Source of the DNA: Flavobacterium proteolyticum
Lineage (GTDB): Bacteria > Bacteroidota > Bacteroidia > Flavobacteriales > Flavobacteriaceae
Reading direction: 5' to 3'
NCBI RefSeq assembly: GCF_015223105.1
Contig: NZ_JADFTZ010000003.1
Location: 186,001 to 250,000, forward strand
Length of the DNA stretch: 64,000 nt
Position 1 is the stretch's first letter. Every line of letters starts with the position of its first letter. Positions 1-64,000 of this stretch are shown here, one piece after another. The notes below the pieces were generated by a model, which was not told where the DNA came from, did not search any database, and saw only the letters and a list, made by a program, of their open reading frames with translations. The position numbers were made by a program, and so were the translations under genes.

Positions 1-222
1 AATACTAAAACGTCTTTCGAGTACATTAAACATCAAAAACTGATTTCCATTAACTTTAATAAAAGGGGAAGCTATTAAAAAAACCAAAAGAAAATAACTC
101 AATAACTTTCTTTTATCGTAAAAAGGGCCAGAAGGTTTTTTAGGATAAATAAAATTTCTTTTTCCTTCTGCATTAATAGTTGCAATGGTATCTCTAAAGC
201 TTTCGTCTGGTAAATTTGACAT
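1..222 (-). CDS. ccoG: CcoG, cbb3 oxidase accessory ferredoxin-like protein (N-terminal part)
   Basis: The 5' end of a gene that runs off the left edge; 74 codons are visible. The protein starts MSNLPDESFRD, has a short basic segment with the motif YPKKPSGPFYDKR, and then a first membrane helix (about residues 38-56). This is the N-terminal pattern of CcoG (FixG/RdxA), a membrane protein with two 4Fe-4S ferredoxin-type centres linked to copper handling during cbb3 oxidase maturation. The iron-sulfur motifs lie outside the window. It follows ccoP on the same strand but is separated from it by a strong hairpin, so it may also have its own promoter. The assignment rests on the N-terminus plus gene context. 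Confidence 0.85.
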   Translation of the reverse strand, partial: MSNLPDESFRDTIATINAEGKRNFIYPKKPSGPFYDKRKLLSYFLLVFLIASPFIKVNGNQFLMFNVLERRFSI

Positions 223-242
223 AATTATGCAATTTTTAGTTT

Positions 243-277
243 AAAAAAGGTTTTGAGAATTTCCCAAAACCTTTTTT
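243..277 (-). terminator. Terminator between ccoP and ccoG
   Basis: A perfect 13-bp inverted repeat (AAAAAAGGTTTTG at 243-255 against CAAAACCTTTTTT at 265-277) with a 9-nt loop. It ends in a T-run on both strands. It follows the ccoP stop, so it probably ends or attenuates ccoNOQP transcription before ccoG. Confidence 0.8.
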
Positions 278-283
278 ATAAAT

Positions 284-1234
284 TTATTTTCCTGCAGGAG
301 CTTCTACTTTGGTAGAATCAACTACTGTTGTTGTTGCAGCTGCTGGAGCCGCTTCTGCTGTTTCAACCCAAATTTCTCCTTCGGCTGGTTTTCCTCCTGG
401 AGGATTAGATCCTTGTAAACTTAAAACATAACTTGCAACACTTTGAATATCTTTAGAAGATAAATTTTTATTCCAAGCCACCATTGATGGGTTATTTTTA
501 CTTCCTTCAGAAATTAACTTGAAGACATTTTTAATTCCTCCACCATTAATCCAATGTTTGTCAGTTAAATTTGGTCCAACTAAACCTCCACCATCAGCTT
601 TGTGACATGCTGCACAAGCATTTGTGAAAATTTCTTTCCCTTTTGCTAAACTTGCAGCATCTGTTAAAGCTACTACTGTTTCGTAACTTACTTCATCAGC
701 AGGGTCTTTAGGTAATTTAGATTTTTCTAATTCTGCTAATTCAACTTCTTTATTAAATTCTTCTGCTTGAGTATAGTCTCCAACAATGTGGAAACGTACT
801 AAATATACGGCTGCAAAAATAATTGTACCATAGAATAAATATACCCACCATGGTGGTAATACGTTGTCTAATTCTTTGATACCATCGTAGTCGTGATCTA
901 ACATGATATCTTCTTCTCTCTCCATTTCATTAGAACGAGTAAGTTTAGCAACAATATTTTGGTACCATTTACTTTCTGTAAAAGAAACCGATTGTGCATT
1001 TGCTAATTGTTCTTTTTGCTCATCTGTTAATAAATGATAGGTTACTTTATCAACAGCGTCGATTACAATTTCGATTGCGATTAATAAAAATAGGAATACT
1101 CCTAGAAATAAAGCTACCATAGGAAACTTTATAAAGGCTGGCCTGTCTCCTGAATCGATAAAATATTCCAAAGCTGCAAATACGACTGCAAACAGTAATG
1201 GAACTCTTACGTATGATGGAATTAATTTTTTCAT
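284..1234 (-). CDS. ccoP: Cytochrome c oxidase cbb3-type subunit III (CcoP), mono-haem
   Basis: A 316-residue membrane-anchored cytochrome c that passes electrons to the CcoN catalytic subunit. Hydrophobic helices lie at about 11-26, 38-60 and 129-147. They are followed by a periplasmic cytochrome c domain with one haem-binding motif, CAACH (207-211), and a methionine ligand in NPSMVAWN. The C-terminus is a low-complexity Ala/Pro/Thr tail. Proteobacterial CcoP usually carries two haem motifs; this form has one, which is common in Bacteroidota. The first two helices before the PPWW segment correspond to the extended CcoP N-terminus of this phylum. It is preceded by ccoQ and the fused ccoNO on the same strand. 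Confidence 0.93.
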   Translation of the reverse strand: MKKLIPSYVRVPLLFAVVFAALEYFIDSGDRPAFIKFPMVALFLGVFLFLLIAIEIVIDAVDKVTYHLLTDEQKEQLANAQSVSFTESKWYQNIVAKLTRSNEMEREEDIMLDHDYDGIKELDNVLPPWWVYLFYGTIIFAAVYLVRFHIVGDYTQAEEFNKEVELAELEKSKLPKDPADEVSYETVVALTDAASLAKGKEIFTNACAACHKADGGGLVGPNLTDKHWINGGGIKNVFKLISEGSKNNPSMVAWNKNLSSKDIQSVASYVLSLQGSNPPGGKPAEGEIWVETAEAAPAAATTTVVDSTKVEAPAGK

Positions 1235-1265
1235 TTGTTGAAAATTTTATGTTAAGAGAACCTGA

Positions 1266-1307
1266 ACAACCACGATACTACCCAAAAATTACAAACATCA
1301 TGGTTGT
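1266..1307 (-). other. Intercistronic hairpin between ccoQ and ccoP
   Basis: Within the 101-bp ccoQ-ccoP gap, 1266-1276 and 1297-1307 form an 11-bp inverted repeat. In the minus-strand RNA it pairs fully, using one U-G pair, around a 20-nt loop. There is no T-run after it, so it looks more like an RNA-processing or stability element than a terminator. Confidence 0.5.
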
Positions 1308-1335
1308 ATCAGTTTCTCGATAATTTTAATTATAA

Positions 1336-1506
1336 CTATTCGTCGTTTAAAGGCATTTCGCTAATTTCTTTGATTTTTTCTTTGCTGTAAGTAAATGCCC
1401 AAATTGTGAACAATACAAACGCTGTAAAGAAAATAGTCAACGAAATGATTGGATAAATATCTACTCCTGCAATAGTTTCCAAATTATGTTTAATGAACTT
1501 TAGCAT
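1336..1506 (-). CDS. ccoQ: CcoQ-like small subunit of cbb3 oxidase
   Basis: A 56-residue ORF starting MLKFIKHNLETIAGV, with a single hydrophobic helix (about residues 18-39) and a charged C-terminal tail ending MPLNDE. Its position between ccoNO and ccoP, its size and its one-helix topology fit CcoQ (FixQ), a small subunit that stabilises CcoP association in other bacteria. The ATG lies 5 nt after the ccoNO stop, so the two are probably translated from one message. Sequence conservation in CcoQ is weak, so the name rests largely on position and topology. Confidence 0.8.
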   Translation of the reverse strand: MLKFIKHNLETIAGVDIYPIISLTIFFTAFVLFTIWAFTYSKEKIKEISEMPLNDE

Positions 1507-1511
1507 AACTT

Positions 1512-3689
1512 TTATTTTTTAACTTGAGTATCAGTACCTAATCTTTGTAAGTATGCAATCAACGCTACAATCTCTCTATCTTTTAATTTTGATGTTGTGT
1601 TTCCACCAAAAGATTTCTTAATATCAGGGTTCGCTAACAAGTTTGCTTCAATTTTGCTTGCTTGTTCGTCCATATGTTTAAGAGCATTATTAATATCTGC
1701 TTCAGTATAAGGAACTCCTAAAGTTACCATGGTTCTCATTTTGTCTTGAATAGTTGAATTATCTAACTCATTTTTAATTAACCATTGGTATCTTGGCATA
1801 ATTGATTTTTCATTTAATCCTTGAGGATCGTACATATGGTTAAAATGCCATACATCATCTCTACCTCCATTAAATGGTTTTCCTTTAACACCTTCACGAG
1901 CTAAATCCGGACCTGTACGTTTAGAACCCCATAAGAATGGATGATCGTAAACAAATTCTCCTGCTTTAGAATAGTCACCATAACGCTCAACTTCTGAACG
2001 GAACGGGCGAACCATTTGAGAGTGACATCCCACACAACCTTCACGGATGTATAAATCTCTACCTTGCAACTCAAGTGGTGTATATGGTTTAACTGACGAA
2101 ATTGTTGGAATATTTGATTTTACTAAAATTGTTGGTAAAATTTGAATTAAACCACCAATCAAAATTGCTATAGTAGTCAAAACCATAAATTGAACTGGTT
2201 TTCTTTCTAACCAAGAGTGTAATTTTTCTCCTTTTAAACGGTTTGGAGAAATTACAGCTAATGCTGGAGCTTCAACTAATTCGTTTTCAACTGGAGAACC
2301 TTGTCTAACGGTTCTAATTACATTGTAAACTAATACGATAACCCCTGTAAGATATAATGTTCCTCCTACTGCACGCATCCAATACATTGGCATAATTTCA
2401 GTTACCGTTTCAAGGAAGTTACCATATTGTAATGCTCCACCATCTGGTTTGAATTGTTTCCACATAGAAGCTTGAGTAAATCCTGCAACATATAATGGAA
2501 GCGAATATAAAATAATCCCTAAAGTACCAATCCAGAAATGGAAATTCGCTAATTTTTCAGAGAATAATTTTGTTTTTGTCATTCTTGGGATTAACCAATA
2601 AATCATACCGAATGATAAGAAACCATTCCAAGCTAAAGCTCCAACGTGAACGTGAGCAATAATCCAGTCTGTAAAGTGTGCAATTGCGTTAACGTTTTTC
2701 AATGATAACATTGGACCTTCAAAAGTAGCCATACCATAACCTGTAATGGCTACTACGAAGAATTTCAATACCGCATCAGTACGTACTTTATCCCAAACAC
2801 CTCTTAAGGTTAATAAACCATTAATCATACCTCCCCAAGATGGAGCAATCAACATCACAGAGAAAACAACTCCTAAATTCTGAGCCCAATCAGGTAAAGC
2901 AGTATATAATAAGTGGTGAGGTCCAGCCCAAATGTAAATGAAGATTAACGACCAAAAGTGGATAATTGATAATCTATAAGAATATACAGGGCGATTTGCT
3001 ACTTTAGGTACGAAGTAATACATCATTCCTAAAAATGGTGTAGTTAAGAAGAATGCTACCGCATTGTGTCCGTACCACCATTGTACTAAAGCATCTTGAA
3101 CACCTGCATAAATTGAATATGATTTCATTCCTGATAACGAAACAGGTAGTTCTAAACTGTTAAAGATGTGAAGTACCGCAACTGTTACAAATGTTGCAAT
3201 GTAAAACCAAATAGCTACATAAATATGACGTTCTCTTCTTTTAATAATGGTTCCAATCATATTGATACCAAAAACTACCCAAATAAGAGCAATTGCAATG
3301 TCGATTGGCCATTCTAATTCGGCATATTCTTTAGAAGTAGAATAACCTAATGGTAAAGTAATGGCTGCAGCAACTATAATTAACTGCCAACCCCAAAAAT
3401 GAATTTTACTCAAAAGGTCGCTAAACATTCTTGCTTTTAATAAACGCTGCATTGAGTAATAAATACCTGCAAACATTGCGTTTCCAACGAAGGCAAAAAT
3501 AACTGCATTGGTGTGTAAAGGTCTTAAGCGTCCAAAACTTAAAAACGATATGCCGCTGGTTAAGTTTGGAAACAAAAATAGGAAAGCTAAAATAAGCCCC
3601 ACTAACATCCCTACTACACCAAAGACTATACTAGCGTAGAGGAAATTCCTTACAATTTTGTTGTCGTAATAAAATTGTTGCTTCTCCAT
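1512..3689 (-). CDS. ccoNO: Fused cbb3 oxidase subunits I and II (CcoN-CcoO)
   Basis: A 725-residue fusion of the catalytic haem-copper subunit and the mono-haem cytochrome c subunit of cbb3 oxidase, the high-affinity terminal oxidase. Residues 1 to about 465 are CcoN, with about twelve helices. Haem and CuB histidines are visible in LHTNAVIF, YGHNAVAFF, AGPHHLLYTALPDW and AHVHVGALAWNGF. After a linker, a helix near 498-522 anchors CcoO. Its haem motif CVGCHSQMVRPFRSE lies near residue 550 and is followed by WGSKRTGPDLAREG. The fusion is typical of Bacteroidota; most other phyla carry ccoN and ccoO as separate genes. Only 2 nt separate it from ccoS upstream. Confidence 0.96.
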   Translation of the reverse strand: MEKQQFYYDNKIVRNFLYASIVFGVVGMLVGLILAFLFLFPNLTSGISFLSFGRLRPLHTNAVIFAFVGNAMFAGIYYSMQRLLKARMFSDLLSKIHFWGWQLIIVAAAITLPLGYSTSKEYAELEWPIDIAIALIWVVFGINMIGTIIKRRERHIYVAIWFYIATFVTVAVLHIFNSLELPVSLSGMKSYSIYAGVQDALVQWWYGHNAVAFFLTTPFLGMMYYFVPKVANRPVYSYRLSIIHFWSLIFIYIWAGPHHLLYTALPDWAQNLGVVFSVMLIAPSWGGMINGLLTLRGVWDKVRTDAVLKFFVVAITGYGMATFEGPMLSLKNVNAIAHFTDWIIAHVHVGALAWNGFLSFGMIYWLIPRMTKTKLFSEKLANFHFWIGTLGIILYSLPLYVAGFTQASMWKQFKPDGGALQYGNFLETVTEIMPMYWMRAVGGTLYLTGVIVLVYNVIRTVRQGSPVENELVEAPALAVISPNRLKGEKLHSWLERKPVQFMVLTTIAILIGGLIQILPTILVKSNIPTISSVKPYTPLELQGRDLYIREGCVGCHSQMVRPFRSEVERYGDYSKAGEFVYDHPFLWGSKRTGPDLAREGVKGKPFNGGRDDVWHFNHMYDPQGLNEKSIMPRYQWLIKNELDNSTIQDKMRTMVTLGVPYTEADINNALKHMDEQASKIEANLLANPDIKKSFGGNTTSKLKDREIVALIAYLQRLGTDTQVKK

Positions 3690-3691
3690 AA

Positions 3692-3889
3692 TTAGATTGA
3701 TTTTTGTTTTTCTGTTTGTATTAATTTGTTAGGATTTTCTTTTTTCACTATTTCATCATCAAATAACATTCTGACCGATGGTGTATAGTCATCATCGTAC
3801 TGTCCACTTTTAACTGCTTTTATAAAAGCACCTAAAAAGACAATCGCTACTACTATACTAATTGTGATTAATAAATAAATGACACTCAT
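3692..3889 (-). CDS. ccoS: CcoS, cbb3 oxidase maturation protein
   Basis: A 65-residue protein with one N-terminal helix (about 3-25) and the motif AVKSGQYDDDYTPSVRMLFDDE. This matches CcoS, a small membrane protein needed for cofactor insertion into cbb3 oxidase. It is the first gene of the ccoS-ccoNO-ccoQ-ccoP run and stops 2 nt before ccoNO. It has its own promoter in the 83-bp gap behind ccoI: a perfect -7 element (3907-3914) and a Crp/Fnr-type palindrome (3935-3952) centred about 36 bp upstream of it. Transcription of the oxidase structural genes therefore appears to start here rather than at ccoI. Confidence 0.93.
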   Translation of the reverse strand: MSVIYLLITISIVVAIVFLGAFIKAVKSGQYDDDYTPSVRMLFDDEIVKKENPNKLIQTEKQKSI

Positions 3890-3906
3890 ACCTTAAATTG
3901 TGTTAA

Positions 3907-3914
3907 CAAAGTTA
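3907..3914 (-). promoter_or_regulatory. -7 element of the ccoS-ccoNOQP promoter
   Basis: TAACTTTG on the minus strand matches the Bacteroidota consensus TAnnTTTG. It lies 18 bp upstream of the ccoS ATG. No good TTTG -33 element is present, as expected for an activator-dependent promoter. Confidence 0.65.
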
Positions 3915-3934
3915 CTTCCACCCGTTTTTATAAA

Positions 3935-3952
3935 ACATGATTTTTATCATGT
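3935..3952 (-). promoter_or_regulatory. Crp/Fnr-type operator upstream of ccoS
   Basis: A perfect palindrome, ACATGAT-TTTT-ATCATGT, with 7-bp arms, contains the TGAT-N4-ATCA core of Fnr-family sites. Its centre (3943.5) is 36.5 bp upstream of the end of the -7 element. That puts it near -41 to -42 of the predicted start, the usual class II activator position. Confidence 0.75.
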
Positions 3953-3972
3953 ATTAAAATTTTCTTAAATAA

Positions 3973-6360
3973 TTACTTTTTATTAGCAAATAAATTGGTC
4001 ATTATAGTTACAAAACTTACAATAGTTATGGTGCTCAATGGCATAATTATCGCCGCTACAATAGGATCTAACTTACCTGTTACAGCATAACTCAATCCAA
4101 CTACATTATATAATAAGGAAAGACCAAAACTCATGTAAATTGTCTTCATGGCGTTTTTAGAATAGCGCATAAAAAAGGCTATTTTATCGAATTGTGTGGC
4201 ATCTAAAATTCCATCACAAGCTGGTGAGAATACATTAACGTTTTCTGAAATGGATAATCCTAAATTACTTTGCGCTAATGCTCCAGCATCGTTTAACCCA
4301 TCGCCAACCATCATGACATTTTTGCCTTCTTTTTGCAATTGTTCAATGTATTGTAGTTTTTGCTCTGGCTTTTGATTGAAAACTAAAGTCGTTTTCGTTG
4401 GCAACATTTTCTCCAATATTCTCTTTTCACCATCATTATCACCAGATAAAACTACTAAATTGTAATGTTTAGCCAAATCGGAAAACAAATCTTCTAATCC
4501 TTTTCTGTATTGATTATTGAACACATAACTTCCTTTGTAAACACCATTGATTTCCACATGCACTTTCGTTTTCTTATGCGTGTTTTCGGTCATGGTTTTT
4601 AAGAATTGTGAAGAACCTAATTTTATGGTATTTCCTTCAATTTCTGCAAAAATTCCTTTTCCAATGATTTCCTCAAAGTTTGAAGTTTCTACTTTTTCTT
4701 GATTCGGAATAAAATCATATAATCTTCTACTTAATGGATGATTAGAACCACGTAAAACGTTTTTCAATAATCTTAATTCGGAAGAATTTAATTCCGTTCC
4801 TTCATAAGTAATAGCTGTTTTTTTATTGGTTGTAATCGTTCCTGTTTTATCGAAAACAATCGTATCTACTTTGGCTAATTGTTCTACAACTAAAGCATTT
4901 TTCAAGTACAATTTTCGCTTGCCTAGAATTCGCAACACATTTCCTAATGTAAACGGAGCCGTTAATGCCAATGCACACGGACAAGCCACAATCAAAATCG
5001 CAGTGAAAACATTAAATGCTGTAGTAACATCAATAAATATCCAATAGATAAAAGATACTATAGCTAAAGCCAATAAAGTTGGCGTAAAATAACGACTAAT
5101 TCTATCGGTAATGGTTTTATGTTGTTGTTCTACGCGTTTTTGGAAGACGTCGTTACTCCACAATTGGGTTAAGTAACTTTGGGAAACCGAAAATAAAACT
5201 TCCATTTCGATGACTTTTCCCATTTGTTTTCCGCCTGCGAAGACTTTGTCGCCTGATTTTTTCTCAATCGGAACTGCTTCGCCTGTTACGAAACTGTAAT
5301 CAATAGAAGCTTTTTCGGAAATTAAAATCCCGTCTACCGGAATTAACTCTTGATTTCGAATCAACAATCGATCGCCTTTTTGGATATCATATACTTGAAC
5401 TGATTCTTCATCTCCATTTGGTAAAACCTTTGTAATTGCAATTGGAAAATACGATTTATAATCGCGTTCAAATGAAAGGAAATCGTAAGTTTTTTGTTGG
5501 AACAGTTTTCCTAATAGCATAAAGAAAATTAATCCTGCCATACTATCAAAGAAACCTTGACCATAATCGAAAACAATATCGACCGTACTTCTTACGAACA
5601 TCACTACAATTCCTAAAGCAATTGGAATATCAATATTCAACAAACCTGATTTTATGCTTTTCCAAGCGGAAACGTAATATCCCGAAGCCGAATAAACAAA
5701 CGTAGGAAGCGATAATCCAAAAATTAACCAACGGAAAAATCCTCGGTATTGATCAATCCAATATTCTTCTACTTCAAAATATTCGGGAAACGAAAGCAGC
5801 ATAATATTTCCAAAACAGAAAAACGCTACTCCTATTTTATAAATTAAAGTTCGGTCGACTTTTTTCTTGCCTTCATCAAAATTTTCTAAAGAAATATAAG
5901 GTTCGTAACCAATCGAACTCAATAAGTAAACAATATCTTTTAAAGAAGTTTGCTCGGGATTGAACGTAACTCGGACTTTCTTTTCGCCAAAATTAACTTG
6001 CGAAGCGTTTATTCCTGGTTGAAGCTTTTGTAGATTTTCCAGAATCCAAATACACGAACTACAGTGTATATGAGGAATGTAGAGTGAAACAATATGTGTT
6101 GTACGCTCTTGGAATTCCAATAATTTTGTAACAATTTCTTCATTGTCTAAAAAGTCATATTTGCCCTGAATGTCTTGTGGAGTAGCGCCGGGTGCTGCCT
6201 GAAAATCATAATAACACGTTAGGTCGTTTTGACTAAAAATCTCGTAAACGGTTTTACAACCATTGCAACAAAACTTTTTTTCGTCAAATACAATCTCGTC
6301 TTTTTTTATAATTTCATTACCACAATGGAAACAATTTTCTGTGTCCATAAATTTGCTCAT
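3973..6360 (-). CDS. ccoI: Copper-translocating P-type ATPase CcoI (cbb3 assembly)
   Basis: A heavy-metal P1B ATPase that supplies copper for cbb3 oxidase. It has an N-terminal zinc-finger-like region (CFHCGNE, FCCNGCKTVYEIF), a metal-binding domain with HIHCSSCIWILENL, eight membrane helices with the CPC transport motif (ACPCALAL), the phosphorylation motif DKTGTIT and the hinge GDGLNDAGAL. The reading frame extends upstream to 6375, but the predicted -7 element occupies 6373-6380, so that start would fall before the transcript. The ATG at 6360 is chosen; another in-frame ATG at 6348 also fits. The divergent neighbour is a Crp/Fnr regulator, and a palindrome at 6402-6417 lies between them. 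Confidence 0.93.
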   Translation of the reverse strand: MSKFMDTENCFHCGNEIIKKDEIVFDEKKFCCNGCKTVYEIFSQNDLTCYYDFQAAPGATPQDIQGKYDFLDNEEIVTKLLEFQERTTHIVSLYIPHIHCSSCIWILENLQKLQPGINASQVNFGEKKVRVTFNPEQTSLKDIVYLLSSIGYEPYISLENFDEGKKKVDRTLIYKIGVAFFCFGNIMLLSFPEYFEVEEYWIDQYRGFFRWLIFGLSLPTFVYSASGYYVSAWKSIKSGLLNIDIPIALGIVVMFVRSTVDIVFDYGQGFFDSMAGLIFFMLLGKLFQQKTYDFLSFERDYKSYFPIAITKVLPNGDEESVQVYDIQKGDRLLIRNQELIPVDGILISEKASIDYSFVTGEAVPIEKKSGDKVFAGGKQMGKVIEMEVLFSVSQSYLTQLWSNDVFQKRVEQQHKTITDRISRYFTPTLLALAIVSFIYWIFIDVTTAFNVFTAILIVACPCALALTAPFTLGNVLRILGKRKLYLKNALVVEQLAKVDTIVFDKTGTITTNKKTAITYEGTELNSSELRLLKNVLRGSNHPLSRRLYDFIPNQEKVETSNFEEIIGKGIFAEIEGNTIKLGSSQFLKTMTENTHKKTKVHVEINGVYKGSYVFNNQYRKGLEDLFSDLAKHYNLVVLSGDNDGEKRILEKMLPTKTTLVFNQKPEQKLQYIEQLQKEGKNVMMVGDGLNDAGALAQSNLGLSISENVNVFSPACDGILDATQFDKIAFFMRYSKNAMKTIYMSFGLSLLYNVVGLSYAVTGKLDPIVAAIIMPLSTITIVSFVTIMTNLFANKK

Positions 6361-6372
6361 TTTACCTGTGAA

Positions 6373-6380
6373 CAAATTTC
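6373..6380 (-). promoter_or_regulatory. Candidate -7 element of ccoI
   Basis: GAAATTTG on the minus strand has one mismatch to TAnnTTTG. Its end is 36.5 bp from the centre of the palindrome at 6402-6417, exactly the spacing seen at ccoS. That shared spacing supports this otherwise weak match. Confidence 0.5.
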
Positions 6381-6401
6381 CAACTTAACCATAAAACAAA
6401 A

Positions 6402-6417
6402 TATGATATTTATCATA
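6402..6417. promoter_or_regulatory. Crp/Fnr-type operator between ccoI and the regulator gene
   Basis: The palindrome TATGAT-ATTT-ATCATA shares the TGAT-N4-ATCA core with the ccoS site. It is at activator distance from the ccoI promoter. It also overlaps the expected -33 region of the divergent regulator gene (-7 at 6425-6432), where bound protein would repress. Confidence 0.7.
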
Positions 6418-6424
6418 CTTTGAT

Positions 6425-6432
6425 TATCTTTG
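6425..6432 (+). promoter_or_regulatory. -7 element of the Crp/Fnr regulator gene
   Basis: TATCTTTG is a perfect match to TAnnTTTG, 26 bp before the ATG at 6459. Its -33 region would fall inside the palindrome at 6402-6417. Confidence 0.65.
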
Positions 6433-6458
6433 TATTCAAACTCTAAACATTTCTTAAA

Positions 6459-7136
6459 ATGAGTAAATGCGAACAGTGTATCGTAAGACAGTTTAGTTCG
6501 TTAAAGGCCTTAAACAAAGAAGAACTTCTTAGAATGGCCGATTGTAAGACTTCTTACACCATTAAAAAAGGCGAACCTATCTTTGAAGAAGGTGAAGTTA
6601 CCAATGGAATTTATTGTGTTAAAGACGGTGTTTGCAAGTTGTCGAAACTTAGCGATAATGGAAAAGATCAAATTGTAAAATTGGTAAAACCAGGCGAATT
6701 ATTAGGGCAACGTTCGATGATTAGTGACGAACCTGCTAATTTGAGTGCCGTTGCTTTAGAAGATATGGAAGTTTGTTTCATTCCGAGAAGTGAAATCATG
6801 CAGTTTTTTACGCAAAATAACCAGTTTTCTATGAATGTGATGAAAACCATTTGCGATGATTTAAAGGATGCCGATGATCACATGGTAAACATGGCACAGA
6901 AAACCGTTCGCCAACGTTTAGCCGAAACTTTAATTTACTTAGAAGATACTTTTGGTAAAAACGAAGATGGCACGCTACATATTCAATTATCAAGAGAAGA
7001 ATTAGCGGGAATGATTGGAACTGCTACTGAAAGTTGTATTCGCTTACTTTCCGAATTAAATAAATCTGAATATATTGAGTTGATTGGTAAGAAAATCAAA
7101 CTTTTAGATAAAAATAAATTAAAACGATTAACATAA
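6459..7136 (+). CDS. Crp/Fnr-family transcriptional regulator
   Basis: A 225-residue regulator with an N-terminal CxxC (C4, C7) and C29, a cyclic-nucleotide-binding-like beta-barrel (about 25-130, including KPGELLGQRSMI), a dimerisation helix and a C-terminal winged helix (LSREELAGMIGTATESCIRLL). In the recognition helix, ESCIR keeps the Glu and Arg that read TGAT half-sites in Fnr, with Ile where Fnr has Ser. The cysteine spacing is not that of E. coli Fnr, so iron-sulfur binding is possible but unproven. It is divergent from ccoI, and TGAT-N4-ATCA palindromes sit at both cco promoters. It is therefore the obvious candidate for oxygen-responsive control of this cluster and probably of its own expression. 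Confidence 0.9.
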   Translation: MSKCEQCIVRQFSSLKALNKEELLRMADCKTSYTIKKGEPIFEEGEVTNGIYCVKDGVCKLSKLSDNGKDQIVKLVKPGELLGQRSMISDEPANLSAVALEDMEVCFIPRSEIMQFFTQNNQFSMNVMKTICDDLKDADDHMVNMAQKTVRQRLAETLIYLEDTFGKNEDGTLHIQLSREELAGMIGTATESCIRLLSELNKSEYIELIGKKIKLLDKNKLKRLT

Positions 7137-7139
7137 GAG

Positions 7140-7165
7140 AATCCGCTGAAGAGCGGATTTTTTGT
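7140..7165 (+). terminator. Terminator of the Crp/Fnr regulator gene
   Basis: Stem AATCCGCT (7140-7147), loop GAAG, stem AGCGGATT (7152-7159), then a T-run. A 20-nt inverted copy occurs at 7749-7768. Confidence 0.85.
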
Positions 7166-7271
7166 TGGGAGGAATTGTAAGATTTTTTATATTTACAGAA
7201 ATAATAAAGTATAATAATTATCATTCACAAACGAGTTGACAACATTTTATTATATCAAACAGAAAGTAAAC

Positions 7272-7688
7272 ATGAAAGTAAAAGTCCTGACATATTCAAT
7301 AATTAGTTTTGTATTACAAAACATATGGACCTTGTATTTATTCTTTGATTATTTTACTGAAAAAGAACAAATGTTTCATGGCTTAGGTTTATTTTTTAAT
7401 TTTGTACATAGCATGATTTATGCTGTTGGACTTGGCTGTTTTTTGTTAGTCCTCAGATTGGTTATGTTTTTAAAAAACAAATCAAATCCTTTAAAATCAA
7501 ACTTCATTTATATTCTTTGTGGAATATTTAACTTAAATATTTTCATTGTTTGGTTGATTTGTATAATCTTAAAGATTTTAGAAATTGGTAATGGAATGTT
7601 GGCAAGTTTTGCTTTTGGTTCTTTATTAATTTCAGGTTTTATAATTTCAGATATATACAAATCGTGTTTCAAAATAAGAAATGATTGA
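7272..7688 (+). CDS. Small four-helix membrane protein, unknown function
   Basis: I do not recognise this protein. From the ATG at 7272 it has 138 residues and four predicted membrane helices with short polar loops, starting MKVKVLTYSIISFVLQ and ending near SDIYKSCFKIRND. The frame could start at 7236, but the extra twelve residues (MTTFYYIKQKVN) lack a hydrophobic or conserved look. It sits alone between two genes that converge on it, and identical terminators in opposite orientation flank it. This suggests a later insertion into what was once a single shared terminator region. No DNA-binding, enzymatic or lipoprotein motif is visible. Confidence 0.6.
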   Translation: MKVKVLTYSIISFVLQNIWTLYLFFDYFTEKEQMFHGLGLFFNFVHSMIYAVGLGCFLLVLRLVMFLKNKSNPLKSNFIYILCGIFNLNIFIVWLICIILKILEIGNGMLASFAFGSLLISGFIISDIYKSCFKIRND

Positions 7689-7748
7689 GAAATAAACCGA
7701 TTACATAGCACCCGATAGCGCTGAATTGCATTCCATACCCACAAAAAA

Positions 7749-7768
7749 AATCCGCTCTTCAGCGGATT
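7749..7768 (-). terminator. Terminator of the rhodanese gene
   Basis: AATCCGCT (7749-7756), loop CTTC, AGCGGATT (7761-7768), followed on the minus strand by eight T. It is the exact reverse complement of the 20-nt stem-loop at 7140-7159. Confidence 0.85.
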
Positions 7769-7771
7769 TCT

Positions 7772-8080
7772 TTATTCTGTTGGTCCTTCCCAATTAGAAA
7801 AACCGCCTAATAAGTTAAAAGTGTTTTCAAAACCTAATTGTTCCATGGCGTTGCAAGCGTTGGCACTACGTACTCCAGCCGCACAATACACATAATAGTT
7901 TTTCGATTTATCTAACTCCTCTACTCTATAAATAAAACCTTGTCCTTTATAAATATCGATATTAATTGCACCTGGAATATAACCAGCGTTAAATTCGTCT
8001 TCGGTACGAACATCTACTATTACGCCATTTGCATCTTGCAAAAACTGGCTCCACCACGTATTTTGATCTAAGTTTGTCAT
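7772..8080 (-). CDS. Single-domain rhodanese-like sulfurtransferase
   Basis: A 102-residue protein consisting of one rhodanese domain. It has the N-terminal VDVRTEDEFNAGYIPGAINI motif and an active-site loop starting at the cysteine of YCAAGVRSANAC. Proteins of this type move sulfane sulfur or act in redox and cyanide chemistry; the natural acceptor cannot be told from sequence. There is no signal peptide, so it is cytoplasmic. A perfect -7 element (8095-8102) lies 14 bp upstream. It is divergent from the MarR regulator at 8208 and shares the 127-bp gap that holds two palindromic operators, although those sit nearer to marR. Confidence 0.9.
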   Translation of the reverse strand: MTNLDQNTWWSQFLQDANGVIVDVRTEDEFNAGYIPGAINIDIYKGQGFIYRVEELDKSKNYYVYCAAGVRSANACNAMEQLGFENTFNLLGGFSNWEGPTE

Positions 8081-8094
8081 CTTTATTTTTTTTC

Positions 8095-8102
8095 CAAAAG
8101 TA
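8095..8102 (-). promoter_or_regulatory. -7 element of the rhodanese gene
   Basis: TACTTTTG on the minus strand, a perfect TAnnTTTG match, 14 bp before the start codon. Confidence 0.6.
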
Positions 8103-8148
8103 CTATCAAAAAATACATTTTAAAAACTTTAACAAAAATTTATCAAAC

Positions 8149-8164
8149 ATTTGTACATACAAAT
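8149..8164. promoter_or_regulatory. MarR operator, distal copy
   Basis: Palindrome ATTTGTA-CA-TACAAAT with 7-bp arms, identical to the copy exactly 30 bp downstream. It lies within an 18-bp direct repeat (8147-8164 and 8177-8194). Confidence 0.75.
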
Positions 8165-8175
8165 AAAATATTTAC

Positions 8176-8194
8176 TACATTTGTACATACAAAT
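8176..8194 (+). promoter_or_regulatory. MarR promoter -7 element overlapped by the proximal operator
   Basis: TACATTTG (8176-8183) matches TAnnTTTG. The palindrome ATTTGTA-CA-TACAAAT (8179-8194) overlaps it and covers the predicted start site. Binding there should block transcription of the marR-nitroreductase-yceI genes, the usual arrangement for MarR autorepression. Confidence 0.75.
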
Positions 8195-8207
8195 TTTACA
8201 ACATCAA

Positions 8208-8660
8208 ATGAGAATAGAAGAAATCATAAAACCTAATACTCCTATGGCAATGGAGAAGAAAACATTACTTAACGTAATGTATACTCAAAATGTCATTTCG
8301 GAAAAGTTTAATGAGATATTAAAACCATTTGACCTTTCCCCTGAACAATTTAATGTGTTACGCATCTTAAGAGGTCAGAAAGGAAAACCTGCTAATATGT
8401 GTATGATACAAGAACGCATGATTGCGAAAACCAGTAATACCACACGTTTGGTTGACAAATTGTTATTAAAAGAATTAGTGCTTAGAGAAGTTTGCCCAAT
8501 CAATCGTCGTAAGATGGAGATTACTATTACGGAGAAAGGTTTGGAACTTTTACTACAATTGGATCCTTTAGTAGAAGCTCACGAACAATCATTCTCTCAA
8601 AATTTGACCGTTGCAGAATTAGAATTATTAAACGAATTGCTTGAAAAATTTAGAAATTAA
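8208..8660 (+). CDS. MarR-family transcriptional regulator
   Basis: A 150-residue winged-helix repressor of the MarR family. The DNA-binding core (about 45-115) includes LSPEQFNVLRILRGQKGK, the recognition-helix region MIAKTSNTTRLVDKLL and the wing CPINRRKMEITITEKG. The frame is open from 8151, but that start lies inside the operator and upstream of the -7 element, so the ATG at 8208 is used. It leads a nitroreductase (16 bp gap) and a YceI protein on the same strand, and two identical palindromes occupy its promoter. MarR proteins in such settings often respond to oxidants or phenolic compounds; the ligand is not evident here. Confidence 0.9.
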   Translation: MRIEEIIKPNTPMAMEKKTLLNVMYTQNVISEKFNEILKPFDLSPEQFNVLRILRGQKGKPANMCMIQERMIAKTSNTTRLVDKLLLKELVLREVCPINRRKMEITITEKGLELLLQLDPLVEAHEQSFSQNLTVAELELLNELLEKFRN

Positions 8661-8676
8661 AAACCCAAAAATTACT

Positions 8677-9309
8677 ATGACAAATTTTATAGAAAATCAA
8701 AAATGGCGTTATGCTACTAAAAAATTCGATGCTACTAAAAAAGTATCAGCATCAGATTTAGAAACTTTAAAAGAAGCTATCCAATTAAGTACTTCTTCTT
8801 ACGGTTTACAATTATACAAAGTATTCATCATCGAAAATCCTGAAGTAAGAGCGCAATTACAACCAGCTTCTTGGGGTCAATCACAAATTGTTGAGGCTTC
8901 TCACCTATTGGTATTTGCTAACATTGTAGATGTTAAAGAAAGTGATATTGATGCTTATGTTCAAAACATTGCAGATACAAGAGGTTTATCAGTTGAGGAT
9001 TTAAAAGGATATTCAGACTTCATGAAATCGAAAATTGTTCCTTTACCAGTGGAACAAAAAGCAGTTTGGACTTCAAAACAAACGTATTTGGCTTTAGGAA
9101 ATCTTTTAAATGCTGCTGCAGAATTAAAAATCGATGTTACTCCAATGGAAGGTTTTGAACCAGAAAAATACAATGAAATTTTAGGTTTCAATGCCTTAGG
9201 ATTAAACGCTTCATTAGTAGCAGCTGTTGGATACCGTCATGAAGAAGACACAACACAACACTATGCAAAAGTTAGAAAACCAAAACAAGAATTATTTACT
9301 ACTATTTAA
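8677..9309 (+). CDS. NAD(P)H-dependent nitroreductase-family oxidoreductase
   Basis: A 210-residue FMN-dependent oxidoreductase of the nitroreductase (NfsB-like) family, starting MTNFIENQKWRYATKKFD. Family features are the RYATKKFD N-terminus, LKEAIQLSTSSYGLQLYKVFII (quoted in parts), the ASHLLVFAN strand, and the C-terminal GFEPEKYNEILGF and AVGYRHEED. Substrates in the family include quinones and nitroaromatics. The ATG at 8677 is preferred over an in-frame ATG at 8641, which would overlap the marR gene. It is likely cotranscribed with marR and yceI, so it belongs to a small inducible stress or detoxification unit. Confidence 0.88.
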   Translation: MTNFIENQKWRYATKKFDATKKVSASDLETLKEAIQLSTSSYGLQLYKVFIIENPEVRAQLQPASWGQSQIVEASHLLVFANIVDVKESDIDAYVQNIADTRGLSVEDLKGYSDFMKSKIVPLPVEQKAVWTSKQTYLALGNLLNAAAELKIDVTPMEGFEPEKYNEILGFNALGLNASLVAAVGYRHEEDTTQHYAKVRKPKQELFTTI

Positions 9310-9343
9310 TTATAACCATTAACATTTAAAAACAATTCAAAAC

Positions 9344-9910
9344 ATGAAAAATTTCAAATCAATCGCTTTAGCTCTTGTAGCTTTCGTATCATTTGCAACT
9401 ACTGCACAAACGGGTAAAAAAGTAGATGCTTCAAAAAGTACTATCAACTGGGTTGGTAAAAAAGTAACTGGATCTCACGAAGGTACAATTACTTTAAAAG
9501 AAGGAACTTTAATTTTCAAAGGAAAAAAATTAGTAGGTGGAAACTTTACAGTTGACATGACTACAATTAATACAACTGATTTAGAAGGTAAAGGAAAAGC
9601 AAACTTAGATGGTCACTTAAAATCTGACGATTTCTTTGGTGTTGAAAAATTCCCAACGGCTACTTTAGTTATCAAATCACTTGGTGAAAAAGGAAATGGT
9701 GTTTACGCTGTAACTGCTGATTTAACAATCAAAGGGAAAACAGAATCAATCAAATTTGATTTAACTGTTGGAAAAAATGCTGCTGAAACTTCTTTAAAAG
9801 TTGACAGAACTAAATACGGAATCCAATACGGATCTGGAAGTTTCTTCGACAACTTAGGAGACAAAACAATCAGCGACGAATTCGAATTAAAAGTGAAATT
9901 AGTATTCTAA
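9344..9910 (+). CDS. YceI-family periplasmic protein
   Basis: A 188-residue secreted protein. A signal peptide (about 1-21, ending TTAQ) precedes a YceI domain, a lipocalin-like barrel that binds isoprenoid or other amphiphilic molecules in family members. Typical motifs are STINWVGKKVTGSHEGTI, GHLKSDDFFGVEKFPTA and the C-terminal SDEFELKVKLVF. It is the third gene of the marR operon, 34 bp after the nitroreductase, and ends at a strong bidirectional terminator. The pairing with MarR and a nitroreductase recurs in Flavobacteriaceae as I know them, and suggests quinone or redox-active lipid handling. That last point is inference. Confidence 0.9.
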   Translation: MKNFKSIALALVAFVSFATTAQTGKKVDASKSTINWVGKKVTGSHEGTITLKEGTLIFKGKKLVGGNFTVDMTTINTTDLEGKGKANLDGHLKSDDFFGVEKFPTATLVIKSLGEKGNGVYAVTADLTIKGKTESIKFDLTVGKNAAETSLKVDRTKYGIQYGSGSFFDNLGDKTISDEFELKVKLVF

Positions 9911-9937
9911 TTGAACTGGGAAACTTTGCTATGAAAA

Positions 9938-9973
9938 ACAAAAAAGCCTTGAATTTCTTCAAGGCTTTTTTGT
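9938..9973. terminator. Bidirectional terminator between yceI and the convergent gene
   Basis: A perfect 16-bp inverted repeat (9938-9953 and 9958-9973, core AAAAAAGCCTTGAA) with a TTTC loop and T-runs on both strands. Confidence 0.88.
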
Positions 9974-9999
9974 TTTTTTATTCTAGAAAAGAGCAATGA

Positions 10000-10803
10000 T
10001 TATTCTTCTAACATTTTCTCAAAAGCTTCTCTAGTTATCAGATTTAAAGTATCTTTTTCACAATCCCAAATGGAAACATACTTTTCAGAAATGACAAAGT
10101 GTTCTTTCAAATTGTAAAGTTTTCCATAAAGCATTAATGTACAAATATCTGTCGAAGTTATGAACTCGCCAGTTTCTGGTAAATGACTGTGCATTGTAGC
10201 TTCAATTTCTTTATCTCCATCAATTTTAATTGGTATAATATTTTTATGCAATGCTTTACGATTTAACAATTTATTATTCTTATCAAAATTTAATAAATAA
10301 TCGTTTCCAAGAATGATAACATTATTAACTTTTGGTCCAGTTAAAACAAATACTTTCTTCTCTTTTTTATTAATTATTGGAACAACATTAAAACTTGTAT
10401 TATTATAATGTTTAAAAATAGTATCGGAATAAATAATATTCATAGCTTCTTTTCTAAGCTCGAAATAGTCCAATTCATTTTTGGTGAATTCTCTTTCTTT
10501 TAAATCGGCTTTTGCAGTTTCCAATTTAATTTTAGCTTCAAAATTGATGGTGCCAATAACTTTTGGCTTATCATCTTTTGAAAAGAATATACACTTTGGA
10601 ACATCTTTATCGGTATAAGAAAAGTAACCACCAATATTTTCCTTATTCTTATAAAGTTCTATAAAAATATCGGTTCCATACCAAGAAGCCATTTCTGAAT
10701 TATAAAGCATTTTGCCTTCATCTACTATTTTAGCAGTTTCTTTATCTAAATTAGATTGACCAAAAGCGGTAATTCCAATGAAGATGATAAGTAATTTTCT
10801 CAT
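10000..10803 (-). CDS. Exported protein of unknown function with a JAMM-like HxH...D motif
   Basis: A 267-residue protein with a signal peptide (about 1-16, ending ITAFGQ) that I cannot assign to a named family. The middle is rich in Lys and Glu. Near the C-terminus, MHSHLPETGEFITSTDICT (H205, H207, D219) resembles the metal-binding signature of JAMM/MPN+ isopeptidases (H-x-H-x7-S-x2-D), with one extra residue and Thr for Ser. Preceding strands such as KKVFVLTGP and NVIILGNDYLL would fit that fold. A perfect -7 element (10826-10833) precedes it. It converges with yceI. An enzymatic role is a hypothesis only. Confidence 0.7.
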   Translation of the reverse strand: MRKLLIIFIGITAFGQSNLDKETAKIVDEGKMLYNSEMASWYGTDIFIELYKNKENIGGYFSYTDKDVPKCIFFSKDDKPKVIGTINFEAKIKLETAKADLKEREFTKNELDYFELRKEAMNIIYSDTIFKHYNNTSFNVVPIINKKEKKVFVLTGPKVNNVIILGNDYLLNFDKNNKLLNRKALHKNIIPIKIDGDKEIEATMHSHLPETGEFITSTDICTLMLYGKLYNLKEHFVISEKYVSIWDCEKDTLNLITREAFEKMLEE

Positions 10804-10825
10804 TGTTTAATTGGTGTTAAAGTTC

Positions 10826-10833
10826 CAAATATA
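10826..10833 (-). promoter_or_regulatory. -7 element of the exported-protein gene
   Basis: TATATTTG on the minus strand matches TAnnTTTG perfectly, 22 bp upstream of the ATG. A short inverted repeat, TACGGA-AA-TCCGTA (10855-10868), lies just upstream, near the -33 region, and could be an operator. Confidence 0.6.
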
Positions 10834-10879
10834 AGAAATTACTTTCATGATAAATACGGAAATCCGTAAAGTAGAAAAT

Positions 10880-11422
10880 TTAAGGCAACGTCACTTCTCC
10901 TAAAAACAATGTCCAAACTTCTTTTTTAGTGGTTCCAAATGTCTTAACAACAGGTTTAAATCCTATTTTTTGGTAATATTGAAACTTCATTGGGATTTTG
11001 TTTTGCGTTATTGTAAGTTGGTATTGCGTAGTCCAATAATCCGTTGCCACAATCGAATTTTCAAAATTGGAAACTGAAAATGAGTAGTTTTTATTCGTGA
11101 TTTTATCAATCAATTCATTCAATGAAATAGTAGCGTTTTCAGTTGAGGTAAAATCGATAACTTTTATATTTTCGCTTTCAAATAAGCTGTAAATAGTGGT
11201 TTTTATTTCTGTTTTTAAAGTTTCCGATGTCGATTCACTTGATAATAAAGTCAAATATTGGTAATAGTCTTCCACTTTTAATGTCGCGCTTTCCTGGTAG
11301 GCTTTTACCGAAGCCATTGTAAAATTTGCCTTTATTGCCGATGACGCAGGCGTATTCACATTTTGCCCAAATAAAGAAAATGTAAATAGTAAAAACATAA
11401 AAATACAACTTATAGTAAACAT
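10880..11422 (-). CDS. Secreted protein of unknown function, coupled to the upstream membrane gene
   Basis: I do not recognise this family. From the ATG at 11422 the protein has 180 residues: a signal peptide (MFTISCIFMFLLFTFSLFGQ) and then a soluble, Thr/Ser-rich domain ending WTLFLGEVTLP. The frame is open back to 11482, but the upstream gene stops at 11426-11424. The arrangement TAA-G-ATG indicates translational coupling and makes 11422 the natural start. The coupling implies that this secreted protein works with the membrane-spanning product of the preceding gene, perhaps as its extracytoplasmic partner. Confidence 0.72.
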   Translation of the reverse strand: MFTISCIFMFLLFTFSLFGQNVNTPASSAIKANFTMASVKAYQESATLKVEDYYQYLTLLSSESTSETLKTEIKTTIYSLFESENIKVIDFTSTENATISLNELIDKITNKNYSFSVSNFENSIVATDYWTTQYQLTITQNKIPMKFQYYQKIGFKPVVKTFGTTKKEVWTLFLGEVTLP

Positions 11423-11423
11423 C

Positions 11424-12323
11424 TTATTCTTGTATAATTCGTATAAATTTAATCTCATTCTTTTCATTACTTTGAATATCAATCACTTTCATTCGCTTCA
11501 AAGCAACACTTGGAACAATCAACTTTTCTGAAAACTCATGTTTGTTGAAATATTCAATTCCCAAATCATTTTTCAACATCACTAAAACTTCTAAATCATC
11601 AGCTAAAATCTTTTGCAATTGCTCTTTTCGGGTTTCCCAATCTTTTATGTCTGATTTCATAAAACCTTTCAACATCATCGCATAATCGTCAGGTTGTAAG
11701 TTGATTTCGTTTGGATTTTCCTTTCCTAAAACAACCGTTTTATCTTTATAATACGGACTTTTCAATACAATTTTAGCACTTTCCTTAGCCGTAATTTGAA
11801 TTTTAGAATCTACAATTTCAATTGGTGTTTCTACATCATTTTCAATCATTACCGCTTTCACTTCTTCACTATTGATTTGTTCTTCGGTAAAGGCATTTTT
11901 TACTGGAATGGTTTGCACTTCTTCCCTATTCCAATAACGATACATAAAAATTCCCATCAAAAACAAACCGATAAACCCAACACTAAAAACCACTTTATTA
12001 TTTCGTTTTGGTTGGGCAACAATTGGAACAACTTCTTGTTTCCATTTAAACACATATTCATCCCAACCCGAATAACCGACCAATTGCGATAAAATATCTA
12101 ACATATCTTTTCGAGGCAATTTATCGTTGGTTTCGACTTTCAAATGCGTGTAAATCCATTTTTCGCTCACGGTTTGTTTTACTTGAACGGCAATCAAATC
12201 GATTAAATTTTGAATGTCTTGCGAACTAAACGTTTTCCAATTTCCCTCAAAATAAGGATACTGCTTCTGATAGGTCAAAAGCACATCGTTTTTAAGTTTA
12301 TAAAATACGTCTAATGGATTCAT
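11424..12323 (-). CDS. Single-pass membrane protein with a cytoplasmic N-domain, unknown function
   Basis: A 299-residue protein starting MNPLDVFYKLKND. Residues 1 to about 105 form a soluble helical domain that ends in the pattern LPRKDMLDILSQLVGYSGWDEYV. I associate that pattern with an uncharacterised cytoplasmic domain of Bacteroidota membrane proteins. One membrane helix follows (about 110-131), then a roughly 165-residue extracytoplasmic region. The start at 12323 is supported by a perfect -7 element at 12339-12346, which excludes the ATG at 12341. It is coupled to a secreted protein and divergent from a SIMPL-domain protein. A transmembrane signalling role is plausible but not shown. 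Confidence 0.72.
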   Translation of the reverse strand: MNPLDVFYKLKNDVLLTYQKQYPYFEGNWKTFSSQDIQNLIDLIAVQVKQTVSEKWIYTHLKVETNDKLPRKDMLDILSQLVGYSGWDEYVFKWKQEVVPIVAQPKRNNKVVFSVGFIGLFLMGIFMYRYWNREEVQTIPVKNAFTEEQINSEEVKAVMIENDVETPIEIVDSKIQITAKESAKIVLKSPYYKDKTVVLGKENPNEINLQPDDYAMMLKGFMKSDIKDWETRKEQLQKILADDLEVLVMLKNDLGIEYFNKHEFSEKLIVPSVALKRMKVIDIQSNEKNEIKFIRIIQE

Positions 12324-12338
12324 GAATTTAATTCGAGT

Positions 12339-12346
12339 CAAAAGTA
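12339..12346 (-). promoter_or_regulatory. -7 element of the membrane protein gene
   Basis: TACTTTTG on the minus strand, a perfect TAnnTTTG match, 15 bp before the ATG at 12323. Confidence 0.6.
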
Positions 12347-12367
12347 ATGGATTGCAATTTTTTTTCT

Positions 12368-12425
12368 ACTGTAAAACCACTGTAAATGTAGCGAAAAAAC
12401 TTTACAGCAACAGGAAAGTGGTTTT
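12368..12425. promoter_or_regulatory. Cluster of direct and inverted repeats in a divergent promoter region
   Basis: ACTGTAAA occurs twice, 11 bp apart (12368 and 12379), and its core occurs inverted as TTTACAG (12401-12407). A second inverted pair, AAAACCACT (12373-12381) and AGTGGTTTT (12417-12425), encloses this. The region lies between divergent genes and upstream of both -7 elements, so it is a candidate operator cluster. Confidence 0.5.
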
Positions 12426-12485
12426 GCCAAACGTTTTTCTTTTTTCGAAAGTACTATTGCAGTCAAATCATTAAAATATAAAATT

Positions 12486-13412
12486 ATGAAAACACAAGTT
12501 TCTTATTTAAACGGAAAAATCAAATGGATTATTGTAGCTTTAGTATTGACATTTGGTGTAGCTCAAGCACAAATTAGCGGCAATCAAATTTATGGAAATA
12601 ATCGCTACAACGAGAACAATTACAATCAGAATGGTTTGCCCAATAACACGGTTGTTTCTATCAACGACAATCATTTAACCGTTACTGTAAAAATGCTACT
12701 TAATAAAAAAGCCGATGGATTTGTCATTACATTAGGATTAAATCAAGAAGACGAAACGGTTTCAGGTTGCAGTAAAAAAATAAATACCCGAATTGATGGC
12801 TTTTTAGACAAAATTAAAGTGTTGGGAATCAAAAAAGAAAACTGCTACATCGATTTTATTTCGCAAACCAAAATTTATGATTTCAATGCCAATTTAGAAA
12901 CCGCGCAGCAAATTGACAAAGGTTTTGAAATTAAAAAGAACATCATTATTACAACTTCCAACGCCAATAGTTTGGAGAAATTAATTACGATAGCTTCCGA
13001 ATTTGAAATTCACGACATCATAAAAGTCGAATATTTTAATAATGACACCAATGCGATTCACAATTCGCTTTTTGATGAAGCCTTAGTTTTAGCCGAAGCA
13101 AAAAAAATCAGATACATGAAATCGTTTGGAAAGCGAGTAATTGGAACACCAAGTGCTACAGAAGAATTTGCAACGGTTTTCCCAAAAACACAATACAAAA
13201 TGTACCAAGCTTTTGAATCGGCAGAAATTGAAACCAATTACAACAATCGCAACCAATACCTAAAGAAGATCGCCCGAAAAAACAAAACATTCTACTACGA
13301 CGGAATTTCCAGTGCCGGTTTTGATAAAGTCATCAATCCCAACCAAACCGAAGTAGGTATTCAATATGTATTGACGCTTACGATGACATATAAAATTGAT
13401 ACTTCGATTTAA
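12486..13412 (+). CDS. SIMPL-domain (DUF541) envelope protein
   Basis: A 308-residue protein with a signal peptide (about 1-29, ending GVAQAQ), an Asn/Tyr-rich linker and a SIMPL domain. The domain signature is visible in GLNQEDETVSGCSKKINTRI (residues about 94-113) with the paired ISQTKIYDF and KGFEIKKNIIITTSN strands. E. coli YggE is a member of this family, linked to oxidative stress, and others bind signalling proteins; no common biochemical activity is established. It diverges from the membrane/secreted pair at 10880-12323, and the shared upstream region carries repeated ACTGTAAA elements. Its promoter is less clear (TACTATTG at 12452-12459, one mismatch). Confidence 0.78.
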   Translation: MKTQVSYLNGKIKWIIVALVLTFGVAQAQISGNQIYGNNRYNENNYNQNGLPNNTVVSINDNHLTVTVKMLLNKKADGFVITLGLNQEDETVSGCSKKINTRIDGFLDKIKVLGIKKENCYIDFISQTKIYDFNANLETAQQIDKGFEIKKNIIITTSNANSLEKLITIASEFEIHDIIKVEYFNNDTNAIHNSLFDEALVLAEAKKIRYMKSFGKRVIGTPSATEEFATVFPKTQYKMYQAFESAEIETNYNNRNQYLKKIARKNKTFYYDGISSAGFDKVINPNQTEVGIQYVLTLTMTYKIDTSI

Positions 13413-13432
13413 GAAAAGTTTGTGGAATAAAA

Positions 13433-13458
13433 AAAGCCCTGAAGTTATTCAGGGCTTT
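13433..13458. terminator. Bidirectional terminator between the SIMPL gene and tRNA-His
   Basis: Perfect 11-bp stem AAAGCCCTGAA (13433-13443) against TTCAGGGCTTT (13448-13458), loop GTTA. It ends the SIMPL gene on the plus strand and probably the tRNA-His transcript on the minus strand. Confidence 0.85.
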
Positions 13459-13469
13459 CCAATGTTAAG

Positions 13470-13544
<75 letters not shown>

Positions 13545-13560
13545 ATTTGTTTTGCGAGTG

Positions 13561-13590
13561 CAAATATAGGGGTTTACTTCTATCTTGCAA
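13561..13590 (-). promoter_or_regulatory. Promoter of tRNA-His
   Basis: On the minus strand TTG (13590-13588), a 19-nt spacer and TATATTTG (13568-13561) form a near-ideal Bacteroidota promoter. The predicted start is about 10 nt before the tRNA. Confidence 0.75.
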
Positions 13591-13618
13591 AGATTTTTTT
13601 TACTTTTTTACTACAATT

Positions 13619-14335
13619 TTATTTCAAATCGCCTAAGCTATTGACAGCCAAATATCTTTCAGTAGTAAAACCTTCAGCATATTCTACTCCTACTAGCCTT
13701 CCAAGGTCTTGAGCACGATATTTTACACTATCTAAAAAGTTTTTTGAAGTAATTGGTGAAACCGGTTCTTTTGAATTTGGATCATAAAACTGAGAACCAT
13801 AAGCCAACACAGAATCCATTTTTTTATCCATAAATTCAGAAATATCCACCACAAAATCAGGTTCAATATTTTGCCATTGGATGTAATGGTAAACTACTTT
13901 TGGTCGCCACGCTTCTTGAGCTTCGCCATTCAACTCGGTTTTAATTTGTCGCAATCCTGACAAAAAACAAGCATCGCTTACCAATTTACTTCCTTTACCG
14001 TGGTCAATGTGTCTATCCGTAATAGCGTTGCACAACACAATCTCTGGTTGGTATTTGCGAATCATTTCTATTACTTTCATTTGATGTGCTTCATCGTTTA
14101 CGAAGAAACCATCTCGCATATCTAAATTCTCACGCACCACAACCCCTAAAATCTCAGAAGCCTTAGCCGATTCCGCATTACGAATTTCAACTGAACCACG
14201 TGTACCAAGTTCGCCACGAGTTAAATCGATAATCCCGACTTTCTTTCCAAGGCTAACTTCTTTGGCAATCGTGCCGCTACAACCTAATTCTACATCGTCT
14301 GGATGCGCTCCAAAAGCTAATATGTCTAATTTCAT
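13619..14335 (-). CDS. bshB1: BshB1, N-acetylglucosaminyl-L-malate deacetylase (bacillithiol)
   Basis: A 238-residue zinc-dependent LmbE/PIG-L-family deacetylase. It starts MKLDILAFGAHPDDVELGCS with the metal motif AHPDD, continues with DLTRGELGTRG, and carries a second metal-site region DRHIDHGKGSKLV. The full pattern matches BshB1, which removes the acetyl group from GlcNAc-malate in the second step of bacillithiol synthesis. Bacillithiol is the main low-molecular-weight thiol of Firmicutes and many Bacteroidota. The other bsh genes are not in this window. It stands between tRNA-His and menF with about 150 bp of hairpin-rich DNA upstream. Confidence 0.92.
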   Translation of the reverse strand: MKLDILAFGAHPDDVELGCSGTIAKEVSLGKKVGIIDLTRGELGTRGSVEIRNAESAKASEILGVVVRENLDMRDGFFVNDEAHQMKVIEMIRKYQPEIVLCNAITDRHIDHGKGSKLVSDACFLSGLRQIKTELNGEAQEAWRPKVVYHYIQWQNIEPDFVVDISEFMDKKMDSVLAYGSQFYDPNSKEPVSPITSKNFLDSVKYRAQDLGRLVGVEYAEGFTTERYLAVNSLGDLK

Positions 14336-14355
14336 TTTTAAACTTTTATTTTTTC

Positions 14356-14487
14356 AAACACATAGAATCATAGATTTTCTTTGTGTTTATTTTAGTCGTT
14401 TTACTTAGCATAGTTTAAATAGCATTTCTATGTGAACTATTTAAAATACAATGCCTTTTAAAATTTTCTATGTGCCTATGTGTTTCA
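14356..14487. repeat. Hairpin-rich intergenic element with CTATGTG repeats
   Basis: The roughly 150-bp gap between bshB1 and menF has ends that are inverted copies of each other (AAACACATAG at 14356-14365 against CTATGTGTTT near 14476-14485, with further matching ATAGA steps). The middle holds a perfect 9-bp inverted repeat TTTAAATAG/CTATTTAAA. The octamer TCTATGTG recurs. It is built like a small non-coding palindromic repeat element; whether other copies exist in the genome cannot be seen here. Confidence 0.5.
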
Positions 14488-14490
14488 ATT

Positions 14491-15519
14491 TTATTTTGAA
14501 ACTAAAATATTCCGCATCGTCATCGATTTATTCTCTGTTTCAATGAATTCCTTTTCAGGATTGCTGTCTTTTGTAATGCCACAACCTACGTAAATATGCA
14601 CAACATCATTCTCTACTTCTAAACAGCGTAAATTTACGAATAAATCGGTTTGATTGTCTTTATTGTATTCGCCTAAAAAGCCAGCGTAATATTTTCGATT
14701 ATAACCTTCATTTTTAAGAATAAAATCGATGGCTTTTTCTTTGGGTAAACCACAAACCGCTGGTGTTGGATGTAACGCTTTTATCAAATCATTCGCTTGA
14801 AAATCAGGAGTTAATTCACCCGAAATAAACGATTTTAAATGCGCTAAATTTCCAGCTTTAACTGTTTTAGCATCAGAAACAATAAGGTTATTCACTTTAT
14901 CCTTTACTTTAGTTACAATATAATCGGTTACAAATTGTTGTTCTTCAATTTCTTTGGTTGCCCAAATTACGATTTCGGAATACAATTGCGTTCCTGCTAA
15001 AGCTACTGTTTCAAACTGATTTTGATTGATTTTTACCAATTGTTCTGGCGTTGCTCCCATCCATAAACCAATTTTAGGATGAAAAAACAAATAGCGAAAA
15101 GCCGTTGGATAAGTTGAAATCAAGTTCTGAAAAGTATCTACAATTGAGATTTGTTCCTTCAAAACTATTTTTCGAGATAAAACCACTTTATCAAATTCAC
15201 CTTGTTGAATAGACGAAACTCCTTTAGAAACTAAATTCTCAAAAGCTTCTTTTTGATTGCTTTCAGAAGTAAAACTTTCAGCTGATTTTTGCTCTAATTT
15301 TTCAAGATTTCCTTGCGAAAACTTATTCCCCTCAAACGGAATTACAACTTGTTTTCCTTCATAAAAAGGCATAAATACAAATCCGGTTTGATCGATAAAA
15401 TCAATAATTTCATCTGATTGTTGTACGAGTAAATTCCAAACATTTTCATTTGGTTTTACATAGCAAACAAATGGATTTTGATTTGATAAAAGTGCATTTA
15501 TTTCTTGAAAAACTTGCAT
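14491..15519 (-). CDS. menF: Isochorismate synthase (MenF-type chorismate-binding enzyme)
   Basis: A 342-residue chorismate-utilising enzyme, probably isochorismate synthase for menaquinone. The C-terminal chorismate-binding domain shows VLSRKIVL, GATPEQLV, TVALAGTQ, ALHPTPAVCGLPKEKA and AGFLGEYN, the last with conserved acidic metal-binding residues further on (EIEFIETENKS region). It is shorter than E. coli MenF (about 430) because the N-terminal region is reduced, as is usual in this phylum. Its ATG overlaps the TAA of the preceding thioesterase by one base (TAATG), so the two are coupled. Menaquinone rather than siderophore use is inferred from the absence of siderophore genes nearby. Confidence 0.85.
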   Translation of the reverse strand: MQVFQEINALLSNQNPFVCYVKPNENVWNLLVQQSDEIIDFIDQTGFVFMPFYEGKQVVIPFEGNKFSQGNLEKLEQKSAESFTSESNQKEAFENLVSKGVSSIQQGEFDKVVLSRKIVLKEQISIVDTFQNLISTYPTAFRYLFFHPKIGLWMGATPEQLVKINQNQFETVALAGTQLYSEIVIWATKEIEEQQFVTDYIVTKVKDKVNNLIVSDAKTVKAGNLAHLKSFISGELTPDFQANDLIKALHPTPAVCGLPKEKAIDFILKNEGYNRKYYAGFLGEYNKDNQTDLFVNLRCLEVENDVVHIYVGCGITKDSNPEKEFIETENKSMTMRNILVSK

Positions 15520-15944
15520 TATTGTCTTCTCGATAATACCATATTCGTTAATTTACATAGCGAAATTAACTTTCCTTCTTCGTCCACAATTCTAATTTCC
15601 CATAAATGCAAACTCGCACCTTTGTGAATGATTTTTGCCGTTGCCGTAACCATTCCTTCACGCTTGCTTTTCAAATGATTTGCTGAAATTTCGATACCAC
15701 GAACTTCTTGTTTTTCTGGATTAACAAACATTAATGAAGCGGCACTTCCCACACTTTCTGCTAAAGCTACCGTTGCTCCACCATGTAATAATCCCATCGG
15801 TTGATGCACTCTTGGATTCACTGGCATTGTAGCGGTTAAGAAATCTTCACCTGCATCGGTGTAAACAATTTCTAAGGTATTCATTAAAGTATTTTTGCTC
15901 CAATCGTTACACAATTGCAACATTTTTTCTCTATCAAACATCAT
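15519..15944 (-). CDS. Hotdog-fold thioesterase (PaaI/MenI-like)
   Basis: A roughly 141-residue hotdog thioesterase. The core motif HGGATVALAESVGSAAS and the segment GIEISANHLKSKREGMV match the PaaI/YbdB/MenI group, which hydrolyses acyl- or aryl-CoA thioesters. Coupling to menF (overlap TAATG) suggests it is the 1,4-dihydroxy-2-naphthoyl-CoA thioesterase of menaquinone synthesis, but the family has broad specificity. The frame extends to 15971, where the -7-like TCTATTTG would leave almost no leader. ATG at 15944 (or the next codon, 15941) is a better start. Confidence 0.83.
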   Translation of the reverse strand: MMFDREKMLQLCNDWSKNTLMNTLEIVYTDAGEDFLTATMPVNPRVHQPMGLLHGGATVALAESVGSAASLMFVNPEKQEVRGIEISANHLKSKREGMVTATAKIIHKGASLHLWEIRIVDEEGKLISLCKLTNMVLSRRQ

Positions 15945-16078
15945 AACTTTATTTTTTGTAAAATTAAGCATTCCAAATAGAATATTTCAACTGAATTAAC
16001 GTTTTAATAAGTATTTTAAATCGATTTTGTTTTTACAGAATTAAAATTAATAATTACATTTACAAAAATTAACTTTTC

Positions 16079-17602
16079 ATGCGTCGTTTATTACTTTTAT
16101 TACTAATAGGATTTGCCGTTTCATTAACTTCTTGCCGAAACGATTTTGATTTTGAATCGAAAACAGGAGGCTTGCGATTTTCAAAAGATACAGTGTATTT
16201 AGATACTGTTTTTACAAATATTGGTTCAAGTACTTACACTTTAAAAGTGTACAATAGAAGTGATAAAAATATCTCAATTCCAAAAGTACAATTAGCTAAA
16301 GGCGAAACGTCTAAATACCGCATGATGGTAGATGGAATTCCCGGAAGAGTTTTTGACAATGTGGAACTATTGGCTAAAGACAGTATGTTTATTTTTATTG
16401 AAGTAACCGCAGGTGTAGCCGATGCTAACCCAACTGATTTTCTGTATACTGACCAAATTTTATTTGGAGAAGGTCCAAACACTCAAAAAGTAGAATTAGT
16501 GACATTAATTCAGGATGCCATTTTCTTGTATCCACAAAAATTTTCAGACGGAACAACCGAAACTTTACCAATTGGTGATGATGAAATCTATGGATTTTAC
16601 CTAGACGAAGCCGATCCAACCAATGGTAACGAATTGCATTGGACCAATACCAAACCTTATGTCGTTTATGGTTACGCAGCTGTTCCACCCAACAAAACAC
16701 TAGTTGTAGATGCTGGCGCAAGAGTCCATTTTCATGCAGAATCAGGATTAATTGTTGCTAATAATGCTTCGATTCATGTGAATGGAACTCATTCAACAAC
16801 AGCAGCCCAAGAAAACGAAGTCATTTTTGAAGGCGATCGTTTAGAACCTGGTTTTTCAGAAGTTCCTGGTCAATGGGGAACGATTTGGTTAACACAAGGC
16901 AGTACAAACAATCAAATTAAAAATTTAACAATCAAAAATGCAACTGTTGGAATTTTAGTTTCTGGAAATGATGGTACACCTACTCCTACTTTAGATCTTG
17001 AAAACACTCAAATTTATAATTGTTCTAATGTTGGTATTTTAGCTCGAACTGGAAATATTGAAGGTAGAAATGTCGTTATCAACAATTGTGGTCAAACTTC
17101 GTTTGCTGGAAGTTTTGGTGGAAGCTATGAATTTGTACATTGTACGTTTGCTAACTATTGGCCAACACCAAATCAAACCGCTGTTTTGCTTGACGATTAC
17201 GATGGAAGCACCATTTACGCTTTAACAAAAGCGAATTTTAAAAACTGTATCATTCATACTTCAAGTAATTTTGGAATTGTTTTGAAAAAAACAGGAAGTA
17301 CTTTCGTTTACAATTTTGACCATTCTTTAATCAAATTTGCCGATTTTAGTAATCAATTTACAAACAATCCTTTGTATGCTTTTTCAAATACAGCTTTGTA
17401 TACAAATTGTTTGATCGCAACTAATTCAACTGTAAATAATCCTGATTTTAAAGACGCTAGAAATAATGAATTAATTATTGGTGAAGATTCTGCAGCAAAA
17501 GGAACTGCAAATAACACCTACTCTACTTTTAATGATATTCTGAATAATCCAAGAAGTAATCCTTCTGATATGGGAGCTTACAATTGGACCACTTTTGACT
17601 AA
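16079..17602 (+). CDS. Lipoprotein with a right-handed beta-helix-like domain
   Basis: A 507-residue lipoprotein: signal peptide with lipobox LTSC (Cys19), then an N-terminal domain (about 25-130) rich in beta-strands (TGGLRFSKDTVYLDTVFTNI in part). A long region (about 190-440) of short repeating strands follows, with Asn and Gly turns such as LVVDAGARVHFH, NQIKNLTIKNATVG and GRNVVINNCG, the pattern of a parallel beta-helix. No catalytic motif is evident. The family appears widely in Flavobacteriaceae as a conserved outer-membrane or surface lipoprotein without known role. The next gene, another lipoprotein, begins 20 bp downstream, so the two are probably cotranscribed. Confidence 0.82.
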   Translation: MRRLLLLLLIGFAVSLTSCRNDFDFESKTGGLRFSKDTVYLDTVFTNIGSSTYTLKVYNRSDKNISIPKVQLAKGETSKYRMMVDGIPGRVFDNVELLAKDSMFIFIEVTAGVADANPTDFLYTDQILFGEGPNTQKVELVTLIQDAIFLYPQKFSDGTTETLPIGDDEIYGFYLDEADPTNGNELHWTNTKPYVVYGYAAVPPNKTLVVDAGARVHFHAESGLIVANNASIHVNGTHSTTAAQENEVIFEGDRLEPGFSEVPGQWGTIWLTQGSTNNQIKNLTIKNATVGILVSGNDGTPTPTLDLENTQIYNCSNVGILARTGNIEGRNVVINNCGQTSFAGSFGGSYEFVHCTFANYWPTPNQTAVLLDDYDGSTIYALTKANFKNCIIHTSSNFGIVLKKTGSTFVYNFDHSLIKFADFSNQFTNNPLYAFSNTALYTNCLIATNSTVNNPDFKDARNNELIIGEDSAAKGTANNTYSTFNDILNNPRSNPSDMGAYNWTTFD

Positions 17603-17621
17603 CCAATTAAATTATACAATT

Positions 17622-18257
17622 ATGAAAAATCTCTCTTTATCCCTTTTAATTATTGGTTTAACATTTGTTTCTTGTAAAAAAGAAGAAGCTACAAAAAACG
17701 AAATAGAAACAACACCAAAAGAAGAAGTCACTGCAGAAACAAAACCAGATTCTGCTACAGTAGCTAAAGCTTGGGCGGATTATGCTACACCATCTAAAGG
17801 TCACGAAATGTTAGCTAAAGATTCTGGAACTTGGGATGCCGAATTAACGTTTTGGTCACCTGATAATTCACAAGAAATGAAATCTACTGCTTCTGTAACG
17901 TACAAAATGATTATGGGCGGAAGATATCAAGAAGGAACGTATTCTGGTAATATGTTCGGAATGCCGTTTGAAGGAAAAGGAATGGTTGCCTACGATAATG
18001 CAACTGAAGAATTTGTATCTACTTGGATTGACAACATGGGAACCGGAATGATGGTTACTCGTGGAAAATACGATGAAGCAACAAAAACATCTACTTTTCA
18101 TGGCGAAATGGTGGATCCAGTGACCAAAAAAGCTAAAAAAGTAAAAGAAGTCATTACTTATATTGATGATAACAACCAAAAAATGGAAATGTTTGAAGTT
18201 TCAGAAGATGGTAAAGAATTCAAATCGATGCAAGTAGTTTCGAAACGTAAAATGTAG
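17622..18257 (+). CDS. DUF1579-family lipoprotein
   Basis: A 211-residue lipoprotein. MKNLSLSLLIIGLTFVSC gives a lipobox with Cys18, followed by a Glu/Thr-rich spacer and a DUF1579 domain (about 60-205). Characteristic motifs are GTWDAELTFW, MGGRYQEGTYSGNMFGMPF and YDNATEEFVSTWIDNMGTGM. Members are described only as conserved proteins of unknown function. An in-frame ATG at 17595 would overlap the previous gene and precede the signal peptide, so 17622 is taken as the start. A hairpin with T-run follows at 18276-18310. Confidence 0.85.
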   Translation: MKNLSLSLLIIGLTFVSCKKEEATKNEIETTPKEEVTAETKPDSATVAKAWADYATPSKGHEMLAKDSGTWDAELTFWSPDNSQEMKSTASVTYKMIMGGRYQEGTYSGNMFGMPFEGKGMVAYDNATEEFVSTWIDNMGTGMMVTRGKYDEATKTSTFHGEMVDPVTKKAKKVKEVITYIDDNNQKMEMFEVSEDGKEFKSMQVVSKRKM

Positions 18258-18275
18258 TTTTCAACAAATAAAATT

Positions 18276-18305
18276 AAGGCTGTTCAAAAAAGAACAGCTT
18301 TTTTT
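18276..18305 (+). terminator. Terminator after the DUF1579 gene
   Basis: AAGGCTGTTC (18276-18285), six-base A loop, GAACAGCTTT (from 18292) and a T-run. One G-T pair in the stem. Confidence 0.8.
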
Positions 18306-18326
18306 ATTTTTATACACTCTTAAAAC

Positions 18327-18357
18327 TTTGAACTTCTAACTTTTTAGAATAAATTTG
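18327..18357 (+). promoter_or_regulatory. purL promoter
   Basis: TTTG (18327-18330), a 19-bp spacer and TAAATTTG (18350-18357) match the Bacteroidota promoter exactly. The predicted start near 18363 gives a leader of about 65 nt. Confidence 0.75.
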
Positions 18358-18373
18358 CAACTTCAACAACACA

Positions 18374-18410
18374 CCCGAGGCGAAGCCGAACTGTACGGAG
18401 CGCAGCGGAA
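18374..18410 (+). other. GC-rich structured segment in the purL leader
   Basis: In AT-rich surroundings this stretch holds GGCGAAGCC (18379-18387) and GCGCAGC (18400-18406). Both fit the GCGNAGC pattern of very stable GNA-triloop mini-hairpins. It lies wholly inside the predicted leader, ending 18 bp before the purL ATG. It is not a purine riboswitch that I recognise. Confidence 0.5.
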
Positions 18411-18427
18411 TAAAACAACTACATACA

Positions 18428-21400
18428 ATGATTCATTTCTTCGGAAACCAATCCAACACGGTTTTTGCGGTTCAAACGCAAAACGAGATTTCATCAGAAG
18501 ACATCAACAAATTAAATTGGCTTTTTGGCAACGCACATAAAATAGAAAAATCCGTATTGTCGGATTTTTTTGTTGGACCACGTGCTGCTATGATTACGCC
18601 TTGGAGTACAAATGCGGTAGAAATCACCCAAAACATGGGAATTTCGGGTATCATTCGTATCGAGGAATTTGAAAAAGTAGCTGCCGATTTTACTGATTTT
18701 GATCCAATGCTTTCGCAAAAGTATTCGGAGTTAAATCAAGAAATTTACACCATCAATATCCAACCAGAACCTATTTTGGATATCGAAGATATTGATGCTT
18801 ACAATAAATCAGAAGGTTTAGCATTAAGCCCAGAAGAAGTAGAATATCTAAATAATCTTTCAACGAAATTAGGTAGAAAGTTAACTGATTCTGAAATTTT
18901 TGCTTTCTCACAAGCAAATTCAGAACACTGTCGTCACAAAATTTTTAACGGAACATTTGTGATTGATGGCGAAGAAAAACCAACTTCTTTATTCAAATTA
19001 ATTAAGAAAACATCGGAAACAAATCCAAACGATATTGTTTCGGCGTATAAAGATAACGTAGCTTTTGTAAAAGGTCCGAAAGTAACCCAATTTGCTCCAA
19101 AAAGCGCTGACAAACCTGATTTCTACCAAGAAAAAGAGTTTGAATCAGTACTTTCTCTAAAAGCAGAAACTCACAACTTCCCAACCACAGTTGAACCATT
19201 CAACGGAGCTGCAACCGGTTCAGGAGGAGAAATTCGTGACCGTTTAGCAGGTGGACAAGGTTCTTTACCATTAGCGGGAACTGCAGTTTATATGACTTCT
19301 TATTCTCGTTTAGCAGAAGAGCGTCCATGGGAAAACGGAATGGCAGAAAGACCTTGGCTGTACCAAACACCAATGGATATTTTGATTAAAGCCTCAAACG
19401 GAGCTTCAGATTTTGGAAATAAATTTGGGCAACCATTAATTACGGGTTCAATCTTAACCTTCGAACATGAAGAAGCTTCGAGTGCCTCAGCTTCCAAAAG
19501 CAGAAAATTAGGTTACGATAAAGTTATCATGCAAGCGGGTGGAATCGGTTATGGAAAATTAGATCAAGCGATTAAACAGAAACCTACAGCTGGTGATAAA
19601 ATCGTTATTTTAGGTGGAGAAAATTATAGAATTGGAATGGGTGGTGCTGCAGTTTCTTCTGCAGATACTGGTGCTTTTGGTTCAGGAATTGAATTAAATG
19701 CCATCCAACGTTCGAATCCAGAAATGCAAAAACGTGCTGCCAACGCCATTCGTGGTTTGGTAGAAAGTGATAACAATCCAATCGTTTCGATTCACGATCA
19801 TGGTGCGGGTGGACATTTGAATTGTTTATCTGAATTAGTAGAAGAAACTGGAGGATTAATCAATTTAGATAAATTACCTGTTGGCGACCCAACACTTTCA
19901 GCTAAAGAAATCATCGGGAACGAATCGCAAGAACGAATGGGATTAGTAATTGGTGAAAAAGACATCGAAACCTTACAAAGAATTGCAGACAGAGAGCGTT
20001 CTCCAATGTATCAAGTGGGTGATGTAACTAACGACCATAGATTTACATTCGAATCAAAATCGACTGGTGTAAAACCAATGGATTATGCTTTGGAAGATTT
20101 CTTCGGAAGTTCGCCAAAAACCATTATGACAGACAAAACTGTTAGTACAAATTACAGCGATTTAGAATATTCAAAAGAAAATATTGGAAGCTACTTAAGT
20201 CAGGTTTTACAATTAGAAGCGGTAGCTAGTAAAGATTGGTTAACCAATAAAGTGGACCGTTGTGTGGGCGGACGCGTGGCGAAACAACAATGTGTGGGAC
20301 CTTTACAATTGCCTTTAAACAATGTCGGAGTTATGGCATTGGATTTCAAAGGAAAAGAAGGAATTGCGACTTCGATTGGGCACTCGCCTATTTCGGCTTT
20401 AGTAAATCCTGTTGCCGGTTCGAGAACAGCTATTGCTGAGGCGTTATCAAATATCGTTTGGGCACCATTAAAAGATGGTTTACAATCCGTTTCATTATCA
20501 GCTAACTGGATGTGGGCTTGTAAAAATGAAGGAGAAGATGCTCGTTTATATGAAGCAGTAAAAGGTTGTTCGGATTTTGCTATTGAATTGGGAATCAATA
20601 TTCCAACAGGAAAAGATTCGCTTTCGATGAAACAAAAATACCCGAATGATGAAGTAATTGCACCAGGAACGGTTATTATTTCAGCAGCTGGAAATTGTTC
20701 GAACATTACGAAAGTAGTGGAACCCGTTTTACAAAGAAACGGCGGAAACATTTACTACATCAACTTATCGCAAGATTCGTTTAAATTAGGTGGAAGTTCA
20801 TTCGCTCAAGTGTTGAATAAAATTGGAAATGACGTTCCAACAATTCAAAACTCGGAATTCTTCAAAAAAGCGTTCAACGTTTTACAAGATTTAATCAAAG
20901 ACAGAAAAATTAAAGCAGGACACGATATTGGAAGCGGTGGTTTAATCACAACTTTATTAGAAATGTGTTTCGCAGATGATAAATTAGGAGCATTAATCGA
21001 CTTGACTTCTTTAGGAGAAAAAGATACGGTTAAAGCCTTATTTAATGAGAATATTAGTGTTGTTTTCCAAGCAAATGCTGAAGTGGAAGCAACTTTCGCA
21101 CAACAAAACATTGAAATTTTCAAAATTGGTTCGGCTATCGATGGTGATGCGTTTACAGTTATCAATGGTGAAGATAGTTTGACATTCAGTGTTGCAACAT
21201 TAAGAGATACTTGGTACAAAACGTCTTTCTTATTAGATTCAAAACAATCTAAAAACGGAATGGCTCAGGCACGTTTTGACAATTATAAAAATCAGAAATT
21301 ACAATTCACTTTCCCATCACATTTTGATGGAAAATTACCTGTAATTGATGCTTCAAAACCAAGACCAAAAGCTGCTATCATTCGTGAAAAAGGAAGTAAT

Positions 21401-22114
21401 TCCGAACGTGAAATGGCAAATGCTATGTACCTAGCAGGTTTTGATGTAAAAGATGTTCACATGACCGATTTAATTTCGGGAAGAGAAACTTTGGAAGACA
21501 TTCAATTTATTGGAGCTGTGGGTGGATTCTCGAATTCCGATGTTTTAGGTTCGGCTAAAGGTTGGGCTGGAGCGTTTTTATACAACGAAAAAGCCAATAC
21601 CGCTTTGAAAAACTTCTTCAAACGCGAAGACACGCTTTCTGTTGGGATTTGTAATGGTTGTCAGTTATTGATGGAATTAGAATTGATCAATCCAGAACAC
21701 GAAGTTCACGGAAAAATGCACCACAATACTTCAAACAAACACGAAAGTGGCTTTACTTCGGTAACGGTTCAAAAAAATAATTCGGTGATGTTATCCACTT
21801 TAGAAGGAACAACTTTAGGCGTTTGGATTTCACATGGAGAAGGAAAATTTAAATTACCATATTCAGAAGAAAAATATAACATTGTAGCCAAATATGCTTA
21901 CGAAGGTTATCCAGCGAATCCAAATGGTTCTGATTTCAACACCGCTATGATGTGTGATACAACGGGAAGACATTTAGTAATGATGCCACATATTGAGCGT
22001 TCAACTTTCCCTTGGAACTGGGCACATTATCCAGAAAGAGGACAAAAAGACGAGGTTTCACCATGGTTAGAAGCGTTTGTGAATGCTAGAAAATGGATTG
22101 AGAATAAGAAATAA
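18428..22114 (+). CDS. purL: Phosphoribosylformylglycinamidine synthase (large single-chain PurL)
   Basis: A 1228-residue FGAM synthase that performs the fourth step of de novo purine synthesis, converting FGAR to FGAM with glutamine and ATP. The N-terminal PurS-like domain (to about 140) is followed by the synthase core, with SQANSEHCRH, ETHNFPTTVEPFNGAATGSG, and a second half with QCVGPLQLPLN and GHDIGSGGL. The C-terminal glutaminase has the nucleophile C1075 in GICNGCQLLMELEL and His/Glu near HYPERGQKDE. The length equals the proteobacterial/eukaryotic single-chain type, not the split PurLQS. It has a strong promoter and an unusual GC-rich leader. Confidence 0.97.
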   Translation: MIHFFGNQSNTVFAVQTQNEISSEDINKLNWLFGNAHKIEKSVLSDFFVGPRAAMITPWSTNAVEITQNMGISGIIRIEEFEKVAADFTDFDPMLSQKYSELNQEIYTINIQPEPILDIEDIDAYNKSEGLALSPEEVEYLNNLSTKLGRKLTDSEIFAFSQANSEHCRHKIFNGTFVIDGEEKPTSLFKLIKKTSETNPNDIVSAYKDNVAFVKGPKVTQFAPKSADKPDFYQEKEFESVLSLKAETHNFPTTVEPFNGAATGSGGEIRDRLAGGQGSLPLAGTAVYMTSYSRLAEERPWENGMAERPWLYQTPMDILIKASNGASDFGNKFGQPLITGSILTFEHEEASSASASKSRKLGYDKVIMQAGGIGYGKLDQAIKQKPTAGDKIVILGGENYRIGMGGAAVSSADTGAFGSGIELNAIQRSNPEMQKRAANAIRGLVESDNNPIVSIHDHGAGGHLNCLSELVEETGGLINLDKLPVGDPTLSAKEIIGNESQERMGLVIGEKDIETLQRIADRERSPMYQVGDVTNDHRFTFESKSTGVKPMDYALEDFFGSSPKTIMTDKTVSTNYSDLEYSKENIGSYLSQVLQLEAVASKDWLTNKVDRCVGGRVAKQQCVGPLQLPLNNVGVMALDFKGKEGIATSIGHSPISALVNPVAGSRTAIAEALSNIVWAPLKDGLQSVSLSANWMWACKNEGEDARLYEAVKGCSDFAIELGINIPTGKDSLSMKQKYPNDEVIAPGTVIISAAGNCSNITKVVEPVLQRNGGNIYYINLSQDSFKLGGSSFAQVLNKIGNDVPTIQNSEFFKKAFNVLQDLIKDRKIKAGHDIGSGGLITTLLEMCFADDKLGALIDLTSLGEKDTVKALFNENISVVFQANAEVEATFAQQNIEIFKIGSAIDGDAFTVINGEDSLTFSVATLRDTWYKTSFLLDSKQSKNGMAQARFDNYKNQKLQFTFPSHFDGKLPVIDASKPRPKAAIIREKGSNSEREMANAMYLAGFDVKDVHMTDLISGRETLEDIQFIGAVGGFSNSDVLGSAKGWAGAFLYNEKANTALKNFFKREDTLSVGICNGCQLLMELELINPEHEVHGKMHHNTSNKHESGFTSVTVQKNNSVMLSTLEGTTLGVWISHGEGKFKLPYSEEKYNIVAKYAYEGYPANPNGSDFNTAMMCDTTGRHLVMMPHIERSTFPWNWAHYPERGQKDEVSPWLEAFVNARKWIENKK

Positions 22115-22132
22115 TTTATCCAAACTTTATAT

Positions 22133-22166
22133 AAAAAGCATCTTTTAATTAAGGTGCTTTTTTTGT
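22133..22166 (+). terminator. Terminator of purL
   Basis: AAAAAGCATCTT (22133-22144) pairs with AAGGTGCTTTTT (22151-22162) with one G-T pair, followed by a T-run. Confidence 0.82.
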
Positions 22167-22190
22167 ACTATTGTGTCAAAATAAAAGAAT

Positions 22191-23051
22191 ATGTGGTTTG
22201 TCATTTTGAGCGTAATTTGTAGTGTAACTGTTGGGATATTTTTAAAAGTAGCCAAACGATTTCAATTGAATGTTTTTCAAATCATTACGTTTAATTATTT
22301 TTCGGCTTTACTCCTAACCTATTTTACTTACCAACCTGAATTAACTTTTAAAGAAAAAACAATACCTTATTCACTATTCATTGGTTTAGCTATTTTATTG
22401 CCAATTGTATTTTTAATTCAGGCAAAATCCATTAAAGAAGTTGGAATCGTAAAAACAGATATTGCCCAACGATTATCGTTATTTATTCCTTTAACTGCAT
22501 CTTACTTTTTATTTAATGAAACGTTTAGCCAATTGAAAATTATTGGATTTATAGTTGGATTTTCTGCCATATTCTTCACTTTGAATAAAAAATCAGAAAG
22601 TAAATCAGATAATTGGGTTTATCCTTTATTAGTTTTACTGGGATTTGGAATTATTGACATTCTATTTAAGAAAGTTGCCGTTTTTAAGGATATTAGTTTT
22701 ACAACTTCCTTATTTATTATTTTTTGTGGTGCTTTTTTAATTTCGATTTTATTTCTAATAGGTAAAATTTTGGTTCAAAAAGAAAAATTAGAATCAAAAA
22801 ACATACTTTGGGGATTGGCTTTAGGAATTTTAAATTTTGGAAACATTCTTTTCTATCTAAAAGCACACAAAGCTTTAGCAGAAAATCCTTCTACTGTTTT
22901 TGCTGGGATGAATATGGGTGTAATTATTTTGGGAAGCTTAGCAGGAATTCTTCTATTTAAAGAAAAAATGACCAAATGGAATTATCTAGGAATATCATTA
23001 GCAATAATTTCAGTAGTTATAATTACTATAGCTCAATTAAACAAAGTTTAA
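22191..23051 (+). CDS. EamA/DMT-superfamily transporter
   Basis: A 286-residue integral membrane protein with ten predicted helices in two five-helix repeats, the layout of EamA (drug/metabolite) transporters. The end of repeat one shows GFIVGFSAIFFTLNKK and the end of repeat two shows GILLFKEKMTKWNYLGISL, the conserved glutamate/lysine pattern at the cytoplasmic end of the family's ninth helix. The substrate cannot be told. It stands alone; the convergent phosphatase gene ends one base away, with no terminator visible between them. TACTATTG (22167-22174) is a one-mismatch -7 candidate. Confidence 0.87.
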   Translation: MWFVILSVICSVTVGIFLKVAKRFQLNVFQIITFNYFSALLLTYFTYQPELTFKEKTIPYSLFIGLAILLPIVFLIQAKSIKEVGIVKTDIAQRLSLFIPLTASYFLFNETFSQLKIIGFIVGFSAIFFTLNKKSESKSDNWVYPLLVLLGFGIIDILFKKVAVFKDISFTTSLFIIFCGAFLISILFLIGKILVQKEKLESKNILWGLALGILNFGNILFYLKAHKALAENPSTVFAGMNMGVIILGSLAGILLFKEKMTKWNYLGISLAIISVVIITIAQLNKV

Positions 23052-23052
23052 A

Positions 23053-23625
23053 CTATTTTACTGAATCTTTTCTGCTGATATAAGTATGAAGGAAATCTCC
23101 TTTTGGTTCACCTAAATCAAACGGACTCCATTTTGTAATGAATCTAGCCTTAGTTCTTGCTTCATCTTTATCCATGTTTTCGTACTCAATTCTATATAAA
23201 GCAGTGTACATTTCGGCTCTACCAACACCGTGATAACAATGAATTAAAACAGGATAATTATCTGGATTATCCATAATTTTAAAAAAGGTATCCAAATTAT
23301 GTTTCTGTGGAACTTGTTTAGAACCATTATTAAAGTAATTTACACCTGGAATTTTTGCAACCGCATCACGTTCCGCAGTTAATTCTTCAGGAATTTCTGG
23401 ATTATTAATCGTATCTTCTGTACCTGGAAAACGTAAATCTACAATACTTTTAATTTTATACTTTTTTACATAATCAGCAATTTGATCAGGCGGAATTACA
23501 CCTGATTTATAAACCTTACCTTCTGTAACTGTTTCAAAATTATGGTTGATATGCATTTGATATACATACGCTCCAACTCCAATTAAAACAACGAATAAAA
23601 CTAGTATTCCAATTCTTTTTTTCAT
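23053..23625 (-). CDS. Membrane-anchored dual-specificity/tyrosine phosphatase
   Basis: A 190-residue protein: one N-terminal helix (MKKRIGILVLFVVLIGVGAY) and an extracytoplasmic phosphatase domain of the cysteine type. The P-loop HCYHGVGR fits C-x5-R, and VDLRFPGTED supplies the general-acid loop region. The upstream frame extends to 23661, but the preceding gene stops at 23633. The ATG at 23625, 7 nt later, is the natural start. Phosphatases of this kind next to a lipoteichoic-acid-synthase-like enzyme suggest removal of phosphate from lipid-linked or glycerol-phosphate substrates outside the membrane. That is inference from the neighbourhood. Confidence 0.85.
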   Translation of the reverse strand: MKKRIGILVLFVVLIGVGAYVYQMHINHNFETVTEGKVYKSGVIPPDQIADYVKKYKIKSIVDLRFPGTEDTINNPEIPEELTAERDAVAKIPGVNYFNNGSKQVPQKHNLDTFFKIMDNPDNYPVLIHCYHGVGRAEMYTALYRIEYENMDKDEARTKARFITKWSPFDLGEPKGDFLHTYISRKDSVK

Positions 23626-23632
23626 CTTACGA

Positions 23633-25552
23633 TTATAATTTTTTATTAACGATTCTATCAAAATAATCTTGTAAAAATGCCTTACATTTTACTTCTAAAG
23701 CATTCATTTCGGCATTTCTTTTTGCTATCAAATTCTTTTCTAAACCTTTGTCAGAAATAGCATAAAAACCAGTAGCTTTCTTACCATCAAATGTACAAAT
23801 ATAATTTCCACTTTGAAATTGATATTGATTAGAAAAATAATTTATAGCATAAGGAGTTTCATTAGAATTACTCATTAAACTTCTACCCCAACTTCTAAAA
23901 GGTTTATTATATCCAACCATATCTAATATTGTAGGATAAATATCAATGTGTTGTACAATATCTGTTCGCTTACCAACTAAATTTTTCTTTGGATAATAAA
24001 TCAATAATGGAATAGCAGAACGATTTACCACTTTCTTATATTCTGGATAAAAAGTTTGATTACAATGGTCTGCAGTAATTATAAAAATTGTGTTTTCAAA
24101 CCATGGTTCTTTTTTAGCTGCTTCAAAGAATTTTTCAAATGCCATATCGGTATAACCCACACATTGATGAATAGGTAAATCTCCTTTTGGAAATTTATTT
24201 TCATATTTTTTTGGAACAATATAAGGTTCATGAGAAGAAACCGTAAAAATGGTACTGAAAAAAGGTCCTTTCTTTTTATCCAAAGTTTGTTTCATAAATT
24301 GAAAAAATGGTTCATCCCAAATTCCCCAAACACCATCAAAATCGTTATCATTATTATATTCTGTCTTACCATAATAATGATCAAATCCTAAAATATTACC
24401 AAATCCTTGAAAACCCATTGAACCGTTTGGCGCTCCATGAAAAAATGAAGTATCATAACCTTGCCCTTTTAATATAGAAACCAAAGATTCTACTTTTTGT
24501 TTAGCGTAAGGAGATGATGTATAAGCATCTTTAAAAGATGGAATACCAGCTAATACAGAAGACATTCCATGAATTGATTTACTTCCGTTAGCATAAACAT
24601 CAGTAAATATCAAACTGTTTTGTGCCAATCTATCTAAAAATGGAGTGTAACTAACGTAGTTTGGAATTTGTTTTTCTTTATTAAAAGCCCCCCAATATTC
24701 TCTTCCGTAACTTTCTGTGATAAACAAAACAATATTAGGTTTTGATGTTTCATTAGATGAATAAAGCTTTATTGGTTTTATAGTTTCGCTTACAATTTTA
24801 TCAGAAATATTAAAATTAGTTTCCTTAAAACTTGTCTTACCTAATGTTCTTATGATAGCAAATGGAGTATTTAAAATAACATCCGCGTGTTCCACTTTGG
24901 TCACATTTCTATTTGCATCAATCATGTTTAAAGGTCTTGTACTTTTCTTAAAATCACCTCTAATTCCTCCTACCATTAGAACTAAAATTAGAATTACTCC
25001 TATTTTAGAAAAAGAAAAATATTTGATTTTAGAATATTGAATTTCTTTATGTTCTATTCTAACTTTTTTATATAAATAAATCCACAAATATGAAGTAACC
25101 AAAAATAAGGCGAAAACATGCCAATAGCTCACCAAAAATCTGAAGAACATACTACCTAAATTGTTTTCATCTTTAAGTGAATCTAAAACTGCAATTGTAG
25201 TTCTAGCATAAATAAATTTGTAATATATAAAGTCTATAAAGTTAGTAGCATAAGCTATTAAATTGGTCGTAAAATAAAGATAAAATATAAACTTTTGATA
25301 TCCGGGCTTTGTGTTTTTCCAAAATGGTAAAGTCGAAAACAATATAAATAAAGCGTTGATATATAAAATAGCCGTTGTATCAAAGGCCAAGCCTTGATAA
25401 ACTAAATTAAAAAACTCAGAAATACTTGATACTTTTAAAAGACTGAAGTTGTAAATTAAAAATAATAATCGAGCTATAAAATAGAAAAAATACACTAAAA
25501 ATATTCTGTAAAGTAATGCTTTGTATTCTTCAATTCTGAAAAAATTCTTCAT
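23633..25552 (-). CDS. LTA synthase-like membrane sulfatase / phosphoglycerol transferase
   Basis: A 639-residue protein with about five N-terminal membrane helices (to about residue 190) and a large extracytoplasmic sulfatase-fold domain (about 265-590). Metal- and phosphate-binding features include VLFITESYGREYWG, the nucleophile loop NGSKSIHGMSSVLAG, SSHEPYIVP and ITADHCNQTF. These match the LtaS/MdoB group, which transfers phosphoglycerol or phosphoethanolamine to glycans or lipids. Gram-negative members do not make lipoteichoic acid; the acceptor here is unknown. The phosphatase 7 nt downstream is probably cotranscribed and part of the same pathway. Confidence 0.87.
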   Translation of the reverse strand: MKNFFRIEEYKALLYRIFLVYFFYFIARLLFLIYNFSLLKVSSISEFFNLVYQGLAFDTTAILYINALFILFSTLPFWKNTKPGYQKFIFYLYFTTNLIAYATNFIDFIYYKFIYARTTIAVLDSLKDENNLGSMFFRFLVSYWHVFALFLVTSYLWIYLYKKVRIEHKEIQYSKIKYFSFSKIGVILILVLMVGGIRGDFKKSTRPLNMIDANRNVTKVEHADVILNTPFAIIRTLGKTSFKETNFNISDKIVSETIKPIKLYSSNETSKPNIVLFITESYGREYWGAFNKEKQIPNYVSYTPFLDRLAQNSLIFTDVYANGSKSIHGMSSVLAGIPSFKDAYTSSPYAKQKVESLVSILKGQGYDTSFFHGAPNGSMGFQGFGNILGFDHYYGKTEYNNDNDFDGVWGIWDEPFFQFMKQTLDKKKGPFFSTIFTVSSHEPYIVPKKYENKFPKGDLPIHQCVGYTDMAFEKFFEAAKKEPWFENTIFIITADHCNQTFYPEYKKVVNRSAIPLLIYYPKKNLVGKRTDIVQHIDIYPTILDMVGYNKPFRSWGRSLMSNSNETPYAINYFSNQYQFQSGNYICTFDGKKATGFYAISDKGLEKNLIAKRNAEMNALEVKCKAFLQDYFDRIVNKKL

Positions 25553-25611
25553 AAATGTATTGAACTAATTTAAGATTTTGCAAATTTACAAATAATAAAT
25601 TGGATACAAAC

Positions 25612-25635
25612 AATTATTATGCACGCATAATAATT
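25612..25635. promoter_or_regulatory. Palindromic operator upstream of the acyl-CoA synthetase
   Basis: AATTATTATGC-AC-GCATAATAATT, a perfect palindrome with 11-bp arms. Its 12-bp core TATGCACGCATA is the reverse complement of the core at 27580-27591 in front of the marR gene. It lies about 100 bp upstream of the synthetase start. Confidence 0.8.
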
Positions 25636-25733
25636 TATAAATCAACCAGTTAATTAATTTCATTATCATATCAATAAAAAATTGCTTAATTAATTAAATT
25701 TTTATAATTTGCGTTAAATAATAATTGCGAATT

Positions 25734-27506
25734 ATGAACAATATTACACGCTTATTTGACTTTCCATACTATCAATTAGAAAAGTATAATTTAAAAGATG
25801 CTTTAGTAACTAAATATGACGGAAATTGGATCAAAACATCTACTCAAGAATATTTAGAAAAAGCGAATGCTATTTCAAGAGGTTTGCTTCGCTTAGGGGT
25901 AAATAAAAATGATAAAATTGCTATCATTTCATCTAACAACAGAACTGAATGGCACATTACAGACATTGGTGTTTTACAAACAGGAGCACAAACTGTTCCA
26001 ATGTACCCTACGATTTCTGCTGAAGATTATGAATACATATTAAATCATTCTGGGTCTCAATATGTTTTTGTTTCTGATATTGAAGTTTATCAAAAATTAC
26101 AAAGTATAAAAGCGAATGTTCCTTTACTAAAAGATATTTTCTCTTATAATGATATTGCAGGATGTAAAAGTTGGAAAGAAATTTTAGAATTAGGTGCTAA
26201 TACCGATAATCAAGATGTTGTTGAAGATAGAAAAAATAATGTTGCTACAACTGACTTAGCAACAATTATCTATACTTCTGGAACAACAGGAAGACCTAAA
26301 GGTGTAATGTTATCACACCAAAATATCGTTTCAGATGTATTAATGAGTGCGCCAAGAGTTCCATTAAGAGCCGGTGACACAAGAGCTTTGAGTTTCTTAC
26401 CTATTTGTCACATATTTGAAAGAATGTTAACCTATTTATACCAATATTATGGTATATCGATTTACTTCGCTGAAAGTATTGAAAAGATTTCAGACAACTT
26501 AAAAGAAGTAAAACCTCATGTTATGTCAGTTGTCCCTCGTTTATTAGAAAAAGTTTATGATAAAATTTATGCTAAAGGAGCCGATTTAACTGGAATCAAA
26601 AAAGCACTTTTCTTTTGGGCATTAAATTTAGGTATGGATTACAAACCATATAAACAAAATGGAGCTTTTTACGAATTCAAATTAAAAATAGCTCGTAAAC
26701 TAATTTTCTCAAAATGGCAAGAAGGTTTAGGTGGCGAATTAGAATTATTAGTTTCGGGAAGTGCTGCTTTACAATCTCGTTTAACAAAAGTTTTCTGTGC
26801 GGCTAATATTCCAGTTATGGAAGGTTATGGTTTAACCGAAACTTCTCCAGTAATCTCAGTAAACGACATGAGAAATGGTGGTTTCAGAGTAGGAACTGTT
26901 GGAAAAGTATTAAACGGTGTTGAAGTAAAAATTGCAGAAGACGGAGAGATTTTATGTAAAGGTCCAAACGTAATGATGGGATATTACAAAGATGAAACTC
27001 AAACTGCTGAAGTTTTAAAAGATGGTTATTTCCATACTGGCGATATTGGTGAAATTGATTCAGATGGTTTCTTAAAAATTACAGATCGTAAAAAAGAAAT
27101 GTTTAAAACATCTGGAGGAAAATATGTTGCCCCTCAAATTTTAGAAAATGCTTTCAAACAATCACGTTTCATAGAGCAAATTATGGTAATAGGTGATGGC
27201 GAAAAAATGCCTGCGGCTTTTATACAACCTAATTTTGAATTTGTCACTGAATGGGCACACAGACATAACAATACTACTTTTTCTTCAAACGAAGATATGT
27301 GTTCAAGTAAAATGGTAATCGATAGAATTCAAGATGAAATTGACCATTGTAATGAAAAATTTGGGAATTGGGAAAAAGTAAAACGCTTTGAACTTACACC
27401 TGATATTTGGTCTATCGATGCTGGCCACTTAACACCAACTATGAAATTAAGACGTAAAATTATTAAAGAAAAATATAACGACTTATATCAAAAAATTTAC
27501 GGATAA
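25734..27506 (+). CDS. Long-chain acyl-CoA synthetase (AMP-forming)
   Basis: A 590-residue AMP-dependent synthetase that activates fatty acids with CoA. It has the P-loop-like motif TIIYTSGTTGRPKGVMLSH (residues about 175-193), GYGLTETSPVISV, the ATP-binding aspartate in YFHTGDIGEIDSDGFLKI and DRKKEMFKTSGGKYVAP, with the C-terminal catalytic lysine near TPTMKLRRK. The nearest codon-frame start is a TTG at 25725, but the ATG at 25734 fits the family N-terminus (MNNITRLFDFPYYQLEKY). It is followed by a terminator, a MarR regulator and the fadNAE genes, and shares their operator. It is therefore the activation step of the same beta-oxidation pathway. Confidence 0.93.
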   Translation: MNNITRLFDFPYYQLEKYNLKDALVTKYDGNWIKTSTQEYLEKANAISRGLLRLGVNKNDKIAIISSNNRTEWHITDIGVLQTGAQTVPMYPTISAEDYEYILNHSGSQYVFVSDIEVYQKLQSIKANVPLLKDIFSYNDIAGCKSWKEILELGANTDNQDVVEDRKNNVATTDLATIIYTSGTTGRPKGVMLSHQNIVSDVLMSAPRVPLRAGDTRALSFLPICHIFERMLTYLYQYYGISIYFAESIEKISDNLKEVKPHVMSVVPRLLEKVYDKIYAKGADLTGIKKALFFWALNLGMDYKPYKQNGAFYEFKLKIARKLIFSKWQEGLGGELELLVSGSAALQSRLTKVFCAANIPVMEGYGLTETSPVISVNDMRNGGFRVGTVGKVLNGVEVKIAEDGEILCKGPNVMMGYYKDETQTAEVLKDGYFHTGDIGEIDSDGFLKITDRKKEMFKTSGGKYVAPQILENAFKQSRFIEQIMVIGDGEKMPAAFIQPNFEFVTEWAHRHNNTTFSSNEDMCSSKMVIDRIQDEIDHCNEKFGNWEKVKRFELTPDIWSIDAGHLTPTMKLRRKIIKEKYNDLYQKIYG

Positions 27507-27513
27507 AAACGCT

Positions 27514-27536
27514 AAAACCCACATTTTGTGGGTTTT
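27514..27536 (+). terminator. Terminator of the acyl-CoA synthetase gene
   Basis: AAAACCCAC (27514-27522), ATTTT loop, GTGGGTTTT (27528-27536); a short T-run follows after GCC. Confidence 0.75.
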
Positions 27537-27571
27537 GCCTTTTTAAAATGTTAAATTTTGAAAAAAATGTT

Positions 27572-27599
27572 AAAAATACTATGCGTGCATAGTATTTTT
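27572..27599. promoter_or_regulatory. Palindromic operator of the marR-fadNAE operon
   Basis: AAAAATACTATGC-GT-GCATAGTATTTTT, a perfect palindrome with 13-bp arms. It ends 3 bp before the -7 element, so it covers the spacer and -33 region and should repress when bound. The core TATGCGTGCATA matches the site upstream of the acyl-CoA synthetase. Confidence 0.85.
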
Positions 27600-27602
27600 T
27601 TT

Positions 27603-27610
27603 TATATTTG
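27603..27610 (+). promoter_or_regulatory. -7 element of marR-fadNAE
   Basis: TATATTTG, a perfect TAnnTTTG match, 22 bp before the marR ATG and directly behind the palindromic operator. Confidence 0.7.
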
Positions 27611-27632
27611 AAAAAGTTTAGATAGTAATTCT

Positions 27633-28073
27633 ATGAAAGATAAAACAATAGACTATATACTTAGAGCAACTTGGCAAGCGGTTGCGAGAATGTACAACGA
27701 GGAAGCTGCTAAATATAATGCTACAATGGCAACTGGTTTTGCACTTTTAAGTATTGATAGAGAAAATGGTTCTCCATCTACAACTTTAGGTCCTAAAATG
27801 GGAATGGAAGCCACAAGCTTAACCAGAACGCTAAAATCGATGGAAGAACGAGGATTAATCACCCGCAAAAAAAATCCAACCGATGGTCGGGGTGTAATCA
27901 TTCAATTAACCAAAGAAGGGAAAGAAAAAAGAGAACTTTCTAAAGAAACCGTACTTCGTTTTAATGAAACCGTAAAACAACATATTAGTGAAGAAAAATT
28001 ACAACACTTTATGGAAGTTGCCGAAATCATCAACGAATTGATTACCGATAAAAAAATCTATAACGACAAATAA
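27633..28073 (+). CDS. MarR-family regulator of beta-oxidation
   Basis: A 146-residue winged-helix regulator of the MarR family. The recognition region MEATSLTRTLKSMEERGLI and the wing RKKNPTDGRGVIIQLTKEG are clear. It is the first gene of an apparent operon with fadN (18 bp later), fadA and fadE. An identical operator core stands before its own promoter and before the acyl-CoA synthetase gene. By analogy with other fatty-acid regulators it probably binds acyl-CoA and releases DNA when fatty acids are present; the ligand is inference. It differs from the MarR at 8208 in sequence and in operator. Confidence 0.9.
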   Translation: MKDKTIDYILRATWQAVARMYNEEAAKYNATMATGFALLSIDRENGSPSTTLGPKMGMEATSLTRTLKSMEERGLITRKKNPTDGRGVIIQLTKEGKEKRELSKETVLRFNETVKQHISEEKLQHFMEVAEIINELITDKKIYNDK

Positions 28074-28091
28074 AACAACAAACCTATAAAC

Positions 28092-30482
28092 ATGAAACGT
28101 AATATTAAAAAAGTTGCTGTTATTGGTTCCGGAATTATGGGAAGTGGTATCGCTTGCCATTTTGCTAATATTGGTGTCGAAGTCTTATTATTAGATATCG
28201 CGCCAAACGAACTAACCGAAGCCGAACAGAAAAAAGGACTAACTCTTGAAAGTAAAGCCGTTAGAAACCGATTAGTTAATGATCATTTAGCTAACGCTTT
28301 AAAATCGAAACCCTCGCCTATTTATCATCCAAGTTTTGCCTCAAGAATTACAACGGGTAACACAACCGATGATATGTCAAAAATTGCAACAGCAGATTGG
28401 ATTATCGAAGTAGTTGTAGAACGTTTAGACATCAAGAAAATTGTTTTCGAGCAAGTTGATAAATTTAGAAAACCAGGAACTTTAGTTACTTCAAATACAT
28501 CTGGTATTCCTATTCAATTTATGAGCGAAGGAAGAAGCGAAGATTTCCAAGAACATTTCTGTGGAACACACTTTTTCAATCCAGCACGTTACTTAAAATT
28601 ATTTGAAATCATTCCTGGTCCAAAAACCTCTAATGAAGTTTTAGATTTCTTGAATGGTTATGGTGAAAAATTCTTAGGAAAAACTTCAGTTGTTGCTAAA
28701 GATACTCCAGCATTTATTGGAAATAGAATTGGAATCTTCGGAATCCAAAGTTTATTCCACCAAGTAAAAGAAATGGGATTAACGGTTGAAGAAGTTGATA
28801 AATTAACCGGACCCGTTATTGGTCGCCCAAAATCAGCTACTTTTAGAACGGTTGATGTAGTTGGTTTAGATACTTTAGTTCATGTGGCTAACGGAATTTA
28901 TGAAAATTGTCCAAACGACGAAGCGCATGAATTATTCAAACTTCCAGAATTTGTTAACAAAATGATGGAAAACAAATGGTTAGGAAGTAAGACCGGACAA
29001 GGTTTCTACAAAAAAGAAGGTAAAGATATTCTAACTTTAGATTTAGATACATTAGAATATAGAGCTAATAAAAAAGCATCTTTCGCAACTTTAGAATTAA
29101 CCAAAACGATTGAAAAACCAATCGATAGATTCAAAGTTTTAGTAACTGGAAAAGACAAAGCAGGAGAATTTTATAGAAAAAACTTCGCTTCAATGTTCCA
29201 ATACTGTTCAAACAGAATTCCTGAAATCACAGACGCTTTCTACAAAATCGACGATGCTATGAAAGCTGGATTCGGTTGGGAAAACGGTCCATTCGAAATT
29301 TGGGATGCCATCGGAGTTGAAAAAGGGATCGAATTAATGAAAGCGGAAGGTTTTCAACCTGCTTCTTGGGTAACGGATATGGTAGCTTCTGGAAACACTT
29401 CATTCTATTCTATTAAAGATGGAGCAACGCACTTCTACTCTATCACGAATAAAAAAGTTGAGAAAGTTCCTGGTCAGGATGCTTTCATTATCTTAAATAA
29501 CATTCGCGAAAGCAAAAAAATATGGAACAACAGCGATTCAATCATTACCGATTTAGGTGATGGAATCATCAATTTAGAATTTACATCTAAAATGAATTCT
29601 ATTGGCGCAGGTGTTTTACAAGGAATCAACAAAGCAATTGACATTGCTGAAAAAGATTACAATGGTTTAGTTATTGGAAATCAAGGTGCTAATTTCTCTG
29701 TTGGAGCTAATTTAGGAATGATTTTCATGATGGCTGTTGAGCAAGAATATGACGAATTAAACATGGCTATCAAAATGTTCCAAGACACAATGATGCGTTG
29801 CCGTTATTCTGCAATTCCAGTTATCGCTGCTCCTCACGGTATGACTCTTGGTGGTGGTTGCGAATTAGTAATGCATTCAGACAGAGCGGTTGCTGCAGCA
29901 GAAACATACATCGGATTAGTAGAATTTGGTGTTGGAGTTATCCCTGGTGGTGGTGGTTCTAAAGAAATGGCTTTGAGAGCATCTGATTTATTCCGTAAAA
30001 ATGACGTAGAATTAAACGTTCTTCAAGAATATTTCTTAACAGTAGGTATGGCAAAAGTAGCTACTTCGGCTTACGAAGGTTTTGATACCGGAGTTTTACA
30101 AAAAGGAAGAGATATCGTAGTGGTAAACAAAGATCGCCAAATCGCTACAGCTAAACAAGTAGCATTACAAATGGCAGAACAAGGTTACACCCAACCTGTA
30201 AGAAGAAAAGATATCAAAGTATTAGGAAAACAAGCTTTAGGTATGTTCTTAGTTGGAACTGACCAAATGGAAGCTGGTAAATACATTTCTGAACACGATA
30301 AGAAAATTGCAAACAAACTAGCTTATGTAATGGCTGGTGGTGATTTATCAGAAGCAACTTTAGTTTCTGAACAATATTTATTGGATTTAGAAAGAGAAGC
30401 ATTTTTATCATTAACTGGAGAAAGAAAATCTTTAGAAAGAATTCAGTACATGTTAACCAAAGGGAAACCATTAAGAAACTAA
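28092..30482 (+). CDS. fadN: 3-hydroxyacyl-CoA dehydrogenase / enoyl-CoA hydratase (FadN type)
   Basis: A 796-residue bifunctional beta-oxidation enzyme. The dehydrogenase half comes first: NAD-binding VAVIGSGIMGSGIACHFAN, HFFNPARYLKLFEIIPG with the catalytic His, and a C-terminal domain to about 400. The crotonase half lies at about 475-700, with oxyanion-hole glycines (NFSVGANLGM) and both catalytic glutamates, in LGGGCELVMH and GLVEFGVGVIPGGGG. This order is the reverse of E. coli FadB and matches FadN of Bacillus subtilis. It lies in a marR-fadN-fadA-fadE operon; the thiolase follows 3 bp later. Confidence 0.95.
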   Translation: MKRNIKKVAVIGSGIMGSGIACHFANIGVEVLLLDIAPNELTEAEQKKGLTLESKAVRNRLVNDHLANALKSKPSPIYHPSFASRITTGNTTDDMSKIATADWIIEVVVERLDIKKIVFEQVDKFRKPGTLVTSNTSGIPIQFMSEGRSEDFQEHFCGTHFFNPARYLKLFEIIPGPKTSNEVLDFLNGYGEKFLGKTSVVAKDTPAFIGNRIGIFGIQSLFHQVKEMGLTVEEVDKLTGPVIGRPKSATFRTVDVVGLDTLVHVANGIYENCPNDEAHELFKLPEFVNKMMENKWLGSKTGQGFYKKEGKDILTLDLDTLEYRANKKASFATLELTKTIEKPIDRFKVLVTGKDKAGEFYRKNFASMFQYCSNRIPEITDAFYKIDDAMKAGFGWENGPFEIWDAIGVEKGIELMKAEGFQPASWVTDMVASGNTSFYSIKDGATHFYSITNKKVEKVPGQDAFIILNNIRESKKIWNNSDSIITDLGDGIINLEFTSKMNSIGAGVLQGINKAIDIAEKDYNGLVIGNQGANFSVGANLGMIFMMAVEQEYDELNMAIKMFQDTMMRCRYSAIPVIAAPHGMTLGGGCELVMHSDRAVAAAETYIGLVEFGVGVIPGGGGSKEMALRASDLFRKNDVELNVLQEYFLTVGMAKVATSAYEGFDTGVLQKGRDIVVVNKDRQIATAKQVALQMAEQGYTQPVRRKDIKVLGKQALGMFLVGTDQMEAGKYISEHDKKIANKLAYVMAGGDLSEATLVSEQYLLDLEREAFLSLTGERKSLERIQYMLTKGKPLRN

Positions 30483-30485
30483 GAA

Positions 30486-31670
30486 ATGAGAACAGCATAT
30501 ATAGTAAAAGGATATAGAACAGCAGTTGGAAAAGCCCCTAAAGGCTTATTCCGATTCAAAAGACCTGACGAATTAGCAGCCGAAACCATCGAACACATGA
30601 TGAAAGAGTTGCCTGATTTCGACAAAACACGTATTGATGACGTGATGGTAGGAAACGCCATGCCAGAAGCTGAACAAGGTTTGAACGTTGGTCGTTTAAT
30701 TTCATTAATGGGATTAAAAATCACGGATGTTCCTGGTGTTACAGTAAACAGATATTGTGCTTCTGGAGTAGAAACTATCGCAATGGCAACGGCTAAAATC
30801 CAATCAGGAATGGCAGATTGTATCATTGCTGGTGGTGCAGAAAGCATGAGTTACATTCCAATGGGAGGTTATAAACCAACACCAGATTACAAAGTTGCCG
30901 CAGCTGGTCACGAAGATTATTATTGGGGAATGGGATTAACAGCTGAAGCAGTTGCCAAACAATTCAACGTTTCGCGTGAAGACCAAGACGAATTTGCTTA
31001 CCAATCACACATGAAAGCCTTAAAAGCACAAGCAGAAGGTAAATTCGATAAACAAATTGCTCCTATTACAGTAGAACAAACGTTTATTAATGAAAATGGT
31101 AAAAAAGAAACCAAATCTTACGTTGTAAATAAAGACGAAGGTCCAAGAGCTGGAACTTCAGTAGAAGCTTTAGCAGGATTACGACCAGTATTCGCTGCTG
31201 ATGGGTCGGTTACCGCTGGAAACTCTTCTCAAATGAGTGATGGAGCAGCTTTCGTTTTAATCATGAGCGAAAAAATGGTAAAAGAATTGAACTTAGAACC
31301 AATTGCAAGAATGGTAAGCTACGCTGCTTCAGGTGTAGAACCAAGAATCATGGGTATCGGACCAGTTACTGCAATTCCAAAAGCATTAAAACAAGCAGGG
31401 TTAAAGCAAGATCAAATCGATTTAATTGAATTAAACGAAGCTTTTGCAGCGCAATCATTAGCAGTTGTGAGAGAATTAGGTTTAAATCCTGAAATCGTAA
31501 ATGTTAACGGTGGAGCTATCGCTTTGGGTCACCCACTAGGTTGTACTGGTGCTAAACTATCCGTTCAATTGTTTGACGAAATGCGCTTGAGAAACAGCAA
31601 ATACGGAATCGTTTCAATGTGTGTTGGAACTGGTCAAGGAGCTGCCGGAATTTTTGAATTTTTAAAATAA
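30486..31670 (+). CDS. fadA: 3-ketoacyl-CoA thiolase (FadA)
   Basis: A 394-residue thiolase performing the last step of beta-oxidation. The nucleophilic cysteine is in NRYCASGVETIAMA (about residue 90). The remaining signature motifs are NEAFAAQSLAVVRE, GGAIALGHPLGCTGA (with the catalytic His) and the second cysteine in CVGTGQGAAGIF. It begins 3 bp after the fadN stop. Together they would form the multienzyme pair that carries out hydration, dehydrogenation and thiolysis. The MarR operator before this operon implies induction with fadN and fadE. Confidence 0.95.
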   Translation: MRTAYIVKGYRTAVGKAPKGLFRFKRPDELAAETIEHMMKELPDFDKTRIDDVMVGNAMPEAEQGLNVGRLISLMGLKITDVPGVTVNRYCASGVETIAMATAKIQSGMADCIIAGGAESMSYIPMGGYKPTPDYKVAAAGHEDYYWGMGLTAEAVAKQFNVSREDQDEFAYQSHMKALKAQAEGKFDKQIAPITVEQTFINENGKKETKSYVVNKDEGPRAGTSVEALAGLRPVFAADGSVTAGNSSQMSDGAAFVLIMSEKMVKELNLEPIARMVSYAASGVEPRIMGIGPVTAIPKALKQAGLKQDQIDLIELNEAFAAQSLAVVRELGLNPEIVNVNGGAIALGHPLGCTGAKLSVQLFDEMRLRNSKYGIVSMCVGTGQGAAGIFEFLK

Positions 31671-31691
31671 AACTATAAAACTTAATAAGTT

Positions 31692-33482
31692 ATGTCAGAT
31701 ATCATCAGAGGAGGACAATTCCTTGTAAAAGAAACAAAATGCGAAGATATCTTCACACCAGAAGATTTCAATGAAGAGCAAATCATGATGCGTGATTCGG
31801 TTATCGAATTCGTAGATAAAGAATTATGGCCAAACAAAGAGCGTTTCGAAAAGAAAGATTACGCCCTTACCGAAGAAGTAATGCGTAAAGCGGGTGAACT
31901 TGGTTATTTAAGCGTTGCCGTTCCTGCTGCTTACGGTGGTATGGAAATGGGATTCGTAAACACAGTTTTAGTTTGTGACTATATTTCGGGTGCAACAGGT
32001 TCGTTTTCAACAGCTTTTGGAGCGCACACTGGAATTGGAACCATGCCAATTACGTTATACGGAACTGAAGAGCAAAAACAAAAATATGTACCAAAATTAG
32101 CTTCTGGCGAATGGTTTGGTGCTTACTGTTTAACAGAACCAGGAGCTGGATCAGATGCAAATTCAGGAAAAACAAAAGCCGTTCTTTCAGAGGATGGAAC
32201 ACATTATAAAATCACTGGAGGAAAAATGTGGATTTCAAATGCAGGTTTCTGTAATGTATTCATCGTTTTTGCTCGAATTGAAGATGATAAAAACATCACG
32301 GGTTTCATCGTTGAGAATGATCCATCAAACGGAATTTCGTTAGGAGATGAAGAACACAAATTAGGTATTCGTTCCTCTTCAACGCGTCAAGTTTTCTTTA
32401 ACGAAACAAAAGTTCCAGTTGAAAACATGTTGGCTGGACGTGGTGAAGGTTTTAAAATTGCCATGAATGCTTTAAATGTTGGGCGTATTAAATTAGCTGC
32501 TGCTTGTTTAGAAGCACAAAGAAGAACAATTACTGGAGCAGTAAACTATGCTAATGAAAGAGTTCAATTTAAAACGCCAATTTCAAGTTTTGGAGCAATT
32601 CAAGCTAAAATTGCTGAAATGGCAACAAATGCTTATGCTGGAGAAAGTGCTACTTACAGAGCTGCATCAGATATCGAAAACAGAATTAATATTAGAGTTA
32701 GTGAAGGAAATTCACACCAAGAAGCTGAATTAAAAGGTGTTGAAGAATTCGCTATCGAATGTTCTATCTTAAAAGTAGCAGTTTCTGAAGATGTTCAAAA
32801 CTGTACAGATGAAGGAATCCAAATTTTTGGTGGAATGGGATTCTCTGAAGATGCACCAATGGAAAGTGCTTGGAGAGATGCTCGTATTGCTAGAATTTAC
32901 GAAGGAACCAATGAAATCAACAGAATGTTATCCGTTGGTATGTTAGTGAAAAAAGCAATGAAAGGTCATGTGGATTTATTAGGTCCAGCAATGGCTGTGG
33001 CTGAAGAATTAATGGGAATTCCATCTTTCGATATTCCAGATTATTCAGAATTATTTGCTGAAGAAAAAGAAATGATCGCCAAATTGAAAAAAGTATTCTT
33101 AATGGTGGCTGGTGCTGCAGTTCAAAAATACGGTCCAGAATTAGAATCACACCAACAATTGTTAATGGCTGCTTCTGATATCTTAATCGAAATCTATATG
33201 GCTGAAAGTACTATTCTTAGAACGGAAAAATTAGCTAAAAAAGTGGGTGAAGATAAAGCGCAAGAGCAAATTGCTATGGCAAAATTATACCTATATCATG
33301 CAGTAGATATCGTAAACCAAAAAGGAAAAGAAGGAATTGTTTCTTTCTCTGAGGGCGACGAACAACGCATGATGTTAATGGGATTAAAACGTTTTACAAA
33401 ATATACGAACATGCCAAATGTAATTGGTCTTCGTGAAAAAATTGCTGCAAAAATTATTAGCGAAAACAAATACGCTTTCTAA
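31692..33482 (+). CDS. fadE: Acyl-CoA dehydrogenase (FadE, long form)
   Basis: A 596-residue FAD-dependent acyl-CoA dehydrogenase, the first oxidation step. Motifs are CLTEPGAGSDANSGKTKA, MWISNAGFCNVFIVFA, the FAD-binding GIQIFGGMGFSEDAP and the catalytic glutamate in ARIYEGTNEINRM. It is about 200 residues longer than the short-chain forms. The added C-terminal domain (about 420-596) is the layout of VLCAD/ACAD9 and of B. subtilis FadE, so long-chain substrates are likely. It is the last gene of marR-fadN-fadA-fadE and ends at a strong bidirectional hairpin. No electron-transfer flavoprotein genes are in the window. Confidence 0.94.
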   Translation: MSDIIRGGQFLVKETKCEDIFTPEDFNEEQIMMRDSVIEFVDKELWPNKERFEKKDYALTEEVMRKAGELGYLSVAVPAAYGGMEMGFVNTVLVCDYISGATGSFSTAFGAHTGIGTMPITLYGTEEQKQKYVPKLASGEWFGAYCLTEPGAGSDANSGKTKAVLSEDGTHYKITGGKMWISNAGFCNVFIVFARIEDDKNITGFIVENDPSNGISLGDEEHKLGIRSSSTRQVFFNETKVPVENMLAGRGEGFKIAMNALNVGRIKLAAACLEAQRRTITGAVNYANERVQFKTPISSFGAIQAKIAEMATNAYAGESATYRAASDIENRINIRVSEGNSHQEAELKGVEEFAIECSILKVAVSEDVQNCTDEGIQIFGGMGFSEDAPMESAWRDARIARIYEGTNEINRMLSVGMLVKKAMKGHVDLLGPAMAVAEELMGIPSFDIPDYSELFAEEKEMIAKLKKVFLMVAGAAVQKYGPELESHQQLLMAASDILIEIYMAESTILRTEKLAKKVGEDKAQEQIAMAKLYLYHAVDIVNQKGKEGIVSFSEGDEQRMMLMGLKRFTKYTNMPNVIGLREKIAAKIISENKYAF

Positions 33483-33511
33483 TACAGCAATTAATTGGTT
33501 TAGTTTGTTTA

Positions 33512-33543
33512 AAAAAACCATTCGCCTTGGCGAATGGTTTTTT
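33512..33543. terminator. Bidirectional terminator between fadE and bcp
   Basis: A perfect 15-bp stem (33512-33526 and 33529-33543; core ACCATTCGCC/GGCGAATGGT) with a 2-nt loop and T-runs on both strands. It serves two convergent genes. Confidence 0.88.
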
Positions 33544-33544
33544 A

Positions 33545-33997
33545 TTATTTTAAAATCTGAGCAGCGTGTGCTTTTGTTTTCACATCAGAAATTACTTCTT
33601 CAATAATTCCGTTTTCGTCAATTACAAAAGTAGTTCGGTGAATACCATCGTATTCTTTTCCCATGAATTTCTTAGGTCCCCAAACACCGAAAGCTTGAAT
33701 AACCGATTTATCTTCATCCGCTAATAACGGAAAAGGTAACTCATATTTTTCAATAAACTTCGCTTGCGCTTTCGCGTTATCAGCACTTACGCCTAACAAA
33801 GCATAATTATTCGCTTGAAAACGAGCATAATTATCTCTTAAATCACATGCTTCAGCGGTACAGCCTGGTGTACTAGCTTTTGGATAAAAGAAAACTACTA
33901 ATTTCTTTCCTTTATAATCAGCTAATGCGTGAGTAGCGCCACTTTGGTCTAATCCTGAAAAATTAGGGGCTTTATCACCTGCTTTTAATGTTGTCAT
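33545..33997 (-). CDS. bcp: Thioredoxin-dependent peroxiredoxin (Bcp/PrxQ)
   Basis: A 150-residue peroxiredoxin of the Bcp/PrxQ subfamily. The peroxidatic cysteine is in KASTPGCTAEACDLRD and the resolving cysteine lies five residues later (C-x4-C), the atypical two-cysteine arrangement of PrxQ. FYPKASTPGCT and the terminal GIHRTTFVIDENG match the family. It reduces hydrogen and organic peroxides with thioredoxin in the cytoplasm. It is monocistronic, converges with fadE and diverges from nth. Confidence 0.94.
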   Translation of the reverse strand: MTTLKAGDKAPNFSGLDQSGATHALADYKGKKLVVFFYPKASTPGCTAEACDLRDNYARFQANNYALLGVSADNAKAQAKFIEKYELPFPLLADEDKSVIQAFGVWGPKKFMGKEYDGIHRTTFVIDENGIIEEVISDVKTKAHAAQILK

Positions 33998-34117
33998 TTA
34001 TTTATGGTTTAAAAAGTTAGATGTTTATAAGTTTAAAAAGTTCAGAACGCTTCAATAAAATTGAATTTTGATATTGCGCATTTACTTTATAACTTTACGA
34101 ATCAAATTTAGTTAAAA

Positions 34118-34765
34118 ATGACCAAAAGCGAGAAGGTAACATTTGTTATAAATACGTTAAATGAATTATATCCCGAAATTCCAATTCCATTAGACCATAA
34201 AGATCCTTATACTTTACTAATTGCCGTGTTACTTTCTGCACAATGTACGGATGTTCGCGTTAATCAAATTACGCCAATTCTGTTTGCAAAAGCAGATAAT
34301 CCGTATGACATGGTTAAAATGAGCGTAGATAAAATCAAAGAAATAATTCGTCCGTGTGGTTTATCACCAATGAAATCGAAAGGGATTCATGGTTTATCAG
34401 AAATTTTAATTGAGAAACACAATGGTGAAGTACCACAAAGTTTTGAAGCTTTAGAAGCCTTACCAGCTGTAGGGCACAAAACAGCGAGTGTAGTCATGAG
34501 TCAAGCTTTTGGAGTTCCGGCTTTTCCTGTAGATACACACATTCATAGATTGATGTACCGCTGGGGATTAACCAATGGCAAAAACGTACAACAAACCGAG
34601 AAAGATGCCAAACGTATTTTCCCAGAGGAATGTTGGAACGATTTACACTTGCAAATTATTTGGTACGGAAGAGAATATTCTCCTGCACGAGGCTGGAATT
34701 TAGAGAAAGATATTATTACGAAGACCATAGGAAGAAAAAGTGTTATTAATGAAATTAAAAGATAA
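34118..34765 (+). CDS. nth: Endonuclease III (Nth), form lacking the 4Fe-4S cluster
   Basis: A 215-residue DNA glycosylase/AP lyase of the HhH-GPD family, which removes oxidised pyrimidines. The helix-hairpin-helix (LPAVGHKTASVVMSQAFG) holds the catalytic lysine, and FPVDTHIHRL holds the catalytic aspartate. Where E. coli Nth has the C-x6-C-x2-C-x5-C cluster loop, this protein reads WYGREYSPARGWNLEKD without cysteines, so the cluster cannot form. The catalytic residues are intact, so it is a functional variant rather than a pseudogene. The stop codon abuts the ATG of a DUF2200 gene, indicating cotranscription. Confidence 0.92.
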   Translation: MTKSEKVTFVINTLNELYPEIPIPLDHKDPYTLLIAVLLSAQCTDVRVNQITPILFAKADNPYDMVKMSVDKIKEIIRPCGLSPMKSKGIHGLSEILIEKHNGEVPQSFEALEALPAVGHKTASVVMSQAFGVPAFPVDTHIHRLMYRWGLTNGKNVQQTEKDAKRIFPEECWNDLHLQIIWYGREYSPARGWNLEKDIITKTIGRKSVINEIKR

Positions 34766-35116
34766 ATGGGATCAAGAAGTTTAAATCATATGATTTTTGC
34801 GGGTGTTTACCCACACTACATCAACAAAGCGGAGAAAAAGAATCGCACTAAAGCCGAAGTTGACGAAATTATTTGTTGGTTAACAGGTTATACGCTTGAA
34901 AACCTACAAAACCAAATTGATACAAAAATCGACTTCGAAACTTTTTTTGAGCAAGCACCTCAATTAAACAAAAACGCTTCTAAAATTACAGGTGTTATTT
35001 GTGGTTATCGAATTGAAGAAATCGAAGACCCATTGATGAAAAAAGTGCGCTATTTAGATAAATTAATTGACGAATTAGCGAAAGGGAAAGCAATGGAAAA
35101 GATTTTAAGAAAATAA
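34766..35116 (+). CDS. DUF2200-family protein
   Basis: A 116-residue cytoplasmic protein of the DUF2200 family. It has the conserved pattern [33 protein letters not shown] (quoted in parts: [25 protein letters not shown]) and a C-terminal [29 protein letters not shown]. Function is unknown. The ATG follows the nth stop directly (TAA-ATG), so expression depends on nth transcription. Members elsewhere are usually standalone; linkage with nth might be fortuitous. The operon ends at the stem-loop 35118-35147. Confidence 0.85.
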
Positions 35117-35117
35117 A

Positions 35118-35147
35118 AAAATGCCTCAAATCTCTTTGAGGCATTTT
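35118..35147. terminator. Bidirectional terminator after the DUF2200 gene
   Basis: A perfect 13-bp stem AAAATGCCTCAAA (35118-35130) and TTTGAGGCATTTT (35135-35147), loop TCTC. It also ends the convergent 47-residue gene at 35150. Confidence 0.88.
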
Positions 35148-35149
35148 CC

Positions 35150-35293
35150 TTAATTAGCGATAATTTCAAAACTTGAAGTTCCCACTTTATGAATACTCAA
35201 TGCTTTTGAATAATTGAGTAAAAACGAAATCGTTTCTTTTTTAGGTTTCATTTTTTGAGCCGCTAATTTTTTCTTAGAGTAAAGTTTTGCCAT
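35150..35293 (-). CDS. Conserved-looking 47-residue basic small protein
   Basis: An ORF of 47 codons starting MAKLYSKKKLAAQKMKPKKE and ending VGTSSFEIIAN. The first 20 residues are strongly basic; the rest is a short amphipathic stretch (TISFLLNYSKALSIHKV). It ends 3 bp from a strong bidirectional terminator and lies 51 bp downstream of the ECF sigma factor on the same strand. That leaves it little room to be chance, and it may be cotranscribed with the sigma gene. I recall similar short proteins in Flavobacterium genomes but no function. It is too short for most gene callers. Confidence 0.7.
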   Translation of the reverse strand: MAKLYSKKKLAAQKMKPKKETISFLLNYSKALSIHKVGTSSFEIIAN

Positions 35294-35344
35294 TTATTAT
35301 GATTTGGTTTATATCTCAATAACGACAAAATTTTACTTTTAGTA

Positions 35345-35929
35345 TTAGTTGGTCAAAATTATTTGATTTTTTTCAATAATTTTTCTCAAATTCAACAAAG
35401 CATATCGCATTCTACCTAAAGCTGTATTAATGCTAACACCTGTTAAATCCGCTATTTCTTTAAAACTCAAGTCTTGATACATACGCATTACCAAAACTTC
35501 TTTTTGATCTGCAGGAAGTTCATCTAACAACTTAGCCAAATCAGTTTCTACTTGTTCGGATATAATCTGCCCTTCAATATTTAAACAGTTATCTGTCATA
35601 TAATTGAATATAGAATACTCATCCGTTTCACGTTGAAAAGGCATTTTTTTTGATTTTCTGAAATGGTCAACGACCAAATTATGAGCAATGCGCATTACCC
35701 ATGGCAAGAATTTTCCTTCTTCATTATACGATTGTGATTTTAAGGTTTTGATTACCTTAATAAAGGTATCTTGAAAAATATCATCTGATAAATCTCTATC
35801 GTTTATTTTGGAATAAATAAATCCGTAGATTTTTGATTGATGTCTTTCAATCAATGAAGCTAAAGCAGATTCATCTCCACTTATATAATTCTTCACCAAA
35901 ACTGCATCAGGAAGTACAAGATTAGCCAT
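35345..35929 (-). CDS. ECF-type RNA polymerase sigma factor
   Basis: A 194-residue sigma-70 family factor. Region 2 (about 10-85) shows DLSDDIFQDTFIKVIKTL and WVMRIAHNLVVDHFRKSKK. Region 4 (about 130-188) shows LPADQKEVLVMRMYQDLSF and IADLTGVSINTALGRMRYAL. There is no region 1.1 or 3, so it belongs to the extracytoplasmic-function group. No anti-sigma gene is adjacent. The neighbour downstream is a 47-residue basic protein and upstream is the glycan-utilisation locus. The absence of a FecR-type partner argues against a TonB-transducer role in that locus. Confidence 0.92.
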   Translation of the reverse strand: MANLVLPDAVLVKNYISGDESALASLIERHQSKIYGFIYSKINDRDLSDDIFQDTFIKVIKTLKSQSYNEEGKFLPWVMRIAHNLVVDHFRKSKKMPFQRETDEYSIFNYMTDNCLNIEGQIISEQVETDLAKLLDELPADQKEVLVMRMYQDLSFKEIADLTGVSINTALGRMRYALLNLRKIIEKNQIILTN

Positions 35930-36091
35930 AACAATACCTTTTAGTTAATTTAAGTCTCTGATTCTAAAAAGTAATTTTTGATATAGGCAATTTTGTTTAA
36001 AGATTAATTAGTTCAAATTTAACATAAAATTTTAATAAAAAACAAGTCTTAATTAAAAAATTAACATTTTGAATGAAAAAATAAAACAAAA

Positions 36092-36119
36092 AATGCGTTT
36101 AAAATTTTCTAAACGCATT
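36092..36119 (-). terminator. Terminator of the beta-glucan utilisation operon
   Basis: AATGCGTTTA (36092-36101) pairs with TAAACGCATT (36110-36119); on the minus strand a T-rich tail follows. It lies 20 bp beyond the last GH16 gene. Confidence 0.8.
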
Positions 36120-36139
36120 AACTTGTTGTAAAATGATTT

Positions 36140-36898
36140 CTATTGATAAACTTTTATGTAATCAATAATAAAATCTTGAGGAAAAATAGAATTATCAATT
36201 GCAGGACCTCCAAAATTACCACCAATTGCTAAATTAATTATAAAATAAAAAGGTTGATCATATGGCCACGTATTTTCATTTTTAACAGTTGGTTGAAAAT
36301 TATAAACCAAAACATCATCAATAAAAAAGGTAATTTTATCTTTATCCCATTCAATAGCGTATAAATGGAATCCTTCTTCAATATTAGTTATTTTTGTTTT
36401 TTTTGTGTTAATAGTATTTCCATGACTTTCTTGTGTATGTAGAGATGTGAAAACCATATCCGGTACTTTTCCCACATATTCTAAAATATCGATTTCTCCA
36501 CATTTAGGCCAACCCACATTTGAAATATTAGCACCTAACATCCAAAATGCAGGCCATAATCCTGTACCTACTGGTAATTGGGCGCGAGTTTCAATTCTTC
36601 CGTACTGAAACTGTTTTTTATCTTTAGTGGTAATTCTTGTTGATGAATATACTGAACCTTCCTTTTTTGCTTCAATAATTAAAAACCCATTTTTAAGTGT
36701 ATGATTTGTATTTGTGTATATTTGGGCTTCATTGTTTCCCCATCCACAAAGATTTGGGCACCCATTACCTAATTCATAATTCCAAACAGATTCATTTAAT
36801 TGAGTTCCGTTGAAATTTTCTTCCCAAACTAATTTTTTATTTGATTTTTGACCAAAACAAAAAGCACTTATAAAAAGTAAACTAAAGAATTTCTTCAT
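36140..36898 (-). CDS. Secreted GH16 endo-beta-1,3-glucanase (laminarinase)
   Basis: A 252-residue secreted family-16 glycoside hydrolase with a short signal peptide (to about residue 16) and a single catalytic domain. The catalytic signature E-x-D-x-x-E is present as CGEIDILEYVG, and FWMLGANISNVGWP and FFIDDVLVYNF are typical of laminarinases. It hydrolyses internal beta-1,3 (or 1,3/1,4) linkages. It is the last gene of the SusCD locus, 7 bp after GH3. The absence of a lipobox suggests it is released to the periplasm or medium, while its paralogue at 39283 is a lipoprotein. Confidence 0.93.
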   Translation of the reverse strand: MKKFFSLLFISAFCFGQKSNKKLVWEENFNGTQLNESVWNYELGNGCPNLCGWGNNEAQIYTNTNHTLKNGFLIIEAKKEGSVYSSTRITTKDKKQFQYGRIETRAQLPVGTGLWPAFWMLGANISNVGWPKCGEIDILEYVGKVPDMVFTSLHTQESHGNTINTKKTKITNIEEGFHLYAIEWDKDKITFFIDDVLVYNFQPTVKNENTWPYDQPFYFIINLAIGGNFGGPAIDNSIFPQDFIIDYIKVYQ

Positions 36899-36904
36899 TT
36901 GTAT

Positions 36905-39196
36905 TTATTTAATGTATTGAAAATTAGCTTCTAAAGTTTTATCAGAACTTCCTCCAATAAATACTTTAAAATCACCTGCTTCAGCTTCCCAACGATTATT
37001 AGCAGTGTAAAACTCGATTAATTTTTCATCAATTGTAAAAATAATGGTTTTGGTTTCAAAAGGTTTTAATTCAACCAATTCAAAACCTTTTAGCTCTTTC
37101 ACAGGACGTGTTAAACTTCCTATTAAATCACGAATATACAATTGAACAACTTCTTTTCCAGCTACATTACTATTATTTTTTAAAACTACAGATACTTGAA
37201 TAGTTCCATTTTTTGACAAGGAATTTGAGGATAACATTAAATTAGAATATTCAAATTTTGAATAACTTAAACCATGACCAAAAGCAAACAAAGGCGTATT
37301 TTTTTCATCTATATAATGTGACCAAAAAACACTTTCTGGTTCATTCATAGTAGGTCTGCCAGTATTTTTATAATTGTAATAAATTGGAACTTGACCAATA
37401 TCTCTAGGGAAAGTCATGGGTAATTTACCACTCGGATTATAATCGCCATACAGTACTTGTGCAATAGCATTTCCGCTTTGAGTTCCTAAATGCCAAGCTT
37501 CTACTATTGCAGGAATATTTTCAGCAGCCCACGGAATTGCTAATGGTCTTCCATTATTTAAAACTAAAACTATATTCTTATTTACTTTATATACCACTTC
37601 TAATAATTCTTTTTGCACACCAGGCAGTCCTATATCGGTACGGCTTCTACCCTCACCCGATTGTAAGCCATGTTCTCCTAAAACCATTACAACCACATCT
37701 GCTTTTTTAGCTATTTCAATTGCCTCAGCAAAACCTGATTTATCAGTAGTATTTATCTTGGTTTCCCACATAAATTGGGCTCTACCAACGGCAACATCAG
37801 CTCCTTTTGCGTACATTAATTGATTGTTTGGATATTTCTGCATGCCCTCTAAAACAGAGATAGCTGTATTATCATCGGCACCAATTCTCCAACTCCCTAA
37901 TGGACTTGTTTTATCATTAGCTAAAGCACCTATCAGCGCAATTTTTTGACCCGATTTTTTTAGAGGTAATAAATTTGAATCGTTCTTTAATAAAACAATC
38001 GATTTTTTAGCTACATCTAAAACTCCTTCATGAAATTCAGGTTTACCAACAGTAGCTTTTTCGTGTGCTTCATCGCAATATTTATAAGGATTATCAAATA
38101 AACCTAATTCAAATTTAACTTTAATGATTCGCCTTGCAGCATCATTGATGGTCGATTCGCTTACCTTTCCTTCTCTTACTAAAGTACTTAAATGCTCTAC
38201 GTATGCATATGATTCCATATCCATATCTGAACCAGCATTAATAGCAATTTCAGCTGCTTGTTTACTGTCTTTAGCAAAGCCATGAGGAATCATTTCGTTA
38301 ATAGAACCCCAGTCAGAAACAATCAATCCATCAAATTTCCAATCTCCTTTAAGAAGATTGCGTTGTAAGTATTTATTACCTGTTGCTGGAATTCCATTTA
38401 ATTCATTAAAAGAATTCATAAAAGTTCTTACGCCTGCATCAACCGAAGCTTTAAATGGTGGCAAAACAACATTATGAAGTATTTCATCACTAACTATGAC
38501 AGTATTGTAATCTCTTCCCGCTTCAGCAAAACCATATCCAGCAAAATGTTTAGCGCAAGCCAAAATATTCTTATTGGATGACAAGTCGCCTTGGAAACCT
38601 TTTATTCTTGCGATAGCAATTTTACTTCCTAAAAATGGATCTTCTCCTGCTCCTTCCATTGATCTTCCCCAACGTGCATCGCGAGAAATATCAACCATTG
38701 GTGCAAAAGTCCAATTAATTCCAACTGCTCCAGATTCTTCTGCAGCTATTTCAGCTGATTTTTGAATAGCTTCTAAATCCCAACTCGCTGCCTCTGCTAA
38801 TGGAATTGGACTGATAGTTTTATAGCCATGTATTACGTCAAATCCAAAAATTAATGGAATACCGAGACGCGTTTGCTCCACCGCAATTTTTTGCAGAGCA
38901 TAAACATCTTTAACTCCTTTTACATTAAGCATCGAACCAACTAATCCCTTCTTTAAATCTTCATATTTTTTGGCAGCTTGACCCTCTTTAGGAACTGGTC
39001 CTGTTACATCCCAAAAACCATTATATTGATTTAACTGACCTATTTTCTCTTCTAATGTCATTAATTTCATTACTGAATCTACTTTCTTATCAATAGAATC
39101 ATACTCTTTTGAAACTAATATTTTTTTAGGAGAATTACAGGCCAAGGAAAACAATAGTATTAATACAAAACTGTATTTTATATGTTTGTTCTTCAT
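36905..39196 (-). CDS. GH3 beta-glucosidase lipoprotein
   Basis: A roughly 763-residue family-3 glycoside hydrolase. The start at 39196 gives MKNKHIKYSFVLILLFSLAC, a lipoprotein signal with Cys20; the frame is open to 39262 but that leaves no signal peptide. The catalytic nucleophile Asp lies in GLIVSDWGSI, and the domain order is N-terminal TIM barrel (GFDVIHGYKT), alpha/beta domain with GEHGLQSGEGRSR, and C-terminal fibronectin-III-like domain. It cleaves short beta-glucans to glucose and works with the two GH16 enzymes. A 34-bp palindrome separates it from the GH16 gene upstream. Confidence 0.94.
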   Translation of the reverse strand: MKNKHIKYSFVLILLFSLACNSPKKILVSKEYDSIDKKVDSVMKLMTLEEKIGQLNQYNGFWDVTGPVPKEGQAAKKYEDLKKGLVGSMLNVKGVKDVYALQKIAVEQTRLGIPLIFGFDVIHGYKTISPIPLAEAASWDLEAIQKSAEIAAEESGAVGINWTFAPMVDISRDARWGRSMEGAGEDPFLGSKIAIARIKGFQGDLSSNKNILACAKHFAGYGFAEAGRDYNTVIVSDEILHNVVLPPFKASVDAGVRTFMNSFNELNGIPATGNKYLQRNLLKGDWKFDGLIVSDWGSINEMIPHGFAKDSKQAAEIAINAGSDMDMESYAYVEHLSTLVREGKVSESTINDAARRIIKVKFELGLFDNPYKYCDEAHEKATVGKPEFHEGVLDVAKKSIVLLKNDSNLLPLKKSGQKIALIGALANDKTSPLGSWRIGADDNTAISVLEGMQKYPNNQLMYAKGADVAVGRAQFMWETKINTTDKSGFAEAIEIAKKADVVVMVLGEHGLQSGEGRSRTDIGLPGVQKELLEVVYKVNKNIVLVLNNGRPLAIPWAAENIPAIVEAWHLGTQSGNAIAQVLYGDYNPSGKLPMTFPRDIGQVPIYYNYKNTGRPTMNEPESVFWSHYIDEKNTPLFAFGHGLSYSKFEYSNLMLSSNSLSKNGTIQVSVVLKNNSNVAGKEVVQLYIRDLIGSLTRPVKELKGFELVELKPFETKTIIFTIDEKLIEFYTANNRWEAEAGDFKVFIGGSSDKTLEANFQYIK

Positions 39197-39222
39197 TATT
39201 AAAATTTCTGAGGTATAAATAA

Positions 39223-39256
39223 AGTAACAAGAAAGTATTGATACCTTCTTGTTACT
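39223..39256 (-). other. Intercistronic palindrome between the GH16 and GH3 genes
   Basis: Two 16-bp arms (39223-39238 and 39241-39256; AGTAACAAGAA against TTCTTGTTACT) separated by only 2 bp. In the minus-strand RNA they pair fully with one G-U. There is no long U-run after it. It may be a processing or partial termination site within the operon. Confidence 0.6.
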
Positions 39257-39282
39257 AAACAAACTAAATGAATGAAAAAAAA

Positions 39283-40932
39283 TTATTGATAAACTCTTAC
39301 ATAATCAACTTCCATAGAAGATTGTGTGAAAGCAGGATCTATAGCGCCTCCAAATGTTCCCCCCATAGCAACATTTAGTATTATAAAAAAGTTGCTATTA
39401 AAAGGTAATGAATTATTGTTAGCAATTGAATGGAACAAAACATCATCTACATAAAACTTAATTGAAGTAGGACTCCAAATAGTTTTGTAAACATGAAACT
39501 GAGTAGAAGCACCCGTAATTGTTGTTGTGTTAGTTCTTCCATTTCCTCCTGAATTTCCAGGATAATGTAGTGTTGCATGAATAACATTGGGAATATTACC
39601 TTTATGTTCCATAATATCGATTTCACCACAAGCAGGCCATGTGTTTGTCGCATAATTTTCACCTAACATCCAAATAGCTGGCCATGTACCACCACCCGAT
39701 GGCAATTTTGCTCTTACTTCTACTTTACCATAAGCAAATTCAAATTTATTTTCTGATTTCAAACGAGCCGAAGTGTAGTTTGAACCACTAAAACTTTCTG
39801 CTTTAGCTGTAATTTTTAAATTACCTCCTTGCACTACAGCATTTGAAGCACTATTGGTATAATATTGAGATTCTGCATTACCCCAGCCTCCAGCGCCAAG
39901 ATCATAACCCCAATTTGCCGAATTTGGAGCACCGTCTACATTAAATTCATCAGACCAAACTAGATTTGTATAATCTGTAATTGGATCTTGAACTGGTTGA
40001 ATTGTTGTAAATGTATGGTACCATGCTAATGCTGGATTACCTCCCATTACAGCACGAACAACCATTCTATTTTCAGTAATTGAAAGAATTTCATAAGAAC
40101 TTTGCCCAATATAATATCCCATGAAACCATTGTCAGAGAAATTCATCATCGTTCCTCTTGTTTGATTAGGAACACCATTTGCTACAACTACTGATTCTGA
40201 AGGACTCAACGAAACTGTTTTCACACCTGAGGTATCATAATTATAACAAAAATCATAACCTGCACTTCCTCCTGCTACACTCTGAAATGCAGCATTAAAA
40301 AATGTTTGCCCACCATTATCTAATTCATATTTTAAAATATTACCATCTAATGAGAATTTTAAAACATTTTCATACAAACAACTACTTTCTGAACTAGCAG
40401 CTTTTTCCCAAGGAGCAGCTTGATAATAAAACCCATAATAGTTCTGTGTTGCATCTGAATTATTAGGTCCAACACCTAAGTGCCCTGGTTCTGAAGCCGA
40501 CCAATACCAATTTTTTTGAGAACCTCCCGTAAGAAACTGAATAGCCTCTGCATCAGTAAAATCACTTCTTACCTCTATATTAATTGTTGTATTCGTTGTA
40601 ACCCCTCCTCTTCCAGAAGCTATAATTGTTACAGTATATTGATTAGTTCCTGTTTGAGTAAAACGTTTTTCAAGAATTCCACTTGGAGCATTTTGAGAAG
40701 AACCATCACTAAATATATATTTATACGAAATGGCATTATCTGCAGTAGAAGTAAATGTAACAATTCCTGAGCCATCTCCATATGGATTGGTATTATCTTG
40801 ACCTTGAATTACAACATCAACGGTTAGATTTGTTGGAGCGCTTAAATCGCCAAACGATTTATCGTCTTCTTGACAGCTAATCGCTAAAAAAAGAGATAAA
40901 AATGCTATTGAACTTTTTATAATTTTATTCAT
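39283..40932 (-). CDS. Lipoprotein with PKD-like domain and GH16 laminarinase domain
   Basis: A 549-residue lipoprotein (SLFLAISC, Cys20). After a PKD-like beta-sandwich (about 35-125) there is a roughly 170-residue middle region of unassigned type (about 130-310), and then a GH16 catalytic domain (about 315-549). The catalytic motif is CGEIDIMEHKG and WMLGENYATNTWP is typical. It would sit on the cell surface and cut long beta-1,3-glucan chains before SusCD uptake. It follows the surface glycan-binding protein by 12 bp. The middle region may be a glycan-binding module. Confidence 0.92.
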   Translation of the reverse strand: MNKIIKSSIAFLSLFLAISCQEDDKSFGDLSAPTNLTVDVVIQGQDNTNPYGDGSGIVTFTSTADNAISYKYIFSDGSSQNAPSGILEKRFTQTGTNQYTVTIIASGRGGVTTNTTINIEVRSDFTDAEAIQFLTGGSQKNWYWSASEPGHLGVGPNNSDATQNYYGFYYQAAPWEKAASSESSCLYENVLKFSLDGNILKYELDNGGQTFFNAAFQSVAGGSAGYDFCYNYDTSGVKTVSLSPSESVVVANGVPNQTRGTMMNFSDNGFMGYYIGQSSYEILSITENRMVVRAVMGGNPALAWYHTFTTIQPVQDPITDYTNLVWSDEFNVDGAPNSANWGYDLGAGGWGNAESQYYTNSASNAVVQGGNLKITAKAESFSGSNYTSARLKSENKFEFAYGKVEVRAKLPSGGGTWPAIWMLGENYATNTWPACGEIDIMEHKGNIPNVIHATLHYPGNSGGNGRTNTTTITGASTQFHVYKTIWSPTSIKFYVDDVLFHSIANNNSLPFNSNFFIILNVAMGGTFGGAIDPAFTQSSMEVDYVRVYQ

Positions 40933-40944
40933 TTTAGTATTTTT

Positions 40945-42495
40945 TTAGTTAGACAATTTAATATCATCAAAATAGTAAGTAGTACCCGTACCAGCATTAC
41001 CAAAATTGAAAAACACAACAACTCTTTGGTAATTGTTTGAGTTTACAATTCCAGTAAAATCATAGGTTAATTCTTCCCAACCGTTTGCAACCGTAGTTGT
41101 TACATCTAATTCAGTATTTATTGAGGAATTAGTTAAATTCTCTAATTTTAATTTAACTACGATACCCGCTTGTGGCGACCAAACTTTCATTTTAATTTTT
41201 TGCATAGTAGCAAAATTGATAGGATTACCTAACTCAATGAAAGAACCTGCCCAAACTTGAGAGCCATTTGTTTTTAAAAGTTGTCCAACTTTTGAACTTG
41301 TATTAATTCCAGTAGCATCAGGATTATTAACTACAGAGGCAACAGCTCCACCAAAATCAGTAAAGGTGTAAGTTAAGGTATTTGACTCAAATGTTAGTGG
41401 TAAATCAACTACAGCAGCACCAGAAGTTAATTCAATGTCATCAAAATAATAATTCAAACCTGTTCCATTATTTCCAAAATTGAAAAATAAAACTACTCTT
41501 TGATAATTATTGGCATTATTGACACCTGTGAAATCGAAAATTAATTCTTCCCAAGCATTAGCCGTTGTGTTTGTTACATCAACTTCTGTATTTATATTAG
41601 GATTAGCTAAATTCTCTAATTTCATTTTTACTACAATTCCTGATTGAGGCGACCATGCTTTTATTTTTATTTTCTGCAATGATGAAAAATCTATTGGTGC
41701 ACCTAATTCAATAAAAGAACCTGCCCAAACTTCAGCTCCATTGTTTTTTGTTAAACGAGCTACTTTTGTACTACCATTTCCTGCACTAACATCTGGGTTT
41801 AATACCACACTAGTGTTAGCTCCACCAAAATTTGTAAAAGCATAATTTAAAGTAGATGATTCAAAAGTTACAGGTAATAAAACAGGATTTGTTATAGTAA
41901 CATTTTGCTGAAAATCAGTTGTTGCTGCACCTCCACTTAAAGCAACGACTCTAACAGTGTAAGTTCCAACAGATGCATAAGTGTGAGTAATTGTTTCTCC
42001 TTGCATAAAATCCACTGGAATTTGATTTGGATCTTCGCCAAAATAAACTTGAAAATACGTTTCTAAATCAGCTGTAGCTTGAACAGAAATTGACATATTG
42101 TCACCTGGAACTGGTGAAATAGTTACATCAAGGTTAGTAGGTGGTAAAAAAGAAACCGTTAATTCTTGTGTTACTTCAGATTTCTCTCCATTGATTGCCA
42201 TTCCTACAATTCTGACTTGATAAACCCCTTCGGCATAAGTATGAATTACCGACGCACCAGGATTTACAATACCTGGTTCAGTAGTACCATCACCATAATA
42301 TATTTCATATTGAGTAACTCCTTCACCTCTTGGTATGATCGTAACTTTTCCCGAATTATCTTGTTTTATTGTCATCAATGCAGACAGGTTTGTTGGTGCA
42401 TTTACAGCATCAAGACTCACGCTATCATCTTCATTTGTACATCCTATAAAAAAGGATAATACAAAAAGACTAATAATTAATTTAAAATTCTTCAT
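40945..42495 (-). CDS. Surface glycan-binding lipoprotein with two PKD-like and two duplicated modules
   Basis: A 516-residue lipoprotein (SFFIGC, Cys19). Two PKD-like beta-sandwiches (about 33-112 and 116-200) precede two copies of a 150-residue module (207-356 and 365-514). Aligned by hand, the copies share 104 of 150 residues, including WAGSFIELG, WSPQ-GIVVK-KLENL and NNYQRVV-FFNFGN. This looks like a recent tandem duplication of a carbohydrate-binding domain. Position directly after SusD matches the SusE/F-type surface glycan-binding protein (SGBP), which captures the polysaccharide. No catalytic motif is present. Confidence 0.88.
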   Translation of the reverse strand: MKNFKLIISLFVLSFFIGCTNEDDSVSLDAVNAPTNLSALMTIKQDNSGKVTIIPRGEGVTQYEIYYGDGTTEPGIVNPGASVIHTYAEGVYQVRIVGMAINGEKSEVTQELTVSFLPPTNLDVTISPVPGDNMSISVQATADLETYFQVYFGEDPNQIPVDFMQGETITHTYASVGTYTVRVVALSGGAATTDFQQNVTITNPVLLPVTFESSTLNYAFTNFGGANTSVVLNPDVSAGNGSTKVARLTKNNGAEVWAGSFIELGAPIDFSSLQKIKIKAWSPQSGIVVKMKLENLANPNINTEVDVTNTTANAWEELIFDFTGVNNANNYQRVVLFFNFGNNGTGLNYYFDDIELTSGAAVVDLPLTFESNTLTYTFTDFGGAVASVVNNPDATGINTSSKVGQLLKTNGSQVWAGSFIELGNPINFATMQKIKMKVWSPQAGIVVKLKLENLTNSSINTELDVTTTVANGWEELTYDFTGIVNSNNYQRVVVFFNFGNAGTGTTYYFDDIKLSN

Positions 42496-42506
42496 ATAGC
42501 TATTTT

Positions 42507-43982
42507 TTAATAGTTAGTATTTTGTTGCCAATTTCCGTTTGAAAACTGAATTTCTTCAAAAGGAATTGGGAAAACTTCATTTTTATTTGGTGTAAATCCT
42601 GTGATAGCTGATGCCGCTCTATTGGTTCTAACCAAATCAAAGAAACGATGACCTTCTCCCATTAATTCTAAACGTCTTTCTGCTAAAATAAAATCTGTTA
42701 ATGCTGGTCCTGAAGCTGAAATATCATGATTTGTATCGCCAAAAGCTCTTCTTCTTACTTGATTAAGATAAGTTCTCGCTTTTGCATCATCAATACCACC
42801 TCTATTAAAAGCTTCAGCAGCCATTAAAAGTACATCCGCATAACGAATTGCTCTGTAATTATTTGGATTCGTTAAATTTTGATCTCCAAGATTAGCATCA
42901 CCTTGTCTTGGTAAATATTTTCTATTGAAAAACCCAGTATGTTTATAACCTCTACCATAACTAGCTCCAGTTGACAAAGCCCAAGCTTCAATATCTAAAA
43001 TGGCAACATCTCTTCTATTATCACCTACTTCATAAGCATCATAAGCATCTTGAGTAGGAACATTAAAGCTGTAACCCGAATCAAACAACGGTCCAGAATA
43101 ATTTCTTACTCCATTAAATCCTACGGCAACGTTACCTTCACTACATTGAAGACAACCAAAACCAGCGCCTTCTGCATCTGAATATTGTACTTCGAAAACA
43201 GATTCTAATCCGTTTTCACCTGAATTTTCAAAAATTGAATTGTAATTTGAAACCAATGAATAATTACCATCTTCAATTAAATCTTCTAAAACATTAGAAG
43301 CATCAACAAATTTTTCTTGATATAGATATGCTTTACCTAATAAAGCTTGTGCTGCACCTTTTGTTGCTCTTCCAGTTTGAGGAGCTGTAGGACTTAAATT
43401 ATTTATGGCATAAATTAAATCTGACTCAATTACGGCATAAACTTCTGCAACAGAAGACCTTGGAATCGTTTTTTCATCTCCAAGTTTAAATCGTGCATCA
43501 CCTTTTAATGGAATACCACCGAACCATTTTACTAATTCGAAATGATAATAAGCTCTTAAAAATCTTGCTTCTGCTATTATTTGTTCTTTTCCTTCAAAGT
43601 CTGTTTTGTCTTTAAATTCAAGAATATAATTTGCTCTATTAACACCAGCAAACATCCAATTCCAAATGTCTTTTATGTTGCTATTAATTGGAGTATGAGT
43701 CATTTCATCTACTTGTTGAAAGCCAATTACATCATTTGCACTTTCACCACCAGATAAAGTATTGTCAGAAGCAATTTCTCCTAATAATACGTTAACATAT
43801 GAAGATTGAAGCATATCGTAGGCTGCAATTAAAGCTTTGTTATAATCTTCTTCAGAATTAAAATAATTTTCCGAATCGATTGAATAAACAGGATCTCTAT
43901 CTACAAAGCTATCTGTACAAGAAACAAATGCTAATGTTAAAATAAGAACTGCTATGCTTGATTTTAATATATACTTTTTCAT
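42507..43982 (-). CDS. susD: SusD-family glycan-binding outer-membrane lipoprotein
   Basis: A 491-residue lipoprotein (AFVSC, Cys22) of the SusD/RagB family, which caps the SusC pore and binds the glycan. TPR-like helices in the N-terminal half (YNKALIAAYDML, ARFLRAYYHFELVKWFGGIPL) and the C-terminal RYADVLLMAAEAFNRGG with NPNKNEVFPIPFEEI-like ending (FTPNKNEVFPIPFEEIQFS in part) are characteristic. It follows SusC by 11 bp. The glycan is inferred from the enzymes downstream, all consistent with beta-1,3-glucan. Confidence 0.93.
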   Translation of the reverse strand: MKKYILKSSIAVLILTLAFVSCTDSFVDRDPVYSIDSENYFNSEEDYNKALIAAYDMLQSSYVNVLLGEIASDNTLSGGESANDVIGFQQVDEMTHTPINSNIKDIWNWMFAGVNRANYILEFKDKTDFEGKEQIIAEARFLRAYYHFELVKWFGGIPLKGDARFKLGDEKTIPRSSVAEVYAVIESDLIYAINNLSPTAPQTGRATKGAAQALLGKAYLYQEKFVDASNVLEDLIEDGNYSLVSNYNSIFENSGENGLESVFEVQYSDAEGAGFGCLQCSEGNVAVGFNGVRNYSGPLFDSGYSFNVPTQDAYDAYEVGDNRRDVAILDIEAWALSTGASYGRGYKHTGFFNRKYLPRQGDANLGDQNLTNPNNYRAIRYADVLLMAAEAFNRGGIDDAKARTYLNQVRRRAFGDTNHDISASGPALTDFILAERRLELMGEGHRFFDLVRTNRAASAITGFTPNKNEVFPIPFEEIQFSNGNWQQNTNY

Positions 43983-43993
43983 TTTATACTTTT

Positions 43994-46900
43994 TTAAAAA
44001 TTAGCATTAATACCAAAAATAAATGTTCTTGCAGCAGGATAAAATCCGTAGTCGATTCCACCGCCAATTGGAGCACCACTAGTTGCTGCTGGATCAAAAC
44101 CTCTATATTTAGTGAATGTGTAAACATTATTAACAGTTGAATAAAGTCGAATTTTACTTACTTTTATTTTTTCTGTTACTTTAGATGGTAGCGTGTAACC
44201 TAATTGGATGTTTTGAATTCTAAGAAATGAAGCATCTTCAACATAATAATCTGAAAAAACGTTATTGTTTGTAGCTGCAGTAGTAACTCTTGGAACAGTA
44301 TTACTTGTACCTTCGCCTGTCCATCTATCTAAAACATAATTCAAACGATTCAAATCTGATAATGATCTTTCATAATTTCTTACCATATCGTTTCCTAAAG
44401 ATGCATAAGAATAAGATGAGAAATCAAAATTTTTATAGCTTAGAGTAAAATTGAAACCCATCGTAAAATCGGCAATTGGATCTCCAATATTTGTTCTATC
44501 ATCACTATTAATTACACCATCATTATTTAAATCTTTAAAACGAATATCTCCAGGAGCTGTTGCTGCTCCTAAAGCTGCTTGAGAAGGATGTGCATCAATT
44601 TCTGCTTGGTTTTGAAATATACCATCTGTTTTGTAACCATAGAAATAACCTATTGGCTGTCCAACTTGCATTCTTGAAGGAGCTAATTGACCTACACCAA
44701 AAGCACCACCTTCTAAAAATCCTGTGCTATTATTAACAGCTAAAACTTCATTGTTAATAGATGTAATATTATAACCTAATTTAAATTTCAAATTATCATT
44801 TAGATTTTCTTCGTAATCAATAGCAAATTCAAATCCTTTGTTTTGAACAGAACCCGCATTGATTGTTGGAGAACCAGATCCAGGTGCAAAAACTCCACTA
44901 ATACCTGAAACTGGAATGTTTCCTATTAATAAGTTATCTCTCCTGTCTATAAAATAATCAGTGGTAATGTTTACTTTGTTTGAAAACATTTTTAAATCTA
45001 ATCCGATATCAAATTTTTTAGCTTCTTCCCATTTTAATTTTGGATTTGGAAGCACTCCAATTGCAATACCATTAACCAAACTTCCGTTAAAAACATAAGT
45101 ACCTTCACCACTTAAAGACCCCACATAACCATTGTTTCTTATCTGGTCATTTCCTAAAACACCATAACTAGCTCTTAATTTTAAAAAGTTTAATGTTTTA
45201 TTTTCTTTAAAGAAACTTTCATCAGAAACTATCCAACCTGTTGTAAAAGAAGGAAAAATGGCTACTCTGTTATCAGGTCCAAATTTTGTTGATAAGTCTC
45301 GTCTTATAGCCGCACTTAATAAATATTTTCCTTTGAAAGCGTACTCTAAAAAGCCAAAAAAGGATAATCTTCTTTCATCATAAACATATGAACTAACGTC
45401 TCTACCTCCATCTGGACTAGTACCAGTAGCTAAACTAATATCAGCATTTGACCAAGAATTGTTTGGAACATCATAACCTGTTGCAAATAAACCTGAACCA
45501 TATTCCTTATAAACAGTGGTTCCTAAAGTTCCTTTTATTTTGTGATTTTCAGCAATTACTTTATTGTATTCTCCAAAAAAATCAAATGTATAACTGTTAT
45601 CATTTATTTTATTTTGAGAAACACTACTTCTTGTTACATCAAATACTTTTCCACCATAGGATACCTGTTTAGCAAATGATTTCCCATCACTATTTGAAGT
45701 ATTAAAACCCATTCGAGAAACTAATTTTAGATCTTTGAATATATCGTAATCTAACCTTACATTTCCATTAAACTTCTTTAATTTATAATCATTGTATGTG
45801 TTTTCAAGTTGGGCTAAAGGATTTATTACTTCTATTCCATAACCAGGAGAACTAGGTACAAGAGTGAAATTATTACTTGAATCATAAACTGATAAAGTAG
45901 CTGGAGTGTTAATCGCATTAAAAAGAACAGAACCTAATCCACTATCATTAAATGCATCACGGTCAATATAAGTATAAATTATATTTGTGCTAAACTTAAG
46001 TTTATCTGACAAATCTGCATTTAAACCCAAACGAGCCGTGTTACGTTTAAAATCGGCTTTATCTTTACCAATTATACCTTGTTGATATAAATCTGATGCA
46101 CTGAAAATATATGTTATTTTTTCAGAACCACCAGAAAAACTAAATTCATTACTTGTTATTGGAGTTTGATTAAAAATTTTATCTTGCCAATCTGTTCCCT
46201 TGCCCAATCCGCTTACATTTGGGTAAGGTAATGCTTGACCACCATTTGCATAACTTTCATTTAACAATAACGCATATTCAGTTGCATCTAACAAATTAAG
46301 TTTTTTTGTAGTTTCTTGAAATCCGGTATACCCTGTATAACTTACCTTAGTTTTTGAGTTTTTCTTTCCAGATTTTGTTGTAACCACAACAACACCGTTT
46401 GCTCCTAAAGTACCATAAATGGCTGCTTGTGCATCTTTTAAAACAGTAATTGACTCGATATCATCTGGATTTAAAATGCTTAAATCTCCTTGGTAACCAT
46501 CAATAATTACATAAGGTCCATTAACACCATTGGTAGCAATACCACGGATTCTAATGTCTAAAGCGGCACCTGGAGCTCCTGATTGCTGTGTTACAACAAC
46601 ACCTGAAACTGTTCCTTGAAGGGCTTGTTCCACTTTAACAGGCTTTAAATCCTGAATGGTTTTGGAAGAAATAACGGTTACAGCTCCCGTAATGTCTCTT
46701 TTTTTCTGAGAAGAATACCCCAACACAACAACTTCTTGCAATCCTTTGGTCTCTTCTTCTAGTTTAATAAGAATATTAGTGTTTTCGGTTACAACATATT
46801 CATATGTTTTAAATCCGATGTAACTAAAAACAACTATTTCTCCTTTAGAAACATTTGAAAATTTAAAATTCCCATCAAAATCTGAAATAGTTCCGTTTTG

Positions 46901-47041
46901 TGAATGTTTTAAAAAAATACTAACTCCAGCTAAAGGTTCGCCAGTGTTTGCATCTTTAACTACTCCTATCAAATCAATAGTTTGGGAAAATACAATTGAT
47001 GACATTAATAAGAGTGAGAGTAATAATAGTTTAGATCTCAT
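43994..47041 (-). CDS. susC: SusC-family TonB-dependent outer-membrane transporter
   Basis: A 1015-residue SusC-type TonB-dependent transporter. After a signal peptide (to about 19) there is a carboxypeptidase-D-like regulatory domain (about 25-98: GVVKDANTGEPLAGVSIFLK), the plug domain (about 105-220: VLGYSSQKKRDITGAV, VVVTTKSGKK), and a C-terminal barrel ending RTFIFGINANF. It imports oligosaccharides with SusD. There is no N-terminal signalling domain for a sigma/anti-sigma pair. Control is likely by the divergent-function regulator upstream, which is transcribed in the same direction and separated from susC by a terminator and a promoter region of about 240 bp. Confidence 0.95.
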   Translation of the reverse strand: MRSKLLLLSLLLMSSIVFSQTIDLIGVVKDANTGEPLAGVSIFLKHSQNGTISDFDGNFKFSNVSKGEIVVFSYIGFKTYEYVVTENTNILIKLEEETKGLQEVVVLGYSSQKKRDITGAVTVISSKTIQDLKPVKVEQALQGTVSGVVVTQQSGAPGAALDIRIRGIATNGVNGPYVIIDGYQGDLSILNPDDIESITVLKDAQAAIYGTLGANGVVVVTTKSGKKNSKTKVSYTGYTGFQETTKKLNLLDATEYALLLNESYANGGQALPYPNVSGLGKGTDWQDKIFNQTPITSNEFSFSGGSEKITYIFSASDLYQQGIIGKDKADFKRNTARLGLNADLSDKLKFSTNIIYTYIDRDAFNDSGLGSVLFNAINTPATLSVYDSSNNFTLVPSSPGYGIEVINPLAQLENTYNDYKLKKFNGNVRLDYDIFKDLKLVSRMGFNTSNSDGKSFAKQVSYGGKVFDVTRSSVSQNKINDNSYTFDFFGEYNKVIAENHKIKGTLGTTVYKEYGSGLFATGYDVPNNSWSNADISLATGTSPDGGRDVSSYVYDERRLSFFGFLEYAFKGKYLLSAAIRRDLSTKFGPDNRVAIFPSFTTGWIVSDESFFKENKTLNFLKLRASYGVLGNDQIRNNGYVGSLSGEGTYVFNGSLVNGIAIGVLPNPKLKWEEAKKFDIGLDLKMFSNKVNITTDYFIDRRDNLLIGNIPVSGISGVFAPGSGSPTINAGSVQNKGFEFAIDYEENLNDNLKFKLGYNITSINNEVLAVNNSTGFLEGGAFGVGQLAPSRMQVGQPIGYFYGYKTDGIFQNQAEIDAHPSQAALGAATAPGDIRFKDLNNDGVINSDDRTNIGDPIADFTMGFNFTLSYKNFDFSSYSYASLGNDMVRNYERSLSDLNRLNYVLDRWTGEGTSNTVPRVTTAATNNNVFSDYYVEDASFLRIQNIQLGYTLPSKVTEKIKVSKIRLYSTVNNVYTFTKYRGFDPAATSGAPIGGGIDYGFYPAARTFIFGINANF

Positions 47042-47131
47042 AATTTATTTATTTTTTGGTATCATAAAAATAAAAGTATAGTTGCTAATAAAATTCAAAT
47101 TAGCCTCAACAAAAAACATACATGATAAAAA

Positions 47132-47174
47132 AAACACTAATAATTTTAATATTTAACAAAAATTACTAGTGTTT
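47132..47174 (-). terminator. Terminator between the regulator and susC
   Basis: A 16-bp inverted repeat (47132-47147 and 47159-47174, outer arms AAACACTA/TAGTGTTT) with one G-T pair on the minus strand. It is followed there by a T-run (47131-47125). It ends the regulator gene, so susC needs its own promoter in 47042-47131, where only weak -7 matches are seen. Confidence 0.78.
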
Positions 47175-47280
47175 ATAAGAATTATACAATTAAAGATTTA
47201 ATAGAATTTTCAATTAAAATCTATAACGAAAACGTTTTTGTATAGGTTATGTATAGGTAAATAAGCTAAATGTTGTATGC

Positions 47281-50100
47281 TTAAAAAGCTAAAATATACT
47301 CGACAAGTCCTTGCTCATGAGGTAAATCCATTTTTTTACGTAAACGATATCGTTTTATTTCAACACTTCTTACAGAAATATTTAACAGTGGAGCTATTTC
47401 TTTTGAAGATAAATTTAATCTTAGGTAAGCACAAAGTCTTAAATCATTTGGTGTTAAAGAGGGATGTAATTGCTTTACTTTTTTCAAAAAATCTTTATCA
47501 GCATTATCAAATGCTTCTTTAAAAACATTCCAAGTATCTTCATTAGAAATATTCTTATTTATAGTTGTAATAACTGATTTAATACTTTTATTTGTGTTTT
47601 CCTCAGCTGTTTTCTTAAGGTCTTCTTTAATTAAAGATAACAATTCATTCTTTTTAATTAAACTCATTGTTGAAACAGCTAACTCTTTATTTTTATTATT
47701 AACATCATTTGATAATTGCTCATTTTTTAACTTCATCAATTGCTGTTCACTTTCTAAAGCAGCAATTTCTAATAATAAATTATTTTCTTCTATTAACTTT
47801 TGCTCTTTGGCTTGATAATACTTCTTATACGTTTTATGAATGTACATAGCTAAAATAATACCCAAAACAAAGTAGAATAATATAGCAAAATTAGTAGCAT
47901 ACCATGGCTTAAGAATTACAAAACTATAGCTTGCAATATTTTCAGGCTTTGAATTGGCAATTTTTGCTCTTACTTTAAAAACATATTTACCTGGTGGTAG
48001 ATTTTTAAAATTTGCTGAAGTTTTGGCAGACCATTCCGTCCAATCTTTTTGTAAACCTTCTAAAATGTATTGAAATTCAGCATTAATGTATTTGTTATAC
48101 TCTGGAACAGTATAATTAATTATAATATTATTTTCATCATATTTAAATTCTCCAGATTCTTTAACTGAGCAATTAATTAACTTTTCATCCAGTTTATTAA
48201 TAGTAATGTTTGTAACAGAAACACTATAATTTTTAAAAATCAAATCATTAATATTGATTGTATAGTAACCATCTGTTGTGCCTATTAAATAAATCGAATT
48301 TGATAATTGAGTTATATTTTCATAACCCAACATCGAATTTCGTAAAGATGCAGGAATTGGAATTGAATTCTCTTTCAATTGATTACTTAATTTACTTAAA
48401 GTAAAATAGTAAATGTAATTTTTAGAAAACAACCACAACTTATTAGATTTATCTACAATCATCTTACCCGATGTAAATTCATCATTTTGAAAAACTGAGC
48501 TTAAGACAGAATCCTTTTGGAATATTTTATTCTTCTCATTTAATTGAAAAATGCCATCCTTGAGTGAGTAATAAATTTTTCCATTGAATTTTTTTAAACA
48601 AGCATTTTTACCTTTTGTTGGAGATTTATAAGTATAAAGTTTATCTGCCTTATTGAATTCTTTATTCAACTGAAAACGAAAAACGCCTTTGTATTCATGA
48701 CTTACATACACTTCATAAGAATTTGTTATTTCAAAGTATTTAGACGAATAATCAAAACCTGAAATCTTATTTTTAAACTTCCATTGGTTATTTGTCTTTT
48801 GTAAAACTGAAATACCATAATAGTTACCTTGTAATAACAAATCATTTCTTCCAGGAACCACTTCAAACTTCCATGTACCTGAAGCCGAAAAAATAGAATT
48901 AGCTATGCCATTATTTATAATAAAAGTTCCTGAGTCATGACCACAAAATAAGGTTCCATTTTGTTCAAATATCGACCAAACTTGGCCTTTTGTTCCATTA
49001 ATAAACTGAAATGAATCATCAGAATTAAATTTTTTAAAAAACAATCCTTGATTGGTTCCAATATAGATAAAATTATTATGTAAAAGTGAGGTATAAACGG
49101 TACCTAGAATACCAGTGTCATCAGAAAAACTTTTTACAGGAGATAGTAAATTGATACAATTAATACCATTATCTAATCCCAACCATAAATTTTTATCAAT
49201 GTCTTCGAATAATGACAAGGCAGTATTATTACTTAAACCTTTATTTTGAGTAATATGATACTTAAGTTTGCCCTCAGCAGTGATAATAAAAATTCCGTTT
49301 GAAACTGTTCCAATTGCGAAACCTTTATCCGAAAGTTGTTGAGCACTATATACACTACTAGATATTAATTGAGAATCAACCTCTGTTTTAAATGGAGTAA
49401 AAATACCATTAACATATTTAAAAAATCCATTAGATTGTGTTTGAAACAACAATCCTTCATCATTTGAAAAAACTTCAACTATTTTATTATTTAAAATTAA
49501 AGCACTTCCTGAAATTAATTTACTCTTTCCATTTTCAATTTCAAACAACCCTTCATTTGCAACTTGAAAATAAATCGAATTATTTGTTTGAAAAGCTTTT
49601 AAAACATTGTTTTTAGGTGTAATTATAGTAAATTTTCCTGTTTTTGAATCGTAAATATAAATCTGATTTAACGATTGAAAAATGATCCATTGTTCATGGT
49701 TCAAAATATTCCAAAATTGCTCATCATCAACAATTTTATTCTTAATTATATTACTTAATGAGTGATATTTTAATTGGTTATTAGCTTCACGACTCCAATA
49801 ACCAAACTCCATATAACAACCCGTATATATCTTATCTCCAACTACTTTAACAGATCGAATAATGGTTTCGTTAGGAGAAGGATATAGATTCCAATTAGAA
49901 CCATTAAATTCTAATAAACCTTCATTATTAGCAAAAAATATAAATTGATTTTTATCTTGAGAAATCATCCAATTTTGATTTCCTGCGTTATAAATACTTG
50001 AAGAATATTTTACGATTGGAGGTAGCTCTTGTGCTATACATAATAAGCTTGAAATAAAGACTAAAACGGTAAGTAAAGCTTTTTGTAAAATTGAATTCAT
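47281..50100 (-). CDS. Membrane-spanning glycan sensor with LuxR-type DNA-binding domain
   Basis: A 939-residue one-component regulator. After a signal peptide (to about 23), a long extracytoplasmic beta-propeller (about 30-640) with two-component-regulator propeller repeats is followed by a Y_Y_Y domain (about 650-725), one membrane helix (about 738-758), a coiled coil (about 760-850) and a C-terminal LuxR-type helix-turn-helix (881-939: SLTPNDLRLCAYLRLNLSSK, SVRSVEIKRYRLRKKM). Hybrid two-component regulators of Bacteroides loci have the same sensor but add kinase and receiver domains, which are absent here. It presumably binds a beta-glucan fragment outside and activates the susCD operon. 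Confidence 0.9.
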   Translation of the reverse strand: MNSILQKALLTVLVFISSLLCIAQELPPIVKYSSSIYNAGNQNWMISQDKNQFIFFANNEGLLEFNGSNWNLYPSPNETIIRSVKVVGDKIYTGCYMEFGYWSREANNQLKYHSLSNIIKNKIVDDEQFWNILNHEQWIIFQSLNQIYIYDSKTGKFTIITPKNNVLKAFQTNNSIYFQVANEGLFEIENGKSKLISGSALILNNKIVEVFSNDEGLLFQTQSNGFFKYVNGIFTPFKTEVDSQLISSSVYSAQQLSDKGFAIGTVSNGIFIITAEGKLKYHITQNKGLSNNTALSLFEDIDKNLWLGLDNGINCINLLSPVKSFSDDTGILGTVYTSLLHNNFIYIGTNQGLFFKKFNSDDSFQFINGTKGQVWSIFEQNGTLFCGHDSGTFIINNGIANSIFSASGTWKFEVVPGRNDLLLQGNYYGISVLQKTNNQWKFKNKISGFDYSSKYFEITNSYEVYVSHEYKGVFRFQLNKEFNKADKLYTYKSPTKGKNACLKKFNGKIYYSLKDGIFQLNEKNKIFQKDSVLSSVFQNDEFTSGKMIVDKSNKLWLFSKNYIYYFTLSKLSNQLKENSIPIPASLRNSMLGYENITQLSNSIYLIGTTDGYYTININDLIFKNYSVSVTNITINKLDEKLINCSVKESGEFKYDENNIIINYTVPEYNKYINAEFQYILEGLQKDWTEWSAKTSANFKNLPPGKYVFKVRAKIANSKPENIASYSFVILKPWYATNFAILFYFVLGIILAMYIHKTYKKYYQAKEQKLIEENNLLLEIAALESEQQLMKLKNEQLSNDVNNKNKELAVSTMSLIKKNELLSLIKEDLKKTAEENTNKSIKSVITTINKNISNEDTWNVFKEAFDNADKDFLKKVKQLHPSLTPNDLRLCAYLRLNLSSKEIAPLLNISVRSVEIKRYRLRKKMDLPHEQGLVEYILAF

Positions 50101-50348
50101 TTATTAGTAAATATTAATAACAATCATAAATATATAGATAAAAAATAGAAAAATAAAATAAGATAAAATAAAAAGTAAATTTCAAATGGAACGTGCTTTA
50201 ATTAATAGCTTAACTAATTATTGTTTTGTATGTAAATGGAACTATAAAACTAAATTTAACATAGATAAACTAATTTAAAATGACTTTACAATACGAAAAT
50301 AATAATAGAATTATTTGATTTATTAATCTTGTAAAAAATCTTAATTCA

Positions 50349-50356
50349 TATCTTTG
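50349..50356 (+). promoter_or_regulatory. uvrA promoter
   Basis: TATCTTTG (50349-50356) is a perfect TAnnTTTG match, 20 bp before the ATG, with TTG (50329-50331) 17 bp upstream. Confidence 0.65.
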
Positions 50357-50376
50357 CAAATCTTTTAAAAACAACG

Positions 50377-53166
50377 ATGACACAACCTGATTTTTCTACC
50401 TTAGAACCTAAAAAAAACATTCTAATTAAAGGAGCTCAATTGCACAACCTTAAAAATTTAGATGTTGCTATACCTAGAAATAAATTAGTAGTTATTACTG
50501 GACTTTCCGGTTCTGGTAAGTCAAGCTTGGCATTTGACACCTTGTATGCTGAAGGACAACGCAGATATGTTGAAAGTTTATCGTCATACGCACGTCAGTT
50601 TTTAGGAAGATTAGACAAACCTAAGGTGGAATACATAAAAGGAATTGCACCTGCGATTGCCATAGAACAAAAAGTAAATACCAGCAATGCGCGTTCTACG
50701 GTTGGGACTTCTACCGAAATCTACGATTATTTAAAGCTTCTTTTTGCCAGAATTGGAAAAACTTACTCGCCTATTTCCGGTAAAGAAGTTAAAAAAGATA
50801 CGGTTTCTGATGTAATTAACGACATTAAAGAATTCACTTTAGATAGCAAATGGTTACTTCTTGCTCCCATTCATTTAGAAGACGGAAGAGCTTTAGAAGA
50901 TAAACTAAAAGTGCTGTTACAACAAGGTTTCGCTCGTATTTTAGTAGATAATGAAATGTTGCGTTTGGATACTATCGAACAACATCAATTAGATAATAAA
51001 GACATTCTTCTGATTGTTGACCGAATTGTAGTTAAAGACGAAGAAGAATTCTACAATAGATTAGCAGATGCTGTTCAAACAGCATTTTATGAAGGAAAAG
51101 GAATTTGTTATTTACAAGAAGTTGATACACAAAAACGTTTAGAATTCAGTTCCAATTTTGAACTAGATGGCATTACTTTTTTAGAACCTAATATTCACTT
51201 ATTCAGTTTCAACAATCCTTACGGAGCTTGTCCAACCTGCGAAGGCTACGGAAGTGTTATTGGAATTGATGAAGATTTAGTGATTCCCAATACCGCTTTA
51301 TCCGTTTATGAAAATGCTGTATTTCCTTGGAGAGGCGAAAGTATGGGATGGTATCGCGACCAATTGGTAAACAATGCTTATAAATTTGATTTTCCTATTC
51401 ATAAACCTTTTTTCGAACTTTCTGACGAACAAAAACAACTGATTTGGGATGGAAATTCGTATTTTACTGGATTACATGATTTCTTTTCGGAATTAGAAGA
51501 GAAAAACTATAAAATTCAAAACCGAGTTTTACTTTCGAGATATCGAGGAAAAACAAAATGTACTACTTGTAAAGGTAAACGATTACGCTACGAAGCAAAT
51601 TTCATTAAAGTTGGCGGAAAAACAATTTCGGATTTGGTTGACTTACCAATTGTAAACTTAATCGAATTCTTCAAAAAATTAGATTTAAACGAATACGATG
51701 CTAAAGTCGCGAAACGTTTGTTAATAGAAATCAACAATCGTTTAGACTTTTTATTCAATGTGGGATTGAGTTATTTGACGTTAAATCGTAACTCTAATTC
51801 GCTTTCGGGTGGTGAATCGCAACGTATTAACTTAGCGACTTCGTTAGGAAGTAGTTTAGTTGGTTCGATGTACATTTTAGATGAACCAAGTATCGGTTTA
51901 CATCCAAAAGATACCGAAAGATTAATCGAAGTTTTAAAAGATTTACGTGATTTGGGCAACACTGTAATAGTAGTTGAACACGACGAAGACATCATGAAAG
52001 CTGCCGATATGATTATCGATATTGGTCCAGAAGCAGGAACTCATGGGGGTGAATTAGTAGCTCAAGGAACGTATGATGAAATTCTGAAAGCTGATTCACT
52101 TACTGCAAAATATCTGAATGGAAAAGAAGAAATTTCGGTTCCAAAAACCAGAAGAAAATTCAAAAATCATATTGAAGTTATTGGAGCAAGAGAAAATAAC
52201 TTGAAAAATGAAAATTTCACCTTCCCGTTAGAATGTTTAACCGTGATTACAGGTGTTTCGGGAAGTGGAAAAAGTACGTTGGTGAAGAAAATTCTGTTTC
52301 CAGCCATTCAAAAGAAATTAGAAGGTGTTGGTGAAAAAACAGGTCAATTTACTGAATTAGCCGGAAGTTTTTCACACATCAAACATATCGAATACGTAGA
52401 CCAAAATCCGATTGGAAGAAGTTCGCGTTCGAATCCTGTTACCTATATTAAAGCTTACGATGATATTCGTGATTTATTTGCCAAACAAAACGTTTCCAAA
52501 CTACGAAATTATCAAGCAAAACATTTCTCTTTCAACGTAGATGGAGGAAGATGTGAAGTGTGTAAAGGAGATGGAGAAGTAACTATCGAAATGCAATTCA
52601 TGGCGGATGTTCATTTAGAATGTGAAGCTTGTAACGGAAAACGTTTCAAAAAAGAAGTGTTAGAAGTTACCTTCGAAAACAAAAACATTGATGATATTTT
52701 AAAAATGACCATCGATGAAGCTTTGTTATTCTTTACTGAACAAAAACAGACAAAAATCACGCAAAAACTACAGCCTTTGCAAGACGTTGGTTTAGGCTAT
52801 GTACAATTAGGACAGTCTTCTTCTACCCTTTCTGGTGGCGAGGCGCAACGTATTAAATTGGCTTCCTTTTTAGTCAAAGGAACTATAAAAGATAAAGCAT
52901 TGTTCGTATTTGATGAACCTACAACAGGTTTGCATTTTCACGACATCAAAAAATTATTAGCTTCGTTTGATGCCTTATTGGAAAAAGGACACTCGATTAT
53001 TGTAATTGAACACAATTTAGATTTAATCAAATGTGCCGATTATATTTTAGATATTGGTCCAGAAGGTGGTGAAAATGGAGGAAAATTAGTAGCTTTTGGA
53101 ACACCAGAAGAAGTAGCTAAAAATAAAAACTCTGTTACAGGAAAATATTTAAAAGAAAAACTATAA
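50377..53166 (+). CDS. uvrA: Excinuclease ABC subunit A (UvrA)
   Basis: A 929-residue UvrA, the damage-recognition ATPase of nucleotide excision repair. Two ABC modules are seen: Walker [20 protein letters not shown] and [15 protein letters not shown], signature motifs [14 protein letters not shown] and [14 protein letters not shown], Walker [12 protein letters not shown] and [11 protein letters not shown]. Zinc-binding CxxC pairs occur in [24 protein letters not shown] and CEACNGKR. The length is within the usual range (about 940). A LETM1-like gene starts immediately at its stop codon (TAA-ATG), so the two form an operon. No LexA-like operator was noticed. Confidence 0.97.
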
Positions 53167-54363
53167 ATGATAAACCCATCTGCAAATGGTTGGATTGACA
53201 AATTTTTTGCTGAAAACAATGACAATTTCATTGATTTTCAAGGCAATATTTTGTCTTTTTATGAAGATTGTAGAGCAACCGGATTTATTTATGGTTATGT
53301 GGTACATTACCAGCTTAAAAATCAAATTAATACCACAAAATGGTCGTATGATGAAGTGACGAAAGTTGGGTTTTTAAATACGCTTTTTTCGTTATATCGT
53401 ATCGAAAAATCAAACGGTACGAAAGAGGATTTCATAAATTCGGTTTACCAATTTTATAAAATCATTCAGCCTGAAAACCTGAATTTCATCAAAAAATTAC
53501 TTCCAGAAGGAACACACAGTTCACGATTGGAAAAAATTATAGATGACCGAATCCAAACGAATAATAATACGATTAGCAAGAATTTCTCGCACATCATTAC
53601 CAATGCGCTTTTATTTATTGATGTTTTGGCATTCGAACATTTTTTAAAAAATGAAACGTTACCATCCGATTACCTAAAAAATATAGAATCCGATTGTATT
53701 AAAATTGTTTCGTTAGCTTTAAAAATTAAAGAGCGAAAATCAAAATACGATGAATTATTGGTGAAATTGTTTGAAAATTCGATTCGTTATACTAAATTCA
53801 ATACTATTGAAAATATCGAATTATCGGAAATCAAATTGATGCGTCATACTTCGTTATTAGAAAAGTTATATTTATTAGATATTGCTCAAATGGCACTTTG
53901 GAGCGATGAAAAATTGGAATCTAATGAAGACAATTTCTTAAAACTTTTGAGTTCGGAATTAGATTTAAACGCAGATTTACTTGAAAAAAGTATAAAAGAA
54001 ATTAATGCTTTCATTGATACATACAAATCAGAAATTCCATTTTTTAACTATTCGAATCCGATAAAACATTTTTACGATCAAGCCAATAAAAATGTAACTA
54101 AGCTAATCATTCGCAACAAAGACCGATTAACCAAAGAAATCAAAGAAAGTGGCGAATTAATGCAGCTTTTAGCCAAATCCACCACAAAAGATTTGAGCAA
54201 AGAAGAAAAAAAGAAAGTAAAAAAACAGTTGCTTGATATCTGTAAAACAGTGCCATCATTAACTATCTTTTTACTTCCTGGTGGTGGCTTGTTATTGCCT
54301 ATTTTAATAAAATTTATCCCTCAGTTATTGCCTTCGGCGTTTAATGAGAATTTGGATGATTAA
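53167..54363 (+). CDS. LETM1-like membrane-associated protein
   Basis: A 398-residue protein whose C-terminus (about 330-390) has the LETM1-like sequence SKEEKKKVKKQLLDICKTVP, then a hydrophobic hairpin SLTIFLLPGGGLLLPILI and PQLLPSAF. Mitochondrial LETM1 proteins use this region for ribosome binding and cation/proton exchange. The N-terminal 320 residues are helical and unassigned. Similar genes in Flavobacteriaceae carry the label 'LETM1-related biofilm-associated protein' as I remember it; I cannot verify that here. It abuts uvrA (TAA-ATG), which ties its expression to a repair gene. Its 3' end overlaps the convergent carbonic anhydrase by 4 bp. Confidence 0.8.
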   Translation: MINPSANGWIDKFFAENNDNFIDFQGNILSFYEDCRATGFIYGYVVHYQLKNQINTTKWSYDEVTKVGFLNTLFSLYRIEKSNGTKEDFINSVYQFYKIIQPENLNFIKKLLPEGTHSSRLEKIIDDRIQTNNNTISKNFSHIITNALLFIDVLAFEHFLKNETLPSDYLKNIESDCIKIVSLALKIKERKSKYDELLVKLFENSIRYTKFNTIENIELSEIKLMRHTSLLEKLYLLDIAQMALWSDEKLESNEDNFLKLLSSELDLNADLLEKSIKEINAFIDTYKSEIPFFNYSNPIKHFYDQANKNVTKLIIRNKDRLTKEIKESGELMQLLAKSTTKDLSKEEKKKVKKQLLDICKTVPSLTIFLLPGGGLLLPILIKFIPQLLPSAFNENLDD

Positions 54364-54995
54364 AACTTCAACTGGTACACATCATCCAAATCCTTATCAC
54401 AACTAAAATTTACTCCTAAATCGGTAACATAGCCATCGTTAAGTCCATAAACCCAACCATGTAAGGATAATTCTTGACCGTTTTTCCATGCATTTTGAAC
54501 AATAGATGTTTTGGCTAAATCCATTACTTGTTCTTTCACGTTGATTTCAACAAATTTATTGAAACGTTCTTTTTCATCGGTAATCGCATCTAATTCTTCA
54601 TGGTGAAAACGATATACATCTTTAATATGACGAATCCAATTATCAATAATCCCAATAGAATTATTTCCCATTGCGGCTTTAACACCACCACAACCATAAT
54701 GTCCACAAACAATTACATGTTTTACTTTTAAAGCATTTACAGCGTAATCTAAAACACTTAACATGTTCATATCGGTATGTAAAACCATGTTGGCAATATT
54801 TCGATGCACAAAAACTTCTCCAGGTTCAGCACCAATAATTTCATTAGCAGGAACACGACTGTCAGAACAACCAATCCATAATAATGGAGGTTCTTGTCCT
54901 TCAGCCAAATTTTTAAAATAATTTGGACTAATAGCCAATTTATCTTGCACCCACTTTTTGTTGTTATCTAATATTTTCTTATAAAAATCGCTCAT
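54360..54995 (-). CDS. Beta-carbonic anhydrase (Can-like)
   Basis: A roughly 211-residue beta-class carbonic anhydrase starting MSDFYKKILDNNKKWV. Zinc ligands and the catalytic dyad are visible: C and D-R in IGCSDSRVPANEI, and H and C in CGHYGCGGVKAA. EVFVHRNIANMV is also typical. It interconverts CO2 and bicarbonate in the cytoplasm. It has its own perfect -7 element (55016-55023), and a terminator separates it from the SulP-linked carbonic anhydrase upstream. It would therefore be expressed independently of that operon. The ATG at 55001 is an alternative start. Confidence 0.93.
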   Translation of the reverse strand: MSDFYKKILDNNKKWVQDKLAISPNYFKNLAEGQEPPLLWIGCSDSRVPANEIIGAEPGEVFVHRNIANMVLHTDMNMLSVLDYAVNALKVKHVIVCGHYGCGGVKAAMGNNSIGIIDNWIRHIKDVYRFHHEELDAITDEKERFNKFVEINVKEQVMDLAKTSIVQNAWKNGQELSLHGWVYGLNDGYVTDLGVNFSCDKDLDDVYQLKF

Positions 54996-55015
54996 TATCA
55001 TAATCTATGTGGTAT

Positions 55016-55023
55016 CAAATATA
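55016..55023 (-). promoter_or_regulatory. -7 element of the Can-like carbonic anhydrase
   Basis: TATATTTG on the minus strand, a perfect TAnnTTTG match, 20 bp before the ATG at 54995. Confidence 0.6.
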
Positions 55024-55029
55024 AAACAA

Positions 55030-55075
55030 AAAAGCCATCAACACTATGTGAATTTGAAGTGAAATGATGACTTTT
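55030..55075 (-). terminator. Terminator of the SulP-carbonic anhydrase operon
   Basis: AAAAGCCATCA (55030-55040) and TGATGACTTTT (55065-55075) pair fully in the minus-strand RNA with one U-G. A T-rich tail follows. The 24-nt loop is long. Confidence 0.65.
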
Positions 55076-55100
55076 AAATTATCGATTTATTTTTTTAACC

Positions 55101-55781
55101 CTAACGAAGTGCTGCCACTGTAAAATCAGGATTTAATTCATCTTTAATAAACATCACATCGTCGTAGAAAGTTACTAAACCTGTTTCAATATCATGCATG
55201 GCACCAACAATACCTATTTCACCATTTTCAACCATTTGTTCTAAAACAAAACTGCGTTCGATGATGTTTTTCACATTTCGTTTTACATTGATTTCTGATA
55301 CATTTTCAACAAAATCAGAATTAGAAGAACTTCTATTCTCTGAAATTGTACTCTCCTCATAAACAGCGGGTTGTATTTTAGATAGTAATTCCGTTAGGTT
55401 TCCTAATTTAACATGGTCGCAAGCCCCTTTTACTGCACCACATTTACTATGACCTAAAACCACAATTAATTTAGAACCAGCAACTTTACAAGCAAATTCC
55501 ATACTTCCTAAGATATCCGTATTTACAATATTTCCGGCAATTCTAACCGAAAAAATATCGCCTAATCCTTGGTCAAAAATTAACTCTGCTGAAGTTCTAC
55601 TATCAATACAACTTAAAATCGTAGCAAATGGCCATTGACCATCACGAGTTTCGTTTACTTGTTCTAATAAATCTCTATGAGCCTTTAAATTATTAATAAA
55701 ACGATCATTTCCTTCTTGTAAAAACTGTAAAGCTTTACGAGGAGTCATTTGCGCCTGAGTTTCTTTATTATGTGCTTTCAT
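55101..55781 (-). CDS. Beta-carbonic anhydrase associated with a SulP transporter
   Basis: A 226-residue beta-carbonic anhydrase with the metal and catalytic residues in LSCIDSRTSAELIFDQG and LGHSKCGAVKGACDH. It is distinct from the Can-like enzyme in length and in an added segment around residues 120-160 (Ser/Asn-rich). It lies 10 bp after a SulP anion transporter. SulP-carbonic anhydrase pairs are known elsewhere in bacteria and are thought to import bicarbonate and balance it with CO2. That role is inferred here from the pairing. Confidence 0.93.
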   Translation of the reverse strand: MKAHNKETQAQMTPRKALQFLQEGNDRFINNLKAHRDLLEQVNETRDGQWPFATILSCIDSRTSAELIFDQGLGDIFSVRIAGNIVNTDILGSMEFACKVAGSKLIVVLGHSKCGAVKGACDHVKLGNLTELLSKIQPAVYEESTISENRSSSNSDFVENVSEINVKRNVKNIIERSFVLEQMVENGEIGIVGAMHDIETGLVTFYDDVMFIKDELNPDFTVAALR

Positions 55782-55791
55782 AGTTGTTGTG

Positions 55792-57387
55792 TTATTTTAT
55801 TTCTTCTTTTGAATCTTTAATTTTTATGTGTTTGAATTCTGTATTTTCTAAGTCATATTGCTCTTTAAAACCTTTCAATGTTAAATCGATTTCTTTATCA
55901 TCTGCCTTTACATTTCTAAAATCTTTAATTAATTCAACAACATCAAAATCGATGTATTTGGTGTTTGAAGCATCAATAATTAACTTCGAACCTTTTGGAA
56001 TACTTGCTAAAGTATTTTTAATCGCTGCCTTATTTAAAAACGAAACTTCTTGCGCTAATTTAATAGTAATAACATCACCATCATGAAAAGATTCTTTCTT
56101 GAATGAATAGGCTATTTTTAAGTTTTGATACAAAATAAAAATAATACTCACTGCTAATCCGATACCAACTCCTTTCAATAAATCAATACGAACCACCGCA
56201 ATAACGGTAACCACAAAAGGAATAAATTGAGTATAACCATTATTCCATAAATGTACAAAAACACTTGGTTTTGCCAATTTATAACCAACCATCAATAAAA
56301 CCGCTGCTAAAGCTGCTAATGGGATTTTATTTAAAATAAACGGAATAGAAAGTGCAAAAGTGAATAAAAGAAATCCATGAAAAATAGTAGATAATTTAGT
56401 TCTTCCACCAGAATTAATATTAGCAGAAGAACGAACAACTACTGAAGTCATAGGTAATCCTCCTAACAATCCACTTAATAAATTTCCAATTCCTTGCGCT
56501 TTTAATTCGCGATTCGTATCGGTGAATCGTTTGTATGGATCTAATTTATCTGTTGCTTCAATACACAATAAAGTTTCAATTGATGCCACCACAGCTATAG
56601 TAACTGCTACTATCCAAACCTTTACATTAGTTAATTCGGTAAAATCAGGTAAAGCGAATCCATTTTTAATTTCTTCAAAAGAGGGAAGATTTACTAGATG
56701 ATTTTGGGTAATAATCGCTAAACTTGAACCTGATTGAATAAAAAACTCATTCAATAATATACTTACCACCACAACTACCAAAGCTCCAGGAATAACTTTT
56801 ATTTTTTTCAAAGCAGGAACTTTTTCCCAAGTAATCAAAATGGCTAATGATAATAAAGCGATAATTAAAGCTCCTGTGTGTATGTAATTTATTGATTCTA
56901 TTAACGTATCAAATGTAGAATGACCCGATTTTTCTATGTAGAAAAAATCACCCTCGTTATCTACATCGTGACCAAAAGCATGTGGAATCTGTTTTAGGAT
57001 AATAATAATTCCTATGGCGGCTAACATTCCCTCAATTACACTTGTGGGAAAATAATTAGAAAAACTTCCAGCTCTTAAAAAACCTAATAGAATTTGTATT
57101 ATTCCAGCTAAAATTACAGCAACCAAAAAAATATCAAAACTTCCTAAATCAGTAATAGCTGTTAAAACAATCGCCGTTAAACCTGCTGCTGGACCTGTAA
57201 CACTCAAAGCAGAATTACTTAAAAAACCAACTAACACACCTCCAATCACCCCAGAAACAATACCAGAAAACAAAGGAGCTCCAGAGGCCAGTGCAATACC
57301 TAAACATAAGGGTAATGCAATTAAAAATACAACAAGACCAGATGCAAGATCTCCTCTTATATTAGAAAAAATAGAATGACTATTCAT
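55792..57387 (-). CDS. SulP-family inorganic anion transporter with STAS domain
   Basis: A 531-residue SLC26/SulP anion transporter: about twelve membrane helices to residue 425, with GDLASGLVVFLIALPLCLG and SNSALSVTGPAAGLTAIVL at the start and MTSVVVRSSANINSGGRTK in the core. A cytoplasmic STAS-like domain follows at about 435-525. Substrates in the family include bicarbonate, sulfate and chloride. The directly linked carbonic anhydrase points to bicarbonate. The STAS domain lacks an obvious phosphorylatable Ser at the usual site, but alignment would be needed. Confidence 0.92.
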   Translation of the reverse strand: MNSHSIFSNIRGDLASGLVVFLIALPLCLGIALASGAPLFSGIVSGVIGGVLVGFLSNSALSVTGPAAGLTAIVLTAITDLGSFDIFLVAVILAGIIQILLGFLRAGSFSNYFPTSVIEGMLAAIGIIIILKQIPHAFGHDVDNEGDFFYIEKSGHSTFDTLIESINYIHTGALIIALLSLAILITWEKVPALKKIKVIPGALVVVVVSILLNEFFIQSGSSLAIITQNHLVNLPSFEEIKNGFALPDFTELTNVKVWIVAVTIAVVASIETLLCIEATDKLDPYKRFTDTNRELKAQGIGNLLSGLLGGLPMTSVVVRSSANINSGGRTKLSTIFHGFLLFTFALSIPFILNKIPLAALAAVLLMVGYKLAKPSVFVHLWNNGYTQFIPFVVTVIAVVRIDLLKGVGIGLAVSIIFILYQNLKIAYSFKKESFHDGDVITIKLAQEVSFLNKAAIKNTLASIPKGSKLIIDASNTKYIDFDVVELIKDFRNVKADDKEIDLTLKGFKEQYDLENTEFKHIKIKDSKEEIK

Positions 57388-57455
57388 AGAATTATATAAT
57401 ACATTAATACTTTAACACCCCAAAAAACTAAAGAATGTTTAGAAGAAAAACTATA

Positions 57456-57746
57456 TTATAAATTATTTGGAGGAGGAGAAAAAATTTGATGGGCTAAATT
57501 ATCAAAACTCAAATCATACTTTAAAAGTACGTTAAAGGCTACTAACTTGACTGATGAAAAATTTATAATTAAAAAATTGCTAGTGGGTACTGATTTAATT
57601 TCATTAAATGGCGCATGATTTTCTTCCTCTTCACATGTACTATAAAAATACGACGTATCCACTTTATTATCTATCATCCCAATAATTGTTGGGGTAGATA
57701 AAAAAGTAATAAATAAAAATAAAACTATGCTAACCATTAATTTCAT
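57456..57746 (-). CDS. Small exported protein, unknown function
   Basis: I cannot assign this 96-residue protein. It starts MKLMVSIVLFLFITFLSTP (signal peptide or membrane anchor) and continues with an acidic segment CEEEENHAPFNE. It ends in the Pro-rich motif IFSPPPNNL. A weak -7 element (TATATTCG, 57755-57762) leaves a short leader. It precedes the SulP gene on the same strand, 68 bp before its start, so it may be cotranscribed with it. I recall related short proteins with an SPPPN end in Flavobacteriaceae, but no function. Confidence 0.68.
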   Translation of the reverse strand: MKLMVSIVLFLFITFLSTPTIIGMIDNKVDTSYFYSTCEEEENHAPFNEIKSVPTSNFLIINFSSVKLVAFNVLLKYDLSFDNLAHQIFSPPPNNL

Positions 57747-57819
57747 ATTGCGAATATACTATTTTCAAATTATAATTAATCTTATTTTAGTATAAAAACC
57801 AATTTGAAAATTAACATTG

Positions 57820-58299
57820 CTAAATTTCCTCTTCCATCCAAGCTTTTAACATCCAATTTGTTTTTTCTTGTTCAGCAATAAAATCGCTCATCATCGAATT
57901 TGTTCCTTCATCATTTATAGCATTCGATTTAGTCAAAATTGCTCTTTCTATTTGTAATAAAACAGACAATGAATCTAATATTAATTGAATGGCTTCTACA
58001 TCTTTCGAAATTCCTTTTCCAACTTTTAATTTACTATTTGCCATATAATCTGAAAAAGTGTGCAAAGGTGTTCCTCCCAAAGTTAACACTCGTTCGGCTA
58101 TCAAATCAATTTTAATTTGACTATCATTATATAATTCTTCAAATTTTAAATGCAAATCAAAAAAACGTTTTCCTTTAATGTTCCAATGTAATCCTCTCAA
58201 ATTTTGATAGTATATTTGAAAGTTAGATAACAATCCATTCAATTCTGTTACTAATTCCTCTGATTGTTCTTTTGGTAATCCTAAACTATTTAATTTCAT
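57820..58299 (-). CDS. dps: Dps, DNA-binding ferritin-like protein
   Basis: A 159-residue Dps-family miniferritin. The ferroxidase site residues appear in GLHWNIKGKRFFDLHLKFEE and IDLIAERVLTLGG; the C-terminal EKTNWMLKAWMEEE is typical. Dps oxidises iron with hydrogen peroxide and protects DNA in starvation and oxidative stress. It is divergent from oxyR. A palindrome TATCAAT-N7-ATTGATA centred at 58354 lies 35 bp upstream of the end of its perfect -7 element (58319-58326). This is an activator position that fits OxyR control. Confidence 0.95.
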   Translation of the reverse strand: MKLNSLGLPKEQSEELVTELNGLLSNFQIYYQNLRGLHWNIKGKRFFDLHLKFEELYNDSQIKIDLIAERVLTLGGTPLHTFSDYMANSKLKVGKGISKDVEAIQLILDSLSVLLQIERAILTKSNAINDEGTNSMMSDFIAEQEKTNWMLKAWMEEEI

Positions 58300-58318
58300 A
58301 ATTCTTAATTTATATATC

Positions 58319-58326
58319 CAAAATTA
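58319..58326 (-). promoter_or_regulatory. -7 element of dps
   Basis: TAATTTTG on the minus strand, a perfect TAnnTTTG match, 20 bp before the dps start. Confidence 0.6.
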
Positions 58327-58343
58327 AAATTTTAAGGTTTTAT

Positions 58344-58364
58344 TATCAATAAATTTAATTGATA
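58344..58364. promoter_or_regulatory. OxyR operator between dps and oxyR
   Basis: TATCAAT-AAATTTA-ATTGATA: 7-bp inverted arms with a 7-bp centre, consistent with a LysR-type T-N11-A site. The centre (58354) is 35 bp upstream of the dps -7 end (near -41, activation) and 23 bp before the end of the oxyR -7 element (near -29, autorepression). Confidence 0.75.
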
Positions 58365-58369
58365 GTTTT

Positions 58370-58377
58370 TATATTTG
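58370..58377 (+). promoter_or_regulatory. -7 element of oxyR
   Basis: TATATTTG, perfect TAnnTTTG match, 18 bp before the ATG at 58395. Confidence 0.65.
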
Positions 58378-58394
58378 CATCAAATTTATCAATA

Positions 58395-59333
58395 ATGACA
58401 ATTACACAACTATATTACGTTTTGGCGGTTGCCGAATACAAAAATTTTACTTTAGCTGCTGAAAAATGTTTCGTTACTCAACCTACATTAAGTATGCAAA
58501 TACAAAAACTAGAAGATGAATTGGATATTTTAATTTTTGATCGAAGTAAAAAACCAATTTTATTAACTGAAGTTGGGGAGAAAATCGTCAATCAAGCTAA
58601 GAATATTGTTAACGAAGCAGGAAGAATAAAAGACATCGTTGACCAACAAAAAGGTTACATTGGTGGCGAATTTAAAGTGGGAATTATTCCAACGGTTATG
58701 CCAACTCTACTTCCTATGTTCTTAAATAATTTTATTAAAAAATATCCAAAAGTCAATTTGATTATTGAAGAACAAACAACTGAGGAAATTATTAAAAAAT
58801 TAAAGAATGGCCATTTAGATTGTGCTATTGCTGCAACTCCTTTGGAGGAAGAAAATCTAAAAGAGATTGTTTTATATTACGAGCCTTTTGTAGCCTATGT
58901 ACCATCAAATCATCCATCAATTGATAAAAAAGAAATTGAAATTGCTGATTTAGACCTTGATAAAATTCTACTTTTACAAGATGGACATTGTTTTAGAAAT
59001 GGTATTCTAAATTTATGTAAAAACAATAAATACATTACAGACAGTCATTTTCAATTAGAAAGTGGAAGCTTTGAAACCCTTATTAAATTAGCAGATGAAG
59101 GCTTAGGCACTACACTACTCCCTTATTTACATACTTTAGATTTGAATGAAAAAAGTAAAACAAAACTAAAACCATTTAAAGATCCTAAACCTGCTCGAGA
59201 AGTAAGTTTGATTTATCCTAAAAATGAATTAAAAATTCATATCATTAATGCTTTACGCGATACTATCGCTGGCGTTGTTCGTGGAGCTATTGCTTTTAGT
59301 GATGTTGAGATTATCAGTCCAAAAACAAAATAA
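58395..59333 (+). CDS. oxyR: OxyR, LysR-type peroxide-responsive regulator
   Basis: A 312-residue LysR-type regulator: N-terminal helix-turn-helix (MTITQLYYVLAVAEYKNFTL, AAEKCFVTQPTLSMQIQKLE) and a periplasmic-binding-protein-like sensor domain. The peroxide-sensing cysteines appear in DGHCFRNGILNLC (C-x8-C), the spacing of E. coli OxyR C199/C208. The start at 58395 is chosen because the in-frame ATG at 58359 lies within the operator and upstream of the -7 element. Divergent dps and a palindrome at an activating position for it support the assignment. It ends at a terminator (59356-59378). Confidence 0.93.
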   Translation: MTITQLYYVLAVAEYKNFTLAAEKCFVTQPTLSMQIQKLEDELDILIFDRSKKPILLTEVGEKIVNQAKNIVNEAGRIKDIVDQQKGYIGGEFKVGIIPTVMPTLLPMFLNNFIKKYPKVNLIIEEQTTEEIIKKLKNGHLDCAIAATPLEEENLKEIVLYYEPFVAYVPSNHPSIDKKEIEIADLDLDKILLLQDGHCFRNGILNLCKNNKYITDSHFQLESGSFETLIKLADEGLGTTLLPYLHTLDLNEKSKTKLKPFKDPKPAREVSLIYPKNELKIHIINALRDTIAGVVRGAIAFSDVEIISPKTK

Positions 59334-59355
59334 ATTTCAATTTATAGCATAAAAA

Positions 59356-59378
59356 AAGTCCCGAGGTTATCGGGACTT
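59356..59378. terminator. Terminator between oxyR and the 64-residue gene
   Basis: AAGTCCCGA (59356-59364) and TCGGGACTT (59370-59378), 5-nt loop. T-rich on the plus strand after it and A-rich before it, so it may work both ways. Confidence 0.82.
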
Positions 59379-59385
59379 ATATTTT

Positions 59386-59580
59386 TTAGTTGATATAAAT
59401 TAAACATTGTCTTAATTCAGGCTTTTCTTCGGTAAACTGTAAAAGCCACTCTCTTAATTGATCAATTTCGTAAGGAAGCAATATTCGGACTGCTTTTTCT
59501 AATTCTTTACAAAATAGTTTTGCATCAAAACTCACTCGCTCCAAGATTGATTTGGTGTAAGAAAACATAGGTCTGGGCAT
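59386..59580 (-). CDS. Conserved-looking 64-residue protein, unknown function
   Basis: A 64-residue protein starting MPRPMFSYTKSILERVSFD and ending ELRQCLIYIN. It is helical, contains FCKELEKAVRILLPYEIDQL and a basic/acidic balance, with two cysteines (C23, C59). It has no signal peptide, so it is cytoplasmic. It stands alone between oxyR (convergent, terminator 8 bp beyond its stop) and mnmD. I recall close relatives in many Bacteroidota without an assigned function. It is kept as a real gene because of the tight fit to the terminator. Confidence 0.75.
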   Translation of the reverse strand: MPRPMFSYTKSILERVSFDAKLFCKELEKAVRILLPYEIDQLREWLLQFTEEKPELRQCLIYIN

Positions 59581-59712
59581 AACTTTTCTAGTTAAATGGT
59601 TAGACTAGGGGTAAGAACTTGTTGTAAAGATAAACAAAAAAATCTTTCGAAAACGATTTAGTTGGCAAAAAAAATGCTAAAATTTTATTAAATTCTCACC
59701 TTACAATAAAAA

Positions 59713-60378
59713 TCATATATTTTTTGTTGCTCTTAACATTTCACGTTTACCAGGAGCTCCAGGCAGTTTTTCAATTGAAAATCCGACACTTAGCATCGCG
59801 TTCTTAATCGATGAACGACATGCATACGTAACAAGAGTTCCTTTTGGTAAAAGTGCATCGAACATTTTCTTAAAAATGGCTTCACTCCATAATTCGGGTT
59901 GTAATGGAAATCCGAATGCATCAAAATAAATTAAATCATATTGATTTTTATCTTCTATATCATGAAAAAACTGTTTTCTCTTAGTTAAAAGAAAGTTTTC
60001 GGTAATCTTTTGTTGGCTTTCCCAATCACAAGAATGCATTTTATTAAAAACGTCTTGATACTTTTCTGCTTCTAATTCAGAAACATAATTCATTTGTGCA
60101 ATTTCTTCTTCAGAAATTGGATATGCTTCTACTCCAACGTAATTTACTTTATCTTTAGTTAGTGTTTCTAAAAAGGTAATAAAAGTATTCAGACCTGTTC
60201 CAAAACCAATCTCTAAAATCGAAATCGAATCTTGTTTTTGAAATAAATTCAATCCATTTTTAATGAAAACATGTTTCGCTTCCTGAATAGCGCCATGAGT
60301 AGAATGATAGTTCTCATCCCAATCTGGAATTCGTATGGTCGTGGACCCGTCATCGGTAATAATAATTTCTCTTTTCAT
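59713..60378 (-). CDS. mnmD: MnmD, tRNA mnm5s2U34 methyltransferase
   Basis: A 221-residue SAM-dependent methyltransferase of the MnmD (DUF752) type. Motifs include HSTHGAIQEAKHVFI, the SAM-binding ILEIGFGTGLNTFI, DLIYFDAFGFPLQPELWS and TYACRSSIKNAMLSVGF. It adds the final methyl of 5-methylaminomethyl-2-thiouridine at the wobble position of tRNAs. In E. coli this domain is fused to an FAD-dependent oxidase (MnmC1), which is missing here, so the upstream steps must be supplied elsewhere. It is followed by no strong terminator; a hairpin lies upstream at 60395-60432. Confidence 0.9.
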   Translation of the reverse strand: MKREIIITDDGSTTIRIPDWDENYHSTHGAIQEAKHVFIKNGLNLFQKQDSISILEIGFGTGLNTFITFLETLTKDKVNYVGVEAYPISEEEIAQMNYVSELEAEKYQDVFNKMHSCDWESQQKITENFLLTKRKQFFHDIEDKNQYDLIYFDAFGFPLQPELWSEAIFKKMFDALLPKGTLVTYACRSSIKNAMLSVGFSIEKLPGAPGKREMLRATKNI

Positions 60379-60394
60379 AGCAAATTCAAAAAGA

Positions 60395-60432
60395 AAAGGT
60401 TTAAGAATTCGTAATCTAGTTCTTAAACCTTT
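60395..60432 (-). terminator. Terminator of the cytochrome c-DUF4920 operon
   Basis: A perfect 13-bp stem AAAGGTTTAAGAA (60395-60407) and TTCTTAAACCTTT (60420-60432) with a 12-nt loop. The minus strand continues T-rich. Confidence 0.82.
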
Positions 60433-60447
60433 CTATTTTATGAGCAA

Positions 60448-60912
60448 TTACTCAATATACAATTTCTTAATTTTTGGTATCGGTCCACCGCATTTCACTT
60501 CATGACATTGAATACAAGCGTCAATTCCGTTATTAAAGTGTTCTTTCGCATTCTTCGGATCTTGATAAATTAATTCCTGAGCTTTGATAAATTTAGCCGC
60601 TTGCTCTTCGAAAAAAGCATCTTTATCGGTTTCGTCTGTCATCACCGCTTTATGAATGCGAATAAAATGTTGCGGAAATTTTCCTATCGTATCCCCTTTT
60701 ATAATGCGCTCTTTCAAACGCTGGTTGTCCACATACATTTGCTCCATTAAAGCTGCCATTTCTGACATTTCGTACATTTCAAAACCATCTTTATTTACTT
60801 TTGAATCGGTTTCACAAGCTTCTTTATCCGTTGCTTTCTCTTCAGCTTTTTTATCACAAGATAATGATAATGAGAAAATTGCAAAAGAGCAAAGTAGAAT
60901 TAACTGTTTCAT
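60448..60912 (-). CDS. Lipoprotein cytochrome c
   Basis: A 154-residue lipoprotein (SLSLSC, Cys19) with one haem-binding motif CIQCH near the C-terminus (about residues 138-142), followed by EVKCGGPIPKIKKLY. The region ahead is helical (KDAFFEEQAAKFIKAQELIY), with an NGIDACIQCHEVKCGG pattern that fits a small cytochrome c' or c-type monohaem protein. It would sit in the periplasm or on the outer membrane. The ATG overlaps the stop of the DUF4920 gene upstream (TAATG), so the two are coupled. Its electron partner is unknown. Confidence 0.8.
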   Translation of the reverse strand: MKQLILLCSFAIFSLSLSCDKKAEEKATDKEACETDSKVNKDGFEMYEMSEMAALMEQMYVDNQRLKERIIKGDTIGKFPQHFIRIHKAVMTDETDKDAFFEEQAAKFIKAQELIYQDPKNAKEHFNNGIDACIQCHEVKCGGPIPKIKKLYIE

Positions 60913-61403
60913 TATTTAGAGATTAAAACACCATCAGCCATAAAAGAATACGTCACTTTTGGTTCTGTAATACTATCAATTGCTGCTTGAGATTTTCCAG
61001 CATCTTTTGCATAATGTTTCAAAACATCAACGCTTTCAATACTTAGAAATGCTTTTCCATTAACAATTACTTCTTTATCTTGTGCGTTTTTTGGAACAAA
61101 GAAACCATAATCTTTGAATTTTACAAACGCTTCTTTGTCATCAGCCAAATCTAAAGTCATCCAACAACCTTTCTTCTGACAAACTTCGTTGATACCTGAT
61201 TTGAATTTTACTTCTAAAGTGTCTCCTTCTTTTAAAGTTTTGAATTTTTCCATCATTTCTGCACTAGTTAAAGCACCATCCGACGAAATTGAATCACCAA
61301 AAACAGCATAATCAACTTTTGCAATCTCTGGTTTTGCTTCTTGTTTTTGTTCACAACTAACAAATGCTACTGTTAAAAGTGAAAGAGTAAGTATTTTTTT
61401 CAT
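60912..61403 (-). CDS. DUF4920-family lipoprotein
   Basis: A 163-residue lipoprotein: MKKILTLSLLTVAFVSC gives Cys17. The DUF4920 domain follows (about 40-160), with FGDSISSDGALTSAEMMEKF, the CQKKGCWMTLDL motif and VNGKAFLSIESVDVLKHYAKD. The paired cysteines near residue 90 may bind a metal or form a disulfide. The frame is open to 61427, but the -7 element occupies 61425-61432, so 61403 is the start. It is translationally coupled to a lipoprotein cytochrome c, which suggests a shared redox or copper-related role. Confidence 0.85.
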   Translation of the reverse strand: MKKILTLSLLTVAFVSCEQKQEAKPEIAKVDYAVFGDSISSDGALTSAEMMEKFKTLKEGDTLEVKFKSGINEVCQKKGCWMTLDLADDKEAFVKFKDYGFFVPKNAQDKEVIVNGKAFLSIESVDVLKHYAKDAGKSQAAIDSITEPKVTYSFMADGVLISK

Positions 61404-61424
61404 TTTAAATGTGAATATTTTGAA

Positions 61425-61432
61425 CAAAAATA
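61425..61432 (-). promoter_or_regulatory. -7 element of the DUF4920-cytochrome c operon
   Basis: TATTTTTG on the minus strand, a perfect TAnnTTTG match, 21 bp before the ATG at 61403. Confidence 0.6.
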
Positions 61433-61567
61433 ACGATATTTTTTATATTTTCGGCGCATCAAAAAAAGTTTCATTTTATTTAAATTGAAGTTTTTATCAA
61501 GAATTTAAAAACCTTTGTTGTTGATAATTATTTTTCAAGAAGTAAAAATAAAACTTCTTTTTTTTAG

Positions 61568-61575
61568 TAAATTTG
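61568..61575 (+). promoter_or_regulatory. -7 element of ilvE
   Basis: TAAATTTG, a perfect TAnnTTTG match, giving a leader of about 65 nt before the ATG at 61647. No attenuator-like leader peptide rich in Val, Leu or Ile is seen there. Confidence 0.6.
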
Positions 61576-61646
61576 CAACCAATATGTAAAAATCGACTAT
61601 TTTTTTGTTGATTATACAAAACTAATTTTATAACAGTTTGACCCTA

Positions 61647-62714
61647 ATGGAATTAAAAACTTTAAACGAAATTGAAATTATTTCGGCTCCTCATTCAAAA
61701 ATCAGCGAGGTTGATTTTGAAAACTTAACCTTTGGTAATGTATTTACAGACCATATGTTAGTGTGCGATTATGTAGATGGAGCATGGCAAAAACCTGTTA
61801 TAGAGCCTTATGCACCTTTCATGATTGATCCTTCTGCAAAAGTGTTCCACTACGGACAAGCTATTTTTGAAGGAATGAAAGCTTACAAAGACCAACAAGA
61901 TGATGTTTGGTTGTTTAGACCTGATGAAAACTTTCACCGTTTTAATAAAAGTGCAACCCGTATGGCTATGCCAGAAGTTCCAGAAGATGTTTTCCTTGGA
62001 GGTTTACACCGTTTATTAGAAATTGAAAAAGAATGGGTTAAAAAAGGAAAAGGAAATACGTTATATATACGTCCGTTTATGATTGCAACCGGACATGGTG
62101 TAATTGCAGCGCCTTCTCAAGAATATCGTTTCATAATTATTTTATCTCCAGCTCGTGCATACTATTCGGGAGAAGTTAAAGTAATTATTGCTGAACACTA
62201 CAGTAGAGCAGCAAACGGTGGAATTGGGGCAGCAAAAGCAGCTGGAAATTATTCAGCGCAATTTTACCCAACAAAATTAGCTAACGAACAAGGTTTCCAA
62301 CAAATTATTTGGACAGACGATGCAACGCATACTAAGTTAGAAGAAGCGGGAACAATGAATGTTTTCTTTAGAATTAACGATATTTTATATACAGCACCAA
62401 CAAGCGAAAGAATCTTAGATGGTGTTACTCGTAAAAGTGTTATCGAATTAGCAAAAAGAGAAAATATCAACATTGAAGTTCGTCCAGTTTTAGTAGAAGA
62501 AATTGTTGAAGCTGCTAAAAATGGTTCGTTAAAAGAAATTTTTGGAGCAGGAACGGCAGCTGTGATTAATCCAATTGTTGGTTTCTCATTCCAAGACCAT
62601 TATTATGAATTGCCTAAATTAGAAAATTCAATGGCGCTTGAAATCAAAGAAAAATTAACAAATATTCAGTATAAATTAGCAGAAGATACTTTCGGGTGGA
62701 CTGTTAAAATATAA
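61647..62714 (+). CDS. ilvE: Branched-chain amino acid aminotransferase
   Basis: A 355-residue class IV PLP-dependent aminotransferase, the last step of Val, Leu and Ile synthesis and the first of their breakdown. Motifs are HYGQAIFEGMKAYK, the PLP lysine in GGIGAAKAAGNYSAQFYP, IIWTDDATHTKLEEAGTMN and FGAGTAAVINPI. The N-terminal extension (about 50 residues before the fold) matches the long, mitochondrial-type form rather than E. coli IlvE. A TTG at 61638 is in frame, but the ATG at 61647 is the better start. It stands alone with its own promoter and terminator. Confidence 0.95.
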   Translation: MELKTLNEIEIISAPHSKISEVDFENLTFGNVFTDHMLVCDYVDGAWQKPVIEPYAPFMIDPSAKVFHYGQAIFEGMKAYKDQQDDVWLFRPDENFHRFNKSATRMAMPEVPEDVFLGGLHRLLEIEKEWVKKGKGNTLYIRPFMIATGHGVIAAPSQEYRFIIILSPARAYYSGEVKVIIAEHYSRAANGGIGAAKAAGNYSAQFYPTKLANEQGFQQIIWTDDATHTKLEEAGTMNVFFRINDILYTAPTSERILDGVTRKSVIELAKRENINIEVRPVLVEEIVEAAKNGSLKEIFGAGTAAVINPIVGFSFQDHYYELPKLENSMALEIKEKLTNIQYKLAEDTFGWTVKI

Positions 62715-62733
62715 GAATTTAGAAATATTGTAA

Positions 62734-62770
62734 AAAAAAGTTGCCTTCGAGAACCTCAGGCAACTTTTTT
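62734..62770. terminator. Bidirectional terminator between ilvE and the mazG-like gene
   Basis: A perfect 13-bp stem AAAAAAGTTGCCT (62734-62746) and AGGCAACTTTTTT (62758-62770) with an 11-nt loop; the two genes converge. Confidence 0.86.
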
Positions 62771-63153
62771 TATTTTAAAATCTCCTCAAAATTTGGTTTG
62801 AAATAGTTTGGTCCTTTCATTACTTTTCCGTCTTCACGGTAAATTGGTTTCCCGTCTTCGCCTAATTTACTCATATTCGAACGTTGGATTTCATCAAAAA
62901 TTTCTTCAATTTTATGCTGTAAACCATGTTCTAAAATCGTACCACATAAAATATATAGCATATCGCCCAAAGCATCAGCTATTTCAACAATGTCATTGTT
63001 TTGAACGGCTTCTAGATATTCTTCATTTTCCTCTTTCATTAAATTGTAACGAAGTTCGTTTTTTAAAGCACCTAAATCGGCTTTCATTTCTTCACTTACT
63101 CCTAAACCATAGGTTTCGTGAAATAATCTTACTGCTTTTAATTGTTTTTGCAT
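62770..63153 (-). CDS. MazG-like nucleotide pyrophosphohydrolase
   Basis: A 127-residue all-alpha NTP pyrophosphohydrolase. The metal-binding acidic residues are in KEENEEYLEAVQNND and EIADALGDMLYIL, the E-x2-E...E-x2-D arrangement of MazG and related phosphoribosyl-ATP pyrophosphohydrolases. The single domain and short length resemble phage- or HisE-type MazG-like proteins, which hydrolyse dNTPs or house-clean damaged nucleotides. Substrate is not predictable. The 3' end reaches the edge of the shared terminator with ilvE. Confidence 0.85.
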   Translation of the reverse strand: MQKQLKAVRLFHETYGLGVSEEMKADLGALKNELRYNLMKEENEEYLEAVQNNDIVEIADALGDMLYILCGTILEHGLQHKIEEIFDEIQRSNMSKLGEDGKPIYREDGKVMKGPNYFKPNFEEILK

Positions 63154-63206
63154 AATTAACTATATAAATTTCACTAAATTTAGAAAATTTGATACTATTA
63201 AATTAT

Positions 63207-63214
63207 TACTTTTG
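63207..63214 (+). promoter_or_regulatory. -7 element of the 62-residue membrane protein
   Basis: TACTTTTG, perfect match to TAnnTTTG, 14 bp before the ATG. Confidence 0.55.
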
Positions 63215-63228
63215 TAAAAATTTTCAAT

Positions 63229-63417
63229 ATGTTTTCAACAGGCCAAATCTACTTTGCTATTTTCTTTGTTATTGTATTTGTAACTACTATGATTATAGTG
63301 TACCGAAAAGATTTAAAACAAATGAAACCGTTCTATAAAGGAACATATTGGGTATTTTTAGGATTTTTAGTTTTTATTGGATTACTCTTTCTAATTAAAG
63401 TACTAATGAAAGATTAA
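63229..63417 (+). CDS. Small two-helix membrane protein
   Basis: A 62-residue protein with two hydrophobic helices (about 7-25 and 38-58) joined by a basic loop (YRKDLKQMKPFYKGTYW). No known family is recognised. It has a clean promoter and its size and topology look designed rather than random. It precedes an SRPBCC-type gene on the same strand by 34 bp, but that gene has its own -7 element. Function is unknown. Confidence 0.7.
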   Translation: MFSTGQIYFAIFFVIVFVTTMIIVYRKDLKQMKPFYKGTYWVFLGFLVFIGLLFLIKVLMKD

Positions 63418-63423
63418 TTTTCT

Positions 63424-63431
63424 TACTTTTG
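63424..63431 (+). promoter_or_regulatory. -7 element of the SRPBCC-protein gene
   Basis: TACTTTTG, perfect TAnnTTTG match, 20 bp before the ATG at 63452. Confidence 0.55.
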
Positions 63432-63451
63432 AAAAACAAATTCATGTCTCA

Positions 63452-64000
63452 ATGAGAATTTTAAAATACATACTTCTTTTATTACTTCTTTTAGGTGTAG
63501 CATTTATTGTATTTGTAGCTACTCAGCAAAGCGATTATAAGGTAGTGCGTTCAAAAGAAATAAAAGTTTCAAAAGATTTTGTTTACAATTTTGTTTCTGA
63601 TAGTACTGCTTTAATCGATTGGAATCCTTGGAATAAGAGCAACGTAATTATCAAAAATCAAAAATTAACTCCTAGTGATACAATAATACAAATTATCACT
63701 ATTTCAGGTTTAAAAAACGAATCTTTAATACGTTTTCAAAACACTAAAACAGGAGCATTAGTTACTTGGGAATTAAAAGGAAAATTAGATTTTGAATTAA
63801 AGTTATTAAGTGTTCTTCAAGGTGGCGTTGATAATGTTTTAGGGGATAAATTAGATGAAGGGTTAAACAATATAGATACTTACCTAGTAAAAGAACTAAT
63901 CTCATACAAAATAGCCATTGGTGGATTGGTTACAAAACATGCAACAAATTATATCCAACAAATTGATACTTGTTCAATATCTGATTTTCAAAAAGTATCT
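63452..64000 (+). CDS. SRPBCC/polyketide cyclase-like membrane-anchored protein (5' part)
   Basis: An open frame of 183 codons that runs off the right edge. It starts MRILKYILLLLLLLGVAF (one membrane helix) and continues with VRSKEIKVSKDFVYNFVSD and DWNPWNK, the start of a START/SRPBCC fold. NTKTGALVTWELKGKLDFE and a Gly-Gly-Val-Asp-Asn-Val-Leu-Gly-Asp-Lys segment match the related 'polyketide cyclase / dehydratase and lipid transport' domain of Bacteroidota, sometimes joined to an effector-binding GyrI-like domain downstream. Whether a second domain exists cannot be seen here. Confidence 0.8.
   Translation, partial: MRILKYILLLLLLLGVAFIVFVATQQSDYKVVRSKEIKVSKDFVYNFVSDSTALIDWNPWNKSNVIIKNQKLTPSDTIIQIITISGLKNESLIRFQNTKTGALVTWELKGKLDFELKLLSVLQGGVDNVLGDKLDEGLNNIDTYLVKELISYKIAIGGLVTKHATNYIQQIDTCSISDFQKVS

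Follow-up and report, generated by a model that had tools for sequence, protein, structure and literature searches.

Escherichia coli FNR has the cluster cysteines Cys20, Cys23, Cys29 and Cys122 and the recognition residues E209, S212 and R213; its operator is TTGAT-N4-ATCAA, with class II sites centred at -41.5. In alphaproteobacteria, according to the available part of PMC4999443, an Fe-S regulator (FnrN) and a two-component route (FixLJ-FixK) converge on very similar binding sites and control cco, hemN and denitrification genes, which are also predicted targets in flavobacteria; the alphaproteobacterial site is of the TTGA type, unlike the flavobacterial ATGAY. For flavobacterial promoters and physiology, the accessible sections of PMC9723704 (Guerin 2021) place the -7 element TAnnTTTG at -12 to -5, and report that in F. 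psychrophilum the cbb3 oxidase is strongly upregulated, and haem-synthesis genes are also upregulated, under oxygen limitation. We found no description of FNR-type control of a flavobacterial high-affinity oxidase in the open-licence literature searched, and the string 'flavobacteri' does not occur in the part of PMC1274295 (Rodionov 2005) examined.

The stretch analysed here (the window, 64 kb) contains a cco gene cluster and, divergent from ccoI, the gene of a Crp/Fnr-family protein that we name FnrF (Table 1). Like the FNR proteins of E. coli and A. fischeri, FnrF has the Crp/Fnr fold, three aligned cysteines, the recognition-helix Glu and Arg, and a predicted -41.5 geometry and low-oxygen targets. 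It differs from them in that Cys29 is gone, an invariant Cys53 is extra, Ile takes the place of Ser212, the half-site is ATGAY and the promoters are of the -33/-7 type. We suggest, as a likely explanation, that FnrF is an FNR-like, probably Fe-S, low-oxygen class II activator of the cbb3 genes that acts through the palindromes described below. This layout of palindromes and a four-cysteine regulator, kept across flavobacteria, amounts to a testable oxygen-sensing circuit, every step of which is open to ordinary methods in a laboratory flavobacterium.

Table 1. The cco genes, the divergent regulator gene and their predicted control elements (window positions)
Feature	Position	Strand	Remarks
ccoP-like subunit III	284..1234	-	TIGR00782 E 1.7e-30, below its cut-off
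small ORF in ccoQ position	1336..1506	-	without NCBIfam match
ccoNO, fused cbb3 subunits I/II	1512..3689	-	NF011053, TIGR00780 and TIGR00781 above cut-off
ccoS	3692..3889	-	TIGR00847 and PF03597, both above cut-off
ccoS -7 element TAACTTTG	3907..3914	-	runs 3914 down to 3907; TAnnTTTG in 73/73 loci
ccoS-side T-run adjoining palindrome	3932..3935	-	-33..-30; each base T in 72 or 73 of 73 ccoS promoters
ccoS operator ATGATTTTTATCAT (predicted)	3937..3950	.	centre 3943.5, predicted -41.5 of ccoS; same spacing in 73/73 loci
ccoI, heavy-metal P-type ATPase	3973..6360	-	ATG 6360 taken as start; ORF list starts at TTG 6375
ccoI -7 element GAAATTTG	6373..6380	-	runs 6380 down to 6373; NAnnTTTG at 36.5 in 74/80 loci
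operator ATGATATTTATCAT (predicted), common to ccoI and divergent regulator gene	6403..6416	.	centre 6409.5; predicted -41.5 (ccoI), about -27.5 (regulator)
regulator-gene -7 element TATCTTTG	6425..6432	+	perfect -7 at 21.5-23.5 in 78/80 loci
Crp/Fnr-family regulator FnrF, 225 aa	6459..7136	+	Cys4, Cys7, Cys53, Cys106; recognition helix E191, I194, R195

Palindromes and spacing at the cco promoters

An earlier note on this DNA had described TGAT-N4-ATCA palindromes 36.5 bp from a -7 element at both ccoS and ccoI, and both are present with exactly that spacing. At ccoS (TIGR00847 40.8 bits, against a cut-off of 28.35), the core TGATTTTTATCA (3938-3949) is a perfect TGAT-N4-ATCA, with 36.5 bp between its centre and the final base of TAACTTTG. 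The ccoI core TGATATTTATCA (6404-6415) has the same distance to the last base of GAAATTTG; here too the core is without mismatch, and the single mismatch of the site, to TAnnTTTG, is in the -7 element. Another candidate for the ccoI -7 element, the minus-strand TAAGTTGG, was rejected: it ends 29.5 bp from the palindrome centre, whereas GAAATTTG ends at 36.5 and carries the conserved NAnnTTTG. Since TAnnTTTG occupies -12 to -5, a spacing of 36.5 puts the palindrome centre at -41.5, the class II FNR/CRP position, when the end of the -7 element is placed at -5 of the predicted transcription starts. The perfect core occurs twice in the window, versus 2.20 times expected, and the core with one mismatch 58 times, versus 49.55 expected; palindrome number by itself is thus unremarkable, and placement is the unusual feature.

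We compared the 80 closest named loci, of which 55 are labelled Flavobacterium and the remainder mostly uncultured Flavobacteriaceae or Bacteroidetes. In this close set, ccoI is divergent from and adjoins the regulator gene in 77 loci (two are without a match and one has a partial match), and a site lies at most 160 bp upstream of the FnrF gene in all 80. We could identify ccoS in 73, every one with the spacing of 36.5, and on the ccoI side NAnnTTTG is found at 36.5 in 74 loci, at 35.5 in three and at neither in three. When the 73 ccoS promoters are aligned, the T, A, G and C positions in the arms of the palindrome and in the -7 element approach 2 bits, and the spacer is weakly conserved. The site shared by ccoI and the regulator gene usually reads ATGAT-N4-GTCAT in the relatives; perfect TGAT-N4-ATCA, present there in just 10 of the 80, was discarded as a consensus. 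The conserved predicted cco operator is ATGAY-N4-RTCAT, as opposed to the TTGAT half-site of E. coli. The layout at ccoI recurs in a locus of the same phylum whose regulator is 40% identical (L228); of the homologue loci read, the 15 most distant include just three with a nearby site of such type and spacing.

A scan of the genus gave 746 matches in all 121 genomes, versus 130 with the reversed pattern. Among the 150 matches listed (20 of the 121 genomes), 78 fall at exactly 36.5, one of 31 permitted spacings, and 116 at 35.5-37.5. TTGAY sites have a smaller peak at 36.5 as well (23 among the 150 matches listed), so the first base of the half-site is no absolute discriminator. That perfect palindromes are no commoner in the window than by chance would suit the view that AT-rich palindromes merely lie near promoters and are kept by common descent. 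This we regard as extremely improbable: the tests of spacing and conservation already contradict it, with that concentration at a single spacing and with site and -7 element unchanged while the spacer diverged, and operator number co-occurs with regulators (below). From the sites we infer binding and activation. A FnrF dimer would bind ATGAY-N4-RTCAT, with both palindromes as its operators, and at -41.5 of ccoS (upstream of ccoNO and ccoP) and of ccoI it would act as a class II activator. The cco promoters would be recognised by sigma-A and be of the flavobacterial -33/-7 type, with the -33 element missing or covered. The outcome is a predicted operator and its exact position on these unusual promoters.

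The ccoI site had also been said to overlap the -33 region of the divergent gene, and the window agrees: its centre lies 22.5 bp from the last base of TATCTTTG, so that the 14-bp palindrome covers about -34 to -21. The equivalent spacing, 21.5-23.5 bp to a regulator -7 element without mismatch, is kept throughout nearly all of the close set (Table 1). We also inspected two more distant sets of 30 and 18 loci, counting sites that match at 13/14 positions or better within 160 bp. No site of at least 13/14 lies within 160 bp in 5 of the 30 and 4 of the 18, and in those with a site the palindrome is 21.5-23.5 from a perfect regulator -7 element in just 4 of 25 and 4 of 14; 21 of the 25 have no perfect -7 element there, and in a single one of the 14 the spacing is 36.5. 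The geometry expected of self-repression is, by these counts, kept among close relatives and not outside them; in close relatives, the palindrome over the regulator's own -33 region would probably limit its expression. Of the proposal that one protein activates the oxidase genes and represses itself, the first half, that a single Fnr-like protein activates the two cco promoters, is a well supported prediction, considering geometry, conservation, genome-wide spacing and co-occurrence. The second half is a prediction from geometry, and for close relatives only.

The regulator and its cysteines

FnrF belongs to the Crp/Fnr superfamily, with a cNMP-binding beta-roll (PF00027, 78.5 bits) and a Crp-type HTH (PF13545, 58.7 bits), both above cut-offs. 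It scores below the cut-offs of the NCBIfam Fnr model NF008365 (79.2 bits versus 228) and of the FixK model (67.7 versus 300). Cys4, Cys7, Cys53 and Cys106 are invariant in all 146 FnrF-type sequences, a set in which the window protein counts twice (window and L016). In the alignment, Cys4, Cys7 and Cys106 correspond to FNR Cys20, Cys23 and Cys122, so that three FNR ligands out of four have a counterpart; where FNR has Cys29 (FnrF position 13), 143 of the 146 have S or N. The earlier statement that the protein lacks Fnr's cysteine spacing is thus right for Cys29 and wrong for the other three. FNR Cys29 seems to be replaced by FnrF Cys53, which may be a putative fourth cluster ligand. Two further cysteines of FnrF, Cys29 and Cys59, were dismissed as ligands, being kept in 110 and 109 of 111 near relatives but in just 113 and 120 of the 146 sequences that include distant ones. 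In the recognition helix, Glu and Arg are kept, as the earlier note had it, but the FNR triad is incomplete: the position of Ser212 is Ile (I194) in 146 of 146. The operator differs likewise from TTGAT-N4-ATCAA, being ATGAY-N4-RTCAT at cco, with TTGAY as the minor peak of the genus.

A cluster and a response to oxygen we infer from the cysteines. Oxygen would probably be sensed by a [4Fe-4S] cluster on Cys4, Cys7, Cys53 and Cys106, and at low oxygen the cluster would be intact and the dimer active, which makes FnrF a candidate sensor with defined cysteines. We consider it less probable, though a serious alternative, that FnrF is an FNR/FixK-like activator with no oxygen-sensing Fe-S cluster, its cysteines forming a zinc site or thiol switch, or its signal being nitric oxide. 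The loss of FNR Cys29 favours such a protein, as do predicted targets in nitrogen-oxide metabolism (nirK, ric and a norC-like gene). Against it, FnrF-type sequences always have cysteine at three FNR ligand positions and at a fourth place, none of these four aligned positions holds a cysteine in the six control paralogues, and the cco and haem-synthesis genes of F. psychrophilum respond to oxygen limitation (PMC9723704, sections as above). FixK proteins, as the available part of PMC4999443 uses the term, lack cluster cysteines, whereas FnrF has four invariant ones.

The closest solved structure by sequence is 2GAU, a Crp/Fnr protein of Porphyromonas gingivalis (E 1.8e-31), also the top match by fold (Z 23.5, rmsd 3.2, 213 aligned). 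Neither Cys53 nor Cys106 has a cysteine counterpart in 2GAU, and the sequence alignment begins at residue 18, with Cys4 and Cys7 outside. The AlphaFold model of FnrF has a mean pLDDT of 74.3 and a weak N-terminus (pLDDT 54). A Flavobacteriales homologue, not necessarily FnrF, is grouped near MalR-annotated proteins in the accessible text of PMC8510549.

Operators, regulators and candidate targets across genomes

Operator matches average 0.97 per genome where neither FnrF nor its REC-Crp paralogue is found (n=30), versus 5.67 with FnrF alone (n=54, of which two have no match at all). Genomes with REC-Crp and without FnrF average 5.83 (n=30). Of the 119 genomes that encode FnrF or REC-Crp, 113 have cco genes, versus 2 of the 30 that encode neither; since genomes lacking the regulators mostly lack cco, the co-occurrence depends in part on gene content. 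Regulator classes were set at E <= 1e-50, a threshold missed by genomes G020 and G043 although their homologues keep the four cysteines.

REC-Crp has a REC-cNMP-HTH architecture and the same recognition residues as FnrF, and may, as a second regulator, act on the operator too. The operators could then serve another regulator with these residues (REC-Crp with a PAS kinase, or a Crp paralogue of a denitrification island), with FnrF mainly targeting others. E..IR is kept in the recognition helix of REC-Crp (5 of 5 read) and at locus L155, and some sites of genomes with REC-Crp and no FnrF lie before cco (G130 and G143, in a scan that accepted spacings from 33.5 to 37.5 and left the first -7 base free). 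REC-Crp and the second Crp paralogue could use the same sites, so single genome-wide sites are not assignable to one regulator. We nevertheless judge this alternative improbable, for the window genome has sites but no REC-Crp match at E <= 1e-50, and a site lies close upstream of FnrF in every close locus.

With FnrF as the preferred regulator of the cco sites, a broader reading, to which we give even chances, makes it a distinct branch of Fe-S oxygen sensors that spans the phylum, its fourth ligand shifted out of the N-terminal loop and onto a beta-roll strand (Cys53). Among flavobacteria it would be interchangeable with the PAS kinase and REC-Crp at a shared ATGAY-N4-RTCAT operator centred at -41.5, two unrelated sensors thereby serving one low-oxygen regulon. 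In flavobacteria the response regulator itself bears the Crp output, in contrast to the cascade from FixJ to FixK.

In the genome of the window, spacing 36.5 gives 9 perfect and 33 total matches (reversed control 7); with the spacing moved by one base there are 2 perfect and 21 total (reversed control 8). Of the 30 matches read, seven fall inside long ORFs and are chance-like. Similar sites lie upstream of hemN, nirK and ric, genes assigned by family models, and, by reading, upstream of putative norC- and nos-like genes. The outcome is a candidate regulon including haem synthesis and denitrification, and these predicted targets fit a low-oxygen regulon.

Predicted operators at the cbb3 oxidase promoters

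The classical class II position for FNR and CRP is -41.5. At both ccoS and ccoI, 36.5 bp separate the palindrome centre from the final base of the -7 element (TAACTTTG at ccoS; GAAATTTG, with one mismatch, at ccoI). The same palindromes and distances had been reported in an earlier note; on re-measurement the values were identical, and we extended the observation to relatives. Because TAnnTTTG occupies positions -12 to -5 in F. psychrophilum (PMC9723704), the palindrome centre is placed at -41.5.

The perfect palindrome core occurs twice in the 64 kb, versus 2.20 expected, and thus the number of palindromes alone is uninformative; their placement, tested in three ways, is informative. We examined their placement in a close set of the 80 nearest named loci (55 titled Flavobacterium), in 73 of which ccoS was found. 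All 73 have the ccoS palindrome with a perfect TAnnTTTG at 36.5 bp, and the ccoI palindrome has NAnnTTTG at this distance in 74/80. Information content over the 73 ccoS promoters is ~2 bits for each outer base of the palindrome and each -7 base, and ~1 at the Y and R positions, whereas columns -28 to -13 carry at most 1.15, two of them near zero. A T-run at -33 to -30, directly downstream of the palindrome (window 3932-3935), is also nearly invariant, and is possibly the remnant of a -33 element.

The conserved operator form is ATGAY-N4-RTCAT. When 121 genomes of the genus were scanned with 31 spacings allowed between palindrome centre and -7 element, 78 of the 150 matches listed were at exactly 36.5 and 116 at 35.5-37.5; the full set of 121 genomes gave 746 matches, versus 130 with the reversed pattern. 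The E. coli form, TTGAY-N4-RTCAA, also peaks at 36.5 in the same genomes (23 of the 150 matches listed; next highest spacing, 11), and therefore use probably extends to some TTGAY sites. This smaller group has a similar spacer in several species (e.g., G154:C9:113541, G200:C65:9098, G255:C1:5325807), and could be bound either by a different member of the Crp family or, as a looser class, by the same protein. The regulator, FnrF, keeps the Glu and Arg of the Fnr recognition helix, as noted before: Glu191 and Arg195, as well as Ile194, are each present in 146/146 sequences. E. coli FNR has Ser212 in place of Ile194; we infer that this Ser-to-Ile change goes with the T-to-A change in the half-site.

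Cysteines of FnrF

The view that FnrF lacks Fnr's cysteine spacing was correct for one ligand only: FNR Cys29 aligns with Ser13, but Cys20, Cys23, and Cys122 align with FnrF Cys4, Cys7, and Cys106. FnrF Cys53 aligns with FNR Ala70. Cys4, Cys7, Cys53, and Cys106 are invariant in the 146 sequences, including a set of 39, 35 of which are just 35-56% identical; Cys29 and Cys59 of FnrF are not invariant in either set. Cys53 and Cys106 fall within predicted strands 50-56 and 103-109, which we take to be neighbours in the beta-roll. The most economical reading is that the four cysteines, one of them a relocated ligand, would hold an Fe-S site in FnrF; alternatively, they could serve zinc or thiol chemistry. 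FnrF as oxygen sensor, with the Fe-S site as the preferred reading, is a well-defined hypothesis.

Probable activation, possible self-control and their reach

It had been proposed that one protein activates the oxidase genes and represses itself. Activation of the cco promoters by an FNR-like regulator is predicted and likely; self-repression is plausible in Flavobacterium. The -7 element of the regulator gene lies 22.5 bp from the centre of the ccoI palindrome, and the overlap of this site with the regulator's -33 region, noted before, is retained by close relatives: in 78 of the 80 close loci a perfect regulator -7 stands 21.5-23.5 bp from the palindrome, which lies over the -33 region. This suggests that FnrF may repress its own promoter in close relatives. 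Outside these loci the regulator-side spacing varies, and we therefore limit self-repression to close relatives; a perfect regulator -7 was not found in 21 of the 25 loci with the site in one more distant set. In one genome (L214) the spacing towards the regulator, too, is 36.5, and this would suggest that the regulator activates its own gene. The ccoI geometry reaches further among relatives than that of self-repression, with 36.5 bp in 22/25 and 9/14 loci with the site in two more distant sets, and again in L228, from a genome listed just as "same phylum". Among the 15 most distant homologue loci, a site of this kind is present in 3, so the circuit is not traced through the whole phylum. The flavobacterial cbb3 regulator system is a variant of the FNR kind and not a separate kind of system.

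Regulators and predicted targets

Scanning the window's own genome at the -41.5 spacing with at most one mismatch, we obtained 33 matches (9 perfect), versus 7 with the reversed pattern; 7 of the 30 matches read fall within long ORFs and look like chance. According to PMC9723704, oxygen limitation raises cbb3 and haem synthesis in F. psychrophilum, with which a palindrome common to both sets of genes agrees; neither "fnr" nor "crp" occurs in its main text.

Features and predicted operator sites (NosZ and NorC names come from reading the sequence, not from a family model)
Feature	Location	Detail
cbb3 oxidase block	minus strand	ccoI, ccoS, fused ccoNO, small ORF in ccoQ place, ccoP-like gene
Crp/Fnr-family regulator gene (FnrF)	6459-7136, plus strand	225 residues; divergent from ccoI
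Predicted site upstream of ccoS	centre 3943.5	
Predicted site upstream of ccoI	centre 6409.5	
Predicted site upstream of hemN		TIGR00538 above cut-off
Predicted site upstream of copper nitrite reductase		TIGR02376 above cut-off
Predicted site between ric and norC-like cytochrome		divergent pair; ric, TIGR03652 above cut-off
Further predicted sites upstream		Rrf2 regulator; OmpW-family gene; second Crp-family gene; others
Predicted site before small gene preceding nosZ-like ORF	contig 16	
PAS histidine kinase then REC-Crp	L191:1810-4100; L192:5068-7446; L193:1653-3996; L189; L195	Usp gene nearby

A second candidate for these operators is REC-Crp, a receiver-cNMP-HTH_Crp protein whose gene adjoins that of a PAS histidine kinase. 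This response regulator is present in 65/149 Flavobacteriaceae genomes, which we classed by presence of FnrF and REC-Crp; the window's genome has no REC-Crp match at E <= 1e-50. Mean operator matches per genome are 0.97 where neither is present (n=30), 5.67 for FnrF alone (n=54), 5.83 for REC-Crp alone (n=30), and 10.91 where the two co-occur (n=35); with the reversed pattern as control, the means are 0.30-0.59. The cco genes are found in 113 of the 119 genomes with either regulator versus 2 of the 30 without. Of these two genomes with cco and no classed regulator, G020 encodes a diverged FnrF-like protein with all four cysteines, and the assembly of G048 is 82% complete. REC-Crp genomes without FnrF keep operator matches, including upstream of cco genes in two genomes (G130 and G143), and the five REC-Crp proteins compared have E..IR as in FnrF and none of its four cysteines. 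At three loci (L191, L192, L193) REC-Crp and the PAS kinase adjoin the Usp gene and FnrF. The kinase is possibly a FixL-like oxygen sensor. Together, FnrF and the kinase/REC-Crp pair resemble the alphaproteobacterial pair of FnrN and FixLJ-FixK (PMC4999443), although in REC-Crp, unlike FixLJ-FixK, receiver and Crp output form a single protein.

A denitrification island of the window's genome (contig 16, 13500-46000; L234, L235) has repeated -41.5 ATGAY sites, some common to divergent genes. Family models identify nirK, ric, an Rrf2 gene, and a second gene of the Crp family there; its norC- and nosZ-like genes were named by reading the sequence. In G172, a hemN-like gene with the same -41.5 operator (L194:10281-11696) faces the cco cluster from its far end; similar facing site pairs, ~7.6-8.0 kb apart, occur in four other genomes (G154, G163, G200, G221).
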